Shown piece after piece: positions 1 to 64,000 of a DNA stretch of 64,000 nt. Every line of letters starts with the position of its first letter. The first letter of the stretch is position 1. The notes under the pieces are model-generated. The model had not been told where the DNA came from and did not search any database. It saw only the letters and a program-made list of their open reading frames with translations. Source of the DNA: Rhodobacterales bacterium (GTDB lineage: Bacteria; Pseudomonadota; Alphaproteobacteria; Rhodobacterales; Rhodobacteraceae). A program made the translations under genes and the position numbers. Location: positions 19,841 to 83,840 of the forward strand of contig PDOZ01000030.1 in NCBI GenBank assembly GCA_002747325.1, read 5' to 3'.

Positions 1-1
1 G

Positions 2-1291
<1,290 letters not shown>

Positions 1292-1321
1292 AATGAAGCA
1301 CTTACGTGGCGAAGTTAAAGC

Positions 1322-2467
1322 ATGACTCCCGGCGCGCGCATCGCGGCGGCGATCGAGGTGCTGGACCGCTGGCGCTCTGGCGAGGCGGTGGAAAAGGCGC
1401 TGACCGGCTGGGCGCGGGGGCACCGTTTTGCAGGCTCCAAGGACCGCGCCGCCATCCGCGATCACGTCTTCGACGCCCTGCGCTGCGCCCGCTCTTATGC
1501 GTGGCTTGGTGGGGCGGAGGATGGGCGCGGCCTGATGCTGGGCGCTCTGCGCGCGGCGGGGCGCGATCCGGCGGAGCTGTTTACCGGCGAAGGCTATGCG
1601 CCGCCGCCGTTAACCGCTTCCGAGCGGGTCGCACGGTCGCTTACGGATGCGCCGGAAGCGGTGCGCTGCGACTTGCCGGACTGGCTGCTGCACGATTTCC
1701 CGGACTTCTCCGGCGCGCAGCAATTACGCCACCGCGCGCCGGTTTTTCTGCGGGTCAACAGCGCCAGAACCTCGCCCGGATCGGCGGCAAAATCCTTGTT
1801 AGAACAAGGGGTTGCAACGGAACCTGTGCCGGGCATTTCCACTGCCCTGCGGGTCACCGAAAACCCCCGCCGCATCGCGCAAAGCCGCGCTTATCAGGAC
1901 GGTTTGGTCGAGTTGCAGGACGCCTCGAGTCAGGCGGTTTGCGCCGCGCTGCCGATCGAGAAGGGCGCGCGTGTGCTGGATTATTGCGCGGGCGGCGGCG
2001 GCAAGGCGCTGGCACTGGCAGCGCGCGGCGCGCGGGTGCGGGCGCATGACGCCAACCCTGAGCGGATGCGTGATTTGCCGGAGCGCGCGCGCCGTGCCGG
2101 GGTGCAGATCCCGCGCTGGCACAAGGGCGATGGCGGCGGGTTTGACCTGATCCTGGCTGACGCCCCCTGTTCCGGCTCCGGCACCTGGGCGCGCAGCCCG
2201 GAGGCCAAGTGGCGGCTGACCCGCGAACGCCTGGCGCAACTTACGGAAATACAAGACAAAATCCTCGATGAGATTGCCCAATTGGCCGGGCGCGATACCG
2301 CGCTGGCTTATGTCACCTGTTCCGTGCTGGAGGTCGAAAACCGCGCCCGGATCGACGCTTTTCTCACCCGCCATCCCGGTTGGCATTTGGCGGCGGAACA
2401 ACGTCTGACGCCTTCGGATCGTGGCGACGGATTTTACTATGCTCTGCTGACGCGCGGGCGGGATTGA
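1322..2467 (+). CDS. rsmB: RsmB/NOP-family rRNA (cytosine-C5) methyltransferase
   Basis: SAM-dependent RNA m5C methyltransferase of the RsmB/NOP2 family, 381 aa. The SAM-binding motif is VLDYCAGGGGKALALA. The paired cysteines of the family are both present: ADAPCSGSGTW, and VTCSVLEVEN carrying the catalytic Cys. An N-terminal NusB-like helical part (about residues 1-130) precedes the Rossmann domain. In Rhodobacterales this gene commonly follows guaB, and the 30-bp gap suggests co-transcription. The exact target (16S C967 or another site) cannot be read from sequence. About 115 bp of AT-rich DNA follow before cckA. Confidence 0.88.
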   Translation: MTPGARIAAAIEVLDRWRSGEAVEKALTGWARGHRFAGSKDRAAIRDHVFDALRCARSYAWLGGAEDGRGLMLGALRAAGRDPAELFTGEGYAPPPLTASERVARSLTDAPEAVRCDLPDWLLHDFPDFSGAQQLRHRAPVFLRVNSARTSPGSAAKSLLEQGVATEPVPGISTALRVTENPRRIAQSRAYQDGLVELQDASSQAVCAALPIEKGARVLDYCAGGGGKALALAARGARVRAHDANPERMRDLPERARRAGVQIPRWHKGDGGGFDLILADAPCSGSGTWARSPEAKWRLTRERLAQLTEIQDKILDEIAQLAGRDTALAYVTCSVLEVENRARIDAFLTRHPGWHLAAEQRLTPSDRGDGFYYALLTRGRD

Positions 2468-2598
2468 ACAACTTTTAGTTGTATTTTTCTCGAATTTCGC
2501 AGATTTCTGGCAAAATCGGTCGAAAAAATGGGTGCGTGTTAACCTTGAATTAACTTTTTCCGGCCAAACAGGAACAAACCGTGTCCGGGAGAATCCTA

Positions 2599-4956
2599 AT
2601 GCGTGCATTGGAAGCCGCCGCCGAAGAATTGGCCCCAAGACTGGGCGTATTTGTTGCGCTCGGCGCCGTGTTGCTGCTCGGCGCTGCGCTGATTTCAAAC
2701 CCGGCGCTGGCGCTGTTTTTTTTGCTGGCGGGGGTGACGCTGCTGGCCTTGGCGGTATTGGTTAAGTTGCTGGTGGCAAGGGCGAATTTTTCCGAGGAAG
2801 CGCGTGTTGCGGAGGTTGCGCGTGTCCTGTGCGCCGATCCGGGGGCCTGTTTTGTGGCCGACCCGGATGGCGTGCTAATGTATGCCAACCCGGCGGCTCA
2901 GGAGCGCCAGGGCGCGATCTTGCCTGACCGGCTGACCGATGTGCTGTCGCAACTCTTTGCCGCCCCCGCGTCCGAAATCTATCGGCTGCAAAACCGCGCT
3001 TTGGCCAAAGGATCGGCCAGCGAAGACGTGTTTACCCAGCGCGCCCATCTGCGCCTGAACGTGCATCCGGTTGGGGAGGGGCTGTTTTTGTGGCGGCTGG
3101 AAGACCTTGGCGAACGGGATGTCGAAGGGCGGGGTGGTGAGGCCGTTCCCTTGCCGATGATGCGCATTTCCGCTTCCGGGACCGTGCTTTATATGAACGA
3201 CCGCCTGCGCCGTCTGCTCGGTGGGCGACAGACCACGCTGGAGCGGATTTTTCCCGATCTGCCGATGCGCCCCGGCGAGGTGCAGTCGGTTCTGACGGTG
3301 GATGGCCCGCGCCGGGTGTTGGTCGTGGCCGAAGAGGGGCGGGACGGGCAATCGGATGTTTATTTGCTCGATGTGCCGCAGGGACAAGTGGTGGAGAGCG
3401 CGGAATGGGGCGTGGTGGAAAGCCTGCCGGTGCCGCTGGTGCGCCTTGACCGGGACGGGGTCATATGCATGGCTAATCACCGCGCGCGCGACCTGTTAAG
3501 CGCCGATGATGCGGTCGGGTTGCGCCTGAGCGCGTTGATCGAAGGGATCGGGCGGCCGCTCGCAGACTGGCTGGATGCGGCCTGGCGGGGTCAGGGGGCG
3601 GTGCGCCCGGAAACCGGCCGGGCCAGCCGCAACGAGGACCGTTTCGTGCAGATTTCGCTGGAACGCTACCGCGATGAAAGCGGCACTTCGCTTCTGGCGA
3701 TCATGGCAGACGCGACCGAAATCAACGCCCTCAAGGACCAGTTTCATCAAAGCCAGAAGATGAACGCGGTGGGCCAGCTTGCCGGCGGTGTGGCGCATGA
3801 TTTCAACAATCTGTTAACCGCGATTTCCGGCCATTGTGACCTGCTCCTGCTTCGGCGCGACGAAAGCGACCCGGATTTCGCTGACCTGTCGCAAATCGCG
3901 CAAAACACCAATCGAGCCGCCTCGCTGGTCTCAAAACTTCTGGCCTTTTCGCGCAAGGCAAAGCTCACCCCGGAAGCGCTTTACCTGCCGGACGTGGTGC
4001 AGGATCTGATCCAGATGATGAATCGTCTGGTCGGAGAGAAAGTGTCCATTGAACTGCAAGTCGAAGAGGATTTGCCGGATGTGATCGCGGACAAAACCCT
4101 TTTGGAACAGGCGCTTGTGAATCTTGTGGTTAACGCACGCGACGCCATGCCTTCCGGGGGCACCGTGACCATTTCCTTCGGAGACAACCACCTGTCTACC
4201 GGCTTGGTGCGCGACCGCGTTGCTGTGCCTCCGGGGGAATATGTCTGCGTTCAGGTGGCGGATACCGGAACCGGCATCAAGCCGGAAAGCCTGAAGCGAA
4301 TCTTCGACCCGTTTTACACGACCAAAGGCGTCGGGCGCGGTACCGGGCTGGGCCTGTCGATGATCTACGGTTTCATGAAACAATCCGGTGGCTATGTGTT
4401 CGTGGATTCGAAGCTCGGACACGGCACGGTCTTTTCTCTGTATTTCCCGGTTTACCATGCGGGTGCCGCGGCGGCGCTGTCGGAAAACAAGGGCGGCTCT
4501 TCTGATGACAATGTAAGCCAGTCGATGGAAACCCCAGCGGTCAAACCGACCCTCGACCCGCCCTCCGCACTTGATCCAGACCTGCCCCCGCCCTGCGTGC
4601 TGTTGGTCGAAGATGAAGCCCCGGTGCGGGTATTTGCCTCGCGCGTGCTGAACCTGAAAGGCTATCGTGTCCTGGAAGCGGAAAGCGCCGAGGAGGCGTT
4701 GGAAATTCTGGATCGCGAAGAGGCGGAGGTGGATTTGTTCATTTCCGACATCGTTTTGCCAGAAATGGACGGACCCAGCTGGGTGGAAATCGCGCTGGAA
4801 ACCAGGCCGGAAGTGAACGTCATTTTCATGTCGGGCTATGCCAGGGAAGCCGTTGCCGAACAACAAAGCCGAATCCCCAATTCGGTGTTTTTGAAAAAGC
4901 CGTTTTCGCTTGCGGAATTGCTGGAAGTGGTCGGTGAACAACTGGATGACGCGTGA
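2599..4956 (+). CDS. cckA: Hybrid sensor histidine kinase, CckA-type cell-cycle kinase
   Basis: Membrane hybrid kinase that in alphaproteobacteria feeds phosphate through ChpT to CtrA. Two hydrophobic segments lie at about residues 20-65, then PAS-like sensor regions, then a HisKA domain with the phospho-acceptor in GGVAHDFNNLLTAI. The HATPase domain has DTGTGIKPESL and GTGLGLSMIYGFMKQSGG. The C-terminal receiver domain has acidic residues VEDEAP, phospho-acceptor Asp in ISDIVLPEMDG, and the KKPF lysine. The H-box DFNNLLTAI and the C-terminal receiver fit CckA rather than a generic hybrid kinase. I chose ATG 2599 (GGGAGA six bases upstream); an in-frame GTG at 2581 preceded by AGGA is a real alternative. 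Confidence 0.87.
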   Translation: MRALEAAAEELAPRLGVFVALGAVLLLGAALISNPALALFFLLAGVTLLALAVLVKLLVARANFSEEARVAEVARVLCADPGACFVADPDGVLMYANPAAQERQGAILPDRLTDVLSQLFAAPASEIYRLQNRALAKGSASEDVFTQRAHLRLNVHPVGEGLFLWRLEDLGERDVEGRGGEAVPLPMMRISASGTVLYMNDRLRRLLGGRQTTLERIFPDLPMRPGEVQSVLTVDGPRRVLVVAEEGRDGQSDVYLLDVPQGQVVESAEWGVVESLPVPLVRLDRDGVICMANHRARDLLSADDAVGLRLSALIEGIGRPLADWLDAAWRGQGAVRPETGRASRNEDRFVQISLERYRDESGTSLLAIMADATEINALKDQFHQSQKMNAVGQLAGGVAHDFNNLLTAISGHCDLLLLRRDESDPDFADLSQIAQNTNRAASLVSKLLAFSRKAKLTPEALYLPDVVQDLIQMMNRLVGEKVSIELQVEEDLPDVIADKTLLEQALVNLVVNARDAMPSGGTVTISFGDNHLSTGLVRDRVAVPPGEYVCVQVADTGTGIKPESLKRIFDPFYTTKGVGRGTGLGLSMIYGFMKQSGGYVFVDSKLGHGTVFSLYFPVYHAGAAAALSENKGGSSDDNVSQSMETPAVKPTLDPPSALDPDLPPPCVLLVEDEAPVRVFASRVLNLKGYRVLEAESAEEALEILDREEAEVDLFISDIVLPEMDGPSWVEIALETRPEVNVIFMSGYAREAVAEQQSRIPNSVFLKKPFSLAELLEVVGEQLDDA

Positions 4957-5099
4957 TGGGGTTGGCTAAATATGAGGTATTAAAAAAGAAAAACGCGGAA
5001 AATGCAGGAAATTTGCTTGAGTTAACCTGTTCTTAACCAATCGCGCGTAATCAGAGATGGAGATTTTTCTTGAATTGTTCTTGTTTTGTATTCATTAAG

Positions 5100-5114
5100 G
5101 AACAAGGTGAGAAC
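5100..5114 (+). promoter_or_regulatory. LexA-type SOS box upstream of recA
   Basis: The sequence GAACAAGGTGAGAAC is an exact GAAC-N7-GAAC, the reverse complement of the GTTC-N7-GTTC LexA operator of alphaproteobacteria such as Rhodobacter. It ends 49 bp before the recA start and lies just after an AT-rich stretch that could hold the promoter. This implies LexA repression of recA and DNA-damage induction. Confidence 0.8.
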
Positions 5115-5163
5115 ACTGAGCGCATTGCCGCGGGTTTGCGGCTGTGAGATAAGGAAGCAGAAT

Positions 5164-6255
5164 ATGGCTACGGCAGGGTTGTTCGATATGGATAAAAAAC
5201 GCGATAGCGAAAAGAAAAAGGCGCTGGACAGCGCATTGGCACAGATCGAACGGCAGTTCGGCAAGGGCTCAATCATGAAGCTTGGCGCCGATTCGCCGGT
5301 GGCGGAGATCGAGGCGACATCGACAGGTTCGCTGGGGCTGGATATCGCGCTTGGCATTGGCGGTCTGCCCAAAGGGCGTATCATTGAGATTTATGGCCCG
5401 GAAAGCTCCGGTAAAACGACGTTAACCCTGCATTGCGTGGCGGAAGAGCAGAAAAAGGGCGGGGTTTGCGCCTTTGTGGACGCGGAACACGCGCTGGACC
5501 CGCAATATGCGAAAAGACTTGGCGTGGATCTCGACGAATTGCTGATCTCGCAGCCGGATACCGGCGAACAGGCGCTGGAAATTGTCGATACGCTGGTGCG
5601 GTCCGGCGCGGTCAATATGGTCGTGGTCGATTCGGTCGCGGCGCTTACGCCGAAATCCGAGCTTGAAGGGGATATGGGCGATAGTTCGGTCGGCGTCCAC
5701 GCGCGCCTGATGAGTCAGGCGATGCGCAAGCTGACCGGCTCAATTGCCCGCTCCAACTGCATGGTGATCTTCATTAACCAAATTCGGATGAAGATCGGAG
5801 TCATGTTCGGCAGCCCGGAAACCACCACGGGCGGCAATGCACTGAAATTCTATTCCTCCGTCCGCCTCGACATTCGCCGCATTGGTGCGATCAAGGACCG
5901 CGATGAGATTGTCGGCAATGCAACCCGCGTGAAAGTGGTTAAAAACAAGGTCGCGCCGCCGTTTAAACAGGTCGAATTCGACATCATGTATGGCGAAGGC
6001 ATCTCCAAGATGGGCGAATTGCTGGACCTTGGCGTGAAGGCGGGGGTGGTGGCCAAGTCCGGCGCCTGGTTTTCCTATGGCGATGAACGCATTGGGCAGG
6101 GGCGGGAGAATGCCAAGACGTTTTTGCGGGAAAACAGCCATATGGCGCTGGAAATCGAGGATAAAATTCGCGCCGCACACGGGCTGGATTTCGACATGCC
6201 GCCCGGCGAGGCCGCTACGGATGCCAAGGATGATGGCGACGAATTGCTCGACTGA
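5164..6255 (+). CDS. recA: Recombinase RecA
   Basis: DNA-strand-exchange ATPase and SOS co-protease, 363 aa from the chosen start, normal for the family. Walker A is [10 protein letters not shown], the MAW-like region is [21 protein letters not shown], Walker B is [10 protein letters not shown], and the DNA-binding loop region has [19 protein letters not shown]. The ORF track begins at 5086, but ATG 5164 ([12 protein letters not shown]) has AAGGA at good spacing and matches alphaproteobacterial RecA N-termini; the extra upstream codons cross the SOS box region. No recX follows; alaS starts 129 bp downstream. Confidence 0.97.
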
Positions 6256-6384
6256 CCGTCGCTAAACCGGCTTTGCGGCAGAAAAACCGGGGTCGCGGCG
6301 CAATCTGCGGCCCTTCCTTATGGACAGCGCGCTCCCGGCGACATACATGGACAGGAACGCCAGAAAACTGCCCGGAAAGACGCC

Positions 6385-9036
6385 ATGTCCAGCCTGAACG
6401 ATATCCGCTCGACCTTCCTGAGCTATTTTGAGAAAAACGGCCATACCGTGGTCGAGAGTTCGCCGCTTGTGCCGCGCAACGACCCGACGCTGATGTTTAC
6501 CAATTCCGGCATGGTGCAGTTCAAGAACTGCTTCACCGGGGTGGAAAAACGCGATTACGTCCGTGCGACCTCCAGCCAAAAATGCGTGCGCGCCGGGGGC
6601 AAACATAACGACCTTGACAATGTCGGCTACACCGCGCGCCACCATACTTTCTTTGAAATGCTGGGCAATTTCAGCTTTGGCGATTACTTCAAAGCCGACG
6701 CCATCCCCTTCGCCTGGGAACTGGTAACGAAAGAATTTGGCATCGACGCCTCCCGCCTGCTGACCACGGTTTACCATACCGACGAAGAGGCGTTCGAGAT
6801 CTGGAAGAAGGTCGGCGTGCCGGAAGATCGCATCATCCGCATCGCCACCGACGACAATTTCTGGCGCATGGGGCCGACCGGCCCCTGCGGCCCCTGCACT
6901 GAGATTTTCTATGACCACGGCGACCATATCTGGGGCGGCCCTCCCGGTTCGCCCGAGGAAGATGGCGACCGCTTTATCGAGATCTGGAACGTGGTTTTCA
7001 TGCAGAACGAACAGTTCGAGGACGGTTCGCTGGTGCCGCTGGACATGCAGTCGATCGACACCGGCATGGGGCTGGAACGCATCGGCGCGCTGCTTCAGGG
7101 CAGCCATGACAATTACGAAACCGATCTGTTCAAGGCGCTGATTGAGGCTTCCGCCCACGCGACCTCGACCGAGCCGTTTGGTGACAAAAACGTGCATCAC
7201 CGCGTCATCGCCGACCACCTGCGCTCAACCGCGTTCCTCATCGCCGAGGGGGTGCTGCCCTCCAACGAGGGCCGCGGCTATGTGCTGCGCCGCATCATGC
7301 GCCGCGCCATGCGCCACGCCCACCTTTTGGGCGCCAAAGACCCGGTGATGCACCGTCTGGTGCCCGCGCTGGTGACGCAGATGGGGCAGGCCTATCCCGA
7401 GCTGGGCCGCGGTCAGCTGATGATCGAGGAAACCCTGCTTTCGGAGGAAACCCGCTTCAAGGCGACGCTGGATCGGGGGCTGAAACTGCTCGACGATGCG
7501 CTGACGGACCTGCCGGAAGGCGCGGAGCTTCCCGGCGAAACCGCTTTCAAACTCTATGATACCTACGGCTTCCCACTGGACCTGACGCAGGATGCGCTGC
7601 GCGAAAAGCAGCGCGCGGTGGACGTGGCCGGCTTTGACGCGGCGATGGAGGCGCAGAAGGCCAAGGCCCGCGCTGCCTGGTCCGGCTCCGGCGCCGCGGC
7701 GGATGCAACGATCTGGTTCGACGTGGCCGAAGCGCATGGGCGCACCGAGTTTCTGGGCTATGACACGGAACATGCCGAGGGGCAGATTTGCGCGCTGGTC
7801 TCTGACGGCGTGGAGGTGAAAACGGCAAAGGCCGGGGACGCCGTGCAAATCGTGGTGAACCAGACGCCGTTTTACGCCGAAAGCGGCGGGCAGGTCGGCG
7901 ATAGCGGGTTTATCCGCACCGATACCGGCGAGGCCAAAGTGATCGATACCCGGCAGGCCGCTGGCGTCTTCATCCATATCGCGGAAGTGACCGACGGCAC
8001 GTTGCAAACGGGGCAGGGCGCGGCGCTGAGCGTTGACCACCTGCGCCGCACCGCCATCCGCGCCAACCATTCCGCGACCCACCTGCTGCACGAAGCCCTG
8101 CGCGAAGAGCTGGGCGAACACGTGGCGCAGCGCGGCTCGCTCAACGCGGATGATCGCCTGCGCTTCGATTTCAGCCACAACAAGGCGCTGACCGCGCAGC
8201 AAATGAAGAATGTGTCCAACGAGGTGAACACCTATATCCGGCAAAATTCGCCGGTCGAAACCCGCATCATGACCCCGGATGACGCCCGCGACATCGGCGC
8301 GCAGGCGCTGTTTGGCGAGAAATACGGCGACGAGGTGCGGGTCGTGTCGATGGGGCGCGCGGCGACCGGCAAGGGGCTGGACGGCAACACTTATTCCATC
8401 GAACTTTGCGGCGGCACCCATGTCGAGCGCACCGGCGATATCGGCCTCTGCGTCCTTCTCGGCGACAGCGCCTCTGCTGCCGGCGTGCGCCGCATCGAGG
8501 CGCTGACCGGCAAGGCGGCGATTGCCTATCTGGAGGCCGAGGCCGAACGGGTGGCCGCGTTGGCGGGCGCGCTGAAGGCCCAACCTGCGGAACTGCTGGA
8601 CCGGGTGCAGGGGCTGCTGGATGAGCGCAAATCGCTGACGGCGGAAGTGGCGCAACTGCGCCGCGAACTGGCCATGTCCGGCGGTGCGTCCGACGAAGAA
8701 AACGCCAAGGAAATCAATGGCATATCCTTTAAGGCGCAAGTGCTGGTCGGAGTGACCGGCAAAGACCTGCCGCCCCTGATCGACGAGATGAAATCCGGCC
8801 TGCAACGCGGCGCCATCCTGCTGATCGCCGATGCGGGCGGCAAGGCAGCGGTCGCGGCGGGCGTCACCCCAGACCTGACCGACACGCTCTCCGCGGTCGA
8901 CTTGGTGCGCGCCGCCGTAACTGCCCTCGGCGGCAAAGGCGGCGGCGGTCGCCCGGACCTCGCGCAAGGCGGCGCCAAAGACATCGAAGCCGCCGATGCC
9001 GCCATCGCCGCCGCCGAAGCGGTGATCGCGGGGTAA
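6385..9036 (+). CDS. alaS: Alanyl-tRNA synthetase
   Basis: Class II aminoacyl-tRNA synthetase, 883 aa, full length. The aminoacylation core starts with [19 protein letters not shown] and contains [11 protein letters not shown] and [15 protein letters not shown]. The editing domain has the zinc-binding [13 protein letters not shown] motif and the CGGTH signature in [12 protein letters not shown]. The C-terminal C-Ala domain ends in the glycine-rich [15 protein letters not shown]. The recA-alaS order is usual in Rhodobacterales. A hairpin about 50 bp downstream may end transcription before the riboswitch. Confidence 0.97.
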
Positions 9037-9087
9037 GCACCAAACACCACCGCTCCCTTCTTCTTAGGGAAAATACTCCACGGGGGT

Positions 9088-9108
9088 CTGGGGGTGTGAA
9101 ACCCCCAG
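9088..9108 (+). terminator. Stem-loop after alaS, possible terminator or intergenic repeat
   Basis: A perfect 7-bp stem (CTGGGGG / CCCCCAG) with a seven-base loop lies 51 bp after the alaS stop. It has no clear U-run. The surrounding AAATACTCC...GGGGG pattern resembles intergenic elements I recall from Rhodobacterales genomes, so it may be a dispersed element rather than a dedicated terminator. Confidence 0.4.
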
Positions 9109-9182
9109 CTTTGGCGCGTGGTCCGGGGCGTGCGACCTTGGTGATTACGCGGCGATAAAAGAAATTTGCTGCACTGCGGCGA

Positions 9183-9211
9183 TTGACAGTTTTTCCGGGC
9201 CGGGTTAGATG
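9183..9211 (+). promoter_or_regulatory. Sigma-70-like promoter for the riboswitch transcript
   Basis: A perfect -35 TTGACA is followed after 17 bp by TAGATG as -10 element, placing the transcription start a few bases into the cobalamin riboswitch. The position directly at the 5' edge of the aptamer supports it. Confidence 0.6.
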
Positions 9212-9405
9212 CGACGTGATGGTTCTCGCGGGCCGAAGGTCTGCGGGATGAAAAGGGAACACGGTGCGGTGTAGCCAACAGGCGCCAAATCCGTGACTGC
9301 CCCCGCAACTGTGAGCGGAGAGCGACCCGTCGAGCCACTGGACCCAAAGGTCCGGGAAGGGACGGCGAGCTTTGACCCGCGAGTCAGGAGACCTGCCATC
9401 GCAGA
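9208..9405 (+). ncRNA. Cobalamin (adenosylcobalamin-type) riboswitch
   Basis: Class signature read directly: GATGGTTCTCGC opening stem, AAAAGGGAACACGGTG, GCCCCCGCAACTGTGAGCGG, GAGCCACTGGACC, GGGAAGGGACGGCGAG, and the closing GAGTCAGGAGACCTGCC. All conserved blocks occur in the right order and spacing over about 200 nt. It sits upstream of, and on the same strand as, an ABC importer, so it most likely turns that operon off when cobalamin is plentiful. The roughly 180 nt between aptamer and first gene hold the expression platform; only short, unconvincing ORFs are seen there. Confidence 0.93.
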
Positions 9406-9583
9406 TGAAACGTAATCCGGGCGGGGTGTCCGGGGAGGATCGCATGGCATATGGCGCCAGGGCCGGGCAACCGGCAGACGCTGAGTACATGGCTGGTTTT
9501 GCCCATTCCCCCGCTGTTGAGCGGAGGACAGGCCGATCTCAGCCGAAATCATTTCAGAATTAACGCACCGCATCGCTCCCGAA

Positions 9584-10402
9584 ATGGGGTCCGCGCGCCT
9601 GACCATCGAACAGGCGACCTGGGCGCCGCGCCGGGGCGCGCCGCTGTTGCTGCACGAAACCAGCTTCGAGGTGGAGCCGGGGCACGTCTTGGGCGTGGTG
9701 GGGCCGAACGGTGCGGGGAAAACCACGCTGCTGCGGCTGATTTATGGCTTTAACCGTCCGTTGAGCGGGCGGGTGATGATTGACGGGGTGGATCTGGCAC
9801 AGATTCCGGCCCGTGCGGCGGCGCGCAAGGTGGCGGCGGTGTTGCAGGAGCAGCCGACGGATTTTGCCCTGACGGTGCGCGACATCGTGGCGCTCGGGCG
9901 GGTGCCGCACCGCACCGGATTTTCCGCGCCGGGGGCCCATGACGGGGCCATCATTGACGCGGCGATGGATCGCCTGGACCTGCACGGCTTTTCGCAGCGC
10001 ACCCTCTCGACCCTGTCCGGCGGCGAGCGCCAGCGGGTCATGGTCGCGCGCGCGCTGGCGCAGGAACCGCAGGTTCTGGTGCTGGATGAACCGACCAACC
10101 ATCTCGATATTCGCCATCAGTTGGAGGTCTTGCGCCTGATCCGCGACCTCGACCTGACCATCGTCACCTCGCTGCACGATCTCAACCTTGCCGCTGGCGT
10201 CTGCGATCAGGTGTTGGTGCTGAAGGGCGGGCGGCCGATGGGCTATGGCCCGCCGCAGGATTTGCTGACCGACCGGCTGGTGTCGCAGACCTTTGGGGTC
10301 GCGGCGCGTCAGGAGCGGCTGGAGCCGAGCGGCGTTGACCATTTCACGTTTCACCTGAGCAATGAGCAACCCGAACAAGCAACCCGAAAGGAACCGATAT
10401 GA
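9584..10402 (+). CDS. ABC transporter ATPase, corrinoid/siderophore type
   Basis: Cytoplasmic ATPase of a BtuD/FecE-type importer, 272 aa. Walker A GPNGAGKTTL, Q-loop VLQEQPTDF, signature LSGGERQRVMVARALA, Walker B VLVLDEPTNHLD and the switch His in TSLHDLNLA are intact. It is the first gene after the cobalamin riboswitch, so the substrate is probably cobalamin or another corrinoid. The start at ATG 9584 has no convincing Shine-Dalgarno sequence, which could be part of riboswitch control of translation. Its stop overlaps the next start (ATGA), so the three transporter genes form an operon. No TonB-dependent BtuB gene is in the window. Confidence 0.88.
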   Translation: MGSARLTIEQATWAPRRGAPLLLHETSFEVEPGHVLGVVGPNGAGKTTLLRLIYGFNRPLSGRVMIDGVDLAQIPARAAARKVAAVLQEQPTDFALTVRDIVALGRVPHRTGFSAPGAHDGAIIDAAMDRLDLHGFSQRTLSTLSGGERQRVMVARALAQEPQVLVLDEPTNHLDIRHQLEVLRLIRDLDLTIVTSLHDLNLAAGVCDQVLVLKGGRPMGYGPPQDLLTDRLVSQTFGVAARQERLEPSGVDHFTFHLSNEQPEQATRKEPI

Positions 10403-11331
10403 AACTTGTCTCAACTGCGATTGGCCTCGTCATGCTGGCCGGAGCGGCCCATGCGGGCGTGACCGTCAAGAGCTGTAACCGCGAGGTCACCTTCGATGAG
10501 CCGCCGAAAGCGGCGATTTCCAACGATGTGAACCTGACCGAGATGATGCTGGTGCTGGGTCTGGCCGACCGCATGGTGGGCTATACCGGCATTTCCGGCT
10601 GGAAGACGCTGGACGAAGAAATGCGCGCGGGCGTCGAAGAACTGCCGGAACTGTCCGCCAAATACCCGAGCAAGGAAGTGCTGATCGGTGCCGATGCGGA
10701 TTTCTACTTCGCGGGCTGGAACTACGGCATGAAGGTGGGCGGCGAGATCACCCCGGAGACCCTCGAGCCGTTTGGCATCAAGGTGTATGAACTGACCGAG
10801 AGCTGCATCCATATCGGCGAGAAACCGAAGGTCAGCATCGACGACATGTATAACGACATTCTGAACCTTGGCCGGATTTTCGACGTGGAAGAGCGCGCGG
10901 AAGCTCTGGTCGAGGGTTACAAGGCAGAGGTTGTGGCGCTGACCGCTTCCGTTGAGGCCGCCGATCCGCTGCGGGTGTTCGTTTATGACAGCGGCGAAGA
11001 TGCCCCCTTCACCGCCGGGCGTTACGCCATGCCCACCGCGCTGATCGAAGCGGCGGGCGGCGTCAACATCATGGATGATTTCGAGAAAAGCTGGGCCAAA
11101 GTCACCTGGGAAGAGGTGGTGGAGCGCAACCCCGAAGTCATCGTCATCGTCAACTACGGCGATGTGACCGCGGAAGAAAAGCGCGCTTACATGATGAATA
11201 ACCCGGCCTTTGCCGATATCGACGCGGTGAAGAACGACCGTTTCGTGGTGCTGGAATATGTTGAAGCCACGCCGGGGCCGCGCAACATCCGCGCCATCGA
11301 GAAGCTGGCGACGGCGTTCTGGGGCAAGTAA
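10399..11331 (+). CDS. Periplasmic corrinoid-type substrate-binding protein
   Basis: ABC importer binding protein of the BtuF/FhuD class, 310 aa. The N-terminus MKLVSTAIGLVMLAGAAHAG is a Sec signal peptide with an AHA cleavage site. The mature part shows the two-lobed helical-backbone pattern: an early VLGLADRMVGYTGISGW, the central YFAGWNYGMKVGG and a C-terminal VIVIVNYGD. It overlaps the ATPase by 4 bp and is followed by the permease after 1 bp. The riboswitch upstream argues for a cobalamin-type ligand; iron-siderophore binding is the main alternative by family. Confidence 0.82.
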   Translation: MKLVSTAIGLVMLAGAAHAGVTVKSCNREVTFDEPPKAAISNDVNLTEMMLVLGLADRMVGYTGISGWKTLDEEMRAGVEELPELSAKYPSKEVLIGADADFYFAGWNYGMKVGGEITPETLEPFGIKVYELTESCIHIGEKPKVSIDDMYNDILNLGRIFDVEERAEALVEGYKAEVVALTASVEAADPLRVFVYDSGEDAPFTAGRYAMPTALIEAAGGVNIMDDFEKSWAKVTWEEVVERNPEVIVIVNYGDVTAEEKRAYMMNNPAFADIDAVKNDRFVVLEYVEATPGPRNIRAIEKLATAFWGK

Positions 11332-11332
11332 G

Positions 11333-12355
11333 ATGGGGGGAGCCTTGCCATTTCGGGTATTTGCCCTTGTCTCGGTGGGGCTTCTGCTCCTGTCTTTGAG
11401 TGTTGCCATTTCGGTGGGCGCGGTTTCCGTGCCCATCGACACGGTCTGGGGGGTGTTGGCGCATAAGATTGCGCCGGAAATGATCACCCCGGACTGGTCC
11501 AAGGGCCGGGCTGCGATTGTCTGGGAAATCCGGTTCCCGCGCGCGTTGCTGGCGATGATGGTCGGGGCGGGGCTGGCGGTGGTTGGCGCGGCTTTGCAGG
11601 CGGTGACGCGCAACCCGCTGGCCGATCCGCACCTGCTGGGCATCTCCTCGGGCGGGGCCTTCGGCGCGGTGCTGGCGCTGTTGCATACCGGGCTGTTCAT
11701 GGGCCTTCTGACGGTGCCGCTGCTGGCTTTCGTCGGCGCGCTGGCGGCGACGCTGATCGTGCTGGGCGTGTCGCGCATGGCGGATGCGACCAGCGCCGAC
11801 CGGCTGGTTCTGGCCGGGGTCGCGGTGTCCTTCGTTATCATGGCGGGGGCCAACATATTGATTTTCCTTGGCGATCCGCGCGCGACCCATACGGTTGTGT
11901 TCTGGATGCTGGGCGGGCTGGGTCTGGCGCAGTGGTCGCATCTGGTTTACCCACTGGCCGTGCTGCTCCTCGTCGGGCTGTGGCTGTGGCGTCATGCGGC
12001 CAATCTCAACGCCATGACCATCGGCGACGAGACCGCTTCGACGCTGGGCATTGAGGTGGCGAAATTCCGGCTGTCGGTCTTCGTGGCCGGGGCGCTGATC
12101 ACCGGGGTGATGGTGGCGTTTTCCGGCATGATCGGCTTTGTCGGCCTGATGGTGCCGCATATCGTGCGCATGATCGTTGGCGGCGATTACCTGCGGGTCT
12201 TGCCGGCTTCGGCGCTGGCGGGCGCGGTGTTTTTGCTCTGGGCCGACATTGCGGCGCGCACCATCATGGCCCCCGAGGACATGCCCATCGGCATCGTCAC
12301 CGGGCTGGTCGGCGGGCTGTTCTTCATCTGGATGCTGCGGCGCCGGGCAGGCTGA
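11333..12355 (+). CDS. ABC transporter permease, BtuC/FecCD family
   Basis: Inner-membrane permease of about 340 aa with roughly ten hydrophobic segments. The family blocks are readable: FPRALLAMMVGAGLAVVGAA (L2-L3 region), NPLADPHLLGISSGGAFGAV, and near the C-terminus GFVGLMVPHIVRM followed by DIAARTIMAPEDMPIGIVTG, which couples to the ATPase. ATG 11333 lies directly after the binding-protein stop; the ORF-track start at 11258 would overlap that gene. Together with the two preceding genes it forms a complete importer. Confidence 0.9.
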   Translation: MGGALPFRVFALVSVGLLLLSLSVAISVGAVSVPIDTVWGVLAHKIAPEMITPDWSKGRAAIVWEIRFPRALLAMMVGAGLAVVGAALQAVTRNPLADPHLLGISSGGAFGAVLALLHTGLFMGLLTVPLLAFVGALAATLIVLGVSRMADATSADRLVLAGVAVSFVIMAGANILIFLGDPRATHTVVFWMLGGLGLAQWSHLVYPLAVLLLVGLWLWRHAANLNAMTIGDETASTLGIEVAKFRLSVFVAGALITGVMVAFSGMIGFVGLMVPHIVRMIVGGDYLRVLPASALAGAVFLLWADIAARTIMAPEDMPIGIVTGLVGGLFFIWMLRRRAG

Positions 12356-12432
12356 GGCCGGGTTGAGGCAAAATCCGGTTGACCCGCGCCGGGCGCGGGT
12401 CGATCCTGCCCACGACAATATGGGAGGCGGAG

Positions 12433-12924
12433 ATGTCGAAGAGCGTGGCGCGGGTGGAACGGGCGGCTTTGCAAGCTGGGTTGGCGGTTGAGGTGGTGCG
12501 GATGCCGGACAGCACGCGCACGGCGGCGGAAGCGGCGCAGGCCTGCGGCTGCGATGTCGGGCAGATCGTCAAATCGCTGATTTTTGAAGGCGCGCAGAGC
12601 GGGGCGCTTATTTTGCTACTGGTCAACGGGGCGCAGAATGTCGATCTTTCGCAGGCGGAGCGGCTGTTGGGCGAGGGGCTGGTGCGCGCCGATCCCAAGC
12701 GGGTGCGGGCCGAGACCGGCTTTGCCATTGGCGGCGTTGCGCCGATCGGGCATTTATGCGCGGTGGTGACATGGATCGACCCGGCGCTTTTGCAGCATGA
12801 CCGGGTCTGGGCGGCAGCAGGCGCGCCGAACGCGGTCTTTGCCATCGACCCCGGGGCGCTGCGGGCCGCGACCGGGGCGCGGCTGTTGCCCGAAGGCATG
12901 GTGACGTCCGGGAAAAGTGGATAA
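12433..12924 (+). CDS. YbaK/ProX-type aminoacyl-tRNA deacylase
   Basis: 163-aa protein of the YbaK/EbsC family, which hydrolyses mischarged tRNA (typically Cys- or Ala-tRNA-Pro). Visible family traits: the TAAEAAQACGCDVGQIVKSLIF segment with the conserved Lys, the VNGAQNVD block, and the glycine-rich GFAIGGVAPIGH near residue 100. ATG 12433 has GGAGG-like sequence upstream. A GC-rich inverted repeat about 40 bp upstream (GACCCGCGCC / GGGCGCGGGTC) may separate it from the transporter operon. Confidence 0.86.
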   Translation: MSKSVARVERAALQAGLAVEVVRMPDSTRTAAEAAQACGCDVGQIVKSLIFEGAQSGALILLLVNGAQNVDLSQAERLLGEGLVRADPKRVRAETGFAIGGVAPIGHLCAVVTWIDPALLQHDRVWAAAGAPNAVFAIDPGALRAATGARLLPEGMVTSGKSG

Positions 12925-13107
12925 ACGCCCTATCGCTGGCCGCAGAATTCCTCTATAGGGACAGGGTCTGGCCCTTTGTGCCGCACGACCCGAATTTCTG
13001 ACGGCCCCGCCGTCCTCCGTATCCCGAGGCCCGTCCGCGTGACGCGCCCGCATCGCCCTCTGCCCCGACCGGGCCGCTTGGGCGCCTGCAAGTCTCTAAG
13101 GAAATAA

Positions 13108-14379
13108 ATGTTCGATTTCGATATGCTCGGCCTCGCGCCGTCCCTGACCAAAGCCATTGCCCGCGCGGGCTTTACCGAACCCACCCCGATCCAGAATCAG
13201 GCCATTCCGCTGGCGCTGGACGGGCATGACATCATGGGGCTGGCGCAGACCGGCACCGGCAAGACGCTGGCCTTTGGCCTGCCGCTGATTAACCACCTTC
13301 TGTCGCAGCCGGGCAAGCCCGCGCCGAAAGAGGTCAGGGCGCTGATCCTGGCGCCGACCCGCGAACTCGTCGGGCAGATTGCCGACAGTTTGCGCCCGCT
13401 GTGCGAGGGCAGCAAGGTGAAGGTCAAGACCGTGGTCGGCGGGCAGTCGATCGGGCGGCAGATCAGCTTTCTCGAACGCGGGGTGGATATTCTCGTCGCC
13501 ACGCCGGGGCGCCTGATCGACCTGATGGACCGGCGCGCGGTCCATCTCGGCTCGGTGCGCTACCTTGTGCTGGACGAGGCGGATCAGATGCTCGACATGG
13601 GTTTCATCCATGCCCTGCGCAAAATCGCCCCCGCCCTTGGCACACCGCGCCAGACCATGCTGTTTTCCGCCACCATGCCGAAGCAGATGGAAGAGCTGTC
13701 GCGCGCCTATCTCGACAATCCGCGCCGGGTGCAGGTTTCGCCGCCGGGCAAGGCTGCCGACAAGATCAAACAATCCATCCACTTCCTGCCCAAGCTCGAC
13801 AAACCGGCCAAGCTGCGCGAAGTGCTGGCATCGGATGTGGGGGCGCTGACGCTGGTCTTTGCCCGCACCAAATACGGTGCGGAGAAGCTGATGAAGGGTC
13901 TCGTGCGCGACGGGTTCAACGCTGCCTCGATCCACGGCAACAAGAGCCAGGGCCAGCGCGACCGGGCGATCAAGGCGTTTCGTTCGGGGGAGACCAATGT
14001 GCTGGTGGCGACCGACGTGGCGGCGCGCGGCATCGACATTCCGGGCGTGTCTTATGTGATCAATTACGAACTGCCAGAAGTGCCGGACAATTACGTGCAT
14101 CGCATCGGTCGCACGGCGCGGGCGGGGCGCGAGGGGGAGGCGATTGCGTTTTGCGCCCCCGAAGAGGCGCAGCAGCTTAAGCAGATCCAGAAGGTGATGA
14201 AGGTGGAAATCCCGGTCGCCTCCGGCACCAGCCCGCTGGAGGGGCTGGCGGAAGGGTCGGGCAAGCCGGGCGGGGGTTCCGGGGGCCGGCGGCGCGGTGG
14301 CAAGCCGGGCGGCAAACCGGGCGGTGGCGGGCGCAGCGGTGCGCGCCGGCGTCGGCGCGGCGGCAAGCCAAAGAGTTGA
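13108..14379 (+). CDS. DEAD-box RNA helicase, RhlE-like
   Basis: ATP-dependent RNA helicase of 423 aa. All core motifs are present: Q motif FTEPTPIQNQAIP, motif I AQTGTGKT, Ia PTRELVGQI, motif II VLDEADQMLDMGF, motif III FSATMP, motif V TDVAARGIDIPGV and motif VI HRIGRTARAGREG. The last 55 residues are a Gly/Arg/Lys-rich low-complexity tail (GGSGGRRRGGKPGGKPGGGG), expected to bind RNA non-specifically and typical of RhlE-like proteins. It sits alone, with 183 bp upstream and about 120 bp downstream. Ribosome assembly or RNA-decay roles are known for the family; the specific one cannot be told. Confidence 0.93.
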   Translation: MFDFDMLGLAPSLTKAIARAGFTEPTPIQNQAIPLALDGHDIMGLAQTGTGKTLAFGLPLINHLLSQPGKPAPKEVRALILAPTRELVGQIADSLRPLCEGSKVKVKTVVGGQSIGRQISFLERGVDILVATPGRLIDLMDRRAVHLGSVRYLVLDEADQMLDMGFIHALRKIAPALGTPRQTMLFSATMPKQMEELSRAYLDNPRRVQVSPPGKAADKIKQSIHFLPKLDKPAKLREVLASDVGALTLVFARTKYGAEKLMKGLVRDGFNAASIHGNKSQGQRDRAIKAFRSGETNVLVATDVAARGIDIPGVSYVINYELPEVPDNYVHRIGRTARAGREGEAIAFCAPEEAQQLKQIQKVMKVEIPVASGTSPLEGLAEGSGKPGGGSGGRRRGGKPGGKPGGGGRSGARRRRRGGKPKS

Positions 14380-14500
14380 TTTGAGACGATTTGCCGCTTT
14401 TACGGCATCGCTTTCCCTTGAATTAAATTTCTGCTCTGGAATATGAAGGGCCAGATATTCCGGCATGCCAGTAACAGCCGCCGGAGAGATGGAGGGATTT

Positions 14501-15814
14501 ATGGTCAAGGATCTGAAAGCGACCCGCAGGGGCTTTATGGGGCTGGCGGCCGCGGGGGCGGCGCTGGCGGCAACCAATGCGCGCGCGGCGGCGCCGAAAA
14601 CCGTCGACACCAAGGCGAAAGTGCTGATTTTGGGGGCAGGGGCCGCGGGGACCGCGCTGGCCAACCGCCTGTCGGAGCGCCTGATCGGGGCGGAAATCAC
14701 CATCGTCGATCCGCGCAAGGAGCATTGGTATCAGCCGGGCTTCAGCCTGATCGCGGCGGGGTTGAAGCCGGAGAAATACGTGGTTTCCGGCACCGGCGCG
14801 TGGCTGCCCGGCTCGGTCAAATGGGTGGCGGATCGCGCCGCCGAGGTTGACCCGGTTTCGAAGAAGGTGCGGACGGAAGGCGGCGAGGTGCTGCCCTTCG
14901 ATTACCTGATCGTGGCCACGGGTCTGAGCCTGAATTACGGCGCCATCGAAGGCTTCGAGATGGACATGATCGGGCGCGACGGTATCGGTTCGCTCTATGC
15001 CAGCCCGGATGCGGCGGCGAAAACCTGGCAATCGGCCGGGCGCTTTGTTGACGAGGGCGGCGTCGGGATTTTCACCCGCCCGGCCACGGAGATGAAATGC
15101 GCCGGCGCGCCGATCAAGCACACCTTCCTGATCGACGATCTGGCCCGCAAGAACGGCACCAGCAATCTCGACATCCATTACACGGCGCATTCCGGCGCCC
15201 TGTTTGGTGTGCCGATTGTGGCCGAGAAACTGCGCATGCTGTTTTCGCAGCGCGAGATCACGCCGCATTACAAGCATGTGCTGAAGCGGGTCGATGCGGG
15301 GCGTAAAGTGGCGACCTTCGATACGGAGAACGGCGAAGCCGAGATGAAATACGATTACCTGCATGTGGTGCCGCCGCAGCAGGCGCCGGAGGTGATCCGC
15401 AGCAATTCCGAGCTGACCAACCCGGAGAAATGGGGCGGGCGCGGCTGGATGACGGTGGACAAATACACCCTGCGCCACGACCGTTTCCCCAACATCTTCG
15501 CCGTGGGCGACGTCGCCGGGGTGCCGAAGGGCAAGACCGCGGCTTCGGTCAAGTGGCAGGTGCCAGTGGTCGAGGAGCATCTCGTGGCGCAGATCGCGGG
15601 CGACACCACGGATGCGCGCTATAACGGCTACACGTCCTGCCCGCTGATCACCCGCGTTGGTCGCGCCATGCTGATCGAGTTCGATTACAACAACGATCTG
15701 ACCCCCTCTTTCCCCGGCATCATCGCGCCGCTGGAAGAGCTTTGGATCACCTGGCTGATGAAGGAAGTGGCCCTGAAAGCCACCTATAACGCCATGCTGC
15801 GCGGCGAAGCATAA
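14501..15814 (+). CDS. Sulfide:quinone oxidoreductase-like flavoprotein with Tat signal
   Basis: FAD-dependent NAD(P)-disulfide-family protein, 437 aa. The N-terminus TRRGFMGLAAAGAALAATNA is a twin-arginine signal, so it is probably folded in the cytoplasm and exported. FAD motif KVLILGAGAAGTALANRL, FADYLIVATG-like block, and FAVGDVAGVPKGKTAASVKWQ near the end. Two cysteines in SQR-like contexts (EMKCAGAP and YTSCPLITR) fit the redox pair; the third Cys of classical SQRs is not seen. The C-terminal EELWITWLMKEVALKATYN looks amphipathic, as in monotopic SQRs. Start ATG 14501 has GGAGGG upstream. The likely role is sulfide oxidation feeding quinone; flavocytochrome c sulfide dehydrogenase flavoprotein is the alternative. 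Confidence 0.82.
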   Translation: MVKDLKATRRGFMGLAAAGAALAATNARAAAPKTVDTKAKVLILGAGAAGTALANRLSERLIGAEITIVDPRKEHWYQPGFSLIAAGLKPEKYVVSGTGAWLPGSVKWVADRAAEVDPVSKKVRTEGGEVLPFDYLIVATGLSLNYGAIEGFEMDMIGRDGIGSLYASPDAAAKTWQSAGRFVDEGGVGIFTRPATEMKCAGAPIKHTFLIDDLARKNGTSNLDIHYTAHSGALFGVPIVAEKLRMLFSQREITPHYKHVLKRVDAGRKVATFDTENGEAEMKYDYLHVVPPQQAPEVIRSNSELTNPEKWGGRGWMTVDKYTLRHDRFPNIFAVGDVAGVPKGKTAASVKWQVPVVEEHLVAQIAGDTTDARYNGYTSCPLITRVGRAMLIEFDYNNDLTPSFPGIIAPLEELWITWLMKEVALKATYNAMLRGEA

Positions 15815-15827
15815 AGGAGCTAACCCC

Positions 15828-16187
15828 ATGAAAGAGATGACTTTTGGCACCCTGATCGCCGTATTCGAAGAGATTTTCGGCCGGGGATTGTTCTGGACCA
15901 TGGTGGTGGTGGCTTTGGTGATCACCGTGGCCTATATCTACGTGCTGATCCGCGACGCGTCGGTGTCGTGGAAGAAATATATGTGGGCGCAGATTTCCAT
16001 GCCGTTTGGCGCGATTTTGGCGGTGCTGTTCGTTTTCCAGATGACCAGCTCCGGCATTACCGACATCGGCGGGCCGATTGACGTGATCGTGCTGCTGGGC
16101 ATCGCCACGCTGGGCGCGATTGGCATGGCCATTCTGGTCTACACCGTCGGCAGCCTGCTGCGTCCGCAGGGGCGGGTCGAGAAATAA
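15828..16187 (+). CDS. Small three-helix membrane protein paired with the SQR-like gene
   Basis: 119-aa integral membrane protein with three strongly hydrophobic stretches (about residues 18-40, 52-72 and 83-108). It begins 13 bp after the SQR-like stop with a good AAGGAG ribosome site, so the two are co-transcribed. It resembles a small family of uncharacterised proteins (DUF5368-like, from memory) that I associate with SQR genes in Rhodobacterales. No catalytic residues are visible; a membrane anchor or quinone-site partner is an inference from context only. A strong terminator follows. Confidence 0.7.
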   Translation: MKEMTFGTLIAVFEEIFGRGLFWTMVVVALVITVAYIYVLIRDASVSWKKYMWAQISMPFGAILAVLFVFQMTSSGITDIGGPIDVIVLLGIATLGAIGMAILVYTVGSLLRPQGRVEK

Positions 16188-16212
16188 ACCGGGTCTTTTG
16201 ACCGGGATGCAA

Positions 16213-16244
16213 GCCGCGCGGGCCCCCTCGCGCGGCTTTTTGCT
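16213..16244 (+). terminator. Rho-independent terminator after the SQR-like operon
   Basis: Stem GCCGCGCG / CGCGCGGC with an eight-base loop, followed by TTTTT, 25 bp after the stop codon. The same hairpin is duplicated at 17425. Confidence 0.8.
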
Positions 16245-16267
16245 GTCCGCACTGGATTTTCTGTCGC
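16213..16267 (+). repeat. 55-bp direct repeat, left copy
   Basis: This 55-bp stretch, beginning with the terminator hairpin and running through TGCTGTCCGCACTGGATTT, recurs at 17425-17479 in the same orientation with one mismatch. The two copies bracket the minus-strand membrane-protein gene, with about 1.16 kb between them. Confidence 0.9.
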
Positions 16268-16333
16268 TCGGTTGAGCGAAACCCTTGCGACAATTGCACC
16301 GCGCGTTTTTTAGGAACAGACCCTGCGGGTGGT

Positions 16334-17263
16334 CTATTTCCCTTTGGTCACCCGCCCCCGCTGCATCGCATTTTCCGGAATGGCCGGGGGGGAGTCGATG
16401 GTGGTAGAAGTCTCGGGTTTTTCCGTAGTGAACAGCCCCCATTTTGCCAGATCCCCTTCCAAGCTGCGGTTAGGGTCCGCAGACACGCTGGCATGCTCGT
16501 CCCTTGAAATACGGACCTTGGGTTTTCCACTAGAGATGACGCCCATGTGGATATACAGGAAAGAGTAATCCGAAACCCCATCCATGCTGGCGGAAAAGTT
16601 CCGTGCAATCACTTGCCGGCTCCGGGTATCTTCCACCTCATACCCGTTGGGACCACCGGACCTGATCCAGACATTTAGAAAACTTTCAGAAAACTCCGGG
16701 CGAAATGCGGTATAATCTTTGATGATCAGGTCTGCGACGAGGTCATGATCCTTTTGCACAATCATCTCTCCTTCAGAATCGCGCACATACAAACGGGACC
16801 GATCTCCGTCTGTCATCAACCGGATCCATTCAAGATTCGGATTTTGAAACAATTTCATACACATCTCCGAACAGGGCTGGGCATCGCGTGTTCTGCTCAA
16901 AGATTTTACCCACAGTTGCACCGATTTCGGCGGTTGCGTCAGGTCTGCAAGAAATGGGGGCTGTAATAAGGGTTGGTACTTTTCACTATAGGTTCGATAC
17001 ACGCCGGGTAACAAAATCGCCCCGCATAATAGAACAGCCGCCGCCAGAAGCCCTTTGAGAAAGGATCTTTGCATGATCCAAACGGCAGGTATCAGAAGGA
17101 CAAGCACCGCAAACAGGTTTAGCAAGATATCGGTTAAAATCATGCTCGCACCAAACGTCAAAATGGCTGCGACCACAAGCAGGCTGGGTATTAACAAAAT
17201 TGCTACAGCCACGCCGAGGATAGCCACCAAAATCAGATAAATGCGCATATTTTTCCGAACCAT
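16334..17263 (-). CDS. Membrane protein of unknown function in a repeat-flanked cassette
   Basis: 309-aa protein that I do not recognise. Three hydrophobic segments occupy about residues 6-85, followed by a soluble region of about 220 residues with no motif I can name; it ends in a basic QRGRVTKGK tail. The gene is on the minus strand against all its neighbours, is less GC-rich than they are, and lies between two 55-bp direct repeats, which suggests insertion or duplication-mediated acquisition. Met at 17263 has no clear ribosome site; a second Met five codons in (17248) is preceded by GGAAAA and may be the true start. Confidence 0.6.
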   Translation of the reverse strand: MVRKNMRIYLILVAILGVAVAILLIPSLLVVAAILTFGASMILTDILLNLFAVLVLLIPAVWIMQRSFLKGLLAAAVLLCGAILLPGVYRTYSEKYQPLLQPPFLADLTQPPKSVQLWVKSLSRTRDAQPCSEMCMKLFQNPNLEWIRLMTDGDRSRLYVRDSEGEMIVQKDHDLVADLIIKDYTAFRPEFSESFLNVWIRSGGPNGYEVEDTRSRQVIARNFSASMDGVSDYSFLYIHMGVISSGKPKVRISRDEHASVSADPNRSLEGDLAKWGLFTTEKPETSTTIDSPPAIPENAMQRGRVTKGK

Positions 17264-17424
17264 TATTGTGTTGCATGGGAATGCTTTGGTTTCACCCTAG
17301 GCAATGTCAATAAATGAAGTCAAAGGGGGATGCTTGTGCAATCGCTGTTTCACGGCGGATGAAGGAAGGCGCGGAAGGCCACCGATCCCGCCGGCGGATG
17401 CTTTCTGTTGTTACCAATTCTTAT

Positions 17425-17479
17425 GCCGCGCGGGCCCCCTCGCGCGGCTTTTTGCTGTCCGCACTGGATTTCCTGTCGC
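17425..17479 (+). repeat. 55-bp direct repeat, right copy
   Basis: 54 of 55 bases match 16213-16267, including the whole terminator hairpin and T-run. Here the hairpin lies just upstream of glpD (start 17519) and does not obviously end any gene on the plus strand, so this copy looks displaced from its original context. Confidence 0.9.
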
Positions 17480-17518
17480 GCCGCGCCTATGGCTACGCGG
17501 ATGACAAAAGAGGCGCGT

Positions 17519-18987
17519 ATGTTGGATCTGTTTATCATTGGTGGCGGCGTGAACGGTACGGGGATTGCGCGGGACGCGGCGGGGCGGGGGCTCAGCGTCG
17601 GGTTGGCGGAGATGGGCGATCTTGGCAGCGCCACCTCGTCCGCCTCCTCGAAAATGTTTCACGGCGGGTTGCGTTATCTCGAATATTACGAGTTCCGGCT
17701 GGTGCGCGAGGCGCTGTCGGAACGCGAGGTGCTGCTGGAGGCCATGCCGCATATTTCCTGGCCCATGCGCTTCGTCTTGCCGCACCATAAGGGGCTGCGT
17801 CTGCGCTGGATGGTCCGGCTGGGGCTGTTTCTTTACGACCATCTCGGTGGGCGCAAAATCCTGCCCGCCACCCGCACGCTCGACCTGACGACGCACCCGG
17901 CGGGCGACATTCTGCGCGACGATTTCACCTGCGGGTTTGAGTATTCCGATTGCTGGGTTGATGATGCGCGACTGGTGCTGCTCAATGCGCTGGATGCGCG
18001 CGAGCGCGGGGCCGAAATCCTCACCCGCACCAAGCTCATCGCCGCCACCCGCCACGCGGATCACTGGGAACTCACCCTTGAGGATCAGCGCAACGGGCGC
18101 CGTTTTACCCGCGCGGCGAAACGGCTGGTCAATGCGGCGGGGCCGTGGGTCAAACAGGTGCTGGACGGGCCGTTGGGGTTAGACAGCCCGGAGCGCATCC
18201 GCCTCGTGCGTGGCTCGCATATCGTGGTGTCCCGGCTGACGGCGCATGAGCAGCCCTATATCCTGCAAAACGCGGATGGGCGGGTGATTTTCGTCACGCC
18301 CTTTGCCGAAAACACCACCCTGATCGGCACCACGGAAGCGGATGTGCAGGGCGGTCCGGGGGCGGCGGTCTGTTCCGACGCGGAGGCGCGTTATCTCTGC
18401 GAACAGGTGTCGCATTATCTCAAACAGCCGGTGACGGAGGCGGATATTCTCTGGCGCTTTGCCGGGGTGCGTCCGCTTTATGATGACGGTGCTTCGAGCG
18501 CCACGGCGGCGACGCGCGAATACGTTTTGCGCCTTGACGCCGCGGGCGGGGCGCCGCTGCTGTCGGTCTTTGGCGGCAAGATTACGACTTACCGGCGGCT
18601 GGCGGAAGCGGCGCTGGAAAAGCTCGGGCTGGGCGCGCCCTGGACCGCGCGGGTGCCGCTGCCCGGCGGGGATTTTCCGTGGGACGGGGCCGGGGATGTG
18701 CAGGCGGCCTTGCGGCGCGACTATCCCTTCCTCACCCCCGATCTCGCCGCGCGGTTGGTGCGCCAATACGGCACCCGCGCGCACGATGTTTTGGGCGGGG
18801 CGAAGCAGGCGGCTGATCTGGGGCGCGATTTCGGCGGCGGGTTGTATGAGGCGGAATTGCGTTACCTGCGCGACACCGAATTTGCCGAGAGCGCCGAGGA
18901 TGTGTTGTGGCGGCGCAGCAAGTTGGGATTGCGCCGGACGCCCGAGCAGGTGCAAGCTGTGGAAAACTGGTTTCAGGGAGCCACCGC

Positions 18988-18991
<4 letters not shown>
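17519..18991 (+). CDS. glpD: Aerobic glycerol-3-phosphate dehydrogenase
   Basis: FAD enzyme at the inner membrane that oxidises sn-glycerol-3-phosphate to dihydroxyacetone phosphate and reduces quinone; 490 aa. The N-terminal dinucleotide fold is [21 protein letters not shown], followed by the GlpD signature [17 protein letters not shown], and later [10 protein letters not shown] and [19 protein letters not shown] 17519 follows AGAGG by five bases; an in-frame ATG at 17501 is possible. The stop overlaps the glpK start (ATGA), so the two form a glycerol catabolic operon. No glpR or glpF is in the window. Confidence 0.95.
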
Positions 18992-20469
<1,478 letters not shown>

Positions 20470-20543
20470 CGGCGGACGCATGGCGTGGATTAAGGTGGCG
20501 TGATAACCTTATGATTTATAAGGATAAGAAAAGGAAGCCCGCG

Positions 20544-21308
20544 ATGAAACCAAAGATCATACCTGCCTTGGGCCTCCTGTTGCTTTCCTGCAATATGGCT
20601 TCTCACAACGTGCAAACCCCCGACGGAGCCAAACGCACATTTGCCACCTCCTTTGAAAGCGTGACGGAGTTTGACGGCTTTTACATGACGCCACAAAACC
20701 ATCTTGGAACCACGTTTCACGAACTGACCGACGCAAATGTGCATCGCGGCAAACATGCGCACAGGGCATGGATAGACGGCGCAAATCCCGTATCCGCGGG
20801 CAACAATAATCACCGCGGCTACCCCACCGTTCAGTTGCAAAAAACGCCAGCAGGCTCCTTTCAGACGCCTTGCTATGTGTCCTTGTGGGTCTGGTTGGAT
20901 ATGGACCTGAAGGCCAATCCCGGCGGCGAAGATGACTGGTTCAGTTTTGCGACCTTTACCGATGATGAAACGGACAATTGGGCCAGAACCGTGTTGGTCA
21001 ATCTCAGTGCGGATGGATTTGTGCATTTGCAACATACGACCGATCAGGGGCAACAGGCCCGTATCTTCCAGACGACGAACACCCCTTTTCCGCAAAGGGA
21101 ATGGGTTGAGCTGAAGATATTCCTCGATTTCGGCGAGGAGGGCTACGCGAAGGTATGGCAAAATGGCAAGCTGGTTTCTCACGCCAAAATCGGGAATATC
21201 ACCAACAGGCTGTCGCAAGCGCATTTCGGGCTCTATGCTTCCCCGCGCGTGGCGGCGGGGCAGGTGTTCAACGACGATTTGAAGATTATTGAAGTTGAGA
21301 GCGAATAA
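20544..21308 (+). CDS. Secreted lipoprotein with a lectin/lyase-like beta-sandwich pattern
   Basis: 254-aa probable lipoprotein. The signal MKPKIIPALGLLLLSCNM has a lipobox-like LLSC with the Cys near residue 16. The mature part has no name I can give with certainty; alternating hydrophobic strands with CYVSLWVWLDMDL, WFSFATFTDD, WVELKIFLDFGEEGYAKVW and a late LYASPRV fit a concanavalin-A-like beta-sandwich as in polysaccharide lyases and LamG domains. Polysaccharide binding or cleavage at the cell surface is an inference. ATG 20544 is preceded by AAGGA. It is separate from glpK (74 bp) and ends at a bidirectional terminator. Confidence 0.65.
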   Translation: MKPKIIPALGLLLLSCNMASHNVQTPDGAKRTFATSFESVTEFDGFYMTPQNHLGTTFHELTDANVHRGKHAHRAWIDGANPVSAGNNNHRGYPTVQLQKTPAGSFQTPCYVSLWVWLDMDLKANPGGEDDWFSFATFTDDETDNWARTVLVNLSADGFVHLQHTTDQGQQARIFQTTNTPFPQREWVELKIFLDFGEEGYAKVWQNGKLVSHAKIGNITNRLSQAHFGLYASPRVAAGQVFNDDLKIIEVESE

Positions 21309-21348
21309 ATCACTTTAAGAATGCCGCGTAAGGCACTGTAAATAATGA

Positions 21349-21372
21349 AAAGAGGCGCCGGAGCGCCCCTTT
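21349..21372 (+). terminator. Bidirectional terminator between convergent genes
   Basis: Stem AAAGAGGCGC / GCGCCCCTTT (one mismatch) with a CGGA loop. The A-rich left flank and T-rich right flank allow it to work on both strands, between the lipoprotein gene and the convergent aldehyde dehydrogenase gene. Confidence 0.75.
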
Positions 21373-21391
21373 CTGTGTTTTCCCCAAGGCT

Positions 21392-22912
21392 TCAGAAGAA
21401 CCCGAGTTTGTTGGGGTTGTAGCTCATCAGGATGTTTTTGGTCTGCTGGTAATGCGACAGCATCATCTTGTGGTTCTCGCGACCAATGCCCGATTGCTTG
21501 TAACCGCCGAAAGCGGCGTGGGCGGGGTAGGCGTGGTAGTTGTTGACCCAGACCCGACCGGCCTCAATGGCGCGCCCGAAGCGGTAGCACCGGGTGGCGT
21601 CGCGGGTCCAGACGCCGGCGCCCAGCCCATACATCGTGTCATTGGCAATCTCCAGCGCCTCGGCCTCGTCCTTGAAGGTGGTCACGGACACGACCGGGCC
21701 GAAGATTTCCTCCTGAAACACGCGCATCTTGTTGTGGCCCTTGAGGATGGTGGGCTGGATGTAGAACCCCTCCGCCAGATCGCCGTTGAAGCGGGCCGCC
21801 TCGCCGCCGGTCAGCACTTCCGCCCCCTCTTCGCGCCCGATGGTCAGGTAGGACAGGATCTTGTCCTGTTGCTCCTGACTGGCCTGCGCGCCGACCATGG
21901 TCGCCATGTCGCGCGGGTCGCCCTGCACGATGGCTTCAACCCGCTGGATGCAGCGCTCGATAAAGGCGTCGTAGATGTCCTCCTGCACCAGCGCCCGCGA
22001 CGGACAGGTGCAGACCTCGCCCTGATTGAAGGCGAAGAGGACGAAGCCTTCGACCGCTTTGTCGAGGAAGGCGTCGTCTTCCGCCATCACGTCGGAGAAG
22101 AAGATGTTGGGGGATTTGCCGCCCAGTTCCAGCGTCACCGGGATCAGGTTTTCCGTCGCCGCCTGCATGATGATGCGGCCGGTTTCGGTCGATCCGGTGA
22201 AGGCGATTTTGGCGATGCGCGGCGAGCGGGCGAGGGGGCCGCCCACATCCGGGCCCATCCCGTTGACCACGTTCAGCACCCCGTCGGGCAACAGATCGCC
22301 GATCAGCTCGCACAGCACCATGATCGCCGCCGGGGTCTGTTCCGCCGGTTTCAGCACGATGCAATTGCCCGCCGCCAGCGCCGGGGCCAGTTTCCACGCG
22401 GCCATCAGGATGGAGAAGTTCCATGGGATGATCTGCCCGACCACGCCGAGCGGTTCGTAATAGTGATAGGCGACCGTATCGGCGTCGATCTCCGACATGG
22501 TGCCTTCCTGACTGCGCAGCACCCCGGCGAAATAGCGGAAATGATCGACGGAAAGGGGGATGTCGGCGGCGGTGGTTTCGCGGATCGGCTTGCCGTTATC
22601 CCAGGTTTCCGCCTGTGCCAGCAGGTCGAGGTTTTGCTCGATCCGGTCGGCAATGGCCAGAAGGGTGTTGGAGCGCTCCGCCGCCGGGGTCGTGCCCCAG
22701 CCGTCCTTCGCCGCATGGGCTGCGTCCAGCGCCAGTTCCACGTCGGCGGCGCCGGACAGCGCCACTTCGCAGACCTTGGCGCCGGTGATCGGGGTAATGT
22801 TGTCGAAATACTTTCCCGATACCGGCGGGACAAATTTGCCGCCGATATAATTGTCGTATCGCGCCTTGAAGGGCGAGTGATAGGCGCTCTGGTTTTGGGC
22901 TGTTTCGGTCAT
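21392..22912 (-). CDS. Aldehyde dehydrogenase (ExaC/AldB-type)
   Basis: NAD(P)+-dependent aldehyde dehydrogenase, 506 aa. Family motifs: [20 protein letters not shown] (Asn of the oxyanion hole), FTGSTETGR (cofactor), [14 protein letters not shown] (general base Glu) and [16 protein letters not shown] (catalytic Cys, with the adjacent second Cys typical of the acetaldehyde/ExaC group). C-terminal [12 protein letters not shown] is intact. The start at 22912 (MTETAQNQS) has AGGAGGAAA just upstream on the minus strand; the ORF-track start adds 13 codons without support. Acetaldehyde or other short aldehydes are the usual substrates of this subgroup. No alcohol dehydrogenase or regulator gene is adjacent. 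Confidence 0.9.
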
Positions 22913-23165
22913 GTTTTCCTCCTGTTGGTCCGGTTTTTTCCCGGTTTTCATTCGGGTTTGATTGTTGAATTGTTACAAAACCCTACCGCAATGTTGCAGA
23001 AAACCTTTCACCCGCGCAAGCGTTCAGTTTTTTCTGAATACTGCGCTGATTTGCCTCTTAGAATCGATGCCCGGAGGGGTTATATGTGCTTCGCGGGATG
23101 CCCCAACAGGCGGAGCGATCCAACCCAAGGGTGCCTTCCGGGATGATTAACAAACGGGGGGTCCA

Positions 23166-23879
23166 ATGCTGGACATTCGCAATCTTTCGGTCTCGATCGA
23201 AGGCAAGGAAATTCTTTCTGATATCAACCTGACCATCGGCGACGGCGAGTTGCACGTTTTGCTGGGGCCGAACGGGTCGGGCAAGTCGAGCCTGCTCGCA
23301 GCCGTCATGGGCCTGCCGCCTTACGAGGTGACGGCAGGGGATATTCTGCTCGATGGCAAGTCGGTCTTGGACATGGGCATTCGTGAGCGCGCCGCTTTGG
23401 GCATGGGCATGGCGTTTCAGCGCCCGCCGAGCCTTGCGGGCGTGTCGGTGCGCGCCTTTGCGGCGGCGATGGGGGCGACGGATATTCTGGAACGGGAGGC
23501 GGCGGCGCTCGACCTCGCGGAGTTTACCCGGCGCGACATGAATGTCGGCTTCTCCGGCGGGGAGATCAAGCGTTGGGAAATCCTGAAACTGTTTCTGCAA
23601 GACCCGCATCTGTTGCTGTTTGACGAGCCGGAAAGCGGCGTTGATCTGGAACACGTTTGTGCCATCGGCAACGCCATTCGCCGCATCGTTTCGACGCCGG
23701 ACAAAACCGGGCGGGCGCGTTCCGGGCTGGTCATTACCCATACCGGGCTGATCCTGAACCATTGCGACGCCGACCGGGGCCACATCATGAAAGACGGCAA
23801 GCTCATCGCTTCCGGCGACCCGCAGGCCCTGTTCGACCACATTCGCCAGCACGGCTACACCCAGCCGAACGCGGCCTGA
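23166..23879 (+). CDS. SufC-like ATPase of a two-gene SUF-like module
   Basis: 237-aa ABC-type ATPase of the SufC family. Walker A GPNGSGKSSLLAAVMG, SufC-like MAFQRPPSLAGV, signature-like SGGEIKRWEILKLFLQ and Walker B LLLFDEPESGVDLEHV are present; the EIKRWE after SGG is characteristic of SufC rather than of transporters. It is followed after 16 bp by a single SufB/SufD-like gene; sufS, sufE, sufA and a second scaffold gene are absent. This fits the minimal SmsC-SmsB Fe-S assembly systems known from archaea and some bacteria. Cytoplasmic. Confidence 0.82.
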   Translation: MLDIRNLSVSIEGKEILSDINLTIGDGELHVLLGPNGSGKSSLLAAVMGLPPYEVTAGDILLDGKSVLDMGIRERAALGMGMAFQRPPSLAGVSVRAFAAAMGATDILEREAAALDLAEFTRRDMNVGFSGGEIKRWEILKLFLQDPHLLLFDEPESGVDLEHVCAIGNAIRRIVSTPDKTGRARSGLVITHTGLILNHCDADRGHIMKDGKLIASGDPQALFDHIRQHGYTQPNAA

Positions 23880-23895
23880 TTCCGAGGAGAAAGAC

Positions 23896-25020
23896 ATGCA
23901 AGATACCAACAAAAACGCGGTTAACGGCCAGTTGAGCAACACGGAAATCGACATTCTGACCGATGTGGGCTTTGAGGCGATGAAGGATCGGGCTGCCACG
24001 GCGGTTCTGGCCGATCATGCGCAGATCGTGTCCGTGTCCAACGACCCGAACGTGATAATCATGCCGCTGGCGCAGGCGCTCAAGACCTATGATTTCGTGC
24101 AGGACCTGATGTTCGGGCTGGTGGACCCGGAGGCGAACGAGCATGTGGCGATGGTGGCGGAGCATATGCACGATCCGCTGGGCCATTTCATCTGGGTGAA
24201 GAAGGGGGCGAAGGTGAAACTGCCGGTGCAGACCTTTACCCTGCTGGAAACCCCGCAGGCGCGCCAGTTCACCCATGACGTGACGCTGATCGACGAGGGC
24301 GCGGAGGTCGAGATGATCTCCGGCGCGGCGGTGCCCGGCGCGGTGCATAAGGGGCGCCATATTTCGGTGTCGGAGAGCTACCACCGCGCGGGATCGAAGG
24401 TCACATCCGTGTCGATCGAGCATTGGGGCGAGGCGATGGAAGCCTATTCCTACGATTACTCGCGGCACGAAAAAGGCGCGCAGTCGCGCTCGACCTCAAT
24501 CATGCTCAACCCGATCAAGTATCAGGAAAGCTACAGCCACTCGGTGCTGGAAGAAGACGCCAATTCGGTCGATCAGTCCATCGTTTTTGCGCCCAAAGGC
24601 ACGGAGCGGGTGATGAATACCGAAACCATTCTGGCAGGCGCCGGGGCCAAGTCGGAAGACATCGCGCGTATGGTGTCGGCGGGCGGTCGCATTGCCAACA
24701 ACGCGCTGCTGATCGGCGACGCGGCGGGGTCCACCGGGTTCCTGGGCTGTGACGGGCTGAAGCTCTCCGATGAGGGCGAAATCCTCGCGATCCCGGCGCT
24801 GCAAGCCCCCCGCGAAGGGGCGATGCTGAGCCACGAAGCCTCCGTCGGCATGATCGACAGCCAGCGGTTGGAATACCTGATGGCGTCCGGCATGGACGAA
24901 GACGCCGCGCGCGATCTGATTGTGCAGGGCTTCCTGGCGCTGGACGACGACAACCTGCCGCCGGGCATGAAAGCGCGCGTGGCCGAGATGATCTCGCAAG
25001 CCAAATCCGGCGGGATGTAA
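23896..25020 (+). CDS. SufB/SufD-family scaffold of a minimal SUF-like module
   Basis: 374-aa member of the SufB/SufD family. The C-terminal region matches the SufB core: FLGCDGLKLSDEGEILAIPA holds the Cys at the cluster-building position, LSHEASVGMIDSQRLEYLM matches the SufB HEA block, and ARDLIVQGFL closes it. The N-terminal SufBD extension is short compared with canonical SufB (about 480 aa). With the SufC-like ATPase alone as partner it could form a B2C2 complex, as described for SMS systems. No cysteine desulfurase is nearby, so its sulfur source is unknown. The shared ribosome site GAGGAGAAAGAC lies in the 16-bp gap. Confidence 0.82.
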   Translation: MQDTNKNAVNGQLSNTEIDILTDVGFEAMKDRAATAVLADHAQIVSVSNDPNVIIMPLAQALKTYDFVQDLMFGLVDPEANEHVAMVAEHMHDPLGHFIWVKKGAKVKLPVQTFTLLETPQARQFTHDVTLIDEGAEVEMISGAAVPGAVHKGRHISVSESYHRAGSKVTSVSIEHWGEAMEAYSYDYSRHEKGAQSRSTSIMLNPIKYQESYSHSVLEEDANSVDQSIVFAPKGTERVMNTETILAGAGAKSEDIARMVSAGGRIANNALLIGDAAGSTGFLGCDGLKLSDEGEILAIPALQAPREGAMLSHEASVGMIDSQRLEYLMASGMDEDAARDLIVQGFLALDDDNLPPGMKARVAEMISQAKSGGM

Positions 25021-25072
25021 TCCCTCTGGTCGCCCCCTTTTCCTGCGGGGCGGCCTTTTCGGGCGGCGCGGT

Positions 25073-25927
25073 TTATCCCGCCGCCCGTGCGCGGCCCAAT
25101 TCGCGGGCCAGGGCGCAGAAACCTTCGAGATCGACCCGCTCCGCCCGCTCGGTCGGCGCGATTCCGGCGGCGTTCAGCAGGTCTTCGACCCCCGGATGCA
25201 AACCCTTGAGCGCGGCGCGCAGCATTTTGCGCCGCTGGTTGAACGCCTTCGCCACCACCTCTTCCAGCAGCGCCGCATCCGCTTCATAACGCGGCGCGTC
25301 CAGCGCGGTCAGATGCACGACGGCGGAATGCACTTTCGGCGGCGGGGTGAAGGCTTCCGGCGGCAATTCCATCACCACCCGCGCATCGGTGCGCCACGCC
25401 GCCAGCACCGCCAGCCGCCCATAGGCTTTCGAGCCGGGCTGCGCCACGATCCGCGCCGCCACTTCGCGCTGAAACATCAGCGTCAGGCTTTGCCAGAAGG
25501 GCGGCCATTGCGGCGGGGTGAGCCAGCGCACCAGCAATTCGGTGCCGATATTATAGGGCAAATTGGCGACGATGCGGATCGGGACGTCGAGATGCTCGCG
25601 CGGGTCGATCTCCAGCGCGTCGGCGTTCAGAACCTCCAGCCGTCCGGGGTAATGCGCCGCGATTTCCGCCAGCGCCGCCATGGCCCGGCTGTCCTTTTCC
25701 ACCGCCAGCACCCGGCGCGCGCCCTCCGCCAGTAGCCCGCGCGTCAGGCCGCCGGGACCGGGGCCGACCTCCAGCACATCGCAGGCCGACAAATCCCCCG
25801 CCCGGCGGGCAATCTTCGCCGTAAGGTTCAGATCCAAAAGGAAATTTTGCCCCAGGGATTTCTTGGCGCGCAGATCATGCGCCGCGATCACCTCGCGTAG
25901 TGGTGGCAATCCGTCCAGCGCCGTCAT
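25073..25927 (-). CDS. rsmA: 16S rRNA dimethyladenosine transferase KsgA
   Basis: Dimethylates two adjacent adenosines near the 3' end of 16S rRNA; 284 aa. N-terminal [22 protein letters not shown] motif [20 protein letters not shown] and the catalytic-loop motif [14 protein letters not shown] are all present, and the C-terminal helical domain has [15 protein letters not shown]. It overlaps pdxA by 4 bp (ATGA on the minus strand) in the conserved surA-pdxA-rsmA order, so it is the last gene of that operon and convergent with the SUF-like module. Confidence 0.95.
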
Positions 25928-26910
25928 GCCGGCCCCTCGCTCATATCGCGCGCCATGCGGAGCGCCGCGATCAGCGAGGACGGGTCGGCGGCGCCGGTGC
26001 CCGCGATGTCAAAGGCGGTGCCGTGATCCGGCGAGGTGCGGGTGAAGCCCAGCCCGAGGGTGACGTTCACCCCGCCCGCGAAATCCAGCGTTTTGATCGG
26101 GATCAGCGCCTGATCGTGGTAGGTGCAGATAGCGACGTCGTAGCGCGCGCGGGCGGCGGGGTGAAACAGGGTGTCGGCCGGGTGCGGGCCGGTCAGTGCC
26201 AACCCCTCCGACGCCAGCCGCGCCACCAGATCGTTCATCCAGTCCAGCTCCTCGCGCCCCATCGCCCCGCCTTCGCCCGCATGGGGGTTCAGCCCGGCCA
26301 CGGCAAGGCGCGGCGTGGAAATGCCCTGTTCTTTCAAGGCGTTATGGGTGATGCGGATGGTGCGTTCCAGGAGGTCTGGCGTCAGCGCGGTTGGGACTTC
26401 GGAGAGCGGGATGTGGATCGTTGCGGGCACCACGCGCAGCGCCTCGCAGGCCAGCATCATCACCACGTCGCGCCCGCCCGCGAGGTCGGCGAGAAACTCC
26501 GTATGCCCCGGATAGCGGAAATCGGTGCCCTCTTGCAGCGCCTTTTTGTGGATCGGATTGGTGCAGATGGCGCGCGCCGTGCCCGCCTGCACCAGCGCCA
26601 CCGCCTCGCGGATCGAGCGCGCGATATGGGGGGCGTGACGCTTGTTGGGGCGGCCCGGCGCGCGCGGCGCGCCGAAGCGGCGGGCCAGCACCGGCACCCC
26701 GCGCGCCATTGCCGCATGGGCCTCGCCCGGCGCGGAAATCGGCACCACCGGCGCGCCTTCGGGCAGGTGCGTCGGGTCGCCGATCAGGAAGAAGGTCAAC
26801 TCATCCTTCAGCGCCTGCCACGCGCCCAGCGTGATTTCCGGGCCGATGCCCGCCGGTTCGCCGGAGGTCAGCGCGATCGGGGCGGCCGTTGCGCCGGTGT
26901 CAGTTGACAT
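25924..26910 (-). CDS. pdxA: 4-hydroxythreonine-4-phosphate dehydrogenase
   Basis: NAD-dependent enzyme of pyridoxal 5'-phosphate synthesis (DXP-dependent route), 328 aa. Family blocks: [15 protein letters not shown] at the N-terminus, [29 protein letters not shown] with metal-binding His, [12 protein letters not shown] and [13 protein letters not shown]. The start at 26910 ([11 protein letters not shown]) is chosen because the 19 extra residues in the ORF track lie inside surA. It overlaps the surA 3' end by 11 bp and the rsmA start by 4 bp, so the three genes are translated from one message. Confidence 0.94.
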
Positions 26911-28141
26911 ATTCGATGCGCGCGTTGGCCTTGAAGTCTTCCAGCAGGAATTGCGCCGCCGTGCCAATCCGCTGATTTTTCAGTTGGGTTTCAACCATTT
27001 CGCGGGTCAGCGAGCGGGGCAGTTCGTTGCCGCGCTTGCACAGCATCAACACGACCTGCGCCCCGGATTGCGATACGAGATTGGTCGAGACTTCGCCCGG
27101 ATCGAGGTTGCGCAATTCGGCCCCGTAAGGCGCGGGCACGGCGTTTTCCGGCCGCTCCTCCCGGATCAGGGCATTGTCGCCCAGGGTGCGGGCCACGGGG
27201 TAGAAATCGTCGCAGGAGGTGGATTGTTCCGCCAGCTTTTTGGCCCAGCGCAGATTGGCGTCGCTGCGCCCACCCGGCAGCAGAAGCGCGGCATATTCCA
27301 CCATCACTTTCGGCGTGCCGCCGCGCACGGTGTCGCGGTCACGCAGCAAATACAGGCGCACATCTTCCGGGGTTTCCACGATGCGCGACACCTTGCCAAC
27401 CGCCAGCCCGCGCACGGCGGCAGCGGTGGCCGGGGGCAGGGCCCGGATATCGACCCAGTTCATCTCGCCGCCGGTATTGCGCGACAGGCTGATGGACATG
27501 CGCCGGGCGGCATCGGCAAACCCGGCTGCATCGAGGCTGCGCAGCCGTTCGGCCCGTGCTTTTGAGGCTTTGCGCGACGCGGGGTCCGGCGCGGGCAGCA
27601 CGATCTCGGAGAGCAACACTTTCACCCCCGGTTCCGGCTCCGCCTCCGCCATCGCGGCATCAATATCGGCCTGCGAAATCGACACCGTGGGGATCAATTC
27701 AGCGCGCACATATTCGCGCCAGATCACCCCGGCGGAGATGAAGTCGCGGAAGGTTTGCGGGCTGATGCCCCTCTGGGCGAGGTATTCCTGCAACTGCTCC
27801 AGACTGAGCGTGCCGCGCGCGGCAAATTCTTCCATCCCGGCAACAATCTGTTCCTCGGTCGCCGTCACCCCGGCCTGACGCGCCAGACGCAGCTGGATCA
27901 ATTCGTTTTGCAACTGCTCCGAGGCGAGGCTGCGCACATCTCCGGGCGCGCCGAGCGCGGTCAGGAAGGCGATTCTTTCCTTCATGTCGAAGCGCGTGAT
28001 CACCTCATTGTCGATGCGGATCACCGGATCGAACAGGTTCTGCGCGCTGACAGGCGCGGCCAGCCCCAGCCCGGCCAGCAAGGCGACTGCCCCTAACTTC
28101 TTGGAATGGTTCAGAATTTCCGCGAACATGCCCATGCTCAT
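26900..28141 (-). CDS. surA: Periplasmic SurA-like peptidyl-prolyl isomerase/chaperone
   Basis: 413-aa outer-membrane-protein chaperone. Signal peptide about residues 14-34 (LGAVALLAGLGLAAPVSAQ). A SurA N-like helical region follows with RIDNEVITRFDMKERIAFL, then a parvulin-like part with LSEIVLPAPD and a C-terminal helix TREMVETQLKNQRIG. Met at 28141 has only two bases after GAGG; Met codons at 28135 or 28129 would give better spacing. In related genomes lptD lies directly upstream in the same operon; here surA is instead divergent from pepA with 254 bp between them. Confidence 0.85.
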   Translation of the reverse strand: MSMGMFAEILNHSKKLGAVALLAGLGLAAPVSAQNLFDPVIRIDNEVITRFDMKERIAFLTALGAPGDVRSLASEQLQNELIQLRLARQAGVTATEEQIVAGMEEFAARGTLSLEQLQEYLAQRGISPQTFRDFISAGVIWREYVRAELIPTVSISQADIDAAMAEAEPEPGVKVLLSEIVLPAPDPASRKASKARAERLRSLDAAGFADAARRMSISLSRNTGGEMNWVDIRALPPATAAAVRGLAVGKVSRIVETPEDVRLYLLRDRDTVRGGTPKVMVEYAALLLPGGRSDANLRWAKKLAEQSTSCDDFYPVARTLGDNALIREERPENAVPAPYGAELRNLDPGEVSTNLVSQSGAQVVLMLCKRGNELPRSLTREMVETQLKNQRIGTAAQFLLEDFKANARIEYVN

Positions 28142-28395
28142 ATCCTCATTGCTCCGGGCTTCGCGGCTCAGACGCGATCCATCCCGCGCCCCAGACCCCG
28201 GCCAGCCCCCGGTTTGGCGCTACAATAGGCCGGTTTTGCGCCTTCTGCGAGCCATATTTTGCCCGCGTCCTTTTTACGCGCCCCAAGAGCCATAATGGGG
28301 GACTGGTAATGGTGGGCGGCGGGGGGTAGGTCTGAGGGGATGAATACGGCCCGAAACGGGGCCGAAAATTATGAACAGATCTGGAGAGAAGACGC

Positions 28396-29874
28396 ATGAC
28401 CGACGTGGTGAAGGCACAATTCGAGGCGCTGGATATTGAGGTTCTGGCCAAGGCGACGGGCCGGGTGGTGGTTTTTGCCGAAATGGGCGGGGGGATGGAT
28501 AAATCCGCCAAGCGGGTGAACAAGCTGACCCGCGGCGCGCTGGCCCGGCTGATCGAGGGCGAGGCGTTTGAGAAGGCCAAGGCGGGCGAGGCGCTGGAGC
28601 TGGGCTACCCGACCGGCATGGCGGCGGAGGCGGTGCAGGTGATCAAATATGACCGCCGCCACGACGCGGAAGCGGCCCGCAAGATCGGTGCGCGCATTGG
28701 CGAAAAGGCGCTCGGCAAAGAGGTGCTGGTGATGGCGGGCAATCTGCGCCATGTCGAAGAGGTCGCCCTCGGCGCCATGCTGCGGGCCTATTCCTTCGTC
28801 GATCACCGCACCGGCGAGGCGGGCGAGGTCAAGATCGGCGCGCTCACGGTGATGGTGGCCAGGCCGGACGTGGTGAAGGCGAAAGCGGCGGCGATTTCGG
28901 CCATTGCGGAGGGGGTGTTCTTCACCCGCGATCTGGTTAACGAGCCGTCCAACGTGCTGAACACCACCGAGTTCGCCGACCGCCTCAAGGCGCTGTCCAA
29001 ACTGGGGCTCAAGGTTGAGGTGCTGGAGGAAGCGGAGTTGGAGAAACTCGGCATGAAGGCGCTGCTCGGCGTTGGGCAAGGCTCGCGTGCGCCGTCGAAA
29101 GTTGTGGTTATTCAACACCTTGGCGGCGAAAAAGATGCGGCTCCGCTGGCGCTGGTCGGCAAGGGCGTGGTGTTCGATACCGGCGGCATCAGCCTGAAAC
29201 CGGCGGCGGGCATGGAAGATATGGTAATGGATATGGGCGGCGCGGGCACCGTTGCGGGCGTGATGAAAACGCTGGCGCTGCGGGGGGCCAGGGCCAATGT
29301 CGTGGCGCTTGTGGGCATCGTCGAGAACATGCCCGATGGCAACGCGCAGCGCCCCGGCGATGTTGTGACCTCGATGAAGGGCGACACGATTGAGGTGATC
29401 AATACCGATGCCGAGGGGCGCCTCGTGCTGTGCGACGTGATGTGGTATGCGCAGGAGCGTTTCAAACCCGCCGCGATGATCGACATGGCAACCCTGACCG
29501 GCGCGATCCTCATCGCTTTGGGCCACGAAAACACCGGCGTGTTCTCCAATGATGACGCTTTTTGCCGCGATTTCCTGAAGGCAGCGGAGGCGGAGCGCGA
29601 GGGGGCGTGGCGGATGCCGTTGTCGCCCGTCTATGACAAGGAGCTGAAAAGCCGGGTGGCGGATATGAAAAACGTTGGCGCCCGCACGGCCGGGTCGATC
29701 ACGGCGGCGCAGTTCCTGCAACGCTTCGTCAAGGACGGCACCCCCTGGATCCACCTCGACATCGCCGGCACCGCTTTTGGCGCCAAGGCCAGCGACTACG
29801 CCCCCGCAGGCGCGACCGGCTGGGGCGTGCGCGCGCTCAACCGGCTGGTGGCCGACAATTACGAAACGGAGTAA
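28396..29874 (+). CDS. pepA: Leucyl aminopeptidase (M17 family)
   Basis: Cytosolic two-metal aminopeptidase, 492 aa. The M17 signature NTDAEGRLVLCD is exact, and the metal/catalytic segment GKGVVFDTGGISLKPAAGMEDM with Lys and Asp is intact. The C-terminal HLDIAGTAFGAKASDYAPAG is typical. Some M17 proteins also bind DNA (XerCD accessory, regulation); nothing here decides that. ATG 28396 is preceded by GGAGAGAAG. The stop overlaps the holC start by one base (TAATG), indicating translational coupling. Confidence 0.95.
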   Translation: MTDVVKAQFEALDIEVLAKATGRVVVFAEMGGGMDKSAKRVNKLTRGALARLIEGEAFEKAKAGEALELGYPTGMAAEAVQVIKYDRRHDAEAARKIGARIGEKALGKEVLVMAGNLRHVEEVALGAMLRAYSFVDHRTGEAGEVKIGALTVMVARPDVVKAKAAAISAIAEGVFFTRDLVNEPSNVLNTTEFADRLKALSKLGLKVEVLEEAELEKLGMKALLGVGQGSRAPSKVVVIQHLGGEKDAAPLALVGKGVVFDTGGISLKPAAGMEDMVMDMGGAGTVAGVMKTLALRGARANVVALVGIVENMPDGNAQRPGDVVTSMKGDTIEVINTDAEGRLVLCDVMWYAQERFKPAAMIDMATLTGAILIALGHENTGVFSNDDAFCRDFLKAAEAEREGAWRMPLSPVYDKELKSRVADMKNVGARTAGSITAAQFLQRFVKDGTPWIHLDIAGTAFGAKASDYAPAGATGWGVRALNRLVADNYETE

Positions 29875-30323
29875 TGGCCGCGTATTTTTACCATATGACC
29901 CGCGCCCCGCTGGAAACTACCCTGCCGGTTCTGCTCGGCAAGGCGCGCGGGGCGGGGTGGAAGGTGCTGGTGCGACCGGGACTTGCGGAGCGGGCGGGCT
30001 GGCTCGACGATCTCCTCTGGCGCGTGCCGCCGGAGGGGTTTTTGCCACACGCGCTTTGCGGCGCGCCGGACGCGGCCGACGAGCCGGTGCTGATCGGGCA
30101 GGAGGCGCAAAACGGCGCCGAATGTCTGGTCTCGGTCGACGGGGCGGAGATCACGGCGGCGGAAGCGGCGGCGGCGACGCGGGTGATGGTGCTGTTTGAC
30201 GGCAACGACCCGGCAGCGGTGGAACGCGCCCGCGACCAATGGCGCGCGCTGACCGGGGCGGGGATCGCGGCGCAATACTGGTCGCAGGAAAGCGGGCGCT
30301 GGGAGATGAAGGCGGAGCGTTGA
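29874..30323 (+). CDS. holC: DNA polymerase III chi subunit
   Basis: 149-aa clamp-loader accessory subunit that links polymerase III holoenzyme to SSB. The N-terminus MAAYFYHMTRAPLETTLPVL and the later FDGNDPAAVERARDQWRAL match HolC. The pepA-holC pair is widespread in proteobacteria, and here the two genes overlap by one base. Cytoplasmic. Confidence 0.9.
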   Translation: MAAYFYHMTRAPLETTLPVLLGKARGAGWKVLVRPGLAERAGWLDDLLWRVPPEGFLPHALCGAPDAADEPVLIGQEAQNGAECLVSVDGAEITAAEAAAATRVMVLFDGNDPAAVERARDQWRALTGAGIAAQYWSQESGRWEMKAER

Positions 30324-30336
30324 AGCGGTTTCTGCT

Positions 30337-30921
30337 CTAACGCCGCAACACCAGCACGCCGCGCTCGAAGGACACCGAAGAAAAGCGCTGCAAATAGGTC
30401 ATGCCCAGCAGCGAGCCATCCATCTCGCCGCCATTCACATAGGCCACGACGCGGCTGTCTTCAAAACCGCCGAGGGTGAAACTGTCGAGCCGCACACGCG
30501 CGGTCTGCACCTCCCCGTTGGCGGTTTGCGCAAGCCCGATGAAGGCCAGTTCGGACGGGTTCAGCCCCACGCGCACCGCATCTTCGCGCGTCAAAACGAT
30601 GTTCGAGGCGCCGGTATCGACCAGAAATTCCACCGGCTCGCCATTGACCCGCGCGACGAGGTGGTAATGCCCGTCCGGCCCGACCGGCACTTCCAGCGTG
30701 TCTTCGGACACCATGCTTTGCCGGGGCATCAGCTGGCGTGAAATGTCGCCCCAAAGCCCGTAAACTGCCACCAGCCCGAGGATGATAATCAGCCAGATCG
30801 ACGCCTGTTTCGCCACCTGCCCAAGGCTCTGGCGCCCCTCGACAAAGAAATACCCGCCCACGGCGGCGAGCAGCAATATGAGGTAAACCAGATTGGCAAT
30901 GTCAAAGGTGTCCATGGGCAT
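30337..30921 (-). CDS. Membrane-anchored retropepsin-like aspartyl protease
   Basis: 194-aa protein with two N-terminal membrane helices (about residues 8-26 and 40-60) followed by a single retropepsin-type domain. The catalytic motif is FLVDTGASNIVLT, and the C-terminal flank GSLLGMTYLQRF matches the second conserved block (LLGM.YL). Family: the TIGR02281-type clan AA aspartic proteases common in alphaproteobacteria; active as a homodimer by homology. The start at 30921 (MPMDTF) is inferred from the membrane helix; the ORF-track start adds 34 unlikely residues. The substrate is unknown. It is convergent with holC. Confidence 0.85.
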   Translation of the reverse strand: MPMDTFDIANLVYLILLLAAVGGYFFVEGRQSLGQVAKQASIWLIIILGLVAVYGLWGDISRQLMPRQSMVSEDTLEVPVGPDGHYHLVARVNGEPVEFLVDTGASNIVLTREDAVRVGLNPSELAFIGLAQTANGEVQTARVRLDSFTLGGFEDSRVVAYVNGGEMDGSLLGMTYLQRFSSVSFERGVLVLRR

Positions 30922-31094
30922 AATATGGGGGCAATGGGCTGTGGCGGGAAGCCCTGTCCGGGATTTTTGTTTTCTAGGGATACTGGGAACAATAATTGCA
31001 CAAATCGAACATTTTAACCGCATATTGCGCTAAAGAAACGTTATTAAGTTGCACTTTTTCAACATTTTACGCAAAGCGCGGCGCGGTCCGGGCC

Positions 31095-32951
31095 TTACCC
31101 CTCTGCCGCCTCAAGTCGCTCGCTCGCCGCCATCCACAGCGCCTCCGCCTTGTCCAGCCCCTCCATCACCTCGGCATATTTCTTCTGCCAGACCTCCAGA
31201 TCCCCGATCCGGTCGTCCTCGTAGAGCGCCGGGTCGGCCAGTTTGGCGGCGAGTTTTTCGCGCATCTCCTCGATCTTTTCCACCCGCGCTTCGCATTTGC
31301 GGACTTCGGCGCGCAGGGCCAGCAGGGTATCGCGGTCGGCGCGTTTCTGTTCGCGGGTTTTTGTCTTTTCTTTCAGGGGCTTGGGCTTTTCATCCCCCGC
31401 TAGCAACTTCGCCCGGTAGGCTTCCAGATCGCCTTCAAACGGCGCGACCCGCCCCCCTTCGACCAGCCAAAGCCGGTCCGCCACGAGGCTTAACAGGTGC
31501 ATGTCGTGCGACACCAGCACCACGGCGCCGGAATAGGCGGTCAGCGCTTCAACCAGCGCCTCGCGGCTTTCGATGTCGAGGTGGTTGGTCGGCTCGTCGA
31601 GGATCAGGAGATGCGGCGCGTCGATGGTGGCGATCAGCAGGGTCAGCCGCGCCTTTTGCCCGCCCGACAGCGCCCCCACCAGCGTCACCGCCTGATCCGC
31701 GTTCAGGCCGAAACCCGACAGGCGGGCGCGGTGCTGGGCCGGGGTTTCCGTTGGGCGCAGGCGGCGCAGGTGGTCGAGCGGGGTTTCGTCCGCGTGCAGC
31801 ACATCCATCTGATGCTGGGCGAAATAGCCGATGCGTAGCTTGGAAGACATGGTGAAACGGCCGGTTTCGCTTTTGAGTTCCCCGGCAATCAGCTTGGAGA
31901 GCGTCGATTTGCCCTCGCCGTTCTTGCCTAAAAGCGCAATGCGGTCGTCCTGATCAATGCGCAGGTTGAGCCGGGTCAGAACCGGCGCCCCGCCGTAACC
32001 TACGGAGGCGCCTTCCATATTCACGATGGGCGGCGATAATTCCTCCGGCTCCGGGAAGCTGAAACGGCGCAGGGCGGCTTCCTGTGGCAAGGTGGTGAAT
32101 TTCAGCCGCTCGATCATTTTCAGCCGCGATTGCGCCTGTTTTGCCTTGGTCGCCTTGTAACGGAAACGGTCGACGAAGCTTTGCAGATGTTCGCGCCGGG
32201 CCTCCGCCTTGCGGTTCTCCGCCTGCGCCACCGCCATCCGCGCGGCGCGGGTTTCGGCGAAAGTGTCGTAGGGGCCGGAATAATAGGTCAGTTTGCGGTC
32301 TTCGAGGTGCAAAATCCCGGTCACGGCGCGGTTGAGCAGGCCGCGATCATGGCTGACGATGATCACCGTATGGGGGTATTTGGCGAGGTAATTTTCCAGC
32401 CACAGCGCCCCTTCGAGGTCGAGATAGTTGGTCGGTTCGTCGAGCAGCAGCAGGTCGGGGGCGGAAAACAGCACCGCCGCGAGGGCCACGCGCATGCGCC
32501 AGCCGCCGGAGAAATCGGCGCAGGGGCGCGCTTGTGCGTCGTGATCAAAGCCCAGCCCCTTGAGGATTGAGGCGGCGCGGGCCTCGGCGGACCAGGCGTC
32601 GATGTCGCTCAGGCGGGTCTGGATCTCGGCGATGCGGGCGGGGTCGGTGGCGGTTTCGGCCTCTTCCAGCAGCGCCGCGCGCTCCGTATCCGCCGCCAGT
32701 ACCGTGTCGATCAGGCTCACATCCGAGCCGGGCACTTCCTGCGCCACGCCGCCGATCCGTGCGCCTTTGGGCAGACGAATATCGCCCCCTTCCAGCGTCC
32801 ACTCGCCGCGAATAAGGCGAAACAGGGTGGTCTTGCCGGTGCCGTTGCGCCCGACGAGGCCAACCTTGTGCCCCTCCGGGATGGTGGCGGATGCGCCTTC
32901 CAGCAGCGGGCGGCCTTCGATGGCGAAGCTGATATTATCTATGACGAGCAT
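31095..32951 (-). CDS. ABC-F family ATPase (ribosome-associated)
   Basis: 618-aa soluble protein with two ABC domains: the first has GRNGTGKTTLFRLIRG and LLLLDEPTNYLDLEG, the second GKNGEGKSTLSKLIAG and LLILDEPTNHLDIES. The linker between them is basic and helical (YKATKAKQAQSRLKMIERL), matching the P-site-tRNA interaction motif region. A C-terminal coiled coil (about residues 545-615) follows. No membrane segments are seen. This is the Uup/YheS-like branch of ABC-F proteins, which act on translating ribosomes, rather than a transporter. The exact subfamily is not certain. Confidence 0.9.
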   Translation of the reverse strand: MLVIDNISFAIEGRPLLEGASATIPEGHKVGLVGRNGTGKTTLFRLIRGEWTLEGGDIRLPKGARIGGVAQEVPGSDVSLIDTVLAADTERAALLEEAETATDPARIAEIQTRLSDIDAWSAEARAASILKGLGFDHDAQARPCADFSGGWRMRVALAAVLFSAPDLLLLDEPTNYLDLEGALWLENYLAKYPHTVIIVSHDRGLLNRAVTGILHLEDRKLTYYSGPYDTFAETRAARMAVAQAENRKAEARREHLQSFVDRFRYKATKAKQAQSRLKMIERLKFTTLPQEAALRRFSFPEPEELSPPIVNMEGASVGYGGAPVLTRLNLRIDQDDRIALLGKNGEGKSTLSKLIAGELKSETGRFTMSSKLRIGYFAQHQMDVLHADETPLDHLRRLRPTETPAQHRARLSGFGLNADQAVTLVGALSGGQKARLTLLIATIDAPHLLILDEPTNHLDIESREALVEALTAYSGAVVLVSHDMHLLSLVADRLWLVEGGRVAPFEGDLEAYRAKLLAGDEKPKPLKEKTKTREQKRADRDTLLALRAEVRKCEARVEKIEEMREKLAAKLADPALYEDDRIGDLEVWQKKYAEVMEGLDKAEALWMAASERLEAAEG

Positions 32952-33118
32952 GGGGCGGGGATGCCTGACGGCGCGGCATTTGGCAAGGGGATGCGGGGGC
33001 GCTGCGGGGCGATTTGGGCTTTCTTTGCCCGCGCGCCCATGTTACGGCGCGGGCAGAATTTGGCGGGCGGCCGCTCGCCGGGCAAATCCGAGACCAACGT
33101 AAGACCAGTGAGGACATC

Positions 33119-33541
33119 ATGGCCATTCAACGCACCTTTTCCATCATCAAACCCGACGCCACCAAGCGCAACCTGACCGGCGCCATCAACGCCAAGATCG
33201 AAGCCGCTGGCCTGCGCATCGTGGCACAAAAGCGCATCCAGCTGACGCAGAAACAGGCGGAGACCTTCTACGGCGTGCATAAAGAGCGCCCGTTCTTCGG
33301 CGAGTTGGTCGAATTCATGATCTCCGAGCCGATCGTGGCGCAGGTGCTGGAAGGTGAAAACGCCATCGCCGCTTACCGCGAAGTGATGGGCGCGACCAAC
33401 CCGGCGGAAGCCGCCGAAGGCACCATCCGCAAGGAATTCGCGCAGTCGGTCGGGGAAAACTCGGTCCACGGCTCCGACGCCCCGGAAACCGCTGCTGAAG
33501 AAATCGCCTATTTCTTCTCCGGTCTGGAACTGGTGGGTTAA
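33119..33541 (+). CDS. ndk: Nucleoside diphosphate kinase
   Basis: 140-aa enzyme that balances NTP and dNTP pools. N-terminal [11 protein letters not shown]-type block ([18 protein letters not shown]) and the phosphohistidine motif [13 protein letters not shown] are intact. ATG 33119 has AGGAC eight bases upstream; the ORF-track start at 33014 is unsupported. The 3' end overlaps the convergent DUF4112 gene by four bases. Confidence 0.96.
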
Positions 33542-33942
33542 GCGGTTTCTGAGACCGGATCGACCGAAATCGCCGCCCGCGCCCAGTCGGCGTGGGCGGT
33601 TTGCGTTTGCAGATGGGCGCGCAGCAGGGCGACGTTGCGGGTGTTGGCATTCCACGCGATGTCGAACACATCGCCCAGCCCCGGCACAAGACCGACCAGC
33701 ACATCCACCGCCAGATTGAGCGCCATCCGATACAGCAAACGCCGCGACGCGCCCAGATCATAGGCATGTTTCATGATATAGGCGCCGGGGATCAGCGAGG
33801 CAAAATCCCCCACCACCGGCACCAGCCCCATCACCGCATCCAGCCCGAACCGCAGGTCCGTGCCCGGAATGGGGATCAGCCTTTCCAGCCGCCACGCGAG
33901 CTTTTCAAGATGCTGCAGGCGGGCCTCAATGTTAACGTCCAT
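33538..33942 (-). CDS. DUF4112 membrane protein
   Basis: 134-aa protein. The block [23 protein letters not shown] followed by [25 protein letters not shown] is characteristic of DUF4112: two related amphipathic/hydrophobic segments with the repeated LVP-GxGD motif. Function unknown. Its stop overlaps that of ndk (convergent). The start at 33942 ([15 protein letters not shown]) fits the family; the ORF-track extension runs into the upstream small gene region. Confidence 0.8.
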
Positions 33943-34040
33943 TACATGGATATGGGGGCCGGGCGGAGAAAAACAAGCGATGCGTCCTGTCCGCTCCCCG
34001 CATTCCCGCGCACCTGCCCGCCGCCAAGCGGGCCGGGCAG

Positions 34041-34241
34041 TCAATCGTCCGATTTGCGAAACAGGGTAAAATAGGCCAGTGGGGCGCAGATGCCGATGGT
34101 CATGATCACGAACAGGACGCTGGTGATGATCGGCAGGTCGGACGGGCGGCCGGTCAGAGCGAGGTAGCCCTTGAACACGGCGATTTCCGCGAAGGCGATG
34201 GCGACGGCAAGGAGCAGGGAATTTTTCCAGCGGCGGCTCAC
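34041..34241 (-). CDS. Small two-helix membrane protein
   Basis: 66-aa protein: a basic N-terminus (MSRRWKNS), a hydrophobic helix at about residues 8-28, a second at about 40-60, and a charged FRKSDD end. It lies 14 bp downstream of the NTF2-like gene on the same strand and could be co-transcribed with it. I do not recognise the family. Codon use and clear membrane topology support a real gene. Confidence 0.55.
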   Translation of the reverse strand: MSRRWKNSLLLAVAIAFAEIAVFKGYLALTGRPSDLPIITSVLFVIMTIGICAPLAYFTLFRKSDD

Positions 34242-34255
34242 GGGCCCGTTCTCCG

Positions 34256-34729
34256 TTACGGCTGATAGGGCAGGGAGGAGTGGTGCAGGACGATGCGCAG
34301 CACACCGTTCGCGTCCCGTTTATAGCCGAAACTCTTGTCTGCCTGCGTGACTTTGCCGTTTTTGTCGGTCAGGATGCCCCGGCCCATCCACATCGCCACG
34401 TCGCCTTCGATAAAGCTCGCGGCGGTGACAAATTCCGCCTTGCGCCAGCTCAGAAGGGCAAAGCCGCCATCGCGCGGATAGGTCGGATCATGGGCGATGA
34501 AATAGGAGAGCGCGCCGTCGCGGGTCGGGCGGAAGGTCTGGTCGCCGCTGGCGAGGGTCGGCTTGAACAGAACCGGGCCGTGCCCGTAACCATAAGCCGC
34601 ATCCAGCACCTGCTCCGCCGCCGGGCGGGCTGCGTCGATGCCGCCGTCGTCAAAGGCTTTGGCGATGGTGATGAGGCCTTCGCCCCAGGCCTGACGGGCT
34701 GCGATCAGATCGTTTTCGGTAATCGGCAT
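34256..34729 (-). CDS. NTF2/SnoaL-like protein of unknown function
   Basis: 157-aa protein. The pattern GHGPVLFKPTLA, a mid ALSYFIAHDP, and the end LRIVLHHSSLPY matches a family of NTF2-like proteins that databases often label, probably wrongly, as phosphoribosyl-AMP cyclohydrolase-related. No HisI metal motifs are visible. The start at 34729 (MPITENDLIAAR) has GGAGGAA directly upstream on the minus strand, deciding against the longer ORF-track start. No signal peptide from this start. Function unknown. Confidence 0.65.
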   Translation of the reverse strand: MPITENDLIAARQAWGEGLITIAKAFDDGGIDAARPAAEQVLDAAYGYGHGPVLFKPTLASGDQTFRPTRDGALSYFIAHDPTYPRDGGFALLSWRKAEFVTAASFIEGDVAMWMGRGILTDKNGKVTQADKSFGYKRDANGVLRIVLHHSSLPYQP

Positions 34730-34854
34730 GGTGTTCCTCCCTTTATTGCGGCGCAGTATGCGCAGCGTGGGGGGGCGGGTAAAGCCGGGATGCCGAAAAT
34801 CCCGGCGGCAGCGCGACTTACGTCCCGTCACGCCGCCGGAGGGATAACAGGGGC

Positions 34855-35544
34855 TTATTGCCGCTGCACATATCCGCGCAGTTTGCCCGGGCGGGTCACG
34901 CCGTCGACCGTGATCGTCATCCCGGAATCGGTGCGGCCATTGAGGGCGATAAACTTGCCATCCTGCCCGGAAAAGGCGGTATATTCGGCCTGACCGCCGA
35001 ACTGCACCACCTTGCCGTCGTGATCCAGCCGCCCGTTGATGCTGGTGGGGAAAAACGACGCGCCTTCGTCCGGGGTGAAGTTGGAAAGCAGGGTGATCGA
35101 GCCATCAATCGGCGTGAAGCGGGCGTAAAAGTCTTCCAGCTCCTCGTCGGTGAGCTGCCCGCGCAACGCATCGCGCAGTTCCTGTTCCGTGGTTGGCGCG
35201 CCCTGAAAGTTGGTCATTTCCCCCGTCAGGGTGCCGCCATTGTCGTCGAAACGGGCGAGTATGTGCAGGTCGGCGGAGCCGGCAAACATTTTCTGGGAGG
35301 AGGGCGCGTATCGGATGCCGCCGGTGCCGGCATATTCCGCGCTGCCGGTCTTGGGCAGTTCGGTCTCTTCGATCCAGACATCGTCGAGATGCCGGCCATA
35401 GAGGTGATAGCGCTCAAACTGCCGCTCGGCGGCGTTGGCGTATTTTGACCCGCCGGATCCCCCGCTACAGCCGGTCAGCGCCAGCGCGGCCAGCCCCAGT
35501 GCCAGCGCGCTTCGGGAGAGGAGTTTCTGTTCGACGTTACGCAT
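34855..35544 (-). CDS. Lipoprotein A of a three-member paralogous set
   Basis: 229-aa lipoprotein: signal SALALGLAALALTGCSGG with lipobox LTGC near residue 26. The body has a beta-rich pattern with TGSAEYAGTGGIRY, GGTLTGEMTNFQG and a late FGGQAEYTAFSG. These blocks match, in order, those of lipoproteins B (35769) and C (44223): TGSAxYxGxG, then a G-rich turn and N-F/L-Y/Q-G. The repeated GSAxYSG and LTG-turn patterns resemble the small barrel domains of TbpB/HphA-type surface lipoproteins; that is an inference. No partner receptor gene is nearby. Confidence 0.68.
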   Translation of the reverse strand: MRNVEQKLLSRSALALGLAALALTGCSGGSGGSKYANAAERQFERYHLYGRHLDDVWIEETELPKTGSAEYAGTGGIRYAPSSQKMFAGSADLHILARFDDNGGTLTGEMTNFQGAPTTEQELRDALRGQLTDEELEDFYARFTPIDGSITLLSNFTPDEGASFFPTSINGRLDHDGKVVQFGGQAEYTAFSGQDGKFIALNGRTDSGMTITVDGVTRPGKLRGYVQRQ

Positions 35545-35768
35545 TTTTCCCTCCGTATGCCGCGATCCGGCTTTGTCCCAAGACCCGCGGCGGATACCTT
35601 TCAGAGCCGGGGTCAGTGTAGGCGATAATGCGGTGGAGGGGGAAGAAAAAAATGCGGTTATGAAGTCCCGTTGAAAGACAGGTCCGTGCTGGCACTTGCG
35701 TGTGGGGGCTGTTTAGGGCAGGCGGCGACCGGGGCCACCATCTGCTAGGTCGGGCGCGTCGGACCGGG

Positions 35769-36431
35769 TCAGTCCTTTTGCAGGTAACTGCTAAATGAGC
35801 CGGTAACCGCTGCGCCGTCTTCGCTGACGGTCATGCCTCGGACGTTGCTGCCGTCGATGATGATATATTGGTGCTCGCCGCCAATAAAGTTGCTACCAGA
35901 GGCAACGCCGCCGACCTTCAGCATATGCCCGTCATAGGTCAGTTCGCCATCCAGCGCGGTGTTGAAATCTTGGGCATTCACATCAATGCCGGAAAAATCG
36001 GCATTCATGGTGATTTGCCCCTGAACGGGACGATACCCGCCATAGAATTCGGCGGCCTCAGCGGCGGGCAGGGTGCCGTTCGATGCGTGATCAAGTTCAT
36101 CTTGCATGACTTCCCGGCCGTAGAAATTGTTTGCCGCGCCGGTGAGCGTGCCGCCCGTTGCGGTGAAGGTGGCGGCCAGGTGCGTATCGGCGCTGAGATT
36201 GTGCAGCTTTCCCGCCGGATCGACATAGCTCAGTCCTCCCGCGCCGGAATAGGACGCACTGCCGCTGTTGGGCAGGTTCACCATTTCGTCCCAAACATCA
36301 TCTGCACCGGCTGCCAACCGTTCATGGGTCCGGAACTGCTGTTCGACCACTTCGCCGTAATTCGCGCCGGACATGCAGCCGGACAGGGCGAGGGCGGCGC
36401 CGATGAGAGCGGTTTGGGCAAGTGAGCGCAT
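35769..36431 (-). CDS. Lipoprotein B of a three-member paralogous set
   Basis: 220-aa lipoprotein: signal QTALIGAALALSGCMSG with lipobox LSGC near residue 20. Shares with lipoprotein A the blocks DDVWDEMVNLPNSGSASYSG and GGTLTGAANNFYG, and the C-terminal layout ending FSSYLQKD (A ends LRGYVQRQ). The start at 36431 is chosen because the signal peptide begins there and the ORF-track extension has no lipoprotein signal. 224 bp separate it from A; its 5' side faces the tracrRNA terminator. Surface exposure is inferred from the family resemblance only. Confidence 0.68.
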   Translation of the reverse strand: MRSLAQTALIGAALALSGCMSGANYGEVVEQQFRTHERLAAGADDVWDEMVNLPNSGSASYSGAGGLSYVDPAGKLHNLSADTHLAATFTATGGTLTGAANNFYGREVMQDELDHASNGTLPAAEAAEFYGGYRPVQGQITMNADFSGIDVNAQDFNTALDGELTYDGHMLKVGGVASGSNFIGGEHQYIIIDGSNVRGMTVSEDGAAVTGSFSSYLQKD

Positions 36432-36551
36432 GATGTGTTCCTTTACGCTGGGGGGCGGCTTCGGCCTCGGGGGTGTCTGCGCACGATACCAATCGGGCGG
36501 AATATGCCAAGAGAATATCTGGGTTTTTTCCGAGGAGTTTTGAGGCGTTAA

Positions 36552-36577
36552 CAAAAAACACGGGCCGTGGCCCGTGT
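36552..36577 (-). terminator. Terminator of the tracrRNA gene
   Basis: On the minus strand the stem ACACGGGCC / GGCCCGTGT is followed by TTTTT. It closes the tracrRNA transcript 120 bp before lipoprotein B and, being nearly symmetric, could also stop transcription coming from the left. Confidence 0.8.
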
Positions 36578-36631
36578 TTCAATGTGGTGCAATCGAATGC
36601 TTGTTAACGACTCGACCGCGGGTTTTGAACT
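36553..36631 (-). ncRNA. tracrRNA of the type II-C CRISPR system
   Basis: The minus strand reads ACAGTTCAAAACCCGCGG, which pairs with the crRNA repeat: 18 of 19 consecutive bases in the upper stem pair, and after an internal bulge eight more pairs form near GTTAAC. A short linker with possible small stem (GCATTCGATTGC) and a terminator hairpin with six U complete a roughly 79-nt RNA. It is transcribed divergently from cas9, 130 bp upstream of its start. The anti-repeat covers bases of about 36600-36631. It would pair with pre-crRNA for RNase III processing and load Cas9. Confidence 0.85.
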
Positions 36632-36637
36632 GTGGGC

Positions 36638-36666
36638 AATATACCGGATATTTTCCGCAAGTCGAG
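36638..36666 (-). promoter_or_regulatory. Promoter of the tracrRNA gene
   Basis: On the minus strand CTCGAC (-35-like) is followed after exactly 17 bp by TATATT (-10). The predicted start is about seven bases on, just at the first base of the anti-repeat, which is why I prefer it. Confidence 0.6.
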
Positions 36667-36764
36667 CGCGATCTTTGCGGGTGGCATCTCGCGTAAAGAT
36701 AATGTTGCGTTGGGCCGGCTGCCGGGGCAAAGTCCCGGGCAAAATGCGGCCAGGGAGGGAACGG

Positions 36765-39700
36765 ATGGGAACGCGGTTGGGGTTGGATATTGGCACGAAT
36801 TCCATCGGGTGGTGGCTTTACGCGACCGATGGCGGGGAGATTGCCGGGGTTCTGGATGGGGGCGTGCGGATTTTCTCCGATGGGCGTGATCCGAAGAGCA
36901 AGGCGTCGCTGGCGGTGGACCGGCGGATGGCGCGGGGGATGCGGCGGCGGCGGGATCGTTACCTGCGCCGCCGGGCGGCGTTGATGAAGCGGATGGCGGA
37001 TGCGGGGCTGATGCCGGCGGACCCGCAGGCGGCGAAGGCGCTGGAGCTGCTCGATCCGTATGAATTGCGTGCGCGGGGGCTGGATGAGGCGTTGCCGCTA
37101 CCGCATTTCGGCCGGGCGCTGTTTCACCTCAACCAGCGGCGCGGCTTCAAGTCCAACCGCAAGACCGACCGGGGTGACAATGAAAGCGGCAAGATCAAGG
37201 ATGCAACACGTCGACTTGATCAAGAAATGGCAGTGGCGATTAAGGATGAAAGCAAGCGTACTCTGGGGGCTTTCCTGCATATGCGCAGGCAAAAAACACC
37301 TGAGAAACCTTTAACTGAACCTAAGGAAAACAAGGATCATACTCGTAAAGACTATCGGCGCACGCCTTCGGTGCGCACACGCATGAGTGTGGCGGTGCGC
37401 GGCGGGCCGGATGCGAAGGCCGAGGAAGGCTATGATTTCTACCCCGACCGCCGCCACCTGTCGGAAGAGTTCGACAAGCTCTGGGCGGTGCAGGCCCGGT
37501 TTCACCCCGAGGTTCTGACCGACGATCTGCGCGACGAAATCCGTCTGATCATTTTCCACCAGCGCCGCCTGAAGGTGCCGAAGGTGGGGTTGTGTCTGTT
37601 CACCGAGGAAGAACGCCTGCCCGCCGCCCATCCGCTGAACCAGCGGCGTATTCTGTATGAGACCGTCAACGCTCTGCGCGTGACGGCCCCCGGCGAGGCG
37701 GTGCGCGCATTGACCCGCGAGGAGCGCGATCAGATCATTCATGCGCTCGACAACAGGAAACACACCAAGTCGCTGTCGGGCATGGCGCTGAAACTCAAGG
37801 CGTTGGGCAAGACGATCGGGCTGCGGTCGGATCAGCATTTTACTCTGGAGACCGCCAACCGCGACAGCATTGCCTGTGATCCGGTGCGCGCCAGCCTGTC
37901 GGACCCGCGCCGGTTCGGGCCGGGCTGGTCGGCGCTGGATGATAGGGAGCAATGGCGCGTTGTTCGGCGTGTTCGAAATGTACAAGGTGAGCGATGCGCA
38001 CAAGTGGTTGTCGATTGGCTGATCCGCCAGCATGGCCTGCCTCAAAGTAATGCGTGGGAGGTTCTGAATGCACCGCTGCCGGAGGGCTATGGCCGGTTGG
38101 GCCGGACCGCCACGACCCGCATTCTGGCGGCGCTGGAGGCGGAGGTGATCCCCTATAGTGCGGCGGTGGCGCGCTGCGGCTGGCACCATTCGGACGAGCG
38201 CACGGGCGAGGTGCTGACCGAACTGCCGTATTATGGCAAAATCCTTGAGCGGCATGTTATTCCCGGCACCTATGAGGAGAAGGACGACGACATTACCCGC
38301 TATGGCCGCATCACCAACCCGACGGTGCATATCGGGCTGAACCAGTTGCGCCGTCTGGTGAACCGGATCATCACGGTGCATGGCAGGCCGGACGAGATCG
38401 TGGTCGAACTGGCGCGCGATTTGAAGCGTTCGGAGGACCAGAAGCGCGAGATGCAGCGCGAGATCCGGGAGAATACCAAGGAGGCGATCCGGCGCGGCGA
38501 GAAGCTTGATGAGTTGGGCGTTCGCAATACGGGCGAGAACCGGATGGTTTTGCGGCTGTGGGAGGATCTGAACCCGGAGGATTGTCTGAAGCGCTTTTGC
38601 CCTTATTCGGGGCAGCGGATCAGCGCGTCGATGCTGTTTGACGGTTCCTGCGACGTCGATCACATCCTGCCCTATTCGCGCACGCTTGATGACAGTTTCG
38701 CCAACCGGACCCTGTGTCTGAAGGAATATAACCGGCAAAAGTCCAATAAGACGCCGTGGGAGGTCTGGGGGGAAACGGCGCAATGGGCGACGATTGAGGC
38801 CAATCTGAAGAACCTGCCAAAGAACAAGGCGTGGCGCTTTGCGCCGGACGCGATGGAGAAGTTTGAGGGCGAGCGCGATTTTGAGGCGCGGGCGCTGAAG
38901 GATACGCAATACCTGTCGCGCATCGCCCGCACCTATCTGAGCGCGCTTTATGACGGGGCGGATGGCAAATCGCATGTCTGGGTGGTGCCGGGGCGGCTGA
39001 CCGAAATGCTGCGCCGCCATTGGGGGCTGAACGCCCTGTTGTCGGAAGGCAAGGCAGCGAACAAGGCCAAGAACCGCACCGACCACCGGCATCACGCCAT
39101 TGACGCCGCGGTCATCGCCGCCACCGACCGCAGCCTGATCCAGCGGATCAGCAAGATGGCCAAGCGCGATGAGCTGGCCGGGGCGGAGGAGGTGGCGCGC
39201 GCGGTGCCGGCGCCCTGGGAGGATTTCCGCGATGACATCGCCGCCCAGCTTGCCCGCATTACCGTCAGCCACCGCGCCGATCATGGCCGCATCGACCCGC
39301 AGGCCCGCAAGTCCGGGCGGGACAGCACCAGTTGTGCGCTGCATCAGGAAACGGCCTATGGCCTGACCGGGGAAACCGATCCACGCGGGGTGCCGCTGGT
39401 CGTGACCCGCAAGCCGCTGAGCAGCCTGACCCCCGCCCTGATTGCCCGCGAGGCTCCCGGCAAAGGGGGGATGATCCGGGATGCGGAGCTGCGGCGCAGG
39501 CTGGCGGTTGCGACCAAGGGCAAAGAGGGCAAGGCTTTTGAAGCGGCCATACAGGATTTTGTCGCCAAACCGGGAGCGTATCAGGGCACGCGGCATGTGC
39601 GGGTGGTGGAACCGATTGGGGTGGCGCCGATCCATAACGGGAAGGCGAAACCGGCCAAGTCCTATGCGACTTCGGGCAACCATCGCTATGAGGTTTGGAG

Positions 39701-40091
39701 AATGCCCGACGGGAAGATCGTTGACTGGGTCGTGCCGAATTTTTACGCGCATAAAGCCGACCTGCCAACGGATGCCCGTCCGGCCACCCCGGCCACCTGC
39801 CTGCGTCCGCACCCGGCCGCGCGTCTGCTGCTGAAGCTGCAAAAGAACGATATGGTCCGGTTGCGCGATGCGTCTGGGGCGTTGGTCGTGGCGACGGTTG
39901 AAAAGTTCTCCAGCACGGGGATTATCGAAATGGTCCCCCATTCCGAGGCCAATGCCGCGGACCGTTACAGCAAGGACAAATCCGACAATGTCTACATCCG
40001 AAAAACGGCAAACACGCTGCTGAAAGCGGAGGCCCGGCGGGTCTATGTCGATGAAATGGGCCGGGTGCGCGATCCGGGGAAGGCGGGGTAG
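36765..40091 (+). CDS. cas9: Cas9 nuclease, type II-C
   Basis: RNA-guided DNA endonuclease, 1108 aa from ATG 36765 (GGGAGG five to six bases upstream); the ORF-track start at 36567 runs through the tracrRNA and is rejected. RuvC-I LGLDIGTNSIGW places Asp8; an arginine-rich bridge helix RMARGMRRRRDRYLRRRA follows. RuvC-II DEIVVELAR gives Glu548. HNH CDVDHILPYSRTLDDSFANR gives His633 with downstream NRQKSNKTP. RuvC-III HHAIDAAVIAA gives His777 and Asp780. All catalytic residues are intact. The length and lack of csn2 or cas4 indicate subtype II-C. A PAM-interacting C-terminal domain of about 230 residues follows. cas1 begins about 100 bp downstream. Confidence 0.96.
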   Translation: MGTRLGLDIGTNSIGWWLYATDGGEIAGVLDGGVRIFSDGRDPKSKASLAVDRRMARGMRRRRDRYLRRRAALMKRMADAGLMPADPQAAKALELLDPYELRARGLDEALPLPHFGRALFHLNQRRGFKSNRKTDRGDNESGKIKDATRRLDQEMAVAIKDESKRTLGAFLHMRRQKTPEKPLTEPKENKDHTRKDYRRTPSVRTRMSVAVRGGPDAKAEEGYDFYPDRRHLSEEFDKLWAVQARFHPEVLTDDLRDEIRLIIFHQRRLKVPKVGLCLFTEEERLPAAHPLNQRRILYETVNALRVTAPGEAVRALTREERDQIIHALDNRKHTKSLSGMALKLKALGKTIGLRSDQHFTLETANRDSIACDPVRASLSDPRRFGPGWSALDDREQWRVVRRVRNVQGERCAQVVVDWLIRQHGLPQSNAWEVLNAPLPEGYGRLGRTATTRILAALEAEVIPYSAAVARCGWHHSDERTGEVLTELPYYGKILERHVIPGTYEEKDDDITRYGRITNPTVHIGLNQLRRLVNRIITVHGRPDEIVVELARDLKRSEDQKREMQREIRENTKEAIRRGEKLDELGVRNTGENRMVLRLWEDLNPEDCLKRFCPYSGQRISASMLFDGSCDVDHILPYSRTLDDSFANRTLCLKEYNRQKSNKTPWEVWGETAQWATIEANLKNLPKNKAWRFAPDAMEKFEGERDFEARALKDTQYLSRIARTYLSALYDGADGKSHVWVVPGRLTEMLRRHWGLNALLSEGKAANKAKNRTDHRHHAIDAAVIAATDRSLIQRISKMAKRDELAGAEEVARAVPAPWEDFRDDIAAQLARITVSHRADHGRIDPQARKSGRDSTSCALHQETAYGLTGETDPRGVPLVVTRKPLSSLTPALIAREAPGKGGMIRDAELRRRLAVATKGKEGKAFEAAIQDFVAKPGAYQGTRHVRVVEPIGVAPIHNGKAKPAKSYATSGNHRYEVWRMPDGKIVDWVVPNFYAHKADLPTDARPATPATCLRPHPAARLLLKLQKNDMVRLRDASGALVVATVEKFSSTGIIEMVPHSEANAADRYSKDKSDNVYIRKTANTLLKAEARRVYVDEMGRVRDPGKAG

Positions 40092-40192
40092 GGCGCGGCT
40101 TTCCTTCCTGAAACCAGCCCGATTTGGGGAAATGCCTTGCGCGTATTACACTCGCACCGGGAGGGGTGATTCGCCTTGGGCGCGAGGGTTTG

Positions 40193-41107
40193 GTGTTGGA
40201 TCAGATCATTGATATCGCCACGGATGGACGGCATCTGTCCCGGCAACGCGGCTTCCTGATTGTCTCCGAAGAGGGGCATGAAATCGGACGCACGCCGCTT
40301 GATCAGGTGGCGGCGGTGATTGTGCATGCGCATGGCACGACCTGGTCGACCTCGCTGCTGGTGGAACTGGCGGAACGCGGCGCGCCGGTGGTGTTGTGCG
40401 CCGCCAACCACGCCCCCCGCTCGGTGCTGATGCCGCTGGAAGGGCACCACTTGCAGGGCGCCCGGATGCGCGCCCAGTGGCAGGCGAAAACACCGCTGAT
40501 CAAACAGGCGTGGAAGCAGGTTGTAGCGGCCAAACTGCGGATGCAGGCGGCGGCGCTGGAGGCGGTCGGGGAAGCGCCCGCGCCGGTGCGCATGATGATC
40601 CGCAAGATCACCTCGGGCGACAGCACCAACATGGAGGCCCAGGCCGCGCGCTACTACTGGCCTCGCCTGATGGGGGAAACCTTTCGGCGCGATGCGACCG
40701 CCGGGGATGAAAACGCCCTGCTCAATTACGGCTATACCGTCCTGCGCGCCGCGACCGCGCGGGCGGTGGTCGCCGCCGGTCTGCACCCGACCATCGGCCT
40801 GTTTCATGCCCATCGCGGCAATGCTTTCGCGCTGGCCGATGACCTGATGGAGCCGTTCCGTCCGCTGGTCGACCTGAGCGTGCGCCATATCGCAGCGACC
40901 CGCGGGGCGGCGGTTGACCCGGAGGCGAAACAGGCGCTGGCCGGGCTGATCGCCACCGATCTGCCGCTGGGCGACGGCGTCACGCCGGTTTCGGTGGCAC
41001 TGATGAAACTGGCCACCTCGCTGGGTCAGAGCTTCGAGACCGGCAAACTTGCCCTCGCGCTGCCCGACCCGCCCGATCCGCTGGCGCTTGCGGGGCTGGG
41101 CCAATGA
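40193..41107 (+). CDS. cas1: Cas1 spacer-integration nuclease
   Basis: Type II Cas1 integrase, about 304 aa. Metal-site residues: Glu in SGDSTNMEAQAARYYWPRL, His in TIGLFHAHRGNAFALADDLMEPFRP and the following Asp-containing segment. Type II Cas1 proteins start close to the IIDIATDGRHLSRQRGFLIV strand, so I place the start at GTG 40193 (GAGGG four bases upstream) or TTG 40196; the ORF-track ATG at 40124 would add 23 residues with no support. It overlaps cas2 by four bases (ATGA). It would form a Cas1-Cas2 complex and, with Cas9 and tracrRNA, select PAM-bearing spacers. Confidence 0.92.
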   Translation: MLDQIIDIATDGRHLSRQRGFLIVSEEGHEIGRTPLDQVAAVIVHAHGTTWSTSLLVELAERGAPVVLCAANHAPRSVLMPLEGHHLQGARMRAQWQAKTPLIKQAWKQVVAAKLRMQAAALEAVGEAPAPVRMMIRKITSGDSTNMEAQAARYYWPRLMGETFRRDATAGDENALLNYGYTVLRAATARAVVAAGLHPTIGLFHAHRGNAFALADDLMEPFRPLVDLSVRHIAATRGAAVDPEAKQALAGLIATDLPLGDGVTPVSVALMKLATSLGQSFETGKLALALPDPPDPLALAGLGQ

Positions 41108-41448
41108 ATGTGCCGGTGACAAAATTATCGGGGTATCGTCTGATGTGGATTTTGGTGATGTTCGACCTGCCGACGGATACGAAAAAACAGCGCAAGGATG
41201 CGGGCACGTTTCGCAATTTCCTGCTCGACGAGGGCTTTGAGCGCAGCCAGTTTTCGGTCTATGCCCGCTTCGTCAACGGCAAGGAGGCCTTTGCAACCCG
41301 CGTTAACCGTATTGAGCGTAACCTACCCGCCGCAGGCGACGTGCAAATCCTCAACTTCACTGACCGGCAATATCGTGATATTGTGCATTTCTCGGATCAG
41401 GGTCGGCGCAAGGCGCGGGAAAATCCGAAACAACTGGTGCTTTTCTAA
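41104..41448 (+). CDS. cas2: Cas2 spacer-integration subunit
   Basis: 114-aa type II Cas2. The ferredoxin-like fold begins with LMWILVMFDLPTDTKKQRK, carrying the conserved Asp; the later ERSQFSVYARFVNGKEA and VQILNFTDRQYRDIV blocks match the family. ATG overlaps the cas1 stop. It is the last cas gene, 73 bp from the first CRISPR repeat; there is no csn2 or cas4. Confidence 0.92.
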   Translation: MNVPVTKLSGYRLMWILVMFDLPTDTKKQRKDAGTFRNFLLDEGFERSQFSVYARFVNGKEAFATRVNRIERNLPAAGDVQILNFTDRQYRDIVHFSDQGRRKARENPKQLVLF

Positions 41449-41467
41449 GGTGATTCGCGATGGAATT

Positions 41468-41528
41468 TTACAATAGACCCCGGCTAGTTCCTTGTATTTT
41501 CAAGGTGTTAGCGCGGGATCTATTGTAA
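41468..41528 (-). terminator. Long imperfect hairpin at the cas2-side end of the array
   Basis: TTACAATAGA on the left and TCTATTGTAA on the right form a perfect 10-bp stem that continues with CCCG, CTA and CCTTG pairs (bulges between) around a TATTTT loop. The right arm includes the first bases of repeat 1. Since the array reads on the minus strand, this structure lies just after the last repeat and may end pre-crRNA transcription or be a decayed repeat; it also lies 20 bp beyond cas2. Confidence 0.5.
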
Positions 41529-41688
41529 CAGTTCAAAACCCGAGGTCCAGCCGCAACAACCTAGGGGGCGCTAACGCACCCCCGACATTGTAACAGTTCA
41601 AAACCCGAGGTCCAGCCGCAACTCCCGGCGCATGGTGCTAAAAGCAAAGTCAATTGTAACAGTTCAAAACCCGAGGTCCAGCCGCAAC
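41522..41688 (-). CRISPR. Type II-C CRISPR array: 3 repeats, 2 spacers
   Basis: Three identical 36-bp repeats at 41522-41557, 41587-41622 and 41653-41688, with spacers of 29 bp (41558-41586) and 30 bp (41623-41652). In crRNA orientation (minus strand) the repeat starts GTTGCGGCTGGACCTCGG and ends GAACTGTTACAAT, the usual II-C form. The ending TGTTACAAT is an extended -10 motif, as in Neisseria II-C repeats where each repeat carries a promoter. The array therefore reads towards cas2, and new spacers should enter at the 41688 side. No leader resembling a conserved element is seen there; phage-like DNA follows instead. Confidence 0.95.
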
Positions 41689-41774
41689 CGGCCGAGGAGC
41701 GCGCAGTTTAGCGCGCTGATCCGGCGACTGTTCGTCGTAAAATGGAAGCGGCGGGTTTTTCATCCACTTAACGT

Positions 41775-42505
41775 AACAAGTGTTGGCGCGCCGGTGGGTA
41801 TAGTTCCAGTTCTGTCTTCGGGGCCTGCCCCAGCGGCGACTGGTCTTGTTGCATCTGTTGATTATTCGCCGATTGGCTCTGTTTTGCAGCAAAATTTCGC
41901 CTCTGCTTTGGATCAGTTTGTCGAGCTTCAGGCCCTCGATTTTCAGCGTTCGAAGCTTCAGAGGCGTAATCAGAAGTTGACTGAGGCGCTTGCGCGTGAA
42001 ACTTTGAACCCATCAGTTGCGGGGATTTATGGTGATGGTTCGTCTGCTGGTGGTTCTGATCCTTCTGTGTCTTTTGGCAGCGGTCGCGGCAAACGCTTAG
42101 TTCGCGGGGTTGACGGTCGTTCGGTTATTGTTTCTGATGCCGAACCTATGCCGCTTTTTTGCGGAATATCTTGATATGTCTGGTAATGTTTATTACGGCG
42201 TTAACCCTAATGTCCCGGATGCTAAATAGTTAGTTTCTCCTGCGAGTATCGAGTTGGTTGATACGTTATCTGGTGATCCTAAAGTTGGTGGTAATTTCGT
42301 TGGCAATTCTCTTCGGTATATTGCCAAGGGTGGCGTGGTGGGTCAGGCATATCGTTATTTGACAGATACGTCATTTGATCCTCCTCCTTCTCAGTTTTAT
42401 TCTCCTCCACCTCTTCCGTTGCTTCCGTCAACTCGTCTTAATCCTTATGGCGTGATCAAGTTCGGTCCTTCGACGCTTGACCAATATGTAGGTCTGCGTA
42501 AATAA
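41775..42505 (+). pseudogene. Decayed Microviridae pilot-protein (VP2-like) gene
   Basis: Three reading pieces join into one protein-like sequence. Frame 1 (to 42174) has SVGAPVGIVPVLSSGPAPA and an Ala/Gln/Leu-rich helix LDQFVELQALDFQRSKLQRR, then GRGKRLVRGVDGRSVIVSD. At a run of six T (42155-42160) removal of one T would shift into the frame reading FAEYLDMSGNVYYGVNPNV; that frame then meets an in-frame TAG (about 42227) and continues to 42505 with GNFVGNSLRYIAKGG and a Pro-rich tail. T-rich third codon positions differ sharply from the GC-rich host. The composition and position before a capsid-like gene fit the DNA pilot protein of ssDNA microviruses; the homology is from memory, untested. 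Confidence 0.5.
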
Positions 42506-42541
42506 TCCAGCAAAATCAATAACCTAAAGAAGAGTCTTAAT

Positions 42542-42958
42542 ATGAGTCTGTCTCGTTTCCAGCAGCCGCGTTCGCGGCGTCATGAAAACCGACATATTGT
42601 CGGCAAGTTTCGCGGTGGTAAGTTGCAGCCGGTGCATATGCTTCCGGTGCGTGGCTCTGAGAGTGGTTTTGTCACCAATCAGATTGCGTTCAAGGTGGAC
42701 CCGCTTGCGGGCCAGCTTATGAGTCCGGCATTTAAGAATCCTGACGCGGATTATAGCGGCTCTGCCGATGTTGTTCGTGCGAAGCTCGAAACTGGCGCGC
42801 CGCTGTTTGATCTTGAGCCGGAAAACTTGATCAGCAAGTTGTGTCGCATCAATCCGCGCCGCATTGATGGCCGGAAGTATGCTAGTGAGATGGTCCGTCT
42901 TGCACATAACTGCGCGGTCAATCACTTGCGCCGCGCCAAGTATGTAAACGCGGGGTAA
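42542..42958 (+). pseudogene. Truncated Microviridae major capsid protein (VP1-like)
   Basis: 138-aa ORF with AAGAAGAG ribosome site at good spacing. The N-terminus reads like microvirus capsids (RSRRHENRHIVGKFRGGKLQPVHMLPV, then FKVDPLAGQLMSP). The part NPDADYSGSADVVRAKLETG, EPENLISKLCRINPRRIDG and MVRLAHNCAVNHLRRAKYV resembles capsids of alphaproteobacterial microviruses as I remember them. Normal capsid proteins exceed 500 aa; here the ORF stops after VNAG, and a stretch between LMSPAF and KNPDADY seems missing. So it looks like an internally deleted, 3'-truncated relic. Short expressed fragment functions cannot be excluded. Confidence 0.55.
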
Positions 42959-43019
42959 GATTTTAACACTACAAAACCCAACGTTCAGGCACAGCAATGA
43001 AGGTGAACAGGAAGGGGCC

Positions 43020-43841
43020 TTACTTGAATATGGCTATAAGCACTAATGCAATCAGTAGTCCAAGTATCGAGTGCCTGCTACGCCAGAGGTATGATCGCTG
43101 GATTCTCCTCTCCCAATCTATCGCTGGTGGCGTTTTGATTGTGATTTCTGACAGCCTCGCGGGTTCGATCGCTCCTGCGGGCATACCGACATCGATTGAG
43201 TCTGGGTAAGCCTTGAACGCTTCGGTGAATATGGTTGCGGTTCCCTTCAAGGGGAGGGTCGGGAATTTTCCGATATGGTCAAAAAGCGAGTTAAACTCAT
43301 GCTTGCCAAGGAGCAGGAAGGCGCTTGTCCCATCCCAATCTGCAAAAAATCGGCCCGACTCCCCAGCTAATACGCCATCCTCGGGAAGCCCTGTCGGGTC
43401 TAAACATGCGAATTCCAAGTTTAACGTAGACAGTTGATACTTCCCGCCAATGGGTAAGTTCTCATGGTTTGGAAAAATGTCGACATTACATCGGGTGATG
43501 GTTTCATAATTAGGGAGTTCTTTATTTTCTTTCGCATTAGAGAACACCTTTATCGAATGTGGACTCATGAGGTTTGCGTCGAAGAAACCGCCAGTAGCGT
43601 GAATAGATCGGGTTATTCCGCTTGCTCCGGGGGTGTTGTCGTTCCAGTCGATATTCTCTCTGTCGCTCAAAGATATTCGATTATTTTCTGAATCCCAGCT
43701 CACGCGGCAGCCTAACCGGATGTTTTCAAGGCTAAGAATAATTTGCTGCGGCATCTTGCTAATCTCTTCACCCGTTTCCGTATCTTTGAAGAGACGGTCC
43801 GATATTTTTTCCCATTTGGGAGCGTTTTTGAAAATGGTCAT
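43020..43841 (-). CDS. Tail-anchored protein of unknown function
   Basis: 273-aa protein that I do not recognise. It has no signal peptide and is soluble up to about residue 250; the end (YLWRSRHSILGLLIALVLIAIFK) is a single hydrophobic helix preceded by basic residues, the layout of a C-terminal tail anchor with the body in the cytoplasm. Base composition is clearly more AT-rich than the core genome. It lies between the phage relic and lipoprotein C, oriented towards the CRISPR array. A role in defence or phage biology is suggested by position only. The start at 43841 (MTIFKNAPKW) is followed upstream by GAGGAAT on the minus strand. Confidence 0.6.
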   Translation of the reverse strand: MTIFKNAPKWEKISDRLFKDTETGEEISKMPQQIILSLENIRLGCRVSWDSENNRISLSDRENIDWNDNTPGASGITRSIHATGGFFDANLMSPHSIKVFSNAKENKELPNYETITRCNVDIFPNHENLPIGGKYQLSTLNLEFACLDPTGLPEDGVLAGESGRFFADWDGTSAFLLLGKHEFNSLFDHIGKFPTLPLKGTATIFTEAFKAYPDSIDVGMPAGAIEPARLSEITIKTPPAIDWERRIQRSYLWRSRHSILGLLIALVLIAIFK

Positions 43842-44222
43842 AAATTCCTCGCATCACGGTGATGGGTGGATAGGAGCAAAAAAAGCACCAATAAACAACA
43901 GAGGGCGTGAAATGTATGAAAACAAATGACATTTGAGAAAGTGTTGAAAACAGTGCGTGACGTCGGGGGGGCAACGCGGTGGCGGTTGTCTTTTGGCTAT
44001 AAGCCTTTGATTTTACGCCGATGCTTCGTGGATTTTGAGATCAAAATCCACTCCCGTCAGCTATACCCAGCCAATGCGGGCCAGCTTGTGAGGGAACATC
44101 CTCATGCTACCGGGCGCGCCAGCCAAAACACCCCATCACAAGCCGACGGATTCCGAAAGATAAACGACCCATGGACAGGCTCTTGCAGAGCGTCTGATCC
44201 CACGGCGCAGAACGGCGTCGGG
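43842..44222. other. Gene-free stretch between accessory genes
   Basis: 381 bp without a convincing gene. It contains an 18-bp palindrome (GATTTTGAGATCAAAATC, about 44034-44051). The ORF in the track that starts at 43926 crosses into lipoprotein C and has no coding character. No tRNA could be folded here. Confidence 0.5.
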
Positions 44223-44975
44223 TTATTGCTTTTCGCCGATCGCGCTAAGGTAGACGTAGCGCTGCACGACCCCGTTGCGGGTTATGACGAAGGGCTCAGC
44301 GCTATCGTCGCTCGAGGACCGGAGTGTGATATTTGCGTCATCTTCTGTCGCCGCAAATCCGCCGCTGAGACTGCCGCCGACAACCACATTGTTATCCCCG
44401 TCCAGTAATTTTCCATCAATGGAAAGGCCCGTAAAATAAGGGTAATCCGTCGATAGTCTCTTGAGTCGGAAGTGCGGGCTGTCGCTGCTGATCCGCAAAG
44501 TGCCATCGACTTCCCGGTTAAACTTTCTGATCAGTTGCACCCGCTCTTCATCGGTCATGTCGGCGTAGTCATAGACGGACCACAGGGGCGCGTTCTCCTC
44601 CATGGTCAGGCCAATGGCGGAGTAGAGATTGTCGATCTTGCCGTGGATCGCAGTATCGTAGCCATCGAAGTCGACTTCGAGGTTCATGTCTCCGATCATC
44701 GTGACGTCCCGGAAATACTGCCACTTCGGGGAGTCATACGCCACCACGGCGCTGCCGGAATAGGTTGCGGACCCGCTTGTTGGCAGGGGACCGTCTATGA
44801 GATCCCCAGATATCACCTCGTTTCGGGCCACCAAATTATGCCCGCGCTGGTCGAGAAGGGTTTCGGCCGAAAGTGGGTGCGGTGTCCCGCCCGCGCCGCC
44901 GCCGCCACCACCCGGCGTTCCACCGGCGCACCCGGCCAGAATGAAGGCTGCAATTACCAGGCTGATCCGTTTCAT
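44223..44975 (-). CDS. Lipoprotein C of a three-member paralogous set
   Basis: 250-aa lipoprotein: signal KRISLVIAAFILAGCAGG with lipobox LAGC near residue 16, then a Gly-rich linker (TPGGGGGGAGGTP). The body shows the same order of blocks as lipoproteins A and B: LPTSGSATYSGSAVVAYDSP, then an acidic MNLEVDFDGYDTAIHGKIDNLYS, and a C-terminal VVGGSLSGGFAA followed by RNGVVQRYVYLS. It is more diverged than A and B are from each other. The start at 44975 (MKRISLV) fits the signal peptide better than the ORF-track Met. It lies downstream of the RACo-like gene by only 57 bp but probably has its own promoter. Confidence 0.65.
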   Translation of the reverse strand: MKRISLVIAAFILAGCAGGTPGGGGGGAGGTPHPLSAETLLDQRGHNLVARNEVISGDLIDGPLPTSGSATYSGSAVVAYDSPKWQYFRDVTMIGDMNLEVDFDGYDTAIHGKIDNLYSAIGLTMEENAPLWSVYDYADMTDEERVQLIRKFNREVDGTLRISSDSPHFRLKRLSTDYPYFTGLSIDGKLLDGDNNVVVGGSLSGGFAATEDDANITLRSSSDDSAEPFVITRNGVVQRYVYLSAIGEKQ

Positions 44976-45032
44976 CTTTACACTCCCAGAGTTGGGCATT
45001 TAAAGGATAATCTACTGAACTCAGGGAAAATT

Positions 45033-47060
45033 TCAAGCATTACCCGACCTCCGCCTGCGTCGCCTTGTGCCCCCCGCCGCGCCGCCGAAGCTGGGTTCGG
45101 GCAGGGGGATGGTGGCGCGCAGGAGGGGGAAGGGGTCGGCGGCGTTGGGCAGGGCGGAGGCGTTGACGAAATGCTCCTGAAAGCGCGGTTCGACGGCGGT
45201 TTCGATCTTGGTGATCTGCCGGGCGAGGCGTTCAATTTCGCCGCGCGCGGCGCGGTTGAGCAGGGCGATGCGCGCGCCGGTGCCGGCGGCATTGCCTGCG
45301 CTCGTCACTTTCTCCAGCGGGCAATCCGGGATCATGCCCAGCACCATCGCGTGTTTGGGCGAGATATGCGCCCCGAACGCGCCCGCCAGCACCACTTTAT
45401 CCACCTGTTCCACCCCGCGCTGATCCATCAACAGCCGCGCGCCGGCGTAAAGCGCGGCCTTGGCCATCTGAATGGCGCGCACGTCGTGGTTGGTGACGGT
45501 GATCTGCGGCGTGTCGTCGGTGCCGGGCCAGAGTTGATAGGCATAGGTGCGCCCGTCGGGCAGGATATGCGGCGAGCCGGTGGCTTCGGGGGAGCCGATC
45601 AGGCCGGAGGCGTCGAGCAGCCCGCTCATGCGCATTTCCGCCACCACCTCGATGATGCCGGAGCCGCAAATGCCGGTCAGGCCGGTGCGGGCCAGCCCCT
45701 CGGCAAAGCCTTCCTCGTCGGACCATGCCTCGCAGCCGATGATGCGAAAGCGTGGCGCGCCACTTTCCGGGTCGATCTGCACCCGCTCGATGGCACCGGG
45801 GGCGGCGCGCTGGCCGGAGGAGATTTGCGCGCCCTCAAAGGCCGGGCCGGTGGGCGAGGAACAGGCGAGAACGCCGGTGCGGTCGCCCAGCAGGATTTCC
45901 GCGTTGGTGCCCACATCGACCGTCAGCACCAGCTCGTCGGACTTGTGCGGCGCCTCCGAGAGCGCCACCGCCGCCGCATCCGCGCCCACATGGCCGGAGA
46001 TCAGCGGCAGCACATAGACCCGCGCCCCCGTGGCCATCGGCAGGCCCAGATCGCGGGCCAGAAGCCGCTCCGCCGCGTCAGAGGCCAGCGCGAAGGGCGC
46101 CTGGCCCAACTCATAGGGATCGAGGCCCAGAAACAGGTGGTGCATGACCGGGTTCATCACGAAAACCGCTTCCAGAACAAGGTCTTGCGCCACGCCTGCC
46201 TCGGCGCGCAGCGTGTCGATCAGCGCGCCGATCCCCTCGCGCACCGCCTGCGTCATCTCCGCCGCGCCGCCCTCGTTCAGCATGGCGTATGAAACCCGGC
46301 TCATCAGGTCTTCGCCGTAGCGGATCTGCGGGTTCATCAGGCCGGAAGAGGCGCGCACCTCGCCGCTTTCCAGATCGACCAGATGCCCGGCGATGGTGGT
46401 CGAGCCGATGTCGATGGCGAGGCCGAACAGCCCCTCCCGATAGCCCGGCCACAGCGCGGCAATGACCGGCGCGCCCCCATCTTCATGGATCGCCGCCGTG
46501 ACCTGCCAATCCCCCGCCCGCAGGCATTTTTGCAAGCCCGGCAACAGAGCCGGATCGAGCGTCAGCCCCCGCGCGCCGGTCTGTGCCTCCAGCGCCGCAA
46601 TCAGCCGCTCGCGGTCGCCCATCGCCACTTCCAGCGTGGGCTTTTCCACTTCGACATAGACCCGCCACAGCGCCGAATCCAGCGTGATATCGCGCGCTTC
46701 GGCTTCCTTACGGATCACCTGTTTATGCACCTGACTTTCCGGCGGCACGTCAATGACCATATCGCCCCGGATCACCGCCTGACAGCCCAGCCGACGCCCC
46801 TTTTTCAGCCCGCGCCGATCGTCATAGCGGCGTTCCACCTCGTTTAGCGGCTCCAGCGCCGTTTCGCGCGCGGTGATGCCGTGTTTCGGGAAGTCGCCAA
46901 AGCCCGGCGCGCATTGGCATTTGCCGCAGACCCCGCGCCCGCCACAGGTCGCTGCAAGGTCAACGCCCAAAGCCCGCGCCGCATCCAGCACGGAACTGCC
47001 CGTCGCCACCCGGCCCCGGCGGCCGGAAGGGGTGAATATGACCAACGCGTCTTCTGTCAT
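45033..47060 (-). CDS. RACo-like corrinoid-protein reductive activator (ASKHA + 2Fe-2S)
   Basis: 675-aa protein. The N-terminal 2Fe-2S ferredoxin domain has Cys in CGGRGVCGKCQC with the fourth at RLGCQAV. A middle domain precedes a C-terminal ASKHA ATPase (DUF4445) with FGLAIDIGSTTIAGHLVDL, LTVDVGTNAEILLG, TGICGSGIIEVVAEM and VVLAGAFGAHI. This is the architecture of RACo/RamA-type enzymes, which use ATP to reduce the Co(II) of corrinoid proteins back to Co(I) in methyl transfer. No corrinoid protein or methyltransferase gene is in the window. The C-terminus ends in a run of six Arg (RRRRRRSGNA), which is unusual. Confidence 0.88.
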   Translation of the reverse strand: MTEDALVIFTPSGRRGRVATGSSVLDAARALGVDLAATCGGRGVCGKCQCAPGFGDFPKHGITARETALEPLNEVERRYDDRRGLKKGRRLGCQAVIRGDMVIDVPPESQVHKQVIRKEAEARDITLDSALWRVYVEVEKPTLEVAMGDRERLIAALEAQTGARGLTLDPALLPGLQKCLRAGDWQVTAAIHEDGGAPVIAALWPGYREGLFGLAIDIGSTTIAGHLVDLESGEVRASSGLMNPQIRYGEDLMSRVSYAMLNEGGAAEMTQAVREGIGALIDTLRAEAGVAQDLVLEAVFVMNPVMHHLFLGLDPYELGQAPFALASDAAERLLARDLGLPMATGARVYVLPLISGHVGADAAAVALSEAPHKSDELVLTVDVGTNAEILLGDRTGVLACSSPTGPAFEGAQISSGQRAAPGAIERVQIDPESGAPRFRIIGCEAWSDEEGFAEGLARTGLTGICGSGIIEVVAEMRMSGLLDASGLIGSPEATGSPHILPDGRTYAYQLWPGTDDTPQITVTNHDVRAIQMAKAALYAGARLLMDQRGVEQVDKVVLAGAFGAHISPKHAMVLGMIPDCPLEKVTSAGNAAGTGARIALLNRAARGEIERLARQITKIETAVEPRFQEHFVNASALPNAADPFPLLRATIPLPEPSFGGAAGGTRRRRRRSGNA

Positions 47061-47149
47061 GGCGCCCCTTTTAGCCCCGCACTTTGCCGCGCAACAGGGG
47101 CGGCGTTTTCAAGATCAATATGAGACAGATCGGGGTTCAGGTGGAAAAC

Positions 47150-47479
47150 TTAGATGGAAAATGAGGTGCCGCAGCCGCAGGAGGTGGTGGCGTTGGGGTT
47201 GTCGATGGTGAAACGCGCGCCGATCAGCTCTTCGGTGAAATCGATGGTGGCGCCCGCGAGGAAGGGCAGGGAGACCTCGTCGATCACCACCGTTTCCCCC
47301 GCTTCCGTCAGCCGCAAATCGTCGTCACTCGGCGTGTCTAGCGTGATTTCATAGGTGAAGCCCGAGCAGCCGCCCCCCTCCACCGCTACGCGCAGCGCTT
47401 TGCCCGCCGCCGCCGCGCCGATCTCGCCCAGCCGCTCGAAAGCGCGGGAAGTGACTTTGGGGGGCAGGTTGAGTTCCAT
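47150..47479 (-). CDS. A-type iron-sulfur carrier (HesB/IscA/ErpA family)
   Basis: 109-aa Fe-S cluster carrier. The three conserved cysteines are present: EGGGCSGFTYEI near residue 37 and the C-terminal TTSCGCGTSFSI. It delivers clusters to apo-proteins in the cytoplasm. It lies 90 bp upstream of the RACo-like gene on the same strand and divergent from dgt. Whether it works with the SUF-like pair at 23 kb cannot be told; the main suf operon is not in the window. Confidence 0.93.
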   Translation of the reverse strand: MELNLPPKVTSRAFERLGEIGAAAAGKALRVAVEGGGCSGFTYEITLDTPSDDDLRLTEAGETVVIDEVSLPFLAGATIDFTEELIGARFTIDNPNATTSCGCGTSFSI

Positions 47480-47578
47480 GCGGTTTCCTTAGGGTTTCCT
47501 TTTCGGTGCTTTTTCAAATATATGCGGGCTTGGGCCGGGCGACAAGCGTCTGGCGGCAAGATAAGCCGGGAGGCGGGA

Positions 47579-48712
47579 ATGTTGGCGAAATATGCGTGTG
47601 ATCCGGCGGCGAGCCGGGGGCGGTTATACAATGAGCCGGAGGGGTTTCGCAGCCCGTTTCAGCGCGACCGCGACCGCATCATTCATTCCTCCGCCTTCCG
47701 CCGCCTCAAGCACAAGACGCAGGTTTTCGTCGAGCATGAGGGGGATTATTTCCGCACCCGCCTGACCCATTCGATCGAGGTGGCGCAGGTGGCGCGGACG
47801 CTGGCCGGGGCGCTGGGGCTGGACGGGCACCTGACGGAGGCGGTGGCACTGGCGCATGATCTGGGCCACACGCCGTTTGGCCATACGGGAGAGGACGCGC
47901 TTGATGCGCTGATGCAGCCCTATGGCGGCTTTGACCACAACGCGCAAGCCCTTCGAATCGTTGCGGGTTTGGAGCGTCACTATGCCGAATGGGACGGGTT
48001 GAACCTGACTTGGGAAAGCCTTGAGGGCATCGCCAAGCATAACGGTCCGGTGACGGGGGAGCTGCCCGCCGCGCTGGCCAATTACAACGCCCGCCACGAC
48101 CTCGAACTGGCGACACATGCCTCGGCGGAAGCGCAGGTCGCGGCCCTGTCCGACGACATCGCCTACAACAACCACGACCTCGATGACGGCCTGCGCGCGG
48201 GGCTGTTCACGGTGGCGGAAATCTGTGAATTGCCGATCATCGGCGCCTGTTTTCACGAGGTCGATCAGCGCTATCCGGGGCTGGACGCGCGGCGGCGGCG
48301 CTATGAGGGCTTGCGGCGGGTGTTTGGTGTCATGGTGGAGGACGTTTTAGCGCGCTCACGGGCGATTCTGGCGCAGTTGGACCCGGCGGATGCGGCGGCG
48401 GTGCGCTATGCGGGACAGCCGGTGATCCGCTTTTCCGACGCGCTCTGGGCCGACCTGAAACAGATCCGCGCCTTCCTTTTCGCCCGCATGTATCGCGCGC
48501 CCTCGGTGGTCGAGATGCGCGCGAAATGCACCGGGGTGATCGAAGACCTCTTCCCCGCTTTCATGGCCGATCCGAGTCTGTTACCGCCCGAGTGGCGCGA
48601 GGACGTTGCGCGGGCGGCGGATGAGCGGGAACTGGCGCGCATCGTGGCCGATTACATCGCCGGCATGACCGACCGCTTCGCCCTCTCGGTGCATCGCGAC
48701 TTATTCGCCTGA
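47579..48712 (+). CDS. dgt: dGTPase-like HD-domain triphosphohydrolase
   Basis: 377-aa deoxynucleoside triphosphohydrolase that cleaves dNTP to nucleoside and tripolyphosphate. HD-domain ligands: RLTHSIEVAQVARTL (first His), VALAHDLGHTPFGHTGE (HD pair) and the later DDIAYNNHDLDDGLRAG (Asp). N-terminal SPFQRDRDRIIHSSAFRRLKHKTQVF is typical of the short Dgt-like branch. The start ATG 47579 has GGGAGG upstream. The 3' end overlaps the convergent membrane-protein gene by 12 bp. Confidence 0.93.
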   Translation: MLAKYACDPAASRGRLYNEPEGFRSPFQRDRDRIIHSSAFRRLKHKTQVFVEHEGDYFRTRLTHSIEVAQVARTLAGALGLDGHLTEAVALAHDLGHTPFGHTGEDALDALMQPYGGFDHNAQALRIVAGLERHYAEWDGLNLTWESLEGIAKHNGPVTGELPAALANYNARHDLELATHASAEAQVAALSDDIAYNNHDLDDGLRAGLFTVAEICELPIIGACFHEVDQRYPGLDARRRRYEGLRRVFGVMVEDVLARSRAILAQLDPADAAAVRYAGQPVIRFSDALWADLKQIRAFLFARMYRAPSVVEMRAKCTGVIEDLFPAFMADPSLLPPEWREDVARAADERELARIVADYIAGMTDRFALSVHRDLFA

Positions 48713-49738
48713 ACGCCCCCGCCAGAGCCGAAACGCCGCCCAGAGGATCGCCCCGGTTGTCGCCAGTGCCAGAAGGCTCTGGGCGCTGGTGAAGGCGGTT
48801 TCAAAGCCGCGCGGGAAGGGCCACCAACCGGCGCTGCGGATCGTGAAGGCCAGATTGGTGGTGCCGTGGCCTGCGTTGCGCAGCAGCGGGAAAAGCGTCA
48901 GCAGCGCATAGGCGGCGGCGAGCAGGGCAATGCCGATGCTGAACCGGGCGCTGCCAAAGGCGTTTGGTGCATAGGTCAGCCCGACCATCAGCGGCACGAG
49001 GAAAACATAGCCGCCGCCGATGCTGCCTGCGGTATTGCCCAACGCATAGAGGATGTTGTCGGCGTTGAGCGTTGTGAGTGCCTGCACGATCACCAGCGCG
49101 GCGATCAGGGCGGCGAGGGGCCATTCGGGGCCGCGCGGATCGGCGCGCATGGCGGAGAAGGGGGCGACGAGAACCAGCAGGCCCAGCAGGACGGTGCCGG
49201 TGATCAGCGCCCACGGCGCAAGCGGGGTGAGCAGAAACAGCAGCGCCAGTGCCGGGCCGAGTGCCGCCTGCGCCGGACCCATGAGGGCGCGCGGGCCGGG
49301 AGCGGTGGCCAGTGCAATGGCCAGTGCGGCCAGCGGGGCTTGGGCGAAGAACTGCATCAGGCCGGGATAGTGGTCGAAAAAGTCGTTGAAGAAATAGTAA
49401 ACCGGCGCGGGAGCCTCTGCCCCGGCCATCGTGCCCAGCGTCGTGACCTGAAACACCAACTGCACGAGAGGAACCAGCGCCACCAGCCACGCCGCCAGTC
49501 GCAGCCCGCTTGCGCCGATTTCGCGCGCCCGCACCGCGAGCGTGGCGATCAGGGTGATGAAGAAGAGCTGAAACAGGATGGCGCCGAAGAAATACAGCGC
49601 TTCATAAAGTTTGAAACGCTCGAACGGGTCGGACATGCTCAGGGTCGGCAGGTTCAGCACCACCGTGTCGAACAGCAGTTTTAGGGCGAGCAGCAACAGG
49701 GTTGCGGCGAAGAGGCGGCGTTTTGGCGTGGTGGTCAT
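48701..49738 (-). CDS. Polytopic membrane protein of unknown function
   Basis: 345-aa inner-membrane protein with about nine hydrophobic segments spread over the whole length and short loops; one loop at about residues 100-125 (APAPVYYFFNDFFDHYPGL) is rich in aromatic residues. I do not recognise a family or any catalytic motif. Overlaps the dgt 3' end by 12 bp in convergent orientation. Start at 49738 (MTTTPKRRLF) has GGAGAAACC upstream on the minus strand. 214 bp without a gene separate it from argS. Confidence 0.7.
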   Translation of the reverse strand: MTTTPKRRLFAATLLLLALKLLFDTVVLNLPTLSMSDPFERFKLYEALYFFGAILFQLFFITLIATLAVRAREIGASGLRLAAWLVALVPLVQLVFQVTTLGTMAGAEAPAPVYYFFNDFFDHYPGLMQFFAQAPLAALAIALATAPGPRALMGPAQAALGPALALLFLLTPLAPWALITGTVLLGLLVLVAPFSAMRADPRGPEWPLAALIAALVIVQALTTLNADNILYALGNTAGSIGGGYVFLVPLMVGLTYAPNAFGSARFSIGIALLAAAYALLTLFPLLRNAGHGTTNLAFTIRSAGWWPFPRGFETAFTSAQSLLALATTGAILWAAFRLWRGRSGE

Positions 49739-49952
49739 GTCGGTTTCTCCGGTTACGCGGGCGGTTGGCAGGCGGGTTGGCTGCGGGACTGGCTGACCTT
49801 TGCGCCGGGATAGGGCGGCGCGGGGCAGGGGTCAAGGCGACGAATTGACAGGGCTTCGCGCGCGGGCGCGGCTTGACCTTCGTGCGCGGGGTGGTATTGC
49901 CTGTCGCCAGGCTACCCGCCGCCAGAGCCGCCCAAGATCAAAGGAACCCCCG

Positions 49953-51680
49953 ATGAACCTGTTTGCCGATATTCGCGCCCTTGTCCTCGATAGCCTGACC
50001 GCGCTGACCCGTGAAGGGGGGCTGCCGGAGGGGCTGGACTTTGCTAATGTCACTGTGGAGCCGCCGCGCGATCCGGGGCATGGCGATATGGCGACCAATG
50101 CGGCGATGGTGCTGGCCAAGGGGGCGCGGATGAAGCCGCGCGACATCGCGGAGGCGCTGGCGGGCAAGCTCACGGCGGATGCGCGGGTGGCGCAAGCCAA
50201 TGTCGCGGGGCCGGGCTTTCTGAACCTGCGGCTGGAGCCGGGGGTCTGGGCCGATCTGGTGCGCGCCATCCTCGATACGCCGGGCTATGGCCGCTCCAAT
50301 ATGGGCGCGGGACAGAAGGTTAACGTGGAATTTGTCTCTGCCAACCCGACCGGACCGATGCATGTCGGCCACACCCGCGGCGCGGTGTTTGGCGACGCGT
50401 TGGCCAGCCTGTTGCAGTATTCCGGCCATGAGGTGACGCGGGAATATTATATCAATGACGGCGGGGCGCAGGTCGATGTGTTGGCCCGCTCAGTCTATCT
50501 GCGCTACCTTGAGGCGCATGGGCAGGACGTGGCCTTCGAGGAGGGCACCTATCCGGGCGACTACCTGATCGCGGTGGGCGAGGCGCTCAAGGAGAAGGTG
50601 GGTGACGCCTATCTCGATCAGCCGGAAGCGACCTGGCTCGTGCCGATCCGCGAATTTGCCACCGAGCAGATGATGGACCTGATCCGGGCCGATCTGGCGG
50701 CGCTCGGCGTCACCATGGATGTGTTCTTCTCGGAAAAATCGCTCTACGGCACCGGGCGCATCGAGGGCGCGCTGGCCGATCTCGAGGCGAAGGGGCTGAT
50801 CTATGAGGGCGTGCTGGAGCCGCCCAAGGGCAAGAAGCCGGAGGATTGGGAACCGCGCGAACAGACCCTGTTCCGCTCGACCGATCACGGCGACGACGTG
50901 GACCGTCCGGTGAAGAAATCCGATGGCTCGTGGACCTATTTCGCCCCGGACATCGCCTATCATTTTGATAAGGTTTCCAGAGGCTTCGACGCGCTAATTG
51001 ATGTGTTTGGCGCCGATCATGGCGGCTATGTCAAGCGGATGAAGGCGGCGGTTTCGGCGCTGTCGGAAGGCAAGGTGCCGCTCGATGTGAAGCTGATTCA
51101 GTTGGTCAAGCTCTACAAGAACGGTGAGCCGTTCAAGATGTCGAAACGGGCGGGCACCTTCGTGACCCTGCGCGATGTGGTGGAGCAGGCGGGGGTCGAT
51201 GTGACCCGTTTCGTCACGCTGACGCGCAAGAATGACGCGCCGCTGGACTTCGACTTCGACAAGGTGCTGGAGCAATCGCGCGACAACCCGGTATTCTATG
51301 TGCAATACGCCAATGCGCGGGTGCATTCGGTGCTGCGCAAGGCGGCGGAACTCGGGGTTGAGATCGACCCGGACCGCGCGCCGAAGCTGGAGGATGCGGC
51401 GGAACTGACGCTGGCGAAAAAGCTGGCGGAATGGCCCCGGCTGGTGGAAATCGCCGCGCGCGGGCATGAGCCGCATCGCGTCGCTTTCTACCTTTATGAG
51501 CTGGCCAGCGACTTCCACGCCCTGTGGAACCGGGGCAACGACAAGCCGGAACTGCGCTTCGTCACCGAGGGTGACTCGGATGCAACATCTGAGAAAATCG
51601 CCCTCGCGCGTGCTGTTTCCGTTGTTATTTCGTCCGGTCTTGCTATTCTGGGCGTAACTCCGGCGGAAGAAATGCGCTGA
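49953..51680 (+). CDS. argS: Arginyl-tRNA synthetase
   Basis: Class I synthetase, 575 aa. N-terminal tRNA-recognition domain, then the HIGH-type motif in [20 protein letters not shown] and the KMSKS-type motif [13 protein letters not shown]. The DALR anticodon-binding domain at the C-terminus includes [13 protein letters not shown]. The start ATG 49953 has AAGGAA upstream; the ORF-track start at 49800 is in non-coding sequence. The downstream order argS-SPOR-nagZ-scpA-scpB is typical of Rhodobacterales. Confidence 0.96.
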
Positions 51681-51772
51681 CAACAAGCGCAACCTGTCCG
51701 GGGACGAGGCTAGAGTTTAAGGCCGTCCGGGCGGGTTTGTAACCTCGCGGCGGGTGGCTCGTGAGGCAGGCA

Positions 51773-53146
51773 ATGGCAAATGACATTTATGGGCGCGCCG
51801 CACCGGCGACGCATTCCGGGCATCCCTCGGGTTTTCAGAACGGCACCTATGCGGGCGCGGCAGCACCGCAATCTCCGGGATATGCGCAGGCGCCGGGCTT
51901 TGTGCCTTCTGCGCCGGGTGTGGGGGGGGACCCCGTAGCGCCGCAGCTTCAGGAAGCGCCGGTGCATGAGGCGTATGTCCGCCCCGGCCCGTCTTCCGTG
52001 GTCAGTCGCGCGGTGTCTCAGGCGGTGGCCAATGGCGCGCCGGCCGAGCCGCCGAAGCTTTACGGCACCCATCCCGCTGCGGCCGCCCGTCAGGCGGCGC
52101 AGGCTCCACAGGCCGAAGCCGCAGCCTTGCATCCGCGCGGTGTCGCGGCGCAGGGCGGATACGGCATTCCCGATCAGATCGGCGCGGGCTACGCGGCGTC
52201 AGAACCATATGCCGAAACGGCGGGGGGCGATGCCTCGACCGTGACCAAGGCCTTTTCCATTGTCGGCGCACTGGCCTCGGTGGCGCTGGTTATCGGCCTG
52301 GGCGTCTGGACCTATCAACTGATCATGCGCGACGTGTCTGGGGTGCCGGTGGTGCGGGCGCTGGAAGGGGAAATGCGCGTGCAGCCGGAAGATCCGGGCG
52401 GCGCGGTGGCCCAGCATCAGGGGCTGGCGGTCAACAAGGTTGCGACGGGCGCGGGGGCGGAAGGTCCGGCGGAAGCGGTAGCGCTGGCGCCCGATGCGGG
52501 CGGTCTGGCGGAAGCGGACGGGCCGGTTTCGGCGCCGGAAGTGACCGTGGCGGAAGCGGCGCCGAAGGTGGTGACGCCGCAAGCGCCGGTGGATAGGCCG
52601 GTGGATGGCGTGGCGGGGGCTTCGGCGGATGCCATGGCGCTGATTGACTCGATTGTTGCGGAAAATCAACCGCTTAGCGGCGAGCCTGTTATTATTCCCG
52701 CCGCCCCGGAAGCTGCTCCGGAGGTTATCCCGGCAGCGGTGCCGGTGGTGTCCGGCGTGATCCCGACTTCGGTTCCCGGCGTGGTGCGCAGCCCGCGTCC
52801 GCCGGTGCGTCCGGCGGGGATCGGTGTGCCCGGCCCGATGGCGGCGGCAAGTGCCTCCCCGACGGTGCGCGAAGTGCCCGCCGCGCAGGTGCCTGCGGGC
52901 ACGCGTCTGGCGCAGGTCGGTGCCTTTGACAGCGCCGAGATTGCCCGCAGTGAATGGGCCACGCTTTCGGGCCGGTTCGAAGAGTTTTTTCAGGGCAAGG
53001 AGCGGGTGATCGAAGAGGCGCGTTCGGGCGGCGACACGTTCTACCGCCTGCGGGTCAAGGGCTTTGTCGATCTCGCGGATTCGCGCCGCTTCTGCGCCGC
53101 GTTGGTCGCTGGGGGCGCGCCTTGCATTCCGGCGGTGGCCCGGTGA
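51773..53146 (+). CDS. SPOR-domain cell-envelope protein
   Basis: 457-aa protein anchored in the inner membrane. The N-terminal 160 residues are low-complexity and Ala/Pro/Gly-rich; a single helix follows (VGALASVALVIGLGVWTYQL). A long Ala/Val/Pro/Glu-rich periplasmic spacer leads to the C-terminal SPOR domain (RLAQVGAFDSAEIARSEW to RFCAALVAGGAPCIP), which binds glycan strands lacking stem peptides, usually at the division site. Start ATG 51773 (MANDIYG) is preceded by AGGCAGG; the GTG at 51761 is an alternative. Its stop overlaps the nagZ GTG start, so the genes are translationally coupled. Confidence 0.85.
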   Translation: MANDIYGRAAPATHSGHPSGFQNGTYAGAAAPQSPGYAQAPGFVPSAPGVGGDPVAPQLQEAPVHEAYVRPGPSSVVSRAVSQAVANGAPAEPPKLYGTHPAAAARQAAQAPQAEAAALHPRGVAAQGGYGIPDQIGAGYAASEPYAETAGGDASTVTKAFSIVGALASVALVIGLGVWTYQLIMRDVSGVPVVRALEGEMRVQPEDPGGAVAQHQGLAVNKVATGAGAEGPAEAVALAPDAGGLAEADGPVSAPEVTVAEAAPKVVTPQAPVDRPVDGVAGASADAMALIDSIVAENQPLSGEPVIIPAAPEAAPEVIPAAVPVVSGVIPTSVPGVVRSPRPPVRPAGIGVPGPMAAASASPTVREVPAAQVPAGTRLAQVGAFDSAEIARSEWATLSGRFEEFFQGKERVIEEARSGGDTFYRLRVKGFVDLADSRRFCAALVAGGAPCIPAVAR

Positions 53147-54141
53147 GCGCGACCGGCGCGTTCCTCGCCGCTCCTCAGGGGCCGCGGTTGAGCCGCGAGG
53201 AAGCGTCGTTTTTTGCCGCAACCAACCCGTTCGGCTTTCTGATCGAAAAACGCAATGTCGAAGATGGCGAGCAACTGGCCTGGCTGGTGACGGAATTGCG
53301 CGCGGCGGTGGGGCGCGACGCGCCGGTCTTTATTGACCGCGAAGGGGGGCGCGCAACGCGCTTTGGCATTGCGGGCTGGCGCGATTTCCTGCCCGCACGC
53401 GAACAGGTGGCGCAGAACAAGCGGGGGGCGGCGCGCGCGATGTATCTGCGGCACCGCCTGATGGCCCATGAGCTGCAAGCCCTTGGAATTGATGGCGATT
53501 TTTCCCCTGTAATCGACCTTGCAATCCCCGAAACCGAAGCCGATCTTGCCGGGCGCTGTTACGGCGACGGGGCGGTGGCGGTGGCGGAAATCGCCGCGTT
53601 TGCTGCCGAAGGGTTGATCGACGGCGGGGTGTTGCCGGTGGTCAAACACCTGCCGGGCATGGGCCGGGCGCAGGTTTCGCCGATGCAGGAATTGCCGGTC
53701 ATTACGGCAAAGGAAAAGGCGCTGCGTGTGTCGGATTTTCTGGCCGCTGAGGCGGTTTCCGGCCTGCCGATCGGCCTTGTCGGCCACGCGATCTACCGCG
53801 AGATCGACGCTTCCCGACCCGCTTCGATGTCGCGCCCGGTGATGCAGATCATCCGGCAGAAAATCGGTTTTAACGGCCTGCTGATCGCCGATGAAATCAC
53901 CACCCCCAGCCTGCCGGGCAGTGTTCCTGAACGGGCAATCAAGGCGATTGGCGCCGGGGCGGATCTCGTGCGCGCGGGAGGGTGTGACCATGATGCGCTG
54001 TCGGCACTGGCGGATGCGGTTGGGGCGATGCCCGGCGCGGCGCTCAAACGGGCGGAAGCGGCGCTTGCATGGCGCCGCGCGCCGCTGCCCATTGACATTG
54101 AAGCCGCGCAAGAGGAATTTCAGACCCTGATGGGGGGATGA
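53143..54141 (+). CDS. nagZ: NagZ-family (GH3) beta-N-acetylglucosaminidase homologue, catalytic loop altered
   Basis: 332-aa GH3 protein; NagZ removes GlcNAc from muropeptides in peptidoglycan recycling. Fold blocks are present: NPFGFLIEKRNVED, VFIDREGGRATRF, LGIDGDFSPVIDLAIP, and FNGLLIADEITTPSLPG with the nucleophile-position Asp. However the acid/base loop, normally KHFPGHG followed by DSH, reads VKHLPGMGRAQVSPMQELP: the Gly-His-Gly His is Met, and the Asp-Ser-His dyad is Ser-Pro-Met. So catalysis is doubtful. The GTG start at 53143 overlaps the previous stop (GTGA). Its stop overlaps the scpA start. Confidence 0.82.
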   Translation: MSATGAFLAAPQGPRLSREEASFFAATNPFGFLIEKRNVEDGEQLAWLVTELRAAVGRDAPVFIDREGGRATRFGIAGWRDFLPAREQVAQNKRGAARAMYLRHRLMAHELQALGIDGDFSPVIDLAIPETEADLAGRCYGDGAVAVAEIAAFAAEGLIDGGVLPVVKHLPGMGRAQVSPMQELPVITAKEKALRVSDFLAAEAVSGLPIGLVGHAIYREIDASRPASMSRPVMQIIRQKIGFNGLLIADEITTPSLPGSVPERAIKAIGAGADLVRAGGCDHDALSALADAVGAMPGAALKRAEAALAWRRAPLPIDIEAAQEEFQTLMGG

Positions 54142-54956
54142 TCATGGCGCAAGACGGGCTGTCTGATGCGGAGGCGGCACATTTTCAGGACGACACCGAT
54201 GTGCGCCAGCGCCTTGAGCGCGAGGCGTTGATTGTCGATGTCGACGGGTTTGAAGGTCCGCTCGACCTGCTTCTGTCGCTGGCGCGCACGCAGAAGGTGG
54301 ATTTGCTGAAAATCTCGGCGCTGGATCTGGCGGAACAATATCTTGGTTTCATCGCACAGGCGCGCGATCTGCGCATTGAACTGGCAGCGGATTACCTCGT
54401 CATGGCCGCCTGGCTCGCCTTCCTGAAATCGCGGCTCTTGCTGCCGCCGGAACCGGGGGAAGAAGGCCCGTCCGGCGAGGAACTGGCGGCGCATCTGGCC
54501 TTTCAGCTTGAGCGTTTGCAGGCCATGCGCGATGCCGCCGCCCGGCTGATGGCGCGCGATCAGAAGGGGCGGGATTTCTTTGCGCGCGGCGTGCCGGAGG
54601 TGGTCGAACGGGTGCGGCGCGTCACCTATACTGCCTCGCTGATGGATCTGATGCAGGGCTATGCCCGCCTGCGCACCCGCGACGAGTTTCGCCCCTTTGT
54701 GATGGACCGCGACGCAGTGATGACGCTGGAACAGGCGCTGGAGCGGATGCGTGGGCTGATCGGCTATGCGGGCGAGTGGACCACGCTTACTTCCTATCTG
54801 CCCGAGGGCTGGGAGAGCGATCCGGGGCGGCGGCGCTCTGCGACTGCGGCCAATTTCGCCGCCACGCTTGAATTAACCAAGCTCGGCCTGTTGGAAATCC
54901 GGCAGGGCGAGACCTTTGCGCCGATCGAGATACGAAAGAGAGAAAGCGATGGTTGA
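54138..54956 (+). CDS. scpA: Segregation and condensation protein A
   Basis: 272-aa kleisin subunit that bridges the Smc dimer in chromosome condensation. The family N-terminus is VDGFEGPLDLLLSLARTQKVDLLKI, followed by YLVMAAWLAFLKSRLLLPPE; the C-terminal winged-helix part ends with FAATLELTKLGLLEIRQGETF. ATG 54138 overlaps the nagZ stop; ATG 54144 (MAQDG) is an alternative. It overlaps scpB by eight bases. Smc itself is not in the window. Confidence 0.95.
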   Translation: MIMAQDGLSDAEAAHFQDDTDVRQRLEREALIVDVDGFEGPLDLLLSLARTQKVDLLKISALDLAEQYLGFIAQARDLRIELAADYLVMAAWLAFLKSRLLLPPEPGEEGPSGEELAAHLAFQLERLQAMRDAAARLMARDQKGRDFFARGVPEVVERVRRVTYTASLMDLMQGYARLRTRDEFRPFVMDRDAVMTLEQALERMRGLIGYAGEWTTLTSYLPEGWESDPGRRRSATAANFAATLELTKLGLLEIRQGETFAPIEIRKRESDG

Positions 54957-55599
54957 GGACGCCGCACAGGAGGAGAGCCTGTTTGAAGCGCCCCCGATGG
55001 GGGAGCAGGAGCGCATGGTGGAAGCGGTGTTGTTTGCTTCCGCCGAGCCGGTCACGGTGGCGGAACTGGCGGCGCGGTTGCCGCATGGCTCGGACCCGGC
55101 GGAGGCGTTGGTGCATCTGCGCAAACGCTATGAGGGGCGGGGGGTGCATCTGGTGAAAACCGGGGATGCCTGGGCCATGCGCACGGCGCCGGACCTCGGA
55201 TTTCTCATGCAAAAAGAACGGGTTGAGACCCGCAAGCTCAGCCGCGCTGCCATCGAGACCTTGGCCATCATTGCCTATCATCAACCCGTCACCCGCGCTG
55301 AGATCGAAGAAATTCGCGGCGTCAGCGTGTCGCGCGGGACGGTGGATCAACTGCTGGAGCTGGAATGGGTGCGCTTTGGCCGCCGCCGTATGACGCCGGG
55401 GCGGCCGGTGACGTTTGTGGTGACGGCGGAGTTTCTCGACCATTTCGGCCTCGAAAGCGCGCGTGACCTGCCGGGTCTGAAAGAGCTGCGCGCCGCCGGT
55501 CTGCTCGAAAGCCGCCCCACGCTGGACGGGCTGCAACTCACCGAGCCGGAGGAGGACGAGGCGCAGGATCCGGGGCAGACGGAATTGTTCGAGGATTAG
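54949..55599 (+). CDS. scpB: Segregation and condensation protein B
   Basis: 216-aa partner of ScpA and Smc with two winged-helix domains: QERMVEAVLFASAEPVTVAEL (first) and LSRAAIETLAIIAYHQPVTRAEIEEIRGV, the most conserved block (second). The acidic C-terminal tail (EPEEDEAQDPGQTELFED) is common in alphaproteobacteria. The start ATG 54949 lies inside scpA with GAAAG upstream; the ORF-track start at 54916 is less likely. Confidence 0.95.
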   Translation: MVEDAAQEESLFEAPPMGEQERMVEAVLFASAEPVTVAELAARLPHGSDPAEALVHLRKRYEGRGVHLVKTGDAWAMRTAPDLGFLMQKERVETRKLSRAAIETLAIIAYHQPVTRAEIEEIRGVSVSRGTVDQLLELEWVRFGRRRMTPGRPVTFVVTAEFLDHFGLESARDLPGLKELRAAGLLESRPTLDGLQLTEPEEDEAQDPGQTELFED

Positions 55600-55656
55600 G
55601 GCCGATTTTGGTGTTTTGGTTTAATGTGATAGGCTGATCGGTAAAGAGAGGCGCAG

Positions 55657-55857
55657 ATGAGTCTGGATAGAGTGATCAATATGGTGCTGCGGCGGGTGAC
55701 GAACCTGTTGGTGCGTAAGGGCGTGGACAAGGGGATTGATCTTGCGGCGAAGCGTGGTGGCGGGGAGGCTTCGCAAAGCCCGGAGCAGCAAAAGGCGGCG
55801 CAGGAAGCGGCGAAACGGGCGCGGCAGGCGGCACGGATGCTGCGGCGGATGCGGTGA
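55657..55857 (+). CDS. Small basic protein of unknown function
   Basis: 66-aa protein with a helical N-terminus (SLDRVINMVLRRVTNLLVRKG), then a Gln/Ala/Lys/Arg-rich helix (QKAAQEAAKRARQAARMLRR). Strongly basic. AGAGAGG precedes the ATG at good spacing and it lies 57 bp after scpB on the same strand. Similar short proteins occur in Rhodobacterales after scpB, from memory. No function can be assigned. Confidence 0.6.
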   Translation: MSLDRVINMVLRRVTNLLVRKGVDKGIDLAAKRGGGEASQSPEQQKAAQEAAKRARQAARMLRRMR

Positions 55858-55971
55858 TGCGCGTTTTAGGCTGCGGGGGGCTTTGTTTTGAGGCCGAGGT
55901 ATTTGGCGCGTCGGTGTTGTGAGTATTTTTGCTAAGAAGAAGGGGGCGTGTTTTTTTAAAATTTTATCTAC

Positions 55972-57087
55972 TTATTCTTGCGGCGCGCGAAAATGTTTAG
56001 AGAGTTTTAACCCCTGTCCCTGATAATTGGACGCGAGACCCGCCCCATAGAGAATATCCGGGAGAGCCGCCATGCGTTCATAGACCAACCGCCCCACGAC
56101 CTGCCCGTGTTCCAGCGCGAAGGGCGCTTCGTGGCACCGGACCTCCAGAACCCCGCGTGATCCTGCGCCGCCTGCCGGGTCGTGGCCGAAGCCGGGATCA
56201 AAGAAGCCTGCGTAATGCACGCGAAACTCGCCGACCATGGCGAGGTAAGGCGCCATTTCCGCCGCGCAATCGGGCGGGATATGCACCGCTTCGCGGCTGA
56301 CGAGGATATAAAACGCGCCGGGATCAAGGATAATGCGGCCCTTTTCCGCCCGAATCGGTTCCCAGTATTCTTCTGGCGCGTAATGGCCGATGCGGTCGAG
56401 GTCGATGACGCCGGAATGGGGCTTGGCGCGGTAGCCGACAATTTCCGCCCCACCGAGTTCGAGATCAACGGAAAAGCCCAGCCCGTGATCAATTAGCGCC
56501 GGCCCATCGACCAACCGCTGTTCGGCGTGGCGGCGGGCGAGGTCTTCGTCGGACAGGGCGGCTTGCCCCGCGCGAAAGCGGATTTGATTGAGCCGCATGC
56601 CGGGGCGCACCAGAACCGAGAAAGAGCGCGGGCAAATCTCGGCATAAAGCGGGCCGGTATAGCCTTCGGTGATGCGGTCAAATTCGACGCCGCCATCGGT
56701 GATGGTGCGGGTTAACAGATCGAGGCGGCCGGTGGAGGATTTGGCGTTGGCGACGGCGTGAATGCCTTGGGGCAGGGCAAGGCTTTCGAGCAGGGGAACA
56801 ACGTAAACCGCGCCTTTCTCCAAAACCGCGCCGCCCGCGAGGTCGATGCGGTGCATCTCAAACTCGCTCAACCGCTCGGCGACCGATGCCCCTTCGCCCG
56901 CTAAAAACGATGCGCGCACCCGGTAGGCGACGGCGCCCAGACGCAGGTCGAGCGAGGCGGGCTGGATCTGCCCTTCAGTCAGCGGCGCCGCCACGGAGAT
57001 CGCGCCGCTTTTCAGAAGTGCGCCGATATGCTGGCTCGCCAATACGCCCGTGCTGAAGGCGCGCACGATGTCTGTTTCAGATGCCAT
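55972..57087 (-). CDS. dcd: dCTP deaminase, double-domain form
   Basis: 371-aa protein with two dUTPase/dCTP-deaminase-like folds in tandem. The first half has IQPASLDLRLGAVAYRVR and NAKSSTGRLDLLTRTITDGG with the conserved SS-GR loop, then GYTGPLYAEICPRSFSVLV; the second half repeats the layout, with FYILVSREAVHIPPDCAAEM, a FDPGFGH-type loop and VRCHEAPFALEHGQVVGRL. It converts dCTP to dUTP for dTMP synthesis. Classical Dcd is about 190 aa and trimeric; this fused form is known in alphaproteobacteria and probably forms trimers of pseudo-dimers or an equivalent. It is cytoplasmic. Confidence 0.86.
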   Translation of the reverse strand: MASETDIVRAFSTGVLASQHIGALLKSGAISVAAPLTEGQIQPASLDLRLGAVAYRVRASFLAGEGASVAERLSEFEMHRIDLAGGAVLEKGAVYVVPLLESLALPQGIHAVANAKSSTGRLDLLTRTITDGGVEFDRITEGYTGPLYAEICPRSFSVLVRPGMRLNQIRFRAGQAALSDEDLARRHAEQRLVDGPALIDHGLGFSVDLELGGAEIVGYRAKPHSGVIDLDRIGHYAPEEYWEPIRAEKGRIILDPGAFYILVSREAVHIPPDCAAEMAPYLAMVGEFRVHYAGFFDPGFGHDPAGGAGSRGVLEVRCHEAPFALEHGQVVGRLVYERMAALPDILYGAGLASNYQGQGLKLSKHFRAPQE

Positions 57088-57240
57088 AGGCTCCCCCTTT
57101 GGCGGCGAGTTTAGAGCAGGCGGGGAGAAAAGCGAACCGCTTTTCGCGATTGGCGGCAGGGGAAAGGAAGGCAGGATTGCGAGGGAAATTGAGCTGGGGC
57201 GTTTGTGTTTAACTGTTTGAAACCGATGGTGCTTACAGTA

Positions 57241-57557
57241 TTCGCGTCAGAAAACGCGTTTGAAATCAGTAAGATATAGGGGAGAGGTCGCAGATGCGGT
57301 TCAGAGTGTTTTTCCTTTTGGAAAGATAATGCGGTGTCAGGTGTCGAGTAACGGTTTCGGGCGGGGCAGGGAAATGGGTGCCTTGGCGATGTGCGGAATA
57401 ACTGCAAAGAGATGCGGCTGGAAAGTGGATGTTGCTGTCGTTCGATGTTGAACGCCGCGAAATGGGGTGTCGATAGCAGAAATCGCTAAATCTGAATCAA
57501 CAATCGCTGCCTCCGGGGGGGTATTCTGCGGATTTTGAATGCAAGTGTTGATGCGCG
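57241..57557. repeat. Gene-free stretch with two copies of a dispersed intergenic element
   Basis: No convincing gene occurs in 57088-57732 (645 bp). At 57475-57557 lies an element of about 83 bp whose inverted counterpart is at 63682-63763: AGCAGAAATCGCT, GAATCAA, CTGCCTCCGGG and TTGATGCGCG occur in the same order and spacing. At 57241-57270 a partial second copy in the opposite orientation has CGCGTTTGAAATCAG. A separate 8-bp inverted repeat (GAAAAGCG / CGCTTTTC) lies near 57126. The ORF at 57260-57451 has no ribosome site or family resemblance. Confidence 0.65.
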
Positions 57558-57732
57558 TATTTAAGATTAAAGTGATTTCGTTTTAGCGCGTTTTTTGAAA
57601 ATTCTGAGACGCTGAGCATCTTTTGATGCGTCCGAACTCTTTGCATTCAGGCAGCGTTAAGAGATTTGGGTTTTTCGCATAACGCTTCAAGACGGTGCGG
57701 AACGGGGGACTGGCCCCGGCGGGGCGGTGAAT

Positions 57733-57809
57733 TGGTCGGGCTAGCAGGACTTGAACCTGCGACCTTCCGTCCCCCAGACGGACGCGCTACCAGACTGCGC
57801 CATAGCCCG
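57733..57809 (-). tRNA. tRNA-Pro (anticodon GGG)
   Basis: The minus strand folds as a complete cloverleaf: acceptor CGGGCTA / TAGCCCG, D-arm GCGC / GCGC, anticodon stem TCCGT / ACGGA with loop CTGGGGG giving anticodon GGG, and T-arm GCAGG TTCAAGT CCTGC. Discriminator A is followed by an encoded CCA. The 77 nt include the CCA. Confidence 0.95.
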
Positions 57810-57876
57810 AACAGCGCTCTTTCTAGCGGGTTTTTTTGCGGGGGCAAGCGGGAAATGCGTGGGGCTGCGGATTGGG

Positions 57877-58977
57877 TCAGTTCCGGGACATGCGCGCGGC
57901 GAGGTCGGAGAGCCGTTCGGCCAAAGCGCGGGCTTCGGCGGCGGCAATCGGCGGGCGGGCGCGCAGATGGGCTCCAAGCGCGGCATGGGCGGTGGTCAGA
58001 TCGGCATCATCCGCCGGGTCGGGGCCGATATCGGGCAGGGTCAGCGCGGGTGCGGCGGGTTCCGGGGCCGAGCTGGGGGCTGATTCGGCCTTTGCCTGCG
58101 CCGGGGTTGATTCTGTTTCGGGCGTGGAAGCGGGGGCATCGTCCGCCGGGGCGCTTGCTTCCGGCTCGGGGGGGGGCGGCGTTTGCGGTTCTGCGGCGGT
58201 TTCGGCTGGCGCGGCTGCCTCTGCAACTACCTCTGCTTCTGGCTCCGCTTCCGGCTCGGCGGGTGCGGCGGGCGGTGTAGGTTCCTGCGCTTCCGGTTCT
58301 TCCGACGCCACGGGATCAGAGAAATCCAGCCCGGAGAGGTCGATCTCGGGTTCCGGCGCGGCTTCTGCCTCCGTCGGGGGTTCTGGCGCGGTTTCCGGCG
58401 CGAGATCGAAACCCGCCTTGCCGGCGTAGCTGTTGGGTTGGGCCTCGTGGGAGAGGAAATCCATTTGCACCGGGTCGGGGAGGGGGACTTCGTTGGGGGT
58501 GGTTAATTCTGGTTTTGGGGCTGGCTCGGGCGCAGCTTCCGGCTCCGGTGCTGACTCCGGTTCCGGCTCGGGAGCAACCTCGATTTCCACTACCTCTTCA
58601 GCGGGTTCTTCCACCTCCTCTTCGGCGCGCCCGTCAAACTCCACCACGTTCGACGTGACTTCCACCGCCTCGGCCTCGATCACGTCGCCTTCGCTGTCCA
58701 GCGCCGGGTCCGCCAGCGCCGCAACATGGGCAACCCCTTGTTCACGCAGGATTTTTTGCACCCCGCGAATGGTCATCCCGTCGTCATGCAACAGCTTGCG
58801 AATACCGCCCAGCAGCGCCATATCGGCGGGGCGGTAGTAACGGCGCCCGCCCGCGCGTTTGACCGGCTTGACCTGCGTAAACCGGCTCTCCCAAAAGCGC
58901 AGCACATGGGTCGGCACGCCGAGCCAATCGGCCACTTCGGAGATGGTGCGAAATGCGTCTGGGGATTTATTGTCCAT
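57877..58977 (-). CDS. MerR-family regulator with long acidic Pro/Ala/Glu-rich tail
   Basis: 366-aa protein. The first 75 residues are a MerR-type winged helix: [35 protein letters not shown] and [12 protein letters not shown]. From about residue 95 to 325 it is low-complexity, made of Glu/Pro/Ala blocks ([19 protein letters not shown]), presumably disordered. The last 45 residues ([16 protein letters not shown] to [11 protein letters not shown]) look helical again. No metal-binding Cys are seen, so it is not a metal sensor. The position beside ihfA-fabH-plsX is conserved in Rhodobacterales. Target genes are unknown. Confidence 0.85.
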
Positions 58978-59034
58978 TGCCTGCGCCTCTTGCCGGTGTC
59001 GTTCGCGCCGGATCTGCTCGTGGGAGATGCGTGC

Positions 59035-59337
59035 TTAGCGTTTGTTGCCGCTGTCCACCCGCTCTTTCATCAGATGCGACGGACGGAAGGTCAGCACCCG
59101 GCGCGGTTTGATCGGGACTTCTTCGCCGGTTTTCGGATTGCGGCCCACCCGCGCGGCCTTGTCGCGCACGGAAAAGGTGCCGAAAGACGAAATCTTCACA
59201 TTCTCGCCCGCGACCAGCGCGTTCGACATATGGTCCAGCACGGATTCGACCAGTTGCGCGCTTTCGTTACGCGACAGTCCGACCTCGCGAAATACCGCTT
59301 CGCTGAGGTCCATCCGGGTTAAGGTTTTGTCCGCCAT
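59035..59337 (-). CDS. ihfA: Integration host factor subunit alpha
   Basis: 100-aa HU/IHF-family DNA-bending protein. [23 protein letters not shown] start, the beta-arm core [28 protein letters not shown] with the Pro that intercalates, and [14 protein letters not shown] end match IhfA. Its start at 59337 is preceded by AGGGGGAAAC on the minus strand; the ORF-track extension is rejected. The partner ihfB is not in the window. Confidence 0.95.
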
Positions 59338-59500
59338 GTTTCCCCCTGATATCTGGCGCGCCCAACCAACCTGCCGCGGCTCCATTATGGCAGCCGCAAC
59401 CGCAGTTGTCGTTACGTAACGCGCAATAGCTCCCCGCAGAATGGGGAAACTTGTTTTTCAAGTCAAGACAATGGTTTGCAGAAGTTTGTTCGTGTGAACG

Positions 59501-60475
59501 CTACCAACGCAGCAACACCGCCCCCCAGGCCAGCCCGCCGCCGATGGCTTCTGTCGCGATGAGCTGCCCCTCGCGAATCTGCCCGCGCGCCTTGGCGACG
59601 GAGAGGGCCAGGGGGATCGAGGCGGCGGAGGTGTTGCCGTGGGTTTGCAGGGTCACGACCACCTTGTCCATTGGCACGCCGAGTTTCTTTGCCGTGCCCT
59701 GAATGATGCGGATATTGGCTTGATGCGGCACAATCCAGTCGAGATCGTCATGCGTCAGCCCGGCCTTGTCCAGCGCCGCTTCGGCGGTTTTGGCAAGTTT
59801 TTCAACCGCTTGGCGGAAGAGGGCGTTGCCCTGCATACGCACGAAGCCGGTCGTTTGGGTGCGCGACACGCCGCCATCGACATAGAGCATGTCGCGTTTG
59901 CTGCCGTCAGAATTGAGGTCGGTGGCCAGAATGCCGCGATCGCTGGTCTCGCCCGCACTTTCCACCGCTTCCAGCACCAGCGCCCCGGCGCCGTCGCCGA
60001 AGAGAACGCAGGTTGCGCGGTCTTCCATGTCGAGCAGGCGCGAGAAGGTTTCCGCGCCGATGACCAGCACGCGTTTGGCCTGTCCCGATACGATCAGGGC
60101 ATTGGCATTGGCCAGCGCGAAGACGAAACCCGCGCAGACCGCCTGCACGTCGAACGCGTAGCCGCCGGTCATGCCGATGCCTTGCTGCACGATGGTGGCG
60201 GTGGCGGGGAAGGTCAGGTCGGGCGTGGTGGTGGCGACGATCAGCGCGTCGATCTCGTCCGCCGCCAGCCCCGCATCCGCCAGCGCCGCATTGGCGGCGG
60301 CGATGGCCAGTTGCGAGGTGGTCTCGCCCTCGGCGGCGAAATGGCGGCTTTCAATGCCGGAGCGGGTGCGAATCCACTCGTCGGAGGTTTCGATGCGTTC
60401 CTCGAACCAGCTGTTGGGGATCACCTGTTCCGGCAGGTAATGGCCCACGCCGCGAACCACTGCGCGTATCGTCAT
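59501..60475 (-). CDS. fabH: Beta-ketoacyl-ACP synthase III
   Basis: Initiates fatty-acid synthesis by condensing acetyl-CoA with malonyl-ACP; 324 aa. Catalytic triad: Cys in FDVQAVCAGFVFAL, His in DWIVPHQANIRII and Asn in TLQTHGNTSAASIPLAL. The C-terminal IATEAIGGGLAWGAVLLRW is normal. It overlaps plsX by four bases, so fatty-acid and phospholipid initiation genes are coupled. Confidence 0.96.
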   Translation of the reverse strand: MTIRAVVRGVGHYLPEQVIPNSWFEERIETSDEWIRTRSGIESRHFAAEGETTSQLAIAAANAALADAGLAADEIDALIVATTTPDLTFPATATIVQQGIGMTGGYAFDVQAVCAGFVFALANANALIVSGQAKRVLVIGAETFSRLLDMEDRATCVLFGDGAGALVLEAVESAGETSDRGILATDLNSDGSKRDMLYVDGGVSRTQTTGFVRMQGNALFRQAVEKLAKTAEAALDKAGLTHDDLDWIVPHQANIRIIQGTAKKLGVPMDKVVVTLQTHGNTSAASIPLALSVAKARGQIREGQLIATEAIGGGLAWGAVLLRW

Positions 60476-61668
60476 TGTTTGTCGCCTTCCGTCGGGTCCG
60501 CATCGCCCTCGCGCGGGGGCGGGCTATAGGCCAGCCGGGCCGCGAGGCGGTTGGAGAGGTGGGAACGGGCCAGATCATAGGCCAGAGTGAGGGCGGCGGC
60601 CATGCCTGTGGCGTCCGCCGCGCCGTGGCTCTTGACCACGGTGCCGTTCAGGCCGAGGAACACGCCGCCATTGACCCGGCGCGGATCCATGCGGGCGCGC
60701 AACTGGTTCATGGCGCCTAGGGCGAAAACCGCGCCGATTCGCGACAGGATCGAGCTTTTGAGCGCCACGCGCAGCAGGCCCGAGACCTGATGCGCCGTGC
60801 CTTCGCCGGTTTTCAGCGCCACATTGCCGGTGAACCCGTCGGTCACGATGACATCGACCCGGTCGGAGGGAATGTCATTGCCCTCGACATTGCCGACGAA
60901 CTCGAACCCGCCTTCGCGCGCCGCATCCGCGATCAGCTCGGCGGCGGCCTTGATTTCCGGGCGGCCCTTGTGTTCTTCGGTGCCGACATTGAGCAGGCCA
61001 ACCCGCGGGCGCTCCAGCGCGAGGCCGTTGCGGGCATAGCTCGCGCCCATCAGCGCATATTGCAGCAGGTCCATTTCATCGGCGCGCACATCCGCGCCCA
61101 CGTCCAGCATGACATTGAATCCCGCCGGGTTGGCAGAGGGCCAGAAACAGGCAATGGCCGGGCGGTTGACACCGGGCAGTTTGCGCAGGCGGATCATCGA
61201 GAGGCCCATCAGCGCGCCGGTATTGCCGCAGGACACGCAGACCTCGGCTTCCTGCGCTTTTACCGCGTCAATGGCGGACCACATGGAGGTGTTCTTGCCG
61301 CTGCGAATGACCTGCGCGGGCTTGTCGGTCATGGACACTACGTCGTCGGCATGCCGCACTTCGCAGCGCCCGGAAAGCTCCGGCCGCTTGGCGACCAGCG
61401 CGTCGAGCTGCGCCCCGTCGCCATGCACGATAAAGGCAATGTCGTCGAGTTTCTTGGCGGCGCGGGCCATGCCGGCCACCACCGCTTCCGGTCCCCGGTC
61501 GCCGCCCATTGCGTCGACCGAGATGACGGTGCGCGCAACAGAAGAACCAACACCAAAACCGGCGCCGCCCGTTTCAGGCGCGGCCCCGGTTTCGGGTCTG
61601 GATGCTGCGTCAGAAGCTGCCCCATCGGGTTCAGTCGGGTTCTGCGGATGTGCCGTCAGATCGGACAT
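60472..61668 (-). CDS. plsX: Phosphate acyltransferase PlsX
   Basis: Converts acyl-ACP to acyl-phosphate for phospholipid synthesis; 398 aa from the chosen start. The family begins at VISVDAMGGDRGPEAVVAGMARA; here about 47 residues precede it (TAHPQNPTEPDGAASDAASR and similar), low-complexity and unusual for PlsX. No good ribosome site precedes the Met at 61668, so translation may really start at a GTG nearer residue 40 (e.g. in GVGSSVARTV). Further motifs: CVSCGNTGALMGLSMIRL and FVGNVEGNDIP, DGFTGNVALKTGEG. It overlaps fabH downstream; rpmF lies 19 bp upstream. Confidence 0.92.
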   Translation of the reverse strand: MSDLTAHPQNPTEPDGAASDAASRPETGAAPETGGAGFGVGSSVARTVISVDAMGGDRGPEAVVAGMARAAKKLDDIAFIVHGDGAQLDALVAKRPELSGRCEVRHADDVVSMTDKPAQVIRSGKNTSMWSAIDAVKAQEAEVCVSCGNTGALMGLSMIRLRKLPGVNRPAIACFWPSANPAGFNVMLDVGADVRADEMDLLQYALMGASYARNGLALERPRVGLLNVGTEEHKGRPEIKAAAELIADAAREGGFEFVGNVEGNDIPSDRVDVIVTDGFTGNVALKTGEGTAHQVSGLLRVALKSSILSRIGAVFALGAMNQLRARMDPRRVNGGVFLGLNGTVVKSHGAADATGMAAALTLAYDLARSHLSNRLAARLAYSPPPREGDADPTEGDKQ

Positions 61669-61687
61669 GAGGAGGGGCCAGTCTGGC

Positions 61688-61894
61688 TTACGCCGCGTCT
61701 TCGTCGTCGAAATCCGCTTCCACCATGGCGACCACTTCGCGGTCGGCATAGGTGCCGCAGGACGGGCAGACGTGATGCGGGCGCTTCAGCTCGCCGCAGG
61801 ACGGGCATTCATTCGGGTTGTCCGCGACCAGCGCATCGTGGCTACGACGCTTGTTGCGACGCGAACGGGTAATCTTATTCTGGGGGACAGCCAT
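61688..61894 (-). CDS. rpmF: 50S ribosomal protein L32
   Basis: 68-aa ribosomal protein. [22 protein letters not shown] start and the zinc ribbon pair [20 protein letters not shown] are diagnostic. The acidic end ([11 protein letters not shown]) is typical of alphaproteobacteria. The start at 61894 is fixed by the family; the longer ORF-track entry is not supported. The rpmF-plsX-fabH order is conserved in many bacteria. The 303 bp between this gene and the DUF177 gene (61895-62197) hold nothing that I can call. Confidence 0.95.
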
Positions 61895-62197
61895 GTCCAA
61901 CCTCAATGTTTTGGGGGCCGCAGCCCGGTTAGCTCTCGGGCCTGGCCCGTTCGATACGGGGGAAGCCCCGCTTAGGATGTGCGGGGTGCCCCCGCTTGTG
62001 CAGGGTCGCCCCCGTCTGTTCTGTTCCGCCCCGGTCCGGGGGGTATGGCTGGCTTCTATGCGCTTTCGCGCGGCCTGTCCAATACCAAATCGGCCCAAAT
62101 CGCGGGCCGACCTTCGGAGTGCGCGGAAAATAGTGGCTTTGCCCGTGTTTGCAAGCGGTTTTTTGCGCCTTTCTTTGCGCCGTGCCGGATGTGGGGC

Positions 62198-62755
62198 TTA
62201 TTCGCCCCCATCTGTCTTGTCGTCCAGCCGGTCGCGCAGGCTGGCCAGCCCGGCAAAGGGGCGGGCGTCTTCGTCGGTCATGGCCTTTTTGCCCGGTTCG
62301 GTAAAGACCAATTCGGCGGTTTCGGCCCCCTCGGCGCGCGGATAAAGCGGCAGGGCCAGCGCCAGCGCCTCGCGCATCGCCGCCGCGAGATCGAGCGCGG
62401 CGCCCATCGGCTCTTCTTCCACCCCCTCGGGCATCTCCATTTCGTCGCCTTCTGGCGTTTCCACCTCCGCCAGATAGCGCCGCTCAACGCTTTCCTCGAT
62501 TCGCGTGGTCACCGGCGCCAGCGTCACGCCGCATTCCTGCACCACCGTCGCGCCCAATTCCCCCGTGAGCCGCCAGTCGCGTTTGCCAAACGGCGCGACT
62601 TCGCCCTCGAATCGCAGTTTTTTCAACCCGATCAGCCCCAGATCCGCCGCGATTTCCGCCATCTGCGCCGCCTTGGGCGCAAGGGCGAAGCGCAGCGGCG
62701 CGCGGCCCGAAAGTTCCGACCATTCCACCGGCCTGCTCCCGTCTGTCTTTGCCAT
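62198..62755 (-). CDS. YceD/DUF177 family protein
   Basis: 185-aa protein of the DUF177 family, which in bacteria and plastids is linked to 23S rRNA accumulation. Visible: APLRFALAPKAAQMAEIAADLG, the core TGELGATVVQECGVTLAPVTTRIEESV with the conserved Cys, and an acidic middle (ETPEGDEMEMPEGVEEE). Start at 62755 has AGGAGGACAG upstream on the minus strand, which rules out the ORF-track extension. It neighbours rpmF as in many genomes. Confidence 0.85.
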   Translation of the reverse strand: MAKTDGSRPVEWSELSGRAPLRFALAPKAAQMAEIAADLGLIGLKKLRFEGEVAPFGKRDWRLTGELGATVVQECGVTLAPVTTRIEESVERRYLAEVETPEGDEMEMPEGVEEEPMGAALDLAAAMREALALALPLYPRAEGAETAELVFTEPGKKAMTDEDARPFAGLASLRDRLDDKTDGGE

Positions 62756-62966
62756 ACTGTCCTCCTGCGTCCGTTCGGTTCCGGTCTGTTTGCTTTCCGT
62801 TTTCCGTCCGCTGTCACGCCTGTTCGCGTTTGCGGGCGGATATGCCGCCTTTTTACCGGCGAATGTGCCGCCTTTGCGGCGGGTTGGGCACCGCGCGGCT
62901 TGCAACGCGGCCCATCCTCAAGTAAGCCGAGTGACAGAACAAGCCGCGCAAGGCAAGGGGGGCGGG

Positions 62967-63443
62967 ATGTCGAAGACAGCAGGAAACTTTCCGAAAACGG
63001 TGCGCCGGATGGTGGCGGTGGCGCTGATCGCGGGTGCGGCGGTGGCCTGTAGCCCGGTGCAGACCTATCACGGGTTCATCCCGACGGACGCGGACCTCGA
63101 GGAATTGATGGTGGGCGTCGATACCCGCACCACGGTGGCCTCGATCATCGGCAAACCGGCGGCGTCGGGGCTGCGGGCGGAAAGCGCCTGGTATTACGTG
63201 ATGAGCGAATTTACCACCCGCGGCGGCTTCGCGCCGGAAGAAACCAATCGGGAAGTGGTGGCGATCAGCTTCGACGATGAGGGCGTGGTGTCCAATGTCG
63301 AGCGATTCGGGTTGGAAGACGGTCGGGTCGTGGTGCTGTCGCGCCGCGTGACCGAGAGCAATATCGAAGGCCTCGGCTTCCTGCGCCAGCTCTTCGGCAA
63401 CCTCTCCGGCGCCGCCAACTTCGCCGAGCGCTTCCAGCGTTAA
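62967..63443 (+). CDS. bamE: BamE/SmpA-like outer-membrane assembly lipoprotein
   Basis: 158-aa lipoprotein. Signal VRRMVAVALIAGAAVACSP gives a lipobox-like AVAC with the Cys near residue 28. The mature part begins YHGFIPTDADLEELMVGVDTRTTVASIIGKP, the BamE/OmlA pattern, and continues WYYVMSEF and VVAISFDDEGVV. It would belong to the BAM complex that inserts outer-membrane proteins. ATG 62967 has AAGGGGGGCGG upstream. It is divergent from the DUF177 gene. Its last 24 bases are repeated once just after the stop. Confidence 0.87.
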   Translation: MSKTAGNFPKTVRRMVAVALIAGAAVACSPVQTYHGFIPTDADLEELMVGVDTRTTVASIIGKPAASGLRAESAWYYVMSEFTTRGGFAPEETNREVVAISFDDEGVVSNVERFGLEDGRVVVLSRRVTESNIEGLGFLRQLFGNLSGAANFAERFQR

Positions 63444-63480
63444 GTTTGGTTAAGTTCGCCGAGCGCTTTCAGCGTTTAAG
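63420..63480 (+). repeat. Tandem duplication of the bamE 3' end
   Basis: TTCGCCGAGCGCTTCCAGCG (63420-) ends the gene; TTCGCCGAGCGCTTTCAGCG recurs 35 bp later (63455-63480) with one substitution and one inserted T. This is a short local duplication outside the reading frame. Confidence 0.85.
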
Positions 63481-63524
63481 GCTCAGCCCCCGTTTGTCTG
63501 TCAAGAATGCGGTGACAGATTTGG

Positions 63525-63901
63525 TTAAGGCATTAACCTGAACGTGTAAGGGTTCGTGCATTAAGGTTAATGTGTTAAGGTTAAGGTGTTAAGGTTAATG
63601 CGTTAACCTTAACACTTCGAAGGGGCTGGTTTTCGTGCGGATGTATTCACGCAGGGGCGAATTTGATTTGATCTGTAACATCGCGCATCAAAATTCGCGT
63701 TTGAAATCAGCGGGAGGCCGCCCGGAGGCAGAAAATCTTGATTCCGATTGAGCGATTTCTGCTCTGAGATGCGTTAACGTTAATGTGTTAAGGTAAATAC
63801 GTTAAGGTTAATGTCCGTCAGGTAGAGTGTTTCAAGGTAAACACATTGCTTTTCGCCGTGGGGCGCTCAGGTGTTAAGGTTAATGCGTTAAGGTTAAAAC
63901 A
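63525..63901 (+). repeat. Three clusters of a 14-bp tandem repeat
   Basis: The unit is TTAAGGTTAATGYG. Cluster A (63561-63614) has four units, the last being TTAACCTTAACACT. Cluster B (63774-63815) has three (TTAACGTTAATGTG, TTAAGGTAAATACG, TTAAGGTTAATGTC). Cluster C (63874-63901) has two. TTAA starts fall at strict 6/8-bp alternation within clusters. Degenerate TTAA pairs lie at 63525-63536. The 544-bp region between bamE and the next start (63988) contains no gene. Confidence 0.85.
63682..63763. repeat. Dispersed intergenic element, inverted relative to the copy at 57.5 kb
   Basis: Reads CGCGCATCAA, CGCGTTTGAAATCAG, CCCGGAGGCAG, TTGATTC and AGCGATTTCTGCT, the reverse complement of the blocks at 57475-57557 with equal spacing. 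It lies between repeat clusters A and B. Confidence 0.75.
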
Positions 63902-63987
63902 CTAGGACCAATCGACATTCAGGATTCCCAAAGGGTGTGTTTGTGTGATTCATAGAGCCCCATATTGAGCAATCTGGGGGCAATCAC

Positions 63988-64000
63988 ATGGCCAAACGAT
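63988..64000 (+). CDS. Possible start of the next gene (MAKR...), cut by the window end
   Basis: ATGGCCAAACG follows GGGGGCAATCAC, a plausible ribosome site. Only four codons are visible, so nothing can be said about the product. Confidence 0.35.

Follow-up and report, generated by a model that had tools for sequence, protein, structure and literature searches.

A complete compact type II-C CRISPR-Cas locus from a Rhodobacterales bacterium with a decayed microvirus fragment between its array repeats

Within the 64,000-nucleotide stretch of Rhodobacterales DNA analyzed here (the window), positions 36550–41688 hold a complete CRISPR-Cas locus with a tracrRNA, cas9, cas1, cas2, and three perfect 36-nt repeats that read GTTGCGGCTGGACCTCGGGTTTTGAACTGTTACAAT in the crRNA sense (minus strand). 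The cas9, cas1, and cas2 genes occupy 36765–41448, and no extra gene stands ahead of the array. An earlier note on this DNA had described a complete compact type II-C locus ending at 41688. The intact cas genes, the tracrRNA, and the repeats bear out the description of the locus; its right-hand limit has to be moved, as a degenerate fourth repeat closes the array further on. The features are as follows.

36550–36633, minus strand: tracrRNA (anti-repeat, conserved middle, terminal hairpin), recognized by pairing, fold, conservation, and covariation
36765–40091, plus strand: cas9, 1108 aa, II-C size class (TIGR01865, HNH_4, RuvC_III, catalytic residues)
40196–41107, plus strand: cas1 (TIGR03639, type II Cas1 family, 225.6 bits)
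41104–41448, plus strand: cas2 (TIGR01573, 69 bits; CRISPR_Cas2)
41449–41521: leader, from the cas2 stop to repeat 1, near-constant in length in relatives, with GATTCG conserved after the cas2 stop
41474–41521, minus strand: leader hairpin adjoining repeat 1, 48 nt, on the array-transcript strand, conserved and covarying
41522–41557, minus strand: repeat 1, 36 nt, with −35 TGGACC and −10 TACAAT matches
41558–41586, minus strand: spacer 1, 29 nt, the newest
41587–41622, minus strand: repeat 2, identical to repeats 1 and 3, promoter match
41623–41652, minus strand: spacer 2, 30 nt
41653–41688, minus strand: repeat 3, identical to repeats 1 and 2, promoter match
41689–42959, plus strand: insert of decayed microvirus DNA, 1271 nt between repeats 3 and 4, recognized by GC content and VP1/VP2 homology
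42542–42958, plus strand: N-terminal fragment of VP1 (major capsid protein) with a 16-aa internal deletion
42960–42995, minus strand: repeat 4, degenerate and terminal, 27/36 matches, promoter decayed

In a family profile search, Cas9 matches TIGR01865 over its whole length (539 bits), and HNH_4 and RuvC_III score above their cut-offs. The protein combines RuvC I–III and HNH with the length of about 1000–1100 aa typical of a type II-C Cas9, and D8, E548, H633, N656, H776, and D780 are all present, which confirms the small size class and intact catalytic residues reported earlier. The closest Cas9 is ~70% identical, and Rhodobacterales relatives range from 57 to 70%. Phylogenetic placement, a check that the earlier note had proposed, groups the protein weakly (81/94) with Yoonia vestfoldensis and one further genome (G007), inside the Rhodobacterales II-C clade and on a fairly long branch (0.38). 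By this comparison, the locus is a new member of that common clade. The same assembly carries a second type II-C locus on contig 26 (L034, 7319 bp), with a tracrRNA, cas9, cas1, and cas2 and with transposase genes immediately upstream. Its cas9 is broken between residues 146 and 194 by a deletion and a frameshift, its array of at least five repeats runs off the contig, and its repeat differs from that of the main locus at 9 of 36 positions.

The tracrRNA carries the anti-repeat that a II-C system calls for. This segment (36608–36633) pairs with the array repeat; a hairpin with a fold z of −4.1 comes next on the minus strand. Anti-repeat, conserved middle, and terminal hairpin recur in 24 of 25 related loci, and the anti-repeat pairs better with the repeat of its own array than with those of other arrays (22.1 versus 20.0 of 26 positions). 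Seven of the eight pairs in the terminal hairpin covary, which none of 500 shuffles equals. Rfam returned no convincing family match. The locus thereby adds a compact, clean II-C Cas9 whose tracrRNA is defined by comparison.

Inspection of cas1, cas2, and the leader of this locus revealed no lesion. The cas1 gene probably starts at the TTG at 40196, matching its relatives: alignments of the latter begin at residues 16–25 of the longer cas1 open reading frame in most loci. Another in-frame TTG lies upstream, at 40124.

Repeats 1–3 each contain TGGACC and TACAAT, 16 nt apart, on the minus strand. These consensus matches represent candidate repeat-embedded promoters of the kind that characterizes II-C arrays, in keeping with the earlier statement that promoter elements can be read from the sequence. 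The earlier note had also suggested deriving the PAM from protospacer matches. This check was run and yielded no protospacer: a search of INPHARED with both spacers of the locus and 131 spacers of the clade gave no significant hit, and exact matching of 20–22-nt cores of the two spacers against IMG/VR gave none. Elsewhere in the survey described below, spacers 6 and 8 of the L101 array differ by a single base (CATCTGTTACAATATTG.. and CATCTGTTACATTATTG..), which suggests that one was duplicated from the other or that both were captured from related targets.

Comparison with relatives reveals the polarity of the array. Wherever the array of a related locus could be read, the first repeat nearly always lies 73–76 nt from cas2 and the interval is conserved in sequence, while the cas-distal flanks have nothing in common and contain degenerate repeats. 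Because of the near-constant cas2-repeat spacing and the degenerate cas-distal repeats in relatives, we place the leader, which is intact, on the cas2 side, and hence no phage DNA stands at the acquisition end. Judged in this way, the array polarity assumed earlier was backwards, and the phage-like DNA said to occupy the leader side lies instead between repeats 3 and 4. The correction replaces “acquisition blocked” with “acquisition end intact”. The candidate promoters in the repeats of this locus read the minus strand, and II-C arrays are known to acquire at their 3′ end, beside cas2 (PMC6008519; PMC12638026).

The part of the leader that adjoins repeat 1 folds into a hairpin with a z of −6.3 here and of −4.8 to −8.1 in the seven relatives tested. 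Across 26 leaders, double changes occur at 17 of 20 pairs, and the covariation score of 0.51 (versus 0.23 in shuffles) is reached by none of 500 shuffles. G-U pairs outnumber A-C mismatches by 75 to 33 when the minus strand is read, and this strand gives the better fold in 23 of the 26 leaders; these observations indicate that the structure acts as an RNA, on the array strand. Distant alphaproteobacterial II-C loci often have a hairpin and a T run at the same place, the standard form of a terminator. With orientation set by a simple rule that is likely wrong for at least one locus, the leader-side z falls below −3 in 24 of 40 distant loci versus 7 trailer flanks. We infer that the leader hairpin is probably the terminator of the array, ending the transcript ahead of an antisense run into cas2. 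A literature search of partial coverage found no description of a II-C leader hairpin. The covarying structure offers a checkable model of where transcription stops in alphaproteobacterial II-C arrays, and it aids in orienting them.

These features suggest how the system may work. The array would be transcribed leftwards from promoters within each repeat, and the transcript would stop at the leader hairpin. The repeats of the crRNAs would then pair with the tracrRNA, which is encoded upstream of cas9 on the strand opposite to the cas genes, and Cas9 would cut matching DNA. New spacers would enter between cas2 and repeat 1 through the action of Cas1-Cas2. The decayed microvirus fragment, 1.24–1.27 kb long, occupies the oldest array unit, from repeat 3 to repeat 4, and leaves the leader untouched.

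Repeat 4 matches the array repeat better than the best of 24 million simulated positions (25/36), and we reject a chance match on these grounds. It carries TAACA and AAAACCC states that are common to its own array and absent from the repeats of relatives; a consensus scan found no promoter match in it. Since repeat 4 comes right after the phage DNA, the phage piece falls within the array and forms part of its oldest unit. The phage match spans from ~41718 (VP2) to ~42957 (about residue 150 of VP1). The 138-aa VP1 fragment is recognizable as Microviridae VP1, with E values of 3e-36 and 2e-38 to two phages, and is 44–49% identical to Ebor, Ascunsovirus, and Rhodobacteraceae proviruses. The VP2 fragment (best E 6e-11) contains a frameshift and an in-frame stop. 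The GC content of the insert is 0.507 versus 0.63 in the cas genes. Neither a VP4 replication initiator nor a complete Microviridae genome was found; with VP2-VP1 only, the insert is classed by homology as a decayed Microviridae fragment. For the first 29 nt past repeat 3 no phage match is proven, and an ordinary spacer could account for them. We found no second copy of the insert in the genome and no closer microvirus relative above 50% identity in IMG/VR. A transposon or IS element was also considered and rejected, as the open reading frames of the insert match no Pfam or PHROGs transposase; no inverted repeats link the two insert edges among the 25 longest pairs listed. Of 396 other genomes in the same family, 5 carry microvirus capsid genes of this group (L038, L039, L041–L043), and the capsid copy in genome G369 (L044) is likewise broken.

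To the right of repeat 4, at 42996–45000, the GC content falls to 0.52 versus 0.63 for the window, and this segment is possibly foreign DNA. It includes a minus-strand open reading frame of 273 aa (43020–43841) with no family match. One lipoprotein family occurs on both sides of the CRISPR locus, on the minus strand, at 34855–35544, 35769–36554, and 44223–44999. The first two members are 36% identical and the third is weakly related (E 2e-5); they match FHBP_C weakly.

We surveyed ~65 distinct alphaproteobacterial II-C arrays with ~1,200 spacers (75 arrays and 1260 spacers in the raw count, in which a few loci are listed twice) and found four repeat-bounded long inserts. Besides the insert described here, these are two in genome G208 (L101; 512 and 552 nt) and one in genome G818 (L113; 333 nt), and all adjoin degenerate trailer-end repeats. 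The 512-nt insert encodes part of a beta protein like that of phage P4, namely its C-terminal half, in a reading frame that reaches the repeat edge, and is 67% identical to an IMG/VR contig. The 552-nt insert contains short open frames without a known family, and the 333-nt insert has a weak LPD3 match only (E 0.037). Sequence similarity makes a phage origin firm for two of the four, the insert of this locus and the 512-nt piece, and only suggests it for the other two. Two candidates were set aside: the gap in L122 is an IS256-type element within a repeat, and the long gaps in L003 are assembly N runs and were excluded from the count. In the literature that our partial search covered, nothing to the point on oversized spacers was found.

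Plain illegitimate insertion into the trailer spacer is the sober default for how the phage piece arrived. We see a roughly even chance that such an insertion, or a remnant of a larger microvirus provirus in the trailer-end spacer, decayed in place, its bounding by repeats having no mechanism behind it. The phage match begins one spacer length (29 nt) past repeat 3, as fits an intact spacer plus an insert, and the insert is decayed. Spacers make up ~45% of array length, so random insertions into them should not be rare, and the IS256-type element in a repeat of another array demonstrates that arrays do accept insertions. Less easily explained in this way are the end of the phage match ~3 nt from repeat 4 and the presence in three arrays, always by degenerate terminal repeats, of inter-repeat coding pieces that resemble phages or mobile elements; nor were an integrase, att sites, or inverted ends noticed. 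We reject a single crossover between a spacer and a circular microvirus, as the edges lie 1.2 kb apart in the phage and ≤30 nt would be expected. The draft state of the genome raises the question of assembly chimeras at the repeat-phage junctions, as misjoins are common at repeats. We regard this as highly improbable: repeat 4 has diverged yet has derived bases in common with the array, the phage part, in contrast to a live phage, carries mutations, the genome holds no second copy, and similar inserts occur in two other assemblies.

The bounding of all four inserts by repeats would be expected if Cas1-Cas2 had integrated kilobase phage DNA as an oversized spacer, with the repeat copied on both sides, and the P4-like piece, with its IMG/VR match and its frame running to the repeat edge, also fits. 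Cas1-Cas2, however, acts as a ruler of ~30 bp. Moreover, the right junction of the 512-nt insert in G208 seems to fall within repeat 10, a phage origin is unproven for the left 29 nt of the present insert, and only four such inserts occur per ~1,200 spacers; we consider this route unlikely but credible. It is doubtful that the adaptation machinery of the II-C lineage occasionally captures 0.3–1.3 kb of phage DNA as oversized spacers, so that entire gene fragments come to lie between repeats. A stretch of phage DNA that fills the whole gap between adjacent repeats would also result if two adjacent spacers from the same phage had recombined with phage DNA, so that phage sequence replaced the intervening repeat. 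This strikes us as quite improbable, as it needs two spacers in the same orientation and crossovers in 30-nt homologies, and the insert is matched by neither of the two spacers that remain. With foreign pieces bounded by repeats in three arrays, it becomes testable whether Cas1-Cas2 or spacer recombination can insert kilobases of phage DNA.

Taken together, the II-C system is ordinary and well preserved, and its array bears an unusual phage scar of testable origin. The gene, RNA, and repeat features argue strongly that the locus is complete and probably functional. Counting against this are the draft source genome (78% complete, 46 contigs), the long Cas9 branch, which could reflect relaxed constraint, and the array itself, where only two ordinary spacers remain, neither with a significant INPHARED protospacer or an exact IMG/VR core match. 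The small number of spacers, together with the broken second II-C cas9 of the same genome, would also fit a dead locus that the phage insertion has shut down. With all genes open, the tracrRNA, repeats 1–3, and leader intact, and the insert at the trailer end, we think that very unlikely.

Among known systems, the Rhodobacterales II-C loci of Yoonia vestfoldensis (L003) and Paracoccus (L005, L006, L009) have the same gene order, repeat length and ends, leader spacing, and tracrRNA. The present locus differs in its shorter array and the phage fragment in its trailer, and its Cas9 is ~24 aa longer than those of close relatives around residues 150–190. In the II-C system of Riemerella anatipestifer, acquisition between cas2 and the first repeat was established by experiment (PMC6008519); comparison points to the same leader and acquisition position here, although the repeats are 47 nt long there and 36 nt here. 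The IS256-type element of L122 is likewise foreign DNA interrupting an array, but it bears a transposase and lies inside a repeat, whereas the microvirus piece is without a transposase and lies between repeats. The phage DNA itself has the VP2-VP1 order of Rhodobacter phage Ebor and Ascunsovirus oldenburgi, with VP1 44–46% identical. Ebor, assigned to the ‘Tainavirinae’, exists as a complete phage and integrates at dif (PMC11980548), in contrast to the decayed 1.2-kb fragment within a CRISPR array described here.
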